Positions 1-20,511 of a stretch of DNA of 20,511 nucleotides are shown one piece after another. The number at the start of each line of letters is the position of its first letter. The stretch's first letter is position 1. The stretch is from a virus. The position numbers were made by a program, and so were the translations under genes. Where the stretch lies: positions 489 through 20,999 of IMG/VR virus record IMGVR_UViG_3300022602_000495. One strand, written 5' to 3'. The notes beneath the pieces are model-generated. The model was not told where the DNA came from and searched no databases. It worked only from the letters and a program-made list of their open reading frames with translations.

Positions 1-78
1 GGTTAATCCTACCGCTTTTTGTCCGAAACTTAAATTCTTAGCAGCTCCTTCTTGATTTGTTAATGTATCTTGACTCAT
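1..78 (-). CDS. N-terminal fragment of a possible Acb2/Tad1-type cyclic-nucleotide sponge (anti-CBASS/Thoeris)
   Basis: An ATG at 78-76 opens a reading frame that stays open to the window edge, giving 26 residues ending in SFGQKAVGLT. The block F-G-x-K-A-V-G-L-T matches what I recall of the conserved N terminus of small phage proteins annotated as Acb2/Tad1 hairpin-domain (DUF7681-like) proteins, in which 'TFNPS' usually follows. Family members are helical proteins of roughly 70-100 residues. They sequester cyclic di- or trinucleotides or related signals made by host CBASS and Thoeris defences. Its place at the distal end of the early operon, about 35 bases after the preceding gene, suits a counter-defence gene. 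Only the N terminus is visible and the match is from memory on about ten residues, so the identity is tentative. Confidence 0.5.
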   Translation of the reverse strand, partial: MSQDTLTNQEGAAKNLSFGQKAVGLT

Positions 79-113
79 ATTTATAAAATCGGTTCACCTG
101 TTACCGAAAGGTT

Positions 114-413
114 TTATTTGGTTTGTGTTTTAGATTGTTTATAATCTTGATAAAGTCCTGAAATTGGGTAAAATTCATCTCCTATTGCACGATAATAATT
201 CTCATCTTCTAACCGCTCTACAAAACCAATAGCATCATCCTTAACTGCTTGCAGTTCAGCTTTAAGTTTCTCTATCTCCGCATCCTTAGCCGCTATCTCA
301 GCTTGCATATCGTCTTGGGCTTGGGTGTATGCCATTTTGTACCATAATCTAACTTCCGCATCATGTGGAAATAACGACTTTGCTAATTTTTGTATCTCTT
401 GTTCGGTTTTCAT
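114..413 (-). CDS. Small coiled-coil early protein, unknown function
   Basis: A 99-residue protein that I do not recognise. Residues about 35-60 are a heptad-like, Ala/Glu/Lys-rich helix (AEIAAKDAEIEKLKAELQAV), suggesting a coiled coil and oligomerisation. The C terminus is polar, with tyrosines. It follows the VRR-NUC gene by 48 bases and precedes the edge gene by about 35, so it is very probably in the same early transcript. No signal peptide or membrane segment is seen. The only nearby ATG in frame with the helix was used as the start. Role unknown; small operon-distal genes like this in temperate phages are often accessory or host-takeover factors, which is only a guess here. Confidence 0.75.
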   Translation of the reverse strand: MKTEQEIQKLAKSLFPHDAEVRLWYKMAYTQAQDDMQAEIAAKDAEIEKLKAELQAVKDDAIGFVERLEDENYYRAIGDEFYPISGLYQDYKQSKTQTK

Positions 414-461
414 GCTACTGTATTTTTAAGTTTAGAATGCCTTTGTTTGAGGGGACAGTTT

Positions 462-818
462 TTAGTTTTTAAAAAAGTTATCAATTTTCATAGCTGCATC
501 ATCAAACCCCCAGCCTACTTCTGCCACAAAGCCATTATTCTTTAATTCCTCTAAATAAGCTTTTTGGTTTGGGCTCAGCTTGCCGCTTTCTGTCTTAAGC
601 TCCAAGAATAAGGTCTTACCGTTCAATAAGATTTGCAGGTCAGGGACACCGCTACGGGTGCCCAGGACTTTAGCTTTATACCTTTCAAACGTGGTGCGCT
701 TACCCTCATTAGGACTATGTATGTAGGTAGCTTTAGGGTATTTCACCTTGATATAGGTTATTACGCTTCGCTGGAGCCTATCTTCCATAGTTAAGTATTT
801 CTCATATCCATTAGCCAT
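462..818 (-). CDS. VRR-NUC domain nuclease
   Basis: A 118-residue single-domain protein of the VRR-NUC (PD-(D/E)XK-type) nuclease family. It begins with a helix around E12 (MEDRLQRSVITYIK). The core then shows SGVPDLQI with D60, followed by the FLELK strand with E73 and K75, and the downstream Q85 in LSPNQKAYLEEL. These match the expected metal-binding and catalytic positions. The stand-alone length of about 110-120 residues is normal for phage members, which are thought to process branched DNA or ends during replication or recombination. Its start overlaps the end of the upstream gene by 8 bases, so the two are probably translationally coupled. M12 is a possible alternative start. It shares the operon with the SNF2 helicase, a combination common in phage replication modules. 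Confidence 0.85.
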   Translation of the reverse strand: MANGYEKYLTMEDRLQRSVITYIKVKYPKATYIHSPNEGKRTTFERYKAKVLGTRSGVPDLQILLNGKTLFLELKTESGKLSPNQKAYLEELKNNGFVAEVGWGFDDAAMKIDNFFKN

Positions 819-1269
819 TGACTTCTGTTTTTTTAAGTTTGTTGATTAAGTTTTCATTTTGCTTACCCAGTTCACGGCAATAGGCTTTGAACTTTTTTAG
901 CTTCTCATTTGTCTTTTCAAGCTCAGTGGTCAAACTGGTAATTCTTTCACTATCGCTGCCACTAATTACATGCACACGCAATTTTTTAGCCGCTGGTGCT
1001 ATCACAGGCTTATCAGGCACCTCTTGGCTCATTATGCTTACAAATGCCTTACCGTTAAATTTTATGCCCAGCATGGACTTTGGAATGTTTGGGTCAATGT
1101 CTTGCATGAAAACTTTTACAGCTTCATCCAGCATTTGCTTTTTTGCTTGATGCCTTTCTTCAAGTACAGGCAACTGGCAAACCTCAGCCCAGTTTTCAAG
1201 GTTGTAAGTGCGTTCAATAGCTGTACCGTTTGGAAGCACATACTCAAAGCGTAAATAACTACTCCTCAT
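811..1269 (-). CDS. Hypothetical protein with C-terminal coiled coil
   Basis: The chosen start is the ATG at 1269, giving 152 residues and an 11-base overlap with the preceding gene (its TAG lies inside ATGAGGAGTAG). In-frame ATGs at 1284 and 1296 would lengthen it but also lengthen the overlap. The N-terminal half looks globular (SYLRFEYVLPNGTAIERTYN). The last 50 or so residues are a Lys/Glu/Leu-rich helix (LTTELEKTNEKLKKFK) likely to form a coiled coil. I recognise no family. It lies between an unknown replication-module protein and the VRR-NUC nuclease, overlapping both, which suggests a role tied to replication or recombination. No signal peptide or membrane segment is visible. Confidence 0.7.
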   Translation of the reverse strand: MRSSYLRFEYVLPNGTAIERTYNLENWAEVCQLPVLEERHQAKKQMLDEAVKVFMQDIDPNIPKSMLGIKFNGKAFVSIMSQEVPDKPVIAPAAKKLRVHVISGSDSERITSLTTELEKTNEKLKKFKAYCRELGKQNENLINKLKKTEVNG

Positions 1270-2173
1270 AAAATAGTATTTCATTAAATATGTCATTAAT
1301 ACCCTGTGCTGCCATTTCCTTTAGGAATGTTAAGTACAGGTTTTTCCGTATCAAGTTTACTATTGTCAGGTGCTCAGTAAAAGGTATGTGCCCATGATCA
1401 CGGTAAGCCTTATATATTTTTGCTACCTCAACCACCTTTTCTCTTTCCCATTCATCCAGCCTTGATAATGGTCTTCTGCCATACATTTCCCTTTGCTCCA
1501 TGGCATAGTAGTAAAGCTTCCACCAATACTCACGGCTTTGTATGCTTACTACCCTGTATCTCCTGAGCAGTTTATACTTACTCCAAGCAAAAAATATCAA
1601 GTCAATGGTACCCTTTTTTAAAATTTCATAGTCTTGCTGTATGCAGTCCCTAATTTCTTGCTCAGTAGGCATAACAATAGGTTTACCCTCGCTGGGGTCT
1701 ATTATCGCCTTGACGGTGCCAATAATTCGTTTTTGAACTATGTTCTTGTACTTTAAGTATGCCAGCAGCACATCGCCAATGAATTCAGCATTAAGCTCTT
1801 TGTTGTAATGCCTATACACATGGTCATACTCGCCTTGACAGTTCAGGTAAAAGGCATGCCTTATTTCATTTGTGGTCAATCCTGTAAACTGTGGGTGGCT
1901 CATTATGAACTTGCTAAGCACTTTTACTTGCAGTAGCAGGTCTTCACCTGAGTGAAGTATAGCACCAGTAAGCATCTTTATTTCTTGAAATATGCTTATT
2001 AGCTGGTCCTGTATGTCAGCATTACTGTAAGACTGTAATGTCTGTGAATTTAACTGGTTGGTTATTAGCTGTGCTTCCACCTGATTTAAGTGCTTCAAGG
2101 TCAGCAAGCGTGCCGCCCCTTGTTCCCATCTTTGAAGCTGGTGCTCCTGTTTTAGTGCTAATGCTGTTTCCAT
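1259..2173 (-). CDS. Replication-module protein of unknown function (304 aa)
   Basis: A soluble helical protein downstream of the initiator gene. The central stretch around LTTNEIRHAFYLNCQGEYDH followed by a GDVLLAYLKYKN segment resembles uncharacterised proteins that sit beside initiator genes in Bacteroidota phages. The second half is basic and aromatic (SREYWWKLYYYAMEQREMYG). No Walker A motif is present, so it is not a DnaC-type ATPase loader. The start is uncertain. The ATG at 2173 gives a 152-base overlap with the initiator gene in another frame, while the next in-frame ATG, at 1975, gives 238 residues and removes the overlap. The extra N terminus reads as plausible protein, so I keep the long form with reservation. 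A helicase-loader or primosome role is possible but unproven. Confidence 0.7.
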   Translation of the reverse strand: METALALKQEHQLQRWEQGAARLLTLKHLNQVEAQLITNQLNSQTLQSYSNADIQDQLISIFQEIKMLTGAILHSGEDLLLQVKVLSKFIMSHPQFTGLTTNEIRHAFYLNCQGEYDHVYRHYNKELNAEFIGDVLLAYLKYKNIVQKRIIGTVKAIIDPSEGKPIVMPTEQEIRDCIQQDYEILKKGTIDLIFFAWSKYKLLRRYRVVSIQSREYWWKLYYYAMEQREMYGRRPLSRLDEWEREKVVEVAKIYKAYRDHGHIPFTEHLTIVNLIRKNLYLTFLKEMAAQGINDIFNEILFYEE

Positions 2174-3023
2174 TTGATTGTTGCTTTATGGCTGTTAAGA
2201 TGTTTTGTAACTCCGAATTGATGTTTACAAGCGTTGTACGACTTTGCTGCCAGCTTGACCATTTGCTGTATGATTTCAGCACATAGTCCCAAGCATGCAG
2301 AAGCTTATCATTTTCAATTTCAAGGGTCATATCAGGCGTTTTTGCTCTTACTTGGGTGCGTAAGTATGCCAGTATGCTTTTCAAGGCTTTACCCTGTGCT
2401 CCGTCAATTTTTGCACCATGCCCTGAAATAGTTTTAATAAAATTGTCATAAGTAGCTATTGCATCAGTGAATATTTTGCCTCCGTTTTGGTCATTATTTT
2501 CTACCGATTTTATGGTAGTTTTTTCGGCAATTTTTTCACCAGTTTTTTTTGAAGATTTTAATTTTGATTTTTTAGAACCCAATAATGCGCCAGCATTATT
2601 ATTATTAGATAATACTTTAGTATTATTATATAATATGGTGTCAACTTGACTATTCGTGGTATTTTTTACCATGAATGTGTTATTATTCGTGGTATTTTTT
2701 ACCATGAATGTGTTATTATTCATGGTATTTTTTACCACTAATAATTCATAAATACTATGGCTTTTTTTACTATTTGCAACACCAAATTTTATAAGGTCAT
2801 TTTGCACTAAAATTTCCCTCGATTTTTGCAAGGTTTTTACATTCAATCCCAGCGCATCACATAGCACTTTGTTAGAGCACTGTAAAATGGCAGGCCATTT
2901 CTGCCCAGCAGCAATACATACAAGCTCCATGTATAAAGCCTGCTCAGTAGTGCTTAATTTGCACTGTGAACGTATTTTACGCAAAAAGTTAAGGTATGTT
3001 TGTATGCTTTGCTTTTGTTCCAT
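2022..3023 (-). CDS. Replication initiator / replisome organiser, winged-helix type
   Basis: A 333-residue protein. Residues about 20-95 form a predicted helix-turn-helix or winged-helix domain (LSTTEQALYMELVCIAAGQK, later NKVLCDALGLNVKTLQKSR), as in phage initiators of the lambda O / DnaD-like organisation. A repetitive linker of Val-Lys-Asn-Thr and Asn-rich units follows (about residues 96-135), then a Lys/Ser-rich stretch, then a conserved-looking C-terminal region (YVLKSYSKWSSWQQSRTTL). The linker is encoded by 33-bp tandem DNA repeats that look like origin iterons. The protein would bind the origin and recruit a helicase or its loader. About 80 AT-rich bases separate it from the SNF2 gene upstream. 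The family call is from domain architecture, not a recognised homologue. Confidence 0.72.
   Translation of the reverse strand: MEQKQSIQTYLNFLRKIRSQCKLSTTEQALYMELVCIAAGQKWPAILQCSNKVLCDALGLNVKTLQKSREILVQNDLIKFGVANSKKSHSIYELLVVKNTMNNNTFMVKNTTNNNTFMVKNTTNSQVDTILYNNTKVLSNNNNAGALLGSKKSKLKSSKKTGEKIAEKTTIKSVENNDQNGGKIFTDAIATYDNFIKTISGHGAKIDGAQGKALKSILAYLRTQVRAKTPDMTLEIENDKLLHAWDYVLKSYSKWSSWQQSRTTLVNINSELQNILTAIKQQSNGNSISTKTGAPASKMGTRGGTLADLEALKSGGSTANNQPVKFTDITVLQ
2581..2737. repeat. Iteron cluster and dyads inside the initiator gene (candidate replication origin)
   Basis: On the plus strand a 33-bp unit beginning ATTCGTGGTATTTTTTACCA occurs at 2652-2684 and identically at 2685-2717. A third partial copy with one substitution occupies 2718-2737. 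Each unit contains the inverted arms TGGTA and TACCA around five T. Immediately beside the repeats lies a very AT-rich stretch (about 2593-2637) with two dyads: AATAATGC/GCATTATT (2581-2588 and 2593-2600) and ATAATAC/GTATTAT (2609-2615 and 2620-2626). Iterons plus an AT-rich flank inside the initiator gene is the lambda ori arrangement. The repeats keep the reading frame. Origin function is inferred. Confidence 0.55.
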
Positions 3024-3103
3024 TTCTTGGACTTCAATGTTTAAGTTACAGCTCTGATATTTATTTACTACACTTTGTATTAAATAAATTTATTCACTAT
3101 AGA

Positions 3104-4783
3104 TTATTTTACACTAAATAAGCTATCAGCAAGCTTGTCAATGATTTCAGTATTTGTTTCATCTTCTGTACCTGTTACCGTGCTGGCAATGGCTCTTTTT
3201 CTCTCTATGATCTCATATATTTGCTCGTCTATAGTATCCTTACCCAGTACATAGGTACACTGCACACTATCTTTTTGACCTATCCTATGGCACCTATCCT
3301 CGCATTGCTCCACATCAGCAGCGTGCCATGGAAGCTCAACAAATAGCACCCTGCTGGCAGCAGTCAAGGTAATACCCACGCCAGCGGCTTTGATGCTACA
3401 TATAATTAACTTGCAGTTAGGGTCATTTTGAAACTTGTCAATATTGGCCTGTCTTTCCTCTCCACTATCTCCACCTGTTACAGTTACGGCATGTGGGTAA
3501 TATGCCCTCAAACTGGCTGCAATTACTTTTTGATGTATAAAAACTACTATCTTCTCTCCAGCGTCAATGACTTCATCAATTTGCTCCTGTACTTCTTCCA
3601 TTTTACCTCGTGCACTGATGTCCTTGCATACTCCAATGAGCACCATAATTTCACCTCTAAGGCTCTTTTGTATTTCCTTGTCAGTTTTCTGTTTGTACTC
3701 TTTAAGGTAGGCAGCAAGGTTATTGAGTGCGTCATTATATTCCCTGCGGTTAGAAATATTACAATAAACTATCTGCCTGACTTTGTCAGGTAGCTCATGC
3801 AGCACATCCTTTTTCTTGCGTTGGTAAAAGCAGGTAGTATTTAATTTATAATTCAAGTATTTAAGGTCTGTAGCACCTCTACCAGCACTGCCACCACAAT
3901 ATCTATCCATAAAGTATTTATGCCCACCGAACTCTTGCAGCCTCCCTATGATACCCAACTGGCTGACAAGGTCTTTAGGTACATTCACCAATGGTGTCCC
4001 AGTAAGGCCAAGAATTATGCTTTTTTCACGGGTTAAGCCTCTCGTAAACTTAGACCACTGGGCACCAGCATCTTTGCATCTATGTATCTCGTCAATTATT
4101 ACGCTTTTAAAAAGGTTTACATTTTCTTTAAATACTATATCTGCCAGCTTGATAGGTTTACCTTTTTCATTGTTTATCTGCTTAACAAAGTATTTTTTAA
4201 GGCTTTCATAGTTTACTATAAAGACCTTAGCCATGCCCGACTTATAGAATAAAGGCCACGTTTCTTTAATGTCACTTTGCAGTATTACGCTTTTCATGCC
4301 TGCAACTGTATGCCATTCTCGGGTCCAGTTGATTTTTAAGCTTGCTGGGCAAATAATAAGGCAGGGAAAGGCATCTTTAGCTACTATGGTAGCAATGGCT
4401 TGACTGGTCTTTCCAAGTCCAGGCTGGTCACCGATAATAACCTTTTCTTTTTCAAGGCAATAGGCTACTCCTTGGGCTTGGAATGGGTATAACTTACGTT
4501 TTATGGGTATCTCCACTGTAAGCTCAGGCATGGGAGGTATTTCATAAACCTGTTCTACATTATTCTTTATTTCTGCCTGTGGTGCACCATACTTCTTTAC
4601 CAGCTTATCAGCAAAGGCATAGTTACTGGCAGCAATCACCCAGCACTTTTTAATGTTATTCCAAAAACGCTGGTCAGGAGGTAAGTTTTTGATTTCTGCT
4701 ATAATGCGTGCACTATAGTCAAAGCGTATCTCAATGCCGCTAATGGTGACCTCGGCAGTGAGGTTATAATGTGTAGCTATCAT
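3104..4783 (-). CDS. SNF2-family DNA helicase/translocase
   Basis: A 559-residue superfamily 2 ATPase of the SNF2 type. An N-terminal region of about 90 residues (FDYSARIIAEIKNLPPDQRF, later FWNNIKKCWVI) resembles the small HARP-like DNA-recognition region of SMARCAL1-type proteins. The helicase core follows: Walker A GDQPGLGKTSQ with K125 and T126, the Walker B box DEIH at 231-234, motif III TGTP at 261-264, and the second RecA-like lobe with AAGVGITLTAA (466-476) and motif VI QCEDRCHRIGQ ending near Q503. The core looks complete and active. In phages such enzymes probably remodel replication or recombination intermediates using ATP on double-stranded DNA. The gene overlaps the upstream HTH gene by four bases (ATGA), indicating translational coupling. 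Confidence 0.9.
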   Translation of the reverse strand: MIATHYNLTAEVTISGIEIRFDYSARIIAEIKNLPPDQRFWNNIKKCWVIAASNYAFADKLVKKYGAPQAEIKNNVEQVYEIPPMPELTVEIPIKRKLYPFQAQGVAYCLEKEKVIIGDQPGLGKTSQAIATIVAKDAFPCLIICPASLKINWTREWHTVAGMKSVILQSDIKETWPLFYKSGMAKVFIVNYESLKKYFVKQINNEKGKPIKLADIVFKENVNLFKSVIIDEIHRCKDAGAQWSKFTRGLTREKSIILGLTGTPLVNVPKDLVSQLGIIGRLQEFGGHKYFMDRYCGGSAGRGATDLKYLNYKLNTTCFYQRKKKDVLHELPDKVRQIVYCNISNRREYNDALNNLAAYLKEYKQKTDKEIQKSLRGEIMVLIGVCKDISARGKMEEVQEQIDEVIDAGEKIVVFIHQKVIAASLRAYYPHAVTVTGGDSGEERQANIDKFQNDPNCKLIICSIKAAGVGITLTAASRVLFVELPWHAADVEQCEDRCHRIGQKDSVQCTYVLGKDTIDEQIYEIIERKRAIASTVTGTEDETNTEIIDKLADSLFSVK

Positions 4784-5256
4784 TTATTACAGTATGATTT
4801 TACCAGTTGATGAAGATTATCTTTACGGGTCTTATGCCAAAAATTCCTTACTTCATCATCTGTCTTGGTATTGTCAGCCCATACCGTCATTCTAAATTCA
4901 GGTATAAATACAGCACGTTTATGTGGCTGTATGGCATCACGGGTGTGCATTTGCTTTACGGGCTTTTTAATCAGCGCTGAAAAGTGCTCTGTTACCCTTA
5001 TGTCTGTTTGTGTGTACTTGCTTTTGAACCGCTTAAACTCATTTTTCTTTTTAAGGCCGTCACGCATGCGTGGTAAGTTGACTACATTAAGCACTCTTAA
5101 GTCAGGCATTGCCTCATTTTTTCGTATGCTGGTAAGCTTCTTTTTCAAAGCTGGCACCGAAACGCCTAAATGCTCCGCGCATCCTTTAAGGCCATTTGTA
5201 AGCAAGTTATCCTTTAGATATTTAATATCGCTTTTAGTGTATTTATGGTTAATCAT
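4780..5256 (-). CDS. HTH protein, Myb/SANT-like N terminus
   Basis: A 158-residue basic protein. Residues about 4-45 (YTKSDIKYLKDNLLTNGLKG, then CAEHLGVSVPALKKKLTSIR) form a predicted three-helix DNA-binding unit of the Myb/SANT or 'KLKxNY-like' type found in phage replication regions. The rest is basic and has a possible second region around RDAIQPHKRAVFIPEFRMTV. Its stop overlaps the start of the SNF2 helicase by four bases, suggesting that the two proteins are made together and may act together, for example with the HTH protein giving DNA specificity. That partnership is inference. Upstream of its start lies the leader CTTAACAACC shared with other early genes. Confidence 0.72.
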   Translation of the reverse strand: MINHKYTKSDIKYLKDNLLTNGLKGCAEHLGVSVPALKKKLTSIRKNEAMPDLRVLNVVNLPRMRDGLKKKNEFKRFKSKYTQTDIRVTEHFSALIKKPVKQMHTRDAIQPHKRAVFIPEFRMTVWADNTKTDDEVRNFWHKTRKDNLHQLVKSYCNK

Positions 5257-5276
5257 GACTTTGGTTGTTAAGAAGA

Positions 5277-5702
5277 TTAGATAAATATTTGCTCGTTTGG
5301 GTCAGGTATATAAATGCCCAGTGCTTCGGCAGCAAATTGCTGGATGCGGCCTATATACTCTTGAAACTCTTTAGTGTCAAGCTCATTAGTGCTGGCTGGT
5401 AGCTCTACATAGTTCCCATTGAGCAGGGTAACTTTTACGCCATTAAACTTTGATTTTAAAAACTCATGGGTTTCTTGCTCAGTTAGAAAGTTGCCAGTAT
5501 GGTACAGTGCGTGCATAATCATATCAACTACCACACCCCAGTAATATGAATTCTGTTTACAGGTGCGCTTCTTCATTTTAAGCTTGATAGTAAATGTTAT
5601 AATCTCATTAGGATGCTTAAGTACCCATTTAGCAAGGCTGTCTCTGTCAAACAGTAGCATCTTGCCGTCATTGTCTATTGATCCTCCCAGTGTAATACTC
5701 AT
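5277..5702 (-). CDS. NinB-like recombination mediator
   Basis: A 141-residue protein. The segment at about 41-61 (KKRTCKQNSYYWGVVVDMI) matches the signature of the NinB/Orf recombination-protein family, where a basic run followed by QN-x-x-Y-W-G-x-x-x-x-x-I is conserved. A helical C-terminal region with a 'EFLKSKFNG' block also fits. NinB (lambda Orf) binds single-stranded DNA and SSB and helps load a recombinase in place of RecFOR. Consistent with that, an SSB-like gene lies two genes upstream in the same operon. Length matches the family (about 140-150). No recombinase of the Erf/Beta type is recognised in the window, so the annealing partner may be elsewhere or may be the host RecA. Confidence 0.72.
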   Translation of the reverse strand: MSITLGGSIDNDGKMLLFDRDSLAKWVLKHPNEIITFTIKLKMKKRTCKQNSYYWGVVVDMIMHALYHTGNFLTEQETHEFLKSKFNGVKVTLLNGNYVELPASTNELDTKEFQEYIGRIQQFAAEALGIYIPDPNEQIFI

Positions 5703-5724
5703 ACCAACTCTTCAAGTTTATTGG

Positions 5725-5952
5725 TTATTTTAAAGGTTTTAAAACTATTTTATACTTCTCGTGCTCTACTATTTCATGAGGATGTGTGCCATAGCTGATA
5801 ATGTTTATTTTCTTGCCGTTTAATAAGCCATAGAGCCAGCCATTATCTACCCAAACCTTTTGATACTTAGGTAAGTTCAAACGCTTGTCTGCCATACCTA
5901 CTGTTATTAGTTTGGTCTTAGGGTCATGGCTGGCTACTATGCACTTATTCAT
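5725..5952 (-). CDS. Small hypothetical early protein
   Basis: A 75-residue protein with no family I recognise. Composition is basic with scattered beta-prone segments (KIVLKPLK at the end, KLITVGMADKRLNLPKY in the middle), compatible with a small beta-rich fold. It lies between the SSB-like and NinB-like genes with gaps of about 20 bases on each side, so co-transcription is very likely. No cysteine cluster, signal peptide or membrane segment is present. Confidence 0.7.
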   Translation of the reverse strand: MNKCIVASHDPKTKLITVGMADKRLNLPKYQKVWVDNGWLYGLLNGKKINIISYGTHPHEIVEHEKYKIVLKPLK

Positions 5953-5971
5953 TTTGCTTTCTATTTACTCG

Positions 5972-6613
5972 TTAAAATGGGCACTCTTCTTCCATTGTCT
6001 GTGCCATCGCTGCTTCATTATTAGTAGGTAGGTGCATAGTGCCATTGCTGGTAGCGGCAATATATTCAGGCGTGGTTTTCATGCTGTTTTTAAGCCAGTC
6101 AGGGAGCTTCTCAAACTCTACTTGGTCAAACTTGTCATACTCAAATATTAAGGTCTTATTCACCTGTGCTGGTGCAGGCATACCCTTAGGCATACGGCTC
6201 ACGCTGGCAATCACAGCATAAATTTTAGACGGGTCAGTCTTGCCAGTTTCGTGTATAATATTCAGCATACAAGGTGCACCCAGCAACTTGGTAATATCAA
6301 AAGCTTTAGCATCTTGCTCAGTAAAGCCTTGACCTCTCCAGCTCTCCAGCACTTTTCGCAGGTTTGCTTTTTCGTGCATGCTCACTGTGAATTCCTTACT
6401 TATACCGCAAGGCTTCTCACCCTCACCGTCTTTAAATTCTCTTAACTCAGTAGGCAGTTCCCAAAATATTCGGACTTTACGCTGCATTTTGTCCTGTCCT
6501 TTAAAGTTCTCTTTTACGGTACCGACTTCTACCATGCCATAGCAGCGTGCTATATAGTTTCCAGCAGGTATCAAAAACCGTTCTTGTACGTCATTTGTTG
6601 CAATAATAGCCAT
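5972..6613 (-). CDS. Phage single-stranded DNA-binding protein-like protein
   Basis: A 213-residue protein. The N-terminal 150 residues are beta-rich (FLIPAGNYIARCYGMVEVGT, later RKVRIFWELP), compatible with an OB-like fold of the kind in phage ssDNA-binding or replication-associated proteins. The C terminus runs through a flexible Thr/Asn/Met-rich segment into EEECPF. That imitates the acidic, Pro-Phe-ended tip of bacterial SSB (consensus DDDIPF), which docks partner proteins. The tip and the neighbouring NinB-like gene together make an SSB role the best call. The OB fold is inferred and not shown by a motif. A DUF669-like recombination accessory protein is the main alternative. Confidence 0.68.
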   Translation of the reverse strand: MAIIATNDVQERFLIPAGNYIARCYGMVEVGTVKENFKGQDKMQRKVRIFWELPTELREFKDGEGEKPCGISKEFTVSMHEKANLRKVLESWRGQGFTEQDAKAFDITKLLGAPCMLNIIHETGKTDPSKIYAVIASVSRMPKGMPAPAQVNKTLIFEYDKFDQVEFEKLPDWLKNSMKTTPEYIAATSNGTMHLPTNNEAAMAQTMEEECPF

Positions 6614-6650
6614 GTTCTTTTTTTTGATTTTTAGGCGTTAAGAAATATTA

Positions 6651-7778
6651 TTAAAATTGTTTTGTTTTGGTTTTAATGGTATTGCATATATCATTGATGC
6701 CCTCCATTACTTCTCTCATTAATGTAAACCCTGCACCCGTGCTCATTGTGTAGGTTGGCGCATTATTCAGGTAGGTATATAAGCTCCTGAGCTTAGTTTT
6801 GTCAGCTTCTATGTTCTCGGCTGTAGTATTTTTTGCTGGTAATGGCTTACTGAAATCTACAAGCTCAGGTGTAGCAGATGCAGGGACATAATCTGCTGGC
6901 TGAGTATTGCTTATTGTATTTATAGAAGCTGGTGCTGTTTGCGCTGGCTCAGGTATTACTTCTACCTTTGGAGCTTGCTGGGCTTTTAAGGCTTCCTGTT
7001 GAGCTTGCAGCTCTTCTTTCATGCGCTTAATTTCAGCTTGCTGTGCCTTAAGCTCTTCCTGTTGCCTTTTAAACTCTAAGCGTTCAGCTTCTTGCCTTTT
7101 AGCTTCTTCGGCTTTAATGCGTGCTTCTTCGGCCTCAGCTTCCAGCTGTGCCATTTTAGCCTGCTGAATTTGCTCTTGCTCAATGTCATACTCAATTTTT
7201 AGGTTGGTTATGAAGCTGGCAAATTGATGCTCGTCAAATTCCTTTATCTGTGTGTAAGTAATAGAAACGCTATTTAAGCCGTATGTTTCTGTAGCTGGGT
7301 TAAATGCTGCACCATGCTCTAATACTTGCCTCACACGGCTGGCGATGCGTTCTTGCTCTATCCTAATTTGTTCTTGCCTAAGCCTTTCCTTTTCAGCGTC
7401 TATTTCATACTGTTTAGATTGCAGGTAACTTTCAAGTGGTACAAGCTGCTCAATGATACGCTTGGCTTCACTATTTACTGCTCGCTGGTAAGACAGTGCA
7501 TCCTCGGTAAGCTCTTTACGCTTTTTCTCTACATTAACTCGTAAGGTCTTAATTTGTTTGCGTGCTGCATCAACAATGATATAGCCTGTACGGTCAAGCA
7601 CACCGTCAATGGTTAGAGAGCCGTATTTTTCTCTAAGCTTTAGAATGGCATTGTCAATCATCTTTTGCCCATCCTCAATGTCAATACCCTGTATAGTTTC
7701 TACAAGGTCATTGTACTTTGTCAGTGCTTGTTGCACTGGTGTCTGTGTGGCTGGTAAAGCCGTTAATGTTTCACTCAT
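6651..7778 (-). CDS. DUF1351-like coiled-coil early protein
   Basis: The start is placed at the ATG at 7778 (MSETLTALPATQ), giving 375 residues. A longer frame to 7898 only adds translated upstream gene. Residues about 75-125 (DAARKQIKTLRVNVEKKRKE and following) and the long Glu/Gln/Ala/Lys helix at about 135-290 resemble the DUF1351 phage family, which sits beside ssDNA-binding and recombination genes. The C-terminal 60 or so residues form a separate small helical region (TLMREVMEGINDICNTIK). The helix should form an extended coiled coil. The mechanism is unknown. The gene directly precedes the SSB-like gene. Its leader, TTAACCATACAACC about 8 bases before the start, recurs at neighbouring genes. 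Confidence 0.75.
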   Translation of the reverse strand: MSETLTALPATQTPVQQALTKYNDLVETIQGIDIEDGQKMIDNAILKLREKYGSLTIDGVLDRTGYIIVDAARKQIKTLRVNVEKKRKELTEDALSYQRAVNSEAKRIIEQLVPLESYLQSKQYEIDAEKERLRQEQIRIEQERIASRVRQVLEHGAAFNPATETYGLNSVSITYTQIKEFDEHQFASFITNLKIEYDIEQEQIQQAKMAQLEAEAEEARIKAEEAKRQEAERLEFKRQQEELKAQQAEIKRMKEELQAQQEALKAQQAPKVEVIPEPAQTAPASINTISNTQPADYVPASATPELVDFSKPLPAKNTTAENIEADKTKLRSLYTYLNNAPTYTMSTGAGFTLMREVMEGINDICNTIKTKTKQF

Positions 7779-7944
7779 TTTTGTTGGTTGTATGGTTAAG
7801 AATGTTTTTACGATATTTTGCACTACGCTTGGCCTCCCACCGCCAGTATGTCTTTGCCAGCAGTTTTGATAAAAAAGGTACCTGTGTTGCCACCACAAAG
7901 CATACTATTATCAAGGCTATGCCTATCAAGTTTTGAGTGTCCAT
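7771..7944 (-). CDS. Small single-pass membrane protein
   Basis: The preferred start is the ATG at 7944, giving 57 residues. A frame extending to 7983 starts inside the shared leader region. Residues about 5-22 (NLIGIALIIVCFVVATQV) form one hydrophobic helix, followed by a basic tail (WRWEAKRSAKYRK), so a type with the basic end in the cytoplasm is expected. Its last codons overlap the next gene's start by 8 bases. It also overlaps the end of the preceding 135-residue frame by 122 bases. It has its own copy of the leader motif (CTAACCATAAAACC). Role unknown; small early membrane proteins in phages can act in superinfection exclusion or inhibit host membrane enzymes, but nothing here proves that. 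Confidence 0.6.
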   Translation of the reverse strand: MDTQNLIGIALIIVCFVVATQVPFLSKLLAKTYWRWEAKRSAKYRKNILNHTTNKNE

Positions 7945-8230
7945 TTTTATTGGTTTTATGGTTAGAAAATGTATTATCATCAATAACCCCCAGTGCCATT
8001 AAAAACAGCCCAGCACTCAAAAAGGGGTTTTCGGTTAGCCACAGGTTAATATGCCCTGTTATGATACCCTCACGTTTTATGGTCATGCCGTCCTCGTTCA
8101 GCATAGCTTCATAAATGCTGTTAATGTATATGTAGCAGGTATCTGTTGCTACTAACTTATTCAGGTCGGAAGCTTCCAGCAGGTCAGTAATGCTGTTGTA
8201 ATTTTCGTTTGTAGGCTGTATCTTTGTCAT
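7823..8230 (-). CDS. Hypothetical early protein overlapping a membrane-protein gene
   Basis: A 135-residue frame with no recognised family. Residues 1-93 look like an ordinary soluble alpha/beta protein (SDLNKLVATDTCYIYINSIY). Residues 94-135, starting around NHKTNKNGHS, are translated from the leader and beginning of the downstream membrane-protein gene in another frame. The ancestral gene may therefore have ended near 7950 and been extended by a frameshift, or the overlap may be genuine. The first 280 bases are the only coding option there and the start at 8230 is preceded by the ACAACC leader, so a gene is present. Its exact end is uncertain. Confidence 0.6.
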   Translation of the reverse strand: MTKIQPTNENYNSITDLLEASDLNKLVATDTCYIYINSIYEAMLNEDGMTIKREGIITGHINLWLTENPFLSAGLFLMALGVIDDNTFSNHKTNKNGHSKLDRHSLDNSMLCGGNTGTFFIKTAGKDILAVGGQA

Positions 8231-8257
8231 GGTTGTATGACTGATTTTTATCGGTTG

Positions 8258-8626
8258 TTAAGAAATAAGTGGCTGTGTCGTAGCAGTCACTTTTTTTATG
8301 TGCAGTATGTAGTCCATTTGATTATTAAAGTCGTTCTGAGCCTCACTCCACAGGTATTCCCTGCCCTCTTTTTTGTTGATTATGGTAGCCAACACTTGCC
8401 TATATTCTGCACTTTGCTCCATGCATCTATTGGTCATTAAAAGTTCCACAATGGTTGAAAGGTTTTCATAGAATGGCACTGTCTTAACTAAGTGCGCTGG
8501 CTCAACTTCACTGCTGGTGCCAATAGTTTCACAGCTGCATATATAAGCACCTGTATAAGGCTGGTATTTAAAGCCCATTACTGTAAGCTGGCATTTGTCG
8601 TAGAATTCTTTGTTTACTTGTATCAT
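8258..8626 (-). CDS. Hypothetical early protein
   Basis: A 122-residue soluble protein with no recognised family. It starts MIQVNKEFYDKCQLTVMG and contains two cysteines in an 'AYICSCETIG' segment, followed by a mostly helical half (ENLSTIVELLMTNRCMEQ). The start overlaps the stop of the 64-residue gene upstream (ATGA), so coupling is likely. Its stop codon TAA lies within the leader motif CTTAACAACC of the next gene. No membrane segment or signal peptide. Confidence 0.7.
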   Translation of the reverse strand: MIQVNKEFYDKCQLTVMGFKYQPYTGAYICSCETIGTSSEVEPAHLVKTVPFYENLSTIVELLMTNRCMEQSAEYRQVLATIINKKEGREYLWSEAQNDFNNQMDYILHIKKVTATTQPLIS

Positions 8627-8817
8627 CGGTTGTATTTGGTTGTTTTGCTTAATATTTTTGCAGTTATTTTAGCCTCTGCTTTTGCTATAGCTTGCTGTCG
8701 TAGTTGTATTTTATTCGCTAATTTTCTTTTTGCAGCAATTTCATCCAGCTGCCTTATAGCCATAATCTTCATTAGTTCAGCAGCCATTTGTTGCTCGTAC
8801 AAACTGTCTGTTAACAT
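8623..8817 (-). CDS. Small helical early protein
   Basis: A 64-residue Ala/Lys/Gln-rich protein (MAAELMKIMAIRQLDEIAAK and onward) predicted to be almost entirely helical and basic. It could be a small coiled coil or nucleic-acid-associated protein. It is the second gene of the early operon, 12 bases after the Cro-position gene, and ends in a four-base overlap with the next gene. No family recognised. Confidence 0.65.
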   Translation of the reverse strand: MLTDSLYEQQMAAELMKIMAIRQLDEIAAKRKLANKIQLRQQAIAKAEAKITAKILSKTTKYNR

Positions 8818-8829
8818 TTAGATTAATTG

Positions 8830-9048
8830 TTAAGCGTTAACTTTATTAATTATGGTTTCTATTGTGGAAGGTTTGCCTCTGCCTTTAAGCAGTACAGCAT
8901 CAAGTGTAACTGTGCTGAACCCAAAGTATTCGGCAGCATCAATTTTTGTATCAAAGGCTTTTACCTTTCTTTTAAATGCACTGTGCATTTCAGGGCTAAG
9001 TCTTGCACTTTTTCGCACCCTTTCTGTTACTTGTAATGTGTCTTGCAT
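8830..9048 (-). CDS. Small DNA-binding protein in the Cro position
   Basis: A 72-residue protein, first gene of the leftward early operon and divergent from the repressor. Residues about 25-62 (KRKVKAFDTKIDAAEYFGFS then TVTLDAVLLKGRGKPSTIET) have the rhythm of a Cro/C1-type helix-turn-helix: 'DAAEYFGFSTVTLDAVL' for the turn and recognition helix, then a basic Gly-Lys-Pro. Position, size and fold suggest a Cro-like antirepressor of lysogeny that would bind the palindromic operator in the adjoining intergenic region. This assignment rests on position plus a plausible HTH and not on a recognised homologue. Confidence 0.7.
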   Translation of the reverse strand: MQDTLQVTERVRKSARLSPEMHSAFKRKVKAFDTKIDAAEYFGFSTVTLDAVLLKGRGKPSTIETIINKVNA

Positions 9049-9181
9049 TTTTTTGTTATTTTGCTTTGTGTTTTACTTTGTATTTGCAAAGATTAGTAAA
9101 TTATTGGTAATTACCAATAGGCAATAAGCATTTACCAATGAAAACCCTATCCGACCTAATAAGTATTTTTAATTATAATGT
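9049..9181. promoter_or_regulatory. Divergent immunity switch with palindromic operator
   Basis: These 133 bases separate the leftward Cro-position gene and the rightward repressor gene. A perfect 18-bp palindrome, TATTGGTAATTACCAATA, lies at 9102-9119. Further half-sites are ATTAGTAA at 9092-9099 (11 bp from the palindrome's left half) and TTACCAAT at 9132-9139 (21 bp from its right half), spacings near whole helical turns. On the minus strand TTGG (9117-9114), about 20 bases before TAATCTTTG (9095-9087), loosely fits the Bacteroidota -33 TTTG / -7 TAnnTTTG promoter form and overlaps the operator, as expected for repression. The rightward promoter could not be fixed. Confidence 0.7.
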
Positions 9182-9847
9182 ATGAACATACAAGAAAAGC
9201 TTTCTACGATACCAATAAGCATGACTACATTGTCAGCATACACTGGCATTCCACGGGATAGCCTTTATAATTGGAAAGCTGGTAAGGCTGCGCCTAAGAC
9301 TAAGGAATTACTAATTTTAAACGAACTATTTACCAATTTAGAGGGCAAATCAAAAAATGAAATAAGCCTGTACTTAGCCAGCAAAAAACCTAAAGAGGTC
9401 ATTATGTTAGGTAAGCAGGTAGCAACTAACAAAAGTGAAAGTGACTGGGAAGGACTACCAGTATATAACATTCCAATAAGTGCCTCATTTGTTGCCCAGT
9501 ATCATGACATGAATTTCTATCAGCCACTATACCATTTACAAGACCCAAGATTTAAAGATTGTAATTTTGCCAGCATCATAACTGGCGACAGCATGCACAG
9601 TGAAATAAGACACGGTGATTATGTGGTATGCAAAGAAATAAATGACTACAGGTTTATAGTCTTTGGTGACATTTACTATGTAGTAGCGACCAATGGACTT
9701 GAAACATGCAAGTATGTGCACCCTGACAAAAATAACAATGACAATATTTTGCTGGTCCCAAGAAATGAAGCTATACCACCCAGTCCATTGCCTAAAGAGA
9801 TGATCCTGCGGATGTATAAAGTGAAAGGTATTATTAGAGGTTACTAA
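9182..9847 (+). CDS. CI/LexA-like (S24) phage repressor
   Basis: A 221-residue repressor. Residues about 8-50 carry an HTH (MTTLSAYTGIPRDSLYNWKA). The C-terminal half is an S24 LexA-like domain with the nucleophile Ser137 in TGDSMHSEIRHGDYV and the general-base Lys177 in ETCKYV. No clear Ala-Gly or Cys-Gly cleavage dipeptide is seen between the domains (the region reads PVYNIPISASFVAQYHDM), so SOS-triggered self-cleavage is uncertain and the domain may serve mainly in dimerisation. The start ATG at 9182 follows the AT-rich intergenic switch. It is followed after 10 bases by the barrel-protein gene, so both are probably made in the lysogen. Confidence 0.88.
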   Translation: MNIQEKLSTIPISMTTLSAYTGIPRDSLYNWKAGKAAPKTKELLILNELFTNLEGKSKNEISLYLASKKPKEVIMLGKQVATNKSESDWEGLPVYNIPISASFVAQYHDMNFYQPLYHLQDPRFKDCNFASIITGDSMHSEIRHGDYVVCKEINDYRFIVFGDIYYVVATNGLETCKYVHPDKNNNDNILLVPRNEAIPPSPLPKEMILRMYKVKGIIRGY

Positions 9848-9857
9848 ACTTAACTAT

Positions 9858-10412
9858 ATGAAATATTTATTTTTCTTACTGCTGCCATTTGCTGCCAGTA
9901 GCCAAACAATAAAATTGAATGCTGAGGCTGGCTTATCTACCAATAGCGTGAAATACAGCTTCCCAGCTTATAGCGTTGCATTGCCAAACCCTGTGTCTTG
10001 TACTGGCTATACTATTGGCGCGAATGCTGAAATGCCAGTCATAGGAAAAGGAAGCATTATTGCAGGCATCAGCTATCAAGGTTTATACTATGCCAATTAT
10101 CTTGATGCAAATACAGCCGCTACCGATAAAGCAACTTACAGCCTAATGAAAATAAAGGCTGGATATTTACACTACTTTGGAATGTTTAATGCTGGTGCAT
10201 ATCTGTCATACCATGCAGCATTGTCTAAGTCTATTAATTCATTTTTTAGCCCAGCCATTACAGCAGGCATAAGTAAAGGCAGGTATAGAATTAATATTGA
10301 AGCTGGCCTATCATTTGGCAACATGGCACCAAATAATGAAAATTACTCTGTTAATGAAAATATGACCAGCTTTGCGCTATGCTTGAACTATAGCCTTTTC
10401 ACGTTCAAATAA
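9858..10412 (+). CDS. Exported beta-barrel-like outer-membrane protein
   Basis: A 184-residue protein with a clear signal peptide (MKYLFFLLLPFAASSQ, cleavage probably before or after Gln16). The mature part is built of alternating amphipathic strands and glycine-rich turns (AGLSTNSVKYSF, AGISYQGLYYANYL, INIEAGLSFGNMAP) and ends in an aromatic-rich strand finishing Phe-Lys (FALCLNYSLFTFK). This is the pattern of a small 6-8-strand outer-membrane barrel. It sits 10 bases after the repressor in the lysogenic transcript, before the putative attP. Such repressor-linked exported genes are usually lysogenic-conversion or superinfection-exclusion factors; that role here is inference. No specific family recognised. 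Confidence 0.75.
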   Translation: MKYLFFLLLPFAASSQTIKLNAEAGLSTNSVKYSFPAYSVALPNPVSCTGYTIGANAEMPVIGKGSIIAGISYQGLYYANYLDANTAATDKATYSLMKIKAGYLHYFGMFNAGAYLSYHAALSKSINSFFSPAITAGISKGRYRINIEAGLSFGNMAPNNENYSVNENMTSFALCLNYSLFTFK

Positions 10413-10430
10413 ATGCCCAAAAAACTTCTC

Positions 10431-10637
10431 AAAAAGTCAATCAAAATGTCAATCATTTTTAAAAAATAAGCACTTTATATAACATTCCTGACATACGTTA
10501 ACTATTGATTATTATATATGTACTACAAGCTTACTCTAAAAGTATAGTTTCCGTTATTCTCCACAATAATTAGTAAGTTCACGCTGGTATTGCTTTTCAG
10601 GATGCCTTTATAAAAAAGTCAATCAAAAAGTCAATCA
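10431..10637. repeat. Paired GTCAATCA direct repeats flanking a 157-bp core (putative integrase arm sites / attP)
   Basis: A 25-bp element starting AAAAAGTCAATCA occurs at 10431-10455 and again at 10613-10637 with 24 of 25 bases identical. Each contains two GTCAATCA units 12 bp apart (10436 and 10448; 10618 and 10630). The second copy abuts the integrase ATG. Duplicated short direct repeats on both sides of a core, next to a tyrosine integrase, match the arm-type binding sites of lambda-like integrases. The AT-rich 157 bases between them (10456-10612) hold no gene and would contain the crossover site. The downstream copy could also let integrase repress its own gene. Confidence 0.6.
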
Positions 10638-11858
10638 ATGGCAATTAAACAGGGCTACTCAAAGCCCAAACTCTACGACAGAAATGGTGACATATCAAAA
10701 GAATGGTATGTCGCCTTTAGATTTACAGACCCAGTACAGGACAAGCGCAAACTATTCCAGTATAGATTTGGCATAAACTATCTGCACACCAAGCAAGAAA
10801 GATATATTGAGGGCAATGCCATAACTAACATGCTCACCCGTGCTCTAGAACGAGGCTTTAACCCTTTCAATGATGAACTGGCTGACTACCTGCAAGATGC
10901 AGCCGCTTCAAATGAAGAAAATTTATCACAAATGAGCTTCAATAAGGCTTTAGACTTCGGCCTGCAGAAGAAAAAAGCCAATCTTGCGCCTAAGTCATAC
11001 CTTGACTATGAAAAAGTAAAGAATTTTGCCCAGCGTTCAGCTGAAACTTTGAATATTGGCATCCTACCCGTGTCACTGCTCAAAAGAAAGCATATCAAGC
11101 AGCTACTTGACCAAATGCAAGCAGATAGACAAGCAGCTTATGATAAGGCTGAGAAAGGCAAGATATTCACTGGCAATAACTATAACAAGTATAAACGCTG
11201 CCTACAGGCTATTCTCACAGAGCTATTTGAGTATGATGCTATAGAGTTCAATCCCTGTGACCATATCGGAAAACGCAATGAAATAAGCACCAATGTACAC
11301 CGTCACGCTACAGAGGCAGAAGAACAAATAATAAAAGAGCACCTTAAAGAAGCTCACCCCTACTTTCTCTGCTATGTGGCATTTGAAACACTGGCAGGCA
11401 TAAGGCCAAAAGAACTCCTTGGGCTTCGTGTTGAAGATATAGACTGGCTTAACCAATGCTTTGACATACATGCCACTGAGGGCAGAAGTAAGACCCGTGA
11501 AAGTAGGAAAGTGCCCATACCAAATTCACTGGTACCCTATATCAACCAGTTGGAGCTTGAAAAGTATCAGCCTGATATGTATATATTCAGCGCTGGCTTC
11601 CGCTGTGGGTACAAACGCATGCACAGGAATAGGGCTACAGAGTTATGGAAAACGCTTGTTAAAGATGAATTAGGCATAAATGTCACGCTTTACAGTATGA
11701 AAGGTCTTGGTGGTGAAAAGAAGCGTATGGCAGGCATCTCAGTTGATGCCATACAAAGCCAGTACGGTCACCATAACAGAAGCACTACCAATATCTACCT
11801 GCACAGTGAAAAAGAAAGGATAAACAAGGAAATACGGGATAACACCCCTGACTTTTAA
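10638..11858 (+). CDS. int: Tyrosine recombinase (phage integrase)
   Basis: A 406-residue tyrosine integrase. It has an N-terminal arm-binding-like region, a SAM-like core-binding region (about 95-200) and a catalytic domain. Arg256 in TLAGIRPKELLGLR, a beta-hairpin lysine candidate in KTRESRKVPIP (Lys291), the His pair in YGHHNRSTTNIYLHS (378-379) and the nucleophile Tyr387 are in place. The usual H-x-L-R box is degenerate: the aligned residues read Y-S-M-K (352-355), followed by GLGG instead of H-T. The protein would insert and excise the phage at attP/attB. The start ATG immediately follows the second GTCAATCA pair. An activity cost from the altered box is possible, but related Bacteroidota integrases with Lys in place of the second Arg are familiar to me. 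Confidence 0.9.
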   Translation: MAIKQGYSKPKLYDRNGDISKEWYVAFRFTDPVQDKRKLFQYRFGINYLHTKQERYIEGNAITNMLTRALERGFNPFNDELADYLQDAAASNEENLSQMSFNKALDFGLQKKKANLAPKSYLDYEKVKNFAQRSAETLNIGILPVSLLKRKHIKQLLDQMQADRQAAYDKAEKGKIFTGNNYNKYKRCLQAILTELFEYDAIEFNPCDHIGKRNEISTNVHRHATEAEEQIIKEHLKEAHPYFLCYVAFETLAGIRPKELLGLRVEDIDWLNQCFDIHATEGRSKTRESRKVPIPNSLVPYINQLELEKYQPDMYIFSAGFRCGYKRMHRNRATELWKTLVKDELGINVTLYSMKGLGGEKKRMAGISVDAIQSQYGHHNRSTTNIYLHSEKERINKEIRDNTPDF

Positions 11859-11912
11859 ATAGGAAAGCCCTTTGTAAAAACAAAGAGCCGTTTTGTTGCA
11901 AAACAAACATTC
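11859..11912. terminator. Convergent terminator region between integrase and endolysin
   Basis: Two small hairpins fill the 54-base gap between the convergent genes: CTTTGT/ACAAAG (11870-11875 and 11880-11885, loop AAAA) and GTTTTG/CAAAAC (11890-11895 and 11899-11904, loop TTG). Both are short and not followed by a strong U-tract on the plus strand. On the minus strand the A/T-rich arms could supply one. Termination in both directions is expected from the layout, but the stems are weak. Confidence 0.45.
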
Positions 11913-12503
11913 CTAACTATTTGCAGGCAATAGCTCTGCTATAGCTGCCTGATAATATTTTGTCCTGACATCAATGCCATTCTCACCACCATTGATATGA
12001 TAGGTTATTCTTTGCACCTTATTCCAAACCTTACCATGATCATCAGTGAAAGTCCAGTCTTCGGGTTGGTCAGCAATTTTATTTAAATTCTTTACTGTTG
12101 TCCATATCCAGCATGCACTTGCAATGCCCAGCTCAGGTGTAGCCACAACATCAGGTGTCACTACCAGCCTATTATCACTATATAGAAAGTGGCTTAGCTT
12201 AGTGTACATATCTCTACCAGTAGCTTGCAGGCCTCCGCGACCTTTAAACTTCTCACCGTCACCAGCATAAACATTTCCAAGGTCTTTGCGACCCTCATAC
12301 TGCTTTCCACTGCTAAGCTCTTCCATCCATTTGAACAAGCCACACTCTTCAAGCACTTGGCTTAGGAAGCCAGCCACCCGTTGAGGTGTATCAATTTGGA
12401 ATTTAGGCATGTACTTATTGAGGTAAGGCAAAAATGTTTCTACTGCCTTATCGCTAATTTGTGGAGCAATGGCTTTCAGCTGCTCCCCTGTTAGTGGGTT
12501 CAT
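11913..12503 (-). CDS. Endolysin, glycoside hydrolase family 19 type
   Basis: A 196-residue lysozyme of the GH19 (chitinase-like) family that cleaves peptidoglycan glycan strands at the end of infection. Diagnostic blocks are QVLEECGLFKWMEEL with catalytic Glu53 (the family often has His-Glu-Ser here; this protein reads Glu52-Glu53-Cys54), the long YEGRKDLGN ... GDGEKFKGRGGLQATGR block (about 69-97), and ITYHINGGENGIDVR near the C terminus. Length is normal for a single-domain phage GH19 enzyme and there is no signal peptide, so holin-dependent release is expected. The gene is last in the late operon and overlaps the upstream membrane-protein gene by four bases (ATGA). Confidence 0.92.
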   Translation of the reverse strand: MNPLTGEQLKAIAPQISDKAVETFLPYLNKYMPKFQIDTPQRVAGFLSQVLEECGLFKWMEELSSGKQYEGRKDLGNVYAGDGEKFKGRGGLQATGRDMYTKLSHFLYSDNRLVVTPDVVATPELGIASACWIWTTVKNLNKIADQPEDWTFTDDHGKVWNKVQRITYHINGGENGIDVRTKYYQAAIAELLPANS

Positions 12504-12865
12504 AATTTTAAAGCTGTTTTAATTTCTTGTTCTAAATCATCAAATGTCAATCCGCCTTTTTGCTTTGCGGCATTTATGCACTCCAGCACTTTTGCTTTAA
12601 CCGTATGGTCAAGCATAGCAGCAAAGCTGTCAGCATCAAGCTGGATAGCTTTAGCCTCTACGCTTATATTGGTGAGTGTTGTATCTTTAGCATAATCTTT
12701 TATTGCCTTAATATTTTCAGCAAGCTTTTCTTCTAATTGCCTGCCAGCAGCGATAGCTTTTTCTTCCTCTTGAATAAAAAAGCTTTTAATCTTACTGCCA
12801 TACTTTACATTAAAGAAAATACCAGCAATAAATGTCAATAGGCCTAAAAGGATATAGTTTGTCAT
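12500..12865 (-). CDS. Lysis-block membrane protein with one N-terminal helix
   Basis: A 121-residue protein with one N-terminal membrane helix (YILLGLLTFIAGIFFNV), a charged, mainly helical middle that may form a coiled coil (EEEKAIAAGRQLEEKLAENI), and an acidic/amphipathic C terminus. Topology (one anchor, long soluble part) fits an inner-membrane spanin (Rz-like) or an accessory holin. Translational coupling to the endolysin by a four-base overlap supports a lysis role. No family recognised. Confidence 0.65.
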   Translation of the reverse strand: MTNYILLGLLTFIAGIFFNVKYGSKIKSFFIQEEEKAIAAGRQLEEKLAENIKAIKDYAKDTTLTNISVEAKAIQLDADSFAAMLDHTVKAKVLECINAAKQKGGLTFDDLEQEIKTALKL

Positions 12866-12868
12866 AAT

Positions 12869-13528
12869 TTAAAATTTGATTAGTGAATATTGAACTGCTA
12901 AACCTACACTAAGGCCAGTGAACCCATACCCTATATATGGTCCTACAGACCAGTGCTTTTTCTTTTCAGTTTGAATAAGTACTCCTTGCAGGCCTACTAC
13001 CTTAGCATTAGGGTTAAGATTGTAAGCATCTATGTAAGTATCATGCTTAAACCAGCCTTTTCCTTTGGCGTAAGTGGTTACTATAATGCTGTCATAGGTC
13101 TTATAGTCAATTACAGCACTGTCACCAATGGTAGCATTTAATTGCAGCCATTTATCATTGTAAGCAATATGCTTTTTGACCTTATCGCCAATTCTTACGG
13201 TATCTGTCATGACAATAATATGGCTACTGTCAACAGTTTTAACTCCAGCTATAGACTTAATGCTTGACTGCTTAATTTTCAAAGCCTTTGCCACACTGTC
13301 AAGCATTTCAGCATATACTTCCTGAGCAGTCTTAAGGTCTGCTTCTGCTATTTGCCTCTGTGCGTGCTCACGGCCTTGCTGGTCTTGGTAGTAGCTTATA
13401 GTATCTACCATAGCAGCCAGCACGTTATCTTTCATTCTTAGCTGGCTGACAGCACTGTTACAGGTTTTTACTGTAACTATTAAGGCAAGAGCCAAAATAG
13501 TCGTTAGGATTGCCAAATATTTATTCAT
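12869..13528 (-). CDS. Membrane-anchored coiled-coil protein with beta-rich C terminus (spanin-like candidate)
   Basis: A 219-residue protein with an N-terminal membrane anchor (YLAILTTILALALIVTVKTC) ending in a Cys, then a coiled coil (about 35-85, GREHAQRQIAEADLKTAQEV), then beta segments with repeated Asp-Thr motifs (DSSHIIVMTDTVRIGD). The last 30 residues (HWSVGPYIGYGFTGLSVGLA and VQYSLIKF) look like an outer-membrane beta-hairpin ending in Phe. An inner-membrane anchor, periplasmic coiled coil and outer-membrane-like end would span the envelope, as a one-protein spanin does. Similar anchor/coiled-coil/beta proteins are common beside endolysins in Bacteroidota phages, with function unassigned. 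The spanin call is inference. Confidence 0.65.
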   Translation of the reverse strand: MNKYLAILTTILALALIVTVKTCNSAVSQLRMKDNVLAAMVDTISYYQDQQGREHAQRQIAEADLKTAQEVYAEMLDSVAKALKIKQSSIKSIAGVKTVDSSHIIVMTDTVRIGDKVKKHIAYNDKWLQLNATIGDSAVIDYKTYDSIIVTTYAKGKGWFKHDTYIDAYNLNPNAKVVGLQGVLIQTEKKKHWSVGPYIGYGFTGLSVGLAVQYSLIKF

Positions 13529-13871
13529 TTGTCTGTGCTGGGGCTGCTTGTTGGTTAGAGTTTAATTTTGCTTTCTCCCATGCAGTAGCACCTATACCAA
13601 AGGCCACTAATGAGCCAAGACTATAGTACATAGTATCTGATACCACAAACTTCAATATCACTACCATAAGCGTAATATCAATGATCAATAGCGTGTAAAG
13701 GAATACCACGAACCTCTTTTGGCTGGGGCTGGTGTCAATACTGCTGATTGTCTGCTTTATAAAGTCCCAGTTTTTGTATAGGAATGCAGCAATGCAAATG
13801 AAGTGTACAAAATAGATAAAATAGTTTCCCAGGGAGTGTCCATGGTTTTGAATGTAGTTAGGTATTTTCAT
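13521..13871 (-). CDS. Holin-like protein with three membrane helices
   Basis: The start is set at the ATG at 13871 (MKIPNYIQNHG), giving 116 residues. The longer frame to 13931 only reads through the upstream gene. Three hydrophobic segments are visible: YFIYFVHFICIAAFLY (about 18-35), FVVFLYTLLIIDITLMVVIL (about 55-75) and YYSLGSLVAFGIGATAW (about 82-98), followed by a short polar Gln/Ala-rich tail. Size and the three-helix topology fit a class I holin, which would open the inner membrane for the GH19 endolysin three genes downstream. It overlaps the genes on both sides by 8-14 bases. Confidence 0.68.
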   Translation of the reverse strand: MKIPNYIQNHGHSLGNYFIYFVHFICIAAFLYKNWDFIKQTISSIDTSPSQKRFVVFLYTLLIIDITLMVVILKFVVSDTMYYSLGSLVAFGIGATAWEKAKLNSNQQAAPAQTNE

Positions 13872-14229
13872 TGTTTTGTTTTTGTTTGATGTAAATAAAA
13901 TTGTCATGAATATGTTGCATTCTGCCGTCAAGGAGCTTAAGCTCTTTTGAATGGCTGTATGTTGTATTTTTAAGCTGCTCTATGTCCTTAGCATGGCTAA
14001 GGCTGGTAAGAGCTTGCTGGTTTTGTGCCTCACCCAGCTTGACTATAGACTGTATAATTTCATTGGACTTCTTTATCCAAATGCCACCTAAATAAATTGC
14101 CACCCTCCAGCCACCAGTTACAATAGCTATCAAGACTGCTAATAAACCACTACCTACATACTTAACCAGTTGCCAAATATTTTGGTCAATCATTTGCTGT
14201 ACCTGTGTATCTGTTAACTGGCTGCCCAT
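13858..14229 (-). CDS. Single-pass membrane protein with coiled coil (accessory lysis protein?)
   Basis: A 123-residue protein: a polar N terminus (MGSQLTDTQVQQMIDQ), one or two hydrophobic segments (YVGSGLLAVLIAIVTGGW, VAIYLGGIWI) and a helical, coiled-coil-like C-terminal half (EIIQSIVKLGEAQNQQALTS). It resembles phage proteins such as haemolysin XhlA-like or DUF-type accessory holins in having helix plus coiled coil, though the order here is reversed. Position directly before the three-helix holin candidate supports a lysis role. No family recognised with confidence. Confidence 0.62.
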   Translation of the reverse strand: MGSQLTDTQVQQMIDQNIWQLVKYVGSGLLAVLIAIVTGGWRVAIYLGGIWIKKSNEIIQSIVKLGEAQNQQALTSLSHAKDIEQLKNTTYSHSKELKLLDGRMQHIHDNFIYIKQKQNNENT

Positions 14230-14231
14230 TG

Positions 14232-14690
14232 TTACCTCAATAGTTTATTATAATTAACATTAAATGTCAAATTCCATGCTGTGCCTGCAATGGCTTCCCA
14301 TAGTATCATATCCCAAACTGGGTGTTTCTTGATTATAGGAAAGTTCTCATGGCATACTACTGAAACAGGTACACATATAAGCACTACCATTGTTGATTTG
14401 CAGAAATGCCACCCATCTATGGGATAACCTGCAATGTGTGGTGAATGGTCGCTGCTGTACCCGTTTTCATGGTTAAAGAATTGTGGGTTGTTAAACTTAG
14501 CAAATAACGATGTATGATAATGGTCGCTCATTTCATCCATAGCACTATTGCATAGGCTTGCACCCATAACGCTGCCACTTATTACAAACGCCTTAATGTC
14601 CTTTTTCTCGCCTAATGTCAATCGGGCATTAGCGTTAAAGCATAAGCAACAAAGCAATATGGTTATTGCGTATTTAATTCCTCTTTCCAT
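14232..14690 (-). CDS. Exported membrane-associated protein, unknown
   Basis: A 152-residue protein with an N-terminal signal peptide (MERGIKYAITILLCCLCFNA, cleavage likely at NANA|R). The mature part has six cysteine or histidine-containing stretches (HSPHIAGYPIDGWHFCK), one probable membrane segment (TMVVLICVPVSVVC) and a C-terminal aromatic region (WEAIAGTAWNLTFNVNYN). The layout recalls small phage membrane proteins with a 'GWH-x-x-K' block, but I cannot name a family. It overlaps the upstream gene by 28 bases. It is the most downstream member of the compositionally distinct segment. Role unknown: surface modification, exclusion and lysis are all possible. Confidence 0.6.
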   Translation of the reverse strand: MERGIKYAITILLCCLCFNANARLTLGEKKDIKAFVISGSVMGASLCNSAMDEMSDHYHTSLFAKFNNPQFFNHENGYSSDHSPHIAGYPIDGWHFCKSTMVVLICVPVSVVCHENFPIIKKHPVWDMILWEAIAGTAWNLTFNVNYNKLLR

Positions 14691-15061
14691 GCTATTGATA
14701 TTTCGGGTGGTAAATTGGCTTTAACCCATTGATAAATGTATTTAGGGTCATCGCCATGCCAATCTGCATATTGAAACGGTACGCATATGCTATCATTATT
14801 AATTACCAAATCATTTCGGTACAATGAAATGCCATTTAAGGTTTCTATGCGTACATGAATTATGGCTTCCGTAACCTCGTTATCATCTGCCTTAACTATC
14901 ATTATGGCATTGATATTGGTTACTGGAAAAAAGGCATTCGTACTTGTAAAAGTACATGGTGCATAGGGCGCATGAATTAAACTATCAGGCTCATGTACGT
15001 TTTGTGCCTTAACGGTGAAAATGCTTGCAACAAGGGCAAGCAAAACAATTAGTTTTTTCAT
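14663..15061 (-). CDS. Small secreted/periplasmic protein, unknown
   Basis: A 132-residue protein with a classical signal peptide (MKKLIVLLALVASIFTVKAQ, cleavage likely at KA|Q, as in many Bacteroidota exported proteins). The mature part is beta-rich and ends acidic (SICVPFQYADWHGDDPKYIY). Its stop overlaps the next gene by 28 bases and its start overlaps the upstream gene by 4 bases (ATGA), giving a tightly coupled trio. No family recognised. In a late phage operon an exported small protein could reach the periplasm or outer membrane before lysis. Confidence 0.68.
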   Translation of the reverse strand: MKKLIVLLALVASIFTVKAQNVHEPDSLIHAPYAPCTFTSTNAFFPVTNINAIMIVKADDNEVTEAIIHVRIETLNGISLYRNDLVINNDSICVPFQYADWHGDDPKYIYQWVKANLPPEISIAWKEELNTQ

Positions 15062-15483
15062 TTCTTTTTGTGTGGTTTTTGTTGAGGAATTATTTTTTTC
15101 AAACTGTCAAATTCTCTATTCAAGGTTTCAATGATGTATGTTTGGTACTTTATCACGCTATCTGTTGGTTGTTGGTAAAGTCCTTGCGTTAATTGAATTA
15201 TCGGTGCTGCGGTTTTAAATGGCAATTCAGCTACATATTTTTCCAATGCATCTAATTGCTTTGCGTACACTACAAAACTTTCAGTTTTTGGATGCTGTTG
15301 CGCTGCTAATTTTGCTTTGGCATCTTGCACACTATCCATATAATGTTGCAGCACTTCGGGCGAACTGAATGTTATCTTACTTGTGTAATGCACCGTATCA
15401 GGTTTAATCTCATAAGATTGAGCATTACAAAATGTTGCTGTTACTGTCAGCATCAGTGTCATTAGGAAAAGTTTAATTTTCAT
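15058..15483 (-). CDS. Exported helical protein, unknown
   Basis: A 141-residue protein with a signal peptide (MKIKLFLMTLMLTVTATFCN then AQ; cleavage near NA|Q). The mature part is mainly helical and polar (SPEVLQHYMDSVQDAKAKLA, FVVYAKQLDALEKYVAEL) and ends in a strongly basic tail (QQKPHKKK). It follows the fiber gene by 20 bases and is coupled to the next gene by a four-base overlap. A periplasmic or surface-associated chaperone for the fiber is one possibility, but no family is recognised. Confidence 0.68.
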   Translation of the reverse strand: MKIKLFLMTLMLTVTATFCNAQSYEIKPDTVHYTSKITFSSPEVLQHYMDSVQDAKAKLAAQQHPKTESFVVYAKQLDALEKYVAELPFKTAAPIIQLTQGLYQQPTDSVIKYQTYIIETLNREFDSLKKIIPQQKPHKKK

Positions 15484-15503
15484 TTGAAATTTATATTTGG
15501 TTA

Positions 15504-17591
15504 TTAATTGCCTACCATTAATTTGTATGTTGTACCACCTATTGATACTGTTACATATCCGACCTGCGTCAAAGAACCTGCGGTATATCCAGTTGTTGCC
15601 AATACGCTATTCCATGCACCGTTCAACCTTAACATGCGCTGCTTATTGGTATTATCATGCACTTCCAATCCCTCAATTGGAGATGCTATTGCATTTAATT
15701 GTGTATTAGTCATTGCAGGCACTAAGAAACCTTTTGTGGTACTAAATATTTGAACCAATGCAGATGCATCATTTGTTCCTACATCATTACCGATTGAAAA
15801 ACCCGATGTCCTATTGAACGATTGGTAGGTTGAAAATGTCCTAAACCACGAATAGCCTAATTGTGTTGAGAATGCACCGCCATCATAAAAACGCCAACCA
15901 TCACCAACACATGCAGCATAAGTATTATTACTAACCCCACCATCTATCATTATAGCAGAACCCGATTTTACAACCACATTTCCGCTTGAATCAACTGTAA
16001 ATTTAGCTGCTGTTGCCGCACCATAAATGCCGAATGTGTTTGCTGTATTTGTGGCAACTATTCCAAATCTATATGATTTATCTGTTGTACTGCCTATAGT
16101 CCAATCTCCTGTACTCGCATTTATAGAACCTCTTGAACCACCTATATTAAATGTTAAGCCTGCCATTATGTTACCAAAGTCCAAATAAGACGATGAAGAT
16201 GCGCCTACAACTCCACCACTTGAATAAATGCCACCATATTGGTCAATATATGCTTTTTGTAAACCGTTGGTTTTAAATGATGCTAAATTGTTTGTCCAGC
16301 CACTTGGTGCATTCAATAACATTGCACCATTAATTCCTAATATGCTTGCCGCATTTCTTGTCAATGTCAAATCAGGTGTATTTATTTGCCCAGTAAGTGA
16401 ACCCCAACCGATTTGATAATCTGCTGCTAAATCAATACCCGTTGCATAAGCATTACCATTGTCTAATGCAATGGCTGTTTGTGTACCTGCACCATTGTAT
16501 AATCTAACAGTTTTATATACTGAAACATTACCGTTAAATTTACCGTTGCCCCATGTTCTATCATTAAGGGTATCAGGCAATCCTGCATATGTGCTGCTTA
16601 TTGCTTTCCATTTAATACTATCCGTTGAATAATCATAATACCCTACATATCCATTCATTGCGCTTGTTGGTGTCATTACTCCTTTGCCCTCAATTCCTTT
16701 TATCGTAAATGCACCCGTATTGCTCATGTTAGCATCACCACTTATTGAAAACCAATTTGTGCCTACCATTCCCCTTATTGGTATATTGCCATTGCTACCC
16801 CTATCACGAACATAACCGCCTAACATTGTGGATGTGTCGCTGTAGTTCACCTTATACCCAAACCTTGTGCCTAATGTTGCTGTATCGGTATTTAATGCCG
16901 CTAAATTGTTTTTATAATTTAATAGCATGTTTGATGTGTCGCCCTGTCCTATATAAGTAGGTGTCCAGTTATGCCATTTGCTGTCACTGCTTTGGTATTG
17001 TAATATTTGCCCATTAGTAGGACTACTTATGTTAGCATCTGTAAGGGCACTCAAACTGGTGACTGTAGGTATAGTCCAGCTTCTATCTGCACTGAGGTCT
17101 AACTGGGTGCCGTTAATAGTCAATTTTCTTGTTAGAGGTACAAAGGTGCTCTGTCCCCAGTAGTGTGTCGCTATGCGCGAAGTATCAGGCACACCATTGT
17201 TAGCATTGAAAAAGGTCTTTGTTACATAAATACCGCTATCATCTAATGTCAATACATAACGCTTCTTAGTGCTATCAAAGTAAGTCAAACGCTTAGTTCT
17301 AATATCTACACCTAAATCACCATACTTCGCATTGGTCATGCTGTCAAAATAGATAGGCTGGAGCAATAAGCCTTTCTTGCCACCATAGACACCTAAGTCA
17401 AGTAAAGCACTGCTGTCAGGGTTTGTGTCTGCATTCTTACCTATAGCCATTCTACCCCATATCCTTATAGGGTCATACCTTAAAGACTGCTGGGCAAACG
17501 TATTGCTAAAAGCAAATAGAAGCATGAATGCTAAACTTAAGCCTGCAAGTCTATTTTTTAATTGCTCAATTATGATCTGTAGCTTTTTCAT
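15504..17591 (-). CDS. Large fiber-like / receptor-binding protein with an N-terminal signal peptide
   Basis: A 695-residue protein. Residues 1-33 are a typical signal peptide: basic start, hydrophobic LAGLSLAFMLLFAF, then FAQ. After that come short repetitive beta-rich segments typical of phage tail fibers: LTINGTQLDLSADRSWTIP (about 160), NGQILQYQSSDSKWHNWTP (about 200), SGDANMSNTGAFTIKGIEGK, and a C-terminal block (SPIEGLEVHDNTNKQRMLRL then NGAWNSV) followed by GYVTVSIGGTTYKLMVGN. There is no S74 chaperone domain. This points to a trimeric adhesin or fiber that recognises the host surface. The signal peptide is unusual for a virion protein. The N-terminal third shares the composition of the flanking phage genes, while the rest differs. 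It could instead be a secreted or surface adhesin carried by the phage. Confidence 0.72.
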   Translation of the reverse strand: MKKLQIIIEQLKNRLAGLSLAFMLLFAFSNTFAQQSLRYDPIRIWGRMAIGKNADTNPDSSALLDLGVYGGKKGLLLQPIYFDSMTNAKYGDLGVDIRTKRLTYFDSTKKRYVLTLDDSGIYVTKTFFNANNGVPDTSRIATHYWGQSTFVPLTRKLTINGTQLDLSADRSWTIPTVTSLSALTDANISSPTNGQILQYQSSDSKWHNWTPTYIGQGDTSNMLLNYKNNLAALNTDTATLGTRFGYKVNYSDTSTMLGGYVRDRGSNGNIPIRGMVGTNWFSISGDANMSNTGAFTIKGIEGKGVMTPTSAMNGYVGYYDYSTDSIKWKAISSTYAGLPDTLNDRTWGNGKFNGNVSVYKTVRLYNGAGTQTAIALDNGNAYATGIDLAADYQIGWGSLTGQINTPDLTLTRNAASILGINGAMLLNAPSGWTNNLASFKTNGLQKAYIDQYGGIYSSGGVVGASSSSYLDFGNIMAGLTFNIGGSRGSINASTGDWTIGSTTDKSYRFGIVATNTANTFGIYGAATAAKFTVDSSGNVVVKSGSAIMIDGGVSNNTYAACVGDGWRFYDGGAFSTQLGYSWFRTFSTYQSFNRTSGFSIGNDVGTNDASALVQIFSTTKGFLVPAMTNTQLNAIASPIEGLEVHDNTNKQRMLRLNGAWNSVLATTGYTAGSLTQVGYVTVSIGGTTYKLMVGN

Positions 17592-17592
17592 A

Positions 17593-17847
17593 TTACCAGC
17601 GATTGTCTTTACATTTTTCTTCTTTAACTAATGTCTTTTCATTTATCGGGCACCCACATAGACCACATTTTACAGCAGCTATATTGTGCCCATTGCCTCG
17701 TAAGAACTTTAAGAAACTGCTACTCTTAGCATGAGGACAAGCAGTGCATATCATAATTCTTTCTTGGCTTCTTATTTTATCTTCTTTGCTTGCTTCTATA
17801 AGGTTTAAGGTCTTAGCCCACCCTATAGCTATATGCTTTAAGTTCAT
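17593..17847 (-). CDS. Small Cys-rich (zinc-ribbon-like) phage protein
   Basis: The start is set at the ATG at 17847, which shares a base with the stop of the upstream gene (TAATG). The longer frame to 17910 only re-reads that gene. The 84-residue protein has Cys34-x2-Cys37 in ICTACPH, Cys61-x2-Cys64-x-Cys66 in KCGLCGCPI, then Lys71 and a final Cys79 ... Trp84 (KCKDNRW). This is the layout of small Bacteroidota phage proteins in which C-x-x-C-G-C-P-x-x-x-K is followed by C-x4-W. Zinc binding is likely. Its place between structural genes suggests a role in assembly or a late regulatory function; neither is proven. Confidence 0.75.
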   Translation of the reverse strand: MNLKHIAIGWAKTLNLIEASKEDKIRSQERIMICTACPHAKSSSFLKFLRGNGHNIAAVKCGLCGCPINEKTLVKEEKCKDNRW

Positions 17848-18923
17848 TATAATTTCTTCTTTAGTGTTAGTATGCATCTTAAAGGAGTGCTCGGTGCTGG
17901 AGTTATCCATGTCACTTTGTTGTCCTGTAAGGGTTTTGCATTCATGTCCCCGTCGTCAGTACCGATAAATAATTCAGTACCCTCCATTGACATGTTTATA
18001 AGCTCAGCGCCTACGAAATAGTTATTTAGTTCTTGGTAGTTGCTTTCACTGCCAGTAGGATATTGCTGCTGGCCTGCCACAGTTGTAAACTGGAAACGTT
18101 TTATATCATAGCCCATTTGTGTCGGGGATGTTGTAGTGGCGTTAAAATCAAAAAACGGTCTTTTTACTAAAGGCCAGTCCTCATTTATTTCTTTAGACCT
18201 ATGCCTATGTGGGTATATATCCATAAGCATGTCAGTCTTACCCTGTGTGGCTACACCCCTCTCACGTTCACTGTGTGGCCTATCACCTAAGCAGCTTTCG
18301 CATATCTTAAAGTAATTTGGATATAGTGTAGGGTCAACGTATTTCTTTTCACATAACCAAGCGTGCATTGAAGCTTGAAGTGGTGCAATACGTTCTTTCA
18401 TAATGCTTGAAAGTTTATACTGCACATCCTTTGCGCTTCCTGTGCCGCTTCCTTTACCGTCACTGCCTATAGTAATAGGGTTATTACTCTGCTGGCCTTG
18501 TGCCGTATGCTGGAGCCATGAGGGCACAGTAGTCATGGCATCTACAGCCTCAGCGCATAGCCTCCATAAGAAACGCTGCCATAGATTTACATAATCAACA
18601 TTAGTGACATACTCTATAGCGTTGACCCATGTGCCAATAGGCAACTGGGTACTGGTTATGGTTTGCTTACTAGCAGCAGCCAGTGAAGCATTAATTAAAG
18701 CTAATTGGTCTGCTTGATTATCAGAGGTTATCTGCACGTTTTTCATGCCTATAAGCTCCTCATAGAATGTATTACCTATAGCCTGCACAATAAACCGTTC
18801 TTCAGCCACCTCAATATTTTGCAAGACAAGCCTAATATTGACATCTTGGTCTGTAGGTGCTTTAGCTACAAACTCGTCAACTGTCAATAAGACTGGCCTA
18901 CCAGTATAATTAATTCTGTACAT
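17847..18923 (-). CDS. Head-tail connector-position structural protein (DUF6712-like)
   Basis: A 358-residue protein immediately after the portal gene (14-base overlap). The N-terminal region (LLTVDEFVAKAPTDQDVNIR, later VQAIGNTFYEEL) resembles uncharacterised Bacteroidota phage structural proteins of the DUF6712 type, which are thought to occupy the head-completion or connector position. The middle contains a Gly/Ser linker (GSDGKGSGTGSAKD) and a segment with Cys (CESCLGDRP). The C-terminal region is beta-rich (NYFVGAELINMSMEGTELFI). No enzyme motif is seen. The family match is from memory of the N-terminal pattern; the connector role comes from gene order. Confidence 0.6.
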   Translation of the reverse strand: MYRINYTGRPVLLTVDEFVAKAPTDQDVNIRLVLQNIEVAEERFIVQAIGNTFYEELIGMKNVQITSDNQADQLALINASLAAASKQTITSTQLPIGTWVNAIEYVTNVDYVNLWQRFLWRLCAEAVDAMTTVPSWLQHTAQGQQSNNPITIGSDGKGSGTGSAKDVQYKLSSIMKERIAPLQASMHAWLCEKKYVDPTLYPNYFKICESCLGDRPHSERERGVATQGKTDMLMDIYPHRHRSKEINEDWPLVKRPFFDFNATTTSPTQMGYDIKRFQFTTVAGQQQYPTGSESNYQELNNYFVGAELINMSMEGTELFIGTDDGDMNAKPLQDNKVTWITPAPSTPLRCILTLKKKL

Positions 18924-20334
18924 TATTCGGCTTGTTTGGGTTATTGTTTGGCTGGTTATTGTCTTGCTTAGGTGCAGCAGCTTTTATAAACTGCTCACCA
19001 CGTTCACCCTCTATAGGTGTTAAGCCTGCAATAGCTCTACCCTCATTGACTTTGGTAATGCTATTGATGTCTATATCACCTAAGAAAGTAACAGGTAACA
19101 CACTCTGTAGTGAAATATCATACTGGCTCCATTTGGTGCCCATCCACTGGTCACATATTTGCATCAATGGCTTTATGAATTTCTTAATGACATATTCTTG
19201 CTGTGGTTTGATAGTAGTATTATTGGCAATGTCAAATATGCTCCTTATGTAAGAGCTACCAGCACTGCCAAGACCACTTTTTTTATCAATGCCACATAAA
19301 TAGCCTGACCAGTTATTCGCAGCAACAATCTTGTCCTGTATATGCTGGTCCAGCTCAATGAAGCTGCCCTGCTGGTCACGGTTGAAAGGCACTATATCGC
19401 TTTTCTCAATTCCACCCTGTGAGCTAAGTATAACCCACTTGCCTCTTTGCCCATCACCTGAGTGCTGGAAGACAATATCCTTACCTATTTTCCTTGCTTC
19501 TTCATCTGTGAGATTGCCTTTAATAAGCATCATACCGCCTATTTCAAGGTTATTCTCAAAGTTGTCTATATTGAACCTTGCGGCTTGATATTCCAAAATT
19601 TGCTCAGGTAAGCTGCTGACATTGCTTGGCATACCGTAATAGTCATAACCACTTATTTTATTTTTCAAGTGGAATATGGTATGCTCGAAGCCGTCATCGG
19701 ACTTTACCCAAGGATTGTCAAAGGTGTTGAAGCTATGTAAAGGCACAGTCATGTAACTGCCCTTATTCATGTTCCATACGCCCTCACGCCTAAATTCTTT
19801 GCTTATGATCACAAAGGAAGGCTCGTCAAAATCTTCATCGGGTCTATTAAGCCTACAGTCTAAAACTGAACGCATAAAGACCTTAACAAACTTTTTGCCA
19901 CCCACTGCACCACGAACTACCTCTACATAGGCATTCCCCAGTGTAAATAAGTTCTCAAATATGTCACATAGTACATTATTCAAATCGTCATTGTGGTTGA
20001 CAGCAGCAGCCCATTCTGTAAGCAGCTTATCTTCTTTCTTGTCTTTAATGAACCAGCCTTTACCGATACAATACTGCACCTTTGAAGTAATGCAGGCCAC
20101 TGTAGTTGGTGAAAGGGTTTTAGCTTCCAGCAATATTCTTGGGAAGTTGTCGCGTGGGTTTAAGAAAGGTATGTATTTATGACCCGTATGGGAAACAAAT
20201 ATCCTACTCCTATATTCAATAGGAATAGGATTAGTAGGGTCTAATCTAACGGCATTGGAAATTGTGCGGCCTTTGGCACTCTTAGAGGTTGCAGGCTTAG
20301 CTTTAGGTACTTCCTTTCCAAGTTTGTTAGACAT
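18910..20334 (-). CDS. Phage portal protein
   Basis: A 474-residue portal protein, the dodecameric ring through which DNA enters the capsid. Supporting stretches are FTLGNAYVEVVRGAVGGKKF (about 150), the YGMPSNVSSLPEQILEYQAA helix (about 235), NIDNFENNLEIGGMMLIKG, and the later IFDIANNTTIKPQQEYVIKK followed by FIKPLMQICDQW, the usual order for phage portals of the HK97 or PBSX/XkdE type. The N terminus is basic and Ser/Lys-rich. The C terminus is a flexible Asn/Pro/Gln-rich tail. Length is typical (about 450-550). The gene starts 55 bases after the stop of the unidentified gene at the window edge. Confidence 0.88.
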   Translation of the reverse strand: MSNKLGKEVPKAKPATSKSAKGRTISNAVRLDPTNPIPIEYRSRIFVSHTGHKYIPFLNPRDNFPRILLEAKTLSPTTVACITSKVQYCIGKGWFIKDKKEDKLLTEWAAAVNHNDDLNNVLCDIFENLFTLGNAYVEVVRGAVGGKKFVKVFMRSVLDCRLNRPDEDFDEPSFVIISKEFRREGVWNMNKGSYMTVPLHSFNTFDNPWVKSDDGFEHTIFHLKNKISGYDYYGMPSNVSSLPEQILEYQAARFNIDNFENNLEIGGMMLIKGNLTDEEARKIGKDIVFQHSGDGQRGKWVILSSQGGIEKSDIVPFNRDQQGSFIELDQHIQDKIVAANNWSGYLCGIDKKSGLGSAGSSYIRSIFDIANNTTIKPQQEYVIKKFIKPLMQICDQWMGTKWSQYDISLQSVLPVTFLGDIDINSITKVNEGRAIAGLTPIEGERGEQFIKAAAPKQDNNQPNNNPNKPNNVQN

Positions 20335-20389
20335 TCTAATATTTGTTTTTAATTAAATGTTTTCAATCAATCCTTTGCCATTCAGCAGC

Positions 20390-20511
20390 TTATTGAGCTG
20401 GTGTATTGTCGGGTGCTGGCGTGTTGCCCTGTGCAGTGCTATCACTGGCAGTAGCTGGGCTTGGAGTGCCATTGCCTGAATCCTGTGGCTGGCCTGCTGC
20501 TGGGGTTGTAG
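20390..20511 (-). CDS. C-terminal end of an unidentified late gene (window edge)
   Basis: An open frame runs in from the right edge for 39 codons and stops at 20392-20390 (TAA). The visible part is a low-complexity Pro/Ala/Thr/Ser/Gln tail, for example TTPAAGQPQDSGNGTPSP and ending DNTPAQ. Such tails occur on several phage structural proteins, and the portal also ends in a similar flexible polar tail. Identity cannot be judged. A terminase large subunit often precedes the portal gene, but this tail is not diagnostic. Confidence 0.65.
   Translation of the reverse strand, partial: TTPAAGQPQDSGNGTPSPATASDSTAQGNTPAPDNTPAQ

Follow-up and report, generated by a model that had tools for sequence, protein, structure and literature searches.

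The window, a 20,511-bp stretch (bases 489-20999) of a virus record 20,999 bp long, comes from a temperate phage of a Bacteroidota lineage and encodes a SNF2-type helicase together with an integrase and a repressor of the peptidase S24 type. The late operon lies on the minus strand and is terminated by the portal gene at the contig edge, with the tail module outside the contig (Table 1). In the direction of transcription, the portal gene is followed by genes for a connector-like protein, a Cys-rich protein, a fibre-type protein and three small proteins of 141, 132 and 152 aa, and then by those for two TM proteins, a DUF6549 protein, a small TM protein and the endolysin. No Rfam or tRNA features are present in the window. 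Since promoter- and terminator-like sites in the region occur at chance level only and the repeats are short and imperfect, the region carries no recognizable mark of a recombination site.

Table 1. Coordinates of the fibre slot and its flanking genes, in window positions.
Feature	Position	Strand	Evidence
Portal protein, conserved backbone, upstream flank	18910..20334	-	PHROG portal E 1.8e-9; 37-52% identity homologues in all relatives
Connector-like protein (MYRIN family), conserved backbone	17847..18923	-	Homologues immediately downstream of portal in relatives
Cys-rich zinc-ribbon-like protein, final conserved gene before slot	17593..17910	-	41% to L003:12082-12414; homologues in L014, L027, L029
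Fibre signal peptide, predicted Sec, MKKLQIIIEQLKNRLAGLSLAFMLLFAFSNTFA/QQSL	17493..17591	-	Sequence; in-house rule
Fibre N-terminal part, native composition	16953..17492	-	Homology of residues 42-142 to chromosomal fibre-like proteins that are exported
Fibre tip, residues ~214-695, foreign composition	15504..16952	-	C-terminal domain 595-690 present in exported Bacteroidota proteins
141-aa predicted exported protein, foreign composition, Lys-rich C-terminus	15058..15483	-	No relatives detected
132-aa predicted exported protein, foreign composition	14663..15061	-	No relatives detected
152-aa multi-pass membrane protein, motif CNSxMD...DxWHxxKS...WNxxFNxxYN, not clearly foreign	14232..14690	-	Homologues in few genomes
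Small TM protein, first of lysis-like cluster	13858..14229	-	Sequence; comparable TM genes here in L002 and L003
TM protein in lysis-like cluster	13521..13931	-	Sequence; same position in L003
DUF6549 protein, membrane-anchored, spanin-like by position	12869..13528	-	Pfam PF20186 E 8e-11; homologues in L002, L003, L026, L028
Endolysin	11913..12503	-	42% to L027:7279-7845, itself related to a GH19 in L012

The ATG of the fibre gene lies one base past the stop of the preceding gene, and the encoded start, MKKLQIIIEQLKNRLAGLSLAFMLLFAFSNTFA/QQSL, resembles a standard signal peptide with a predicted Sec cleavage site of the AXA-like/Q type, signal peptides being scored by an in-house rule-based scorer and not by SignalP. 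In tailed phages, the tail fibres are generally held to assemble in the cytoplasm and export signals are not expected in them, so that the predicted Sec signal peptide sets the protein apart from a cytoplasmic tail fibre. The initial annotation described a fibre with three signal-peptide proteins next to it and took the fibre for an ordinary virion protein; the reading frames are as it described them, except that the signal peptide of the fibre itself was missed and the 152-aa protein is polytopic. The fibre matches no Pfam or NCBIfam family and only weakly a PHROG group of unknown function, searches of phage records return short fibre-motif matches only, and no convincing relative is found among solved structures, while the AlphaFold2 model (pLDDT 34) is of insufficient quality for comparing folds. 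Viral contigs, searched with one protein at a time, likewise yielded no relatives of the fibre or of its N-terminus. A short motif at residues 179-214 matches cyanophage tail-fibre-like proteins, and is also present in a probably cellular exported protein.

Compositional break within the fibre gene

The words CCAGC/GCTGG, whose near-loss over 14232-16950 had been pointed out in the initial annotation, indeed occur there only once, compared to 16 copies in 12500-14231 and 21 in 16951-20511, and the 2189-bp gap free of them exceeds the maximum gap in 100 of 100 order-4 simulations (mean 962). The word AAGCT has zero copies across 14036-17078. Whether k is 3, 4 or 5, a sliding 2.7-kb scan is highest at 14201-14301, with a G of 514 at k = 4 compared to an order-3 Markov null maximum of 212, and unsupervised free segmentation returns 14151-16950 as the most deviant segment of the window for k = 3 and k = 4 alike, in almost exact agreement with the foreign-looking segment as originally delimited.

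While fibre genes do have an unusual amino-acid content, a shift that merely reflects the Gly/Ser/Thr/Asn-rich composition of the fibre and carries no evolutionary signal appears exceedingly improbable. When synonymous codons are drawn anew from the backbone without altering the proteins (500 resamplings), AGCT is seen 2 times compared to 15.7 expected and CCAG 5 times compared to 22.6 (0/500), and CTGGC is also strongly depleted (0 compared to 6.2 expected). In synonymous 4-mer bias, other blocks correlate with the backbone at 0.60-0.78, the fibre tip at 0.04 and the three small genes pooled at 0.20. Along the window, the synonymous 4-mer profile has a mean correlation of 0.52 outside the segment, compared to 0.06 within it, and only the segment interior lies at about zero. 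The signal thus survives with the proteins fixed and is missing from the N-terminal third of the fibre gene, which rules out that the shift is caused by amino-acid composition.

When genes were left out one at a time, fibre codons 1-213 scored as native (0.56; backbone 0.47±0.09) and the gene past codon ~213 as foreign (~0), as did the 141-aa gene (0.00; backbone minimum 0.16). The 132-aa gene is foreign-like (0.09; backbone mean 0.38, minimum 0.07) and the 152-aa gene ambiguous to native (0.27; backbone 0.42±0.10). Corrected for amino acids, the foreign block comprises fibre codons ~213-695 together with the 141-aa and 132-aa genes, at about 14.69-16.95 kb; the segment first proposed therefore stands for the tip and these two genes, while the 152-aa gene is not clearly foreign. 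On the left the block stops near 14.69 kb, at the junction of the 132-aa gene with the 152-aa gene; on the right it stops near 16.95 kb (fibre codon ~213), where the motif SPTNGQILQYQSSDSKWHNW (residues ~179-214) ends, a motif common to other fibre-like proteins. The proposed recombination break inside the fibre gene at ~16.95 kb is hence borne out by composition, and, by the same measure, the gene displays the intragenic break and conserved N-terminus of an exchange cassette. Since no relative pairing the same fibre N-terminus with a different tip is found among the viral contigs, the breakpoint is placed by composition and not by alignment. The codon use of the integrase gene is also atypical (z 4.5), as expected in a mosaic phage, and the codon shift by itself is therefore not unique in this genome.

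Fibre tip exchange is well known in phages. The tip and chaperone cassettes of P2 (H/G), Mu (S/U) and lambda (Stf/Tfa) resemble the window in their intragenic break, conserved N-terminus, variable tip and small genes downstream, whereas in the window the fibre and the small genes have predicted Sec signal peptides, no Tfa/gp38-family match is found and the small genes are without relatives. A link of the 141-aa and 132-aa genes to the tip is suggested by their position, overlapping reading frames and common foreign composition. Neither protein has relatives in the viral contigs or the loci compared, nor the 132-aa protein in 296 Chitinophagaceae genomes, and both are without family matches and hence without known fibre-chaperone homology.

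The exchange slot in related phages

Portal searches retrieved eight viral contigs and three prophages, and a connector search four further Chitinophagaceae prophages besides L014; L007, L010, L011 and L013 are near-duplicates of other loci. The portal and connector are kept in all relatives, most of which have DUF6549 or a TM lysis-type cluster with an endolysin downstream. The slot in between contains a 304-aa protein in L002, a 155-aa exported protein in L003, proteins of 574, 84, 433 and 150 aa in L006, of 152 and 388 aa in L008 and of 410 aa in L009, single proteins of 794, 774, 927, 950 and 860 aa in L012, L014, L026, L027 and L028, respectively, and proteins of 376 and 565 aa in L029, and the slot proteins of the window have no BLAST relative among those of the portal and connector relatives. 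The slot between portal/connector and the lysis genes differs in every relative and is therefore exchangeable, which supports the modular character ascribed to the segment.

Signal-peptide fibre-like proteins occupy the slot in 6 of 12 loci (the window, L003, L006, L008, L027 and L029, where the rule calls a signal peptide on one of the two slot proteins), and 3 of the 93 genes upstream of the slot have a signal peptide. Fibre-type proteins without a signal peptide are found in L002, L009, L012, L014, L026 and L028. The window gene thus has the position of a late-operon fibre, the same slot being taken by the fibre-type genes of L012, L014, L026 and L028; that these sister phages fill it with genes lacking a signal peptide counts in favour of an exported fibre. 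The exported protein of L029 has one domain homologous to the fibre-like protein of the isolated Flavobacterium phage FL-1, which is encoded next to the portal and has no signal peptide. A common small exported protein lies beside different fibres in L003, L006 and L008, and was also counted against a fixed unit of tip and partners; its AlphaFold2 model (pLDDT 37) is too poor for a fold search.

The 152-aa protein is a member of the small membrane protein family A12, with homologues in 3/296 Chitinophagaceae and 3/395 Bacteroidota genomes and none in a single-protein search of viral contigs. Homologues occur in the unrelated contractile-tail prophages L023-L025, whose fibres differ from that of the window; in L024 and L025 they follow TM proteins and a spanin-type lipoprotein, both of lysis type, and in L023 small TM genes among the baseplate genes. 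The protein is not a partner of the window tip, because its relatives occur with unrelated fibres, and the initial proposal of a tip inherited as a fixed unit with three exported partners fails on this gene. It belongs with the adjacent lysis-type genes, outside the fibre unit. Its near-native composition agrees with this placement.

Recurrence in contractile Chitinophagaceae prophages

A similar arrangement recurs independently in contractile prophages, where a small tail protein, referred to as A11 after its alignment, precedes the fibre position and has a PHROG baseplate hub among its neighbours. A11 is present in 24 of 296 Chitinophagaceae genomes. In 12 loci (L023, L025, L063, L064, L065, L067, L069, L071, L072, L075, L080 and L087) a separate A11 gene is followed by a signal-peptide fibre-like gene directly after the baseplate genes; L023 has three such genes, the L069 signal begins at an internal ATG, and L075 has one small gene between A11 and the fibre-like gene. 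Where A11 is fused to the fibre (L066, L070, L073, L074) the next gene has no signal peptide, and the same holds where only the first domain of A11 is present (L076-L079, L081), with L067 and L087 as exceptions.

Most of the similarity among the exported prophage fibres lies in the signal peptide and in the 65-90 residues that follow it, while the tips differ. The same pattern is suggested by the composition break in the window. Small exported genes follow the fibre-like genes in L064, L072, L080 and L087, and those of L072 and L080 encode proteins that are 43% identical, the corresponding fibres being alike mainly at the N-terminus. As these partners are conserved while the tips differ, small partners may follow the N-terminal class more than the tip. 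The L072 and L080 pair also counts against an exchange of tip and partners together.

The same module is present in Winoviridae isolates of Flavobacterium, without signal peptides. In the Winoviridae-like contractile phages lotta8-1, fF4 and FPSV-S1 the baseplate order is that of the Chitinophagaceae prophages; in lotta8-1 and FPSV-S1 the A11 anchor domain stands at the start of a fibre-type protein, while fF4 encodes it as a gene of its own with another gene behind it. Whether fused to this domain or encoded downstream of it, the protein lacks a signal peptide in all three, in contrast to many of the Chitinophagaceae prophages.

Export and possible role of the fibre-type protein

Both ends of the window fibre have homologous domains in probably cellular proteins. 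Residues 42-142 match (E 9e-11) the domain after the signal peptide in chromosomal fibre-like proteins from a conserved cluster in five Chitinophagaceae genomes (L108-L112), and proteins matching the C-terminal domain (595-690) are encoded in 129 of 296 Chitinophagaceae genomes, nearly all of those examined having predicted signal peptides. The homologous domains at both ends thus sit in proteins with predicted signal peptides, which supports real export of the fibre. The occurrence of these domains in probably cellular exported proteins also counts against an exported virion fibre, and the protein could therefore be a surface adhesin. A rival explanation is a block of bacterial exported surface-protein genes taken up as cargo (a moron), with repetitive adhesin domains accounting for the likeness to fibres and with no role in adsorption. 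The wide distribution of the C-terminal domain, the three copies of the residue 180-214 motif in the probably cellular protein L113 and the foreign composition would fit such cargo; however, the N-terminal part of the fibre is compositionally native, nearly every relative has a fibre-type gene in this slot, and the same arrangement recurs in unrelated contractile prophages immediately after the baseplate genes, which makes the cargo explanation unlikely. Exported Bacteroidota repeat proteins with a TTKG-type domain share the signal peptide and the N- and C-terminal domains with the window fibre, which differs from them in its place within a phage late operon and in its phage-native N-terminus.

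Alternatively, the exported fibre-like protein might never enter the virion and instead bind the phage receptor in or on the host envelope, either as a prophage product or late in infection, with receptor masking, superinfection exclusion or blocking of re-adsorption to debris as variants. Phages are known to block receptors by exported proteins such as T5 Llp, and, as is predicted for the window proteins, T5 Llp and lambda Lom are exported by the phage-encoding cell and may act at the envelope. Lom has been described as a lysogenic-conversion protein (PMC12309495). The predicted Sec signal peptides of the fibre and small proteins and the domains common to exported Bacteroidota proteins fit this explanation as well. 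In contrast to Llp and Lom, however, the window protein is of fibre type and sits in a fibre slot of the late operon, which in sister phages is occupied by fibre-type genes that lack a signal peptide. A reading of the L003 tail genes by eye revealed no second fibre candidate, the window fibre shows no evident outer-membrane anchor or sorting domain, and neither Pfam nor NCBIfam returned a family for it. An envelope role is possible but rather doubtful. PADLOC likewise gave no match. If the proteins are not virion fibres, many Chitinophagaceae prophages export fibre-like proteins that might mask receptors.

Judged from the sequence, the 14.23-17.59 kb region is best read as a fibre slot encoding a predicted Sec-exported fibre-type protein with an exchangeable tip. 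A tentative but plausible model, to which we incline without strong confidence, is that of an exported fibre with an exchanged tip, acted upon by two small exported proteins and used for adsorption after release. It builds on what the sequences show directly, namely the compositional break, the variable slot, the predicted signal peptides and their recurrence. First, the N-terminal module including the signal peptide would be the constant part onto which tips are swapped, each tip arriving together with the 141-aa and 132-aa genes. Next, the two small proteins might act with the tip in the periplasm in a chaperone- or cofactor-like manner, and the fibre would be held there through late infection. 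Finally, holin and endolysin would open the cell, upon which the fibre would join the tails or be released with them and then work as an adsorption fibre. Such virion fibres would imply that assembly must be completed at or after lysis, and we know of no precedent for a periplasmic fibre assembling onto a cytoplasmic tailed virion.

A broader proposal, namely that several unrelated Bacteroidota phage lineages use Sec-exported fibres that stay in the periplasm with small partners and join the tail only at lysis, with tip and partners exchanged together, is more speculative and appears on balance improbable. To our knowledge, Sec-exported tail fibres have not been reported, and no description of Sec-exported fibre modules was found in the literature searched, which covered few subscription journals. 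Host-range genes of this kind would be missed by annotation pipelines that dismiss proteins with signal peptides as fibre candidates. According to a study of Bacteroides phages with diversity-generating retroelements (DGRs), phage DGR target proteins are without signal peptides (PMC6199706), in contrast to the pattern observed here.

A chromosomal cluster ending in a fibre-like gene

The window fibre matches the N-terminal domain of a fibre-like protein with a predicted signal peptide, which is encoded by the last gene of a chromosomal cluster that comprises some ten genes and is conserved in five Chitinophagaceae genomes (L108-L112). The cluster products include proteins of 275, 443, 326, 181 and 175 aa as well as TM proteins, and comparison of the cluster with Pfam and PHROG gave no convincing match. 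Flanks common to the loci suggest that the cluster is inherited vertically. The 443-aa protein appears capsid-like, as judged by eye only, and the cluster may represent a domesticated phage-like particle.

Fibre and connector genes

The three tandem fibre-like genes of the contractile-tail prophage L023 follow a single baseplate module and share 57-59% full-length identity. In the window, the compositionally foreign block is specifically poor in AGCT and CCAG/CTGG and enriched in ATTG, AATG and TGCA, a bias that may reflect either avoidance of restriction or the word preferences of the donor. The connector-like protein extends about 110 residues further at the C-terminus than its relatives do; the gene encoding it shares 64 bp with the Cys-rich gene.

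Exported proteins in the window phage and its relative L003

The exported proteins encoded between repressor and integrase are candidates for expression from the prophage. The two signal-peptide proteins of the L003 head module differ from each other.

Coordinates of the features discussed
Source	Position	Strand	Feature	Location
Window	9858-10412	+	Predicted exported protein, 184 aa	Between repressor and integrase
Window	14232-16950		Foreign block	
Window	17847-18923	-	Connector-like protein	
L003	7214-7639		141 aa, predicted signal peptide	Head-gene module
L003	8594-9019		141 aa, predicted signal peptide	Head-gene module
L003	17250-17837	-	Predicted exported protein, 195 aa, SHOCT domain	Between repressor and integrase
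L003	17887-18129	-	Lipoprotein, 80 aa	Between repressor and integrase
L023	12278-15870		Fibre-like genes, predicted signal peptide	After baseplate module

Follow-up and report, generated by a model that had tools for sequence, protein, structure and literature searches.

The window, that is, the whole stretch of 20,511 nucleotides that we analysed, comprises nearly all of a 20,999-base record from a virus of Bacteroidota (IMG/VR IMGVR_UViG_3300022602_000495, positions 489 to 20,999). On its minus strand we found, in this order, genes for a portal protein, an adaptor-like protein, a Cys-rich protein, a fibre-like protein, three small signal-like proteins, membrane proteins, a DUF6549 protein and an endolysin (Table 1). 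The fibre gene lies among late structural genes of one strand, with portal and adaptor upstream and endolysin downstream, and a gap of one base separates its start from the stop of the Cys-rich gene. The DUF6549 protein would, from its position, be spanin-like. The three small secreted-looking proteins between the fibre and lysis genes (14232-15483, minus strand) gave no convincing family match; they could help the fibre to cross the outer membrane or hold it there. On the plus strand, a 184-aa protein (9858-10412) with a signal peptide (SS/Q; a slash marks the predicted cut) and barrel-like text is encoded directly behind a repressor-like gene (9182-9847, plus strand) and is a candidate surface or superinfection-exclusion protein.

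Table 1. Features of the window, with positions counted from its first nucleotide
Feature	Position	Strand	Basis
Portal protein	18910..20334	-	PHROG portal 1.8e-9; Pfam Phage_portal 3.8e-7, below family cut-off
Head-tail adaptor-like protein, 358 aa	17847..18923	-	called by position
Cys-rich protein, 105 aa, slot marker, next upstream of the fibre gene	17593..17910	-	41% identity to L003:12082-12414
Fibre-like protein, 695 aa	15504..17591	-	ATG start; ORF coordinates confirmed exactly
Signal peptide, codons 1-33, predicted cut A33/Q34	17493..17591	-	sequence, rule-based call
66-aa module 'GIGTTTPDASALLD...GLLVPRMT...' (GIGTTTPDASA module), aa 600-665	15597..15794	-	HMM, 104 bits, which includes self, the HMM being built from 13 instances and the window segment itself
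141-aa protein, signal peptide, +1 Q (NA/Q)	15058..15483	-	sequence, signal rule
132-aa protein, signal peptide, +1 Q (KA/Q)	14663..15061	-	sequence, signal rule
152-aa protein, signal-like N-terminus	14232..14690	-	sequence
DUF6549 protein, lysis block	12869..13528	-	Pfam PF20186 8.1e-11
Endolysin	11913..12503	-	PHROG endolysin 7.8e-40
Integrase	10638-11858	+	

The first-pass annotation had called the 695-aa protein fibre-like. This label is supported, but no curated family stands behind it: Pfam and NCBIfam gave zero matches at E 0.1, and PHROGs gave unnamed families only (best 6.5e-4), with no match to a curated tail-fibre family. The Pfam and NCBIfam searches revealed neither an enzyme domain nor a type IX (T9SS) C-terminal sorting domain, and a lipobox is absent, residues 1-45 being free of Cys. 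Residues 177-219 match a repeated stretch in a Bacteroidota ORF. AlphaFold2, run without an alignment on the mature protein, gave a mean pLDDT of 32, and the model was not used.

Scans with portal and adaptor for relatives of the window returned L002 and L003 only. In L003, the portal is 50% identical to that of the window and the gene order is the same; the place of the fibre is taken by a 155-aa protein with a signal (TAQA/Q) and no BLAST similarity to the window fibre. In L006, the Cys-rich gene and two small genes precede a 1415-aa GDSL-containing fibre with a signal (VQG/Q) and no detectable overall similarity to the window fibre; next come a 428-aa polysaccharide lyase, also with a signal (PF14099, 1.4e-27), and then lysis-like genes. 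A signal-bearing protein was found in or near the slot in three of the five records that have it, the window included. Because the slot proteins of L002 and L005 carry no signal, virions of this group do not require an exported slot protein. L007-L009 have the Cys marker alone in common with the window, in other surroundings, and L010 ends at the marker. Fibre relatives by sequence were found neither in viral contigs nor in L002, L003 and the records of L005, L006 and L010; two huge-phage records matched the fibre over 67 residues of the module. As a separate observation, L003 (7214-9019) encodes three signal-bearing proteins with +1 Q and common text between its major-capsid-like and portal genes, inside the head module.

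The signal peptide and the Bacteroidota homologues

The N-terminus of the fibre-like protein reads MKKLQIIIEQLKNRLAGLSLAFMLLFAFSNTFA up to the predicted cut and QQSLRYDP behind it, with a basic n-region, an uncharged hydrophobic core of 14 residues and T-F-A ahead of the Q. The features of a Q-rule substrate of Sec and signal peptidase I are present, namely n-, h- and c-region, Ala at -1 and Gln at +1. The first-pass annotation had described a signal peptide ending in FAQ; the signal is there, but the cut is predicted before the Q of this motif and not after it. According to Bochtler et al. (PMC5837995), cleavage by signal peptidase I in Bacteroidetes leaves Gln exposed on most substrates. Codon 48 of the fibre gene, shortly after the signal, is a further in-frame ATG.

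Signal peptides were called by a rule (charge, hydrophobicity and an AxA-like site), not by SignalP. On internal windows of the fibre-like protein, the rule fired on 22 of 540. When the first 45 residues were shuffled, 9.4% of the shuffles still passed the rule and 2.8% passed it together with a Q site; these shuffles pass because the hydrophobic composition stays, and this composition is itself the signal. Among ORFs of at least 120 aa, the rule with a Q site was passed by 5 of 24 in the window (12869-13528 being doubtful), but by none of 185 from five further loci of Cellulophaga phages and none of 102 from three loci of unrelated phages. Among 21 different N-termini taken from fibre-block proteins, several of them closely related and all judged by a loose site rule, 18 had a Q cleavage site, compared with 5.5 on average and never more than 14 in 2000 shuffles. 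Export of the fibre-like protein is well supported by these sequence features, and we infer that it would proceed through Sec, with cleavage by signal peptidase I.

Matches to the fibre at E 1e-5 were found in 24 of 296 Bacteroidota genomes, nearly all over residues ~590-690, which hold the module, and the others over residues 177-299. Counting from the first Met or from an alternative one, the rule called a signal in 17 of 20 fetched module loci (ten of them L025, L030-L032, L034, L035, L038, L040, L042 and L043, and the other seven, from a wider fetch, L052, L053, L055, L056, L058, L059 and L060); among those with no call, L041 and L057 are truncated at an edge, and no signal was seen in L054. 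The first-pass annotation had held that homologues consistently lacking the hydrophobic N-terminus would refute its reading, and the homologues collected here mostly have one. The module loci encode mainly bacterial secreted proteins, which resemble the window fibre in the module and the signal peptide but differ from it in that the module usually stands directly behind the signal and phage context is mostly not visible. Separately, Flavobacterium phage FCL-2 (L063, 45363-45806) encodes a small signal-peptide protein, followed by GIATTTPTETLDVNG text that resembles host secreted proteins.

Export signals in the fibre blocks of other phages and prophages

The first-pass annotation took virion proteins to be normally free of export signals, and this fails for some Bacteroidota phages, as seen in the MS-noted fibres and pectate lyases of phi10:1, phi19:1 and phi18:3. 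In five Cellulophaga phages, 11 of 38 MS-noted virion proteins carry a signal, every one in the fibre/pectate-lyase block; virion status here means a GenBank MS/MS note, which leaves contamination of the preparations unjudged, and the count covers MS-noted proteins seen in full (the phi19:1, phi18:3 and phi4:1 records in part, with phi4:1 gp051 and gp042 excluded). The signal-bearing proteins of phi10:1 (4 of 12) are gp091, gp092, gp093 (pectate lyase) and gp094 (tail fibre), all with +1 Q and with the note 'experimental MS/MS proteomics'. The corresponding counts are 4 of 7 in phi19:1 (gp101-gp104, gp104 without the Q), 3 of 3 in phi18:3 (gp085-gp087), 0 of 7 in phi4:1 and 0 of 9 in phi18:1. 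No signal was found on MS-noted head, connector, tape-measure or baseplate proteins of the Cellulophaga phages.

Phage phi10:1 gp092 matches its relatives from residue 68 onward only, and the N-termini of this family differ between phi10:1, phi19:1/Nekkels_1 and phi19:3/phi18:3, each with its own signal. Because the signal sits on three different N-termini, what is kept is the export signal and not an N-terminal domain. As in the window, large signal-bearing fibre-block proteins, mostly with +1 Q, are encoded upstream of lysis genes in phi10:1, phi19:1, Nekkels_1 (Assiduviridae), phi19:3 and phi18:3 (Pachyviridae); since the search for these five phages went from one to another, they cannot be counted as independent. 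The Cellulophaga fibre genes follow tape measure and baseplate or form a separate late block, whereas the window gene follows portal and adaptor and is not beside a tape measure. Similarity of the window fibre to MS-noted proteins was not detectable beyond a weak module match: in a small search, the module HMM matched phi19:1 gp101 (E 4.4e-5), just behind its signal, and Nekkels_1 gp53 (4.9e-4), both weakly. The majority of the Bacteroidota phages examined have no signal on large structural genes; none was found on those of phi18:1, phi12:1, phi17:1 and the examined parts of phi38:1, phi17:2 and phi4:1, nor on those of phages 11b, B40-8 and FCL-2.

Passages of Bartlau et al. (2021; PMC8776804) report signalling peptides on the lyases of Nekkels and Ingeline; particle assembly is not discussed there. 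A survey of phage DGR proteins (PMC6199706) reports that signal peptides are missing from the phage versions. Within a partial coverage of the literature, we found nothing that links export signals to virion fibres of tailed phages.

A fibre with a signal was also found in a prophage tail module. In the G179 prophage (L060 and L064), tail tube, tape-measure and baseplate-like genes, assigned by order and PHROG tail matches, are followed by a 129-aa anchor-like gene and then by a fibre of 621 aa (L060:3516-5381) with a signal, a GDSL domain (3.8e-15), a tail-fibre PHROG match (2.7e-10) and a C-terminal 66-aa module. Like the window fibre, this protein has +1 Q behind its signal peptide and carries the module at the C-terminal end, but it has a GDSL esterase domain and the mutual similarity is confined to the module. 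A search of 299 genomes for its orthologues returned G179 itself and no other.

We then considered a survey anchored on phrog_38413, which gave 13 matches in 11 of 395 genomes and 12 tail modules, namely G179 and 11 stretches. Exported fibre-like genes behind a short signal-less anchor were present in 3 of the 12 (G179, G096 and G131); in G211 (first module), G282 and G250, alignment showed that a longer signal-less protein begins with the same anchor sequence. In G290, no exported fibre follows a 209-aa anchor protein, none was seen in G603, G611 and G093, the second G211 module is counted among those with no assigned exported fibre, and G599 (L080) ends before any fibre. By locus, the tail anchor and a longer signal-less protein form a fusion in L079, L081 and L089, and the anchor is free-standing before exported fibres in L060, L083 and L084. 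Two candidates were dropped: L085:6380-8725 is a mechanosensitive channel, and the signal-bearing genes of L082 resemble, by eye, what we take to be bacterial protease lipoproteins.

The adaptor-like protein of the window has about 110 additional C-terminal residues, which are missing from its 223-aa and 246-aa relatives (L002, L003) and are a candidate docking part for the fibre. About 85 C-terminal residues are common to signal-less genes just before exported fibres in L006, L083 and L084 (pairwise E 1e-6 and 6e-6). A search for this domain found no others among 395 genomes and one new viral locus, L093, in which no signal-bearing gene follows the docking-like domain. Because an exported fibre is found behind it in 0 of 1 new cases, the idea of a shared docking domain is not used as proof. 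The same viral contig (L093, 4513-6910) has a gene that looks by eye like a reverse transcriptase, together with two small, related proteins that are similar to the C-terminal domain of the anchor.

Proposed assembly of an exported fibre and competing readings

On the observed signal, Q-rule site, late-operon position, homologue signals and MS-noted signals we base a reading to which we give about even chances, namely that the protein is a receptor-binding fibre which Sec exports and signal peptidase I processes, and which is added to the particle during lysis or later. The fibre would not be assembled in the cytoplasm; its chain would be exported by Sec, signal peptidase I would cut between A33 and Q34, and the new Gln would probably be cyclised by the host glutaminyl cyclase. 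Folding would take place in the periplasm or beyond. The lysis genes just downstream would open the cell, and the fibre would then meet the finished particle and bind a docking protein on it that is made in the cytoplasm. Attachment to the virion of the window phage would be expected by analogy with the MS/MS notes of distant phages. The three options of the first-pass annotation (a fibre exported and attached outside the cytoplasm, an adhesin placed on the host surface, or a receptor blocker in late infection) form the right set, and the MS-noted virion fibres with signals favour the first, short of proof for the window phage. A dual product is possible.

The main rival, a serious one that we rate as rather unlikely, is that the protein stays outside the particle and is secreted by the infected or lysogenic host cell or displayed on its surface, where it would serve as a coat, an adhesin or a receptor-occupying decoy against further phages or progeny. 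Because the 66-aa module occurs mostly in bacterial secreted proteins with signals, the surface-protein reading is equally well suited to it; the three small neighbours also look secreted, and the integrase points to a temperate phage. Passages of Matrishin et al. (2023; PMC10367356) interpret Q-rule proteins of Porphyromonas gingivalis prophages, whose function is unknown, as outer-membrane modifiers; these are phage genes under the Q-rule like that of the window, but they are not described as fibres in those passages. Several findings argue against a surface role. The window gene lies in the late structural and lysis block and not beside the repressor, the prophage GDSL fibre of the same layout sits behind baseplate genes, MS-noted virion counterparts exist in Cellulophaga phages, and the window protein shows no lipobox and no T9SS sorting domain. 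Phage T5 encodes Llp, a small receptor-blocking lipoprotein. Llp resembles the window protein as a phage-made exported protein acting at the surface, but the latter is a 695-aa fibre-like chain without a lipobox.

A further reading, which we regard as improbable, is that the N-terminus is an uncleaved anchor or trimer plug of a cytoplasmic fibre, or that a start at the codon-48 ATG makes a second, cytoplasmic form. The position of this ATG just behind the signal fits such a start, and classical phage fibres are built in the cytoplasm. However, the cleavage-site Q found in 18 of 21 N-termini would be needless for an uncleaved anchor, and no in-frame ATG is present in codons 30-60 of the L006 and L003 genes, phi10:1 gp091, gp093 and gp094, phi19:1 gp103 and phi18:3 gp085 and gp087. 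Least probable in our judgement is that lysis sets the protein free as a depolymerase or a polysaccharide binder that opens capsule or biofilm for the progeny: relatives pair fibres with signal-bearing polysaccharide lyase, GDSL esterase, pectate lyase and beta-helix proteins, but no enzyme domain was detected in the window protein, and such enzymes carry virion MS/MS notes in Cellulophaga phages.

The preferred reading remains a receptor-binding fibre that joins the particle at or after lysis. In the textbook account, tailed phages are assembled in the cytoplasm until lysis. We tentatively propose, with chances that we set a little below even, that several unrelated lineages of Bacteroidota tailed phages use a two-compartment assembly, in which heads and tails would be cytoplasmic, fibres and depolymerases would be secretory, and the two pools would be joined at lysis. 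The secretory fibres and depolymerases would be matured by host signal peptidase and glutaminyl cyclase, and a switch may lie between a short cytoplasmic anchor with separate exported fibres (G179, G096, G131) and an anchor-fused signal-less fibre (G211, G282, G250). If this is true of a widespread group of Bacteroidota phages, fibre-less particles should occur inside cells, and annotators who discard 'secreted' genes as non-virion would have reason for caution. Host range, particle completion and receptor blocking would then depend on host Sec, signal peptidase and glutaminyl cyclase.
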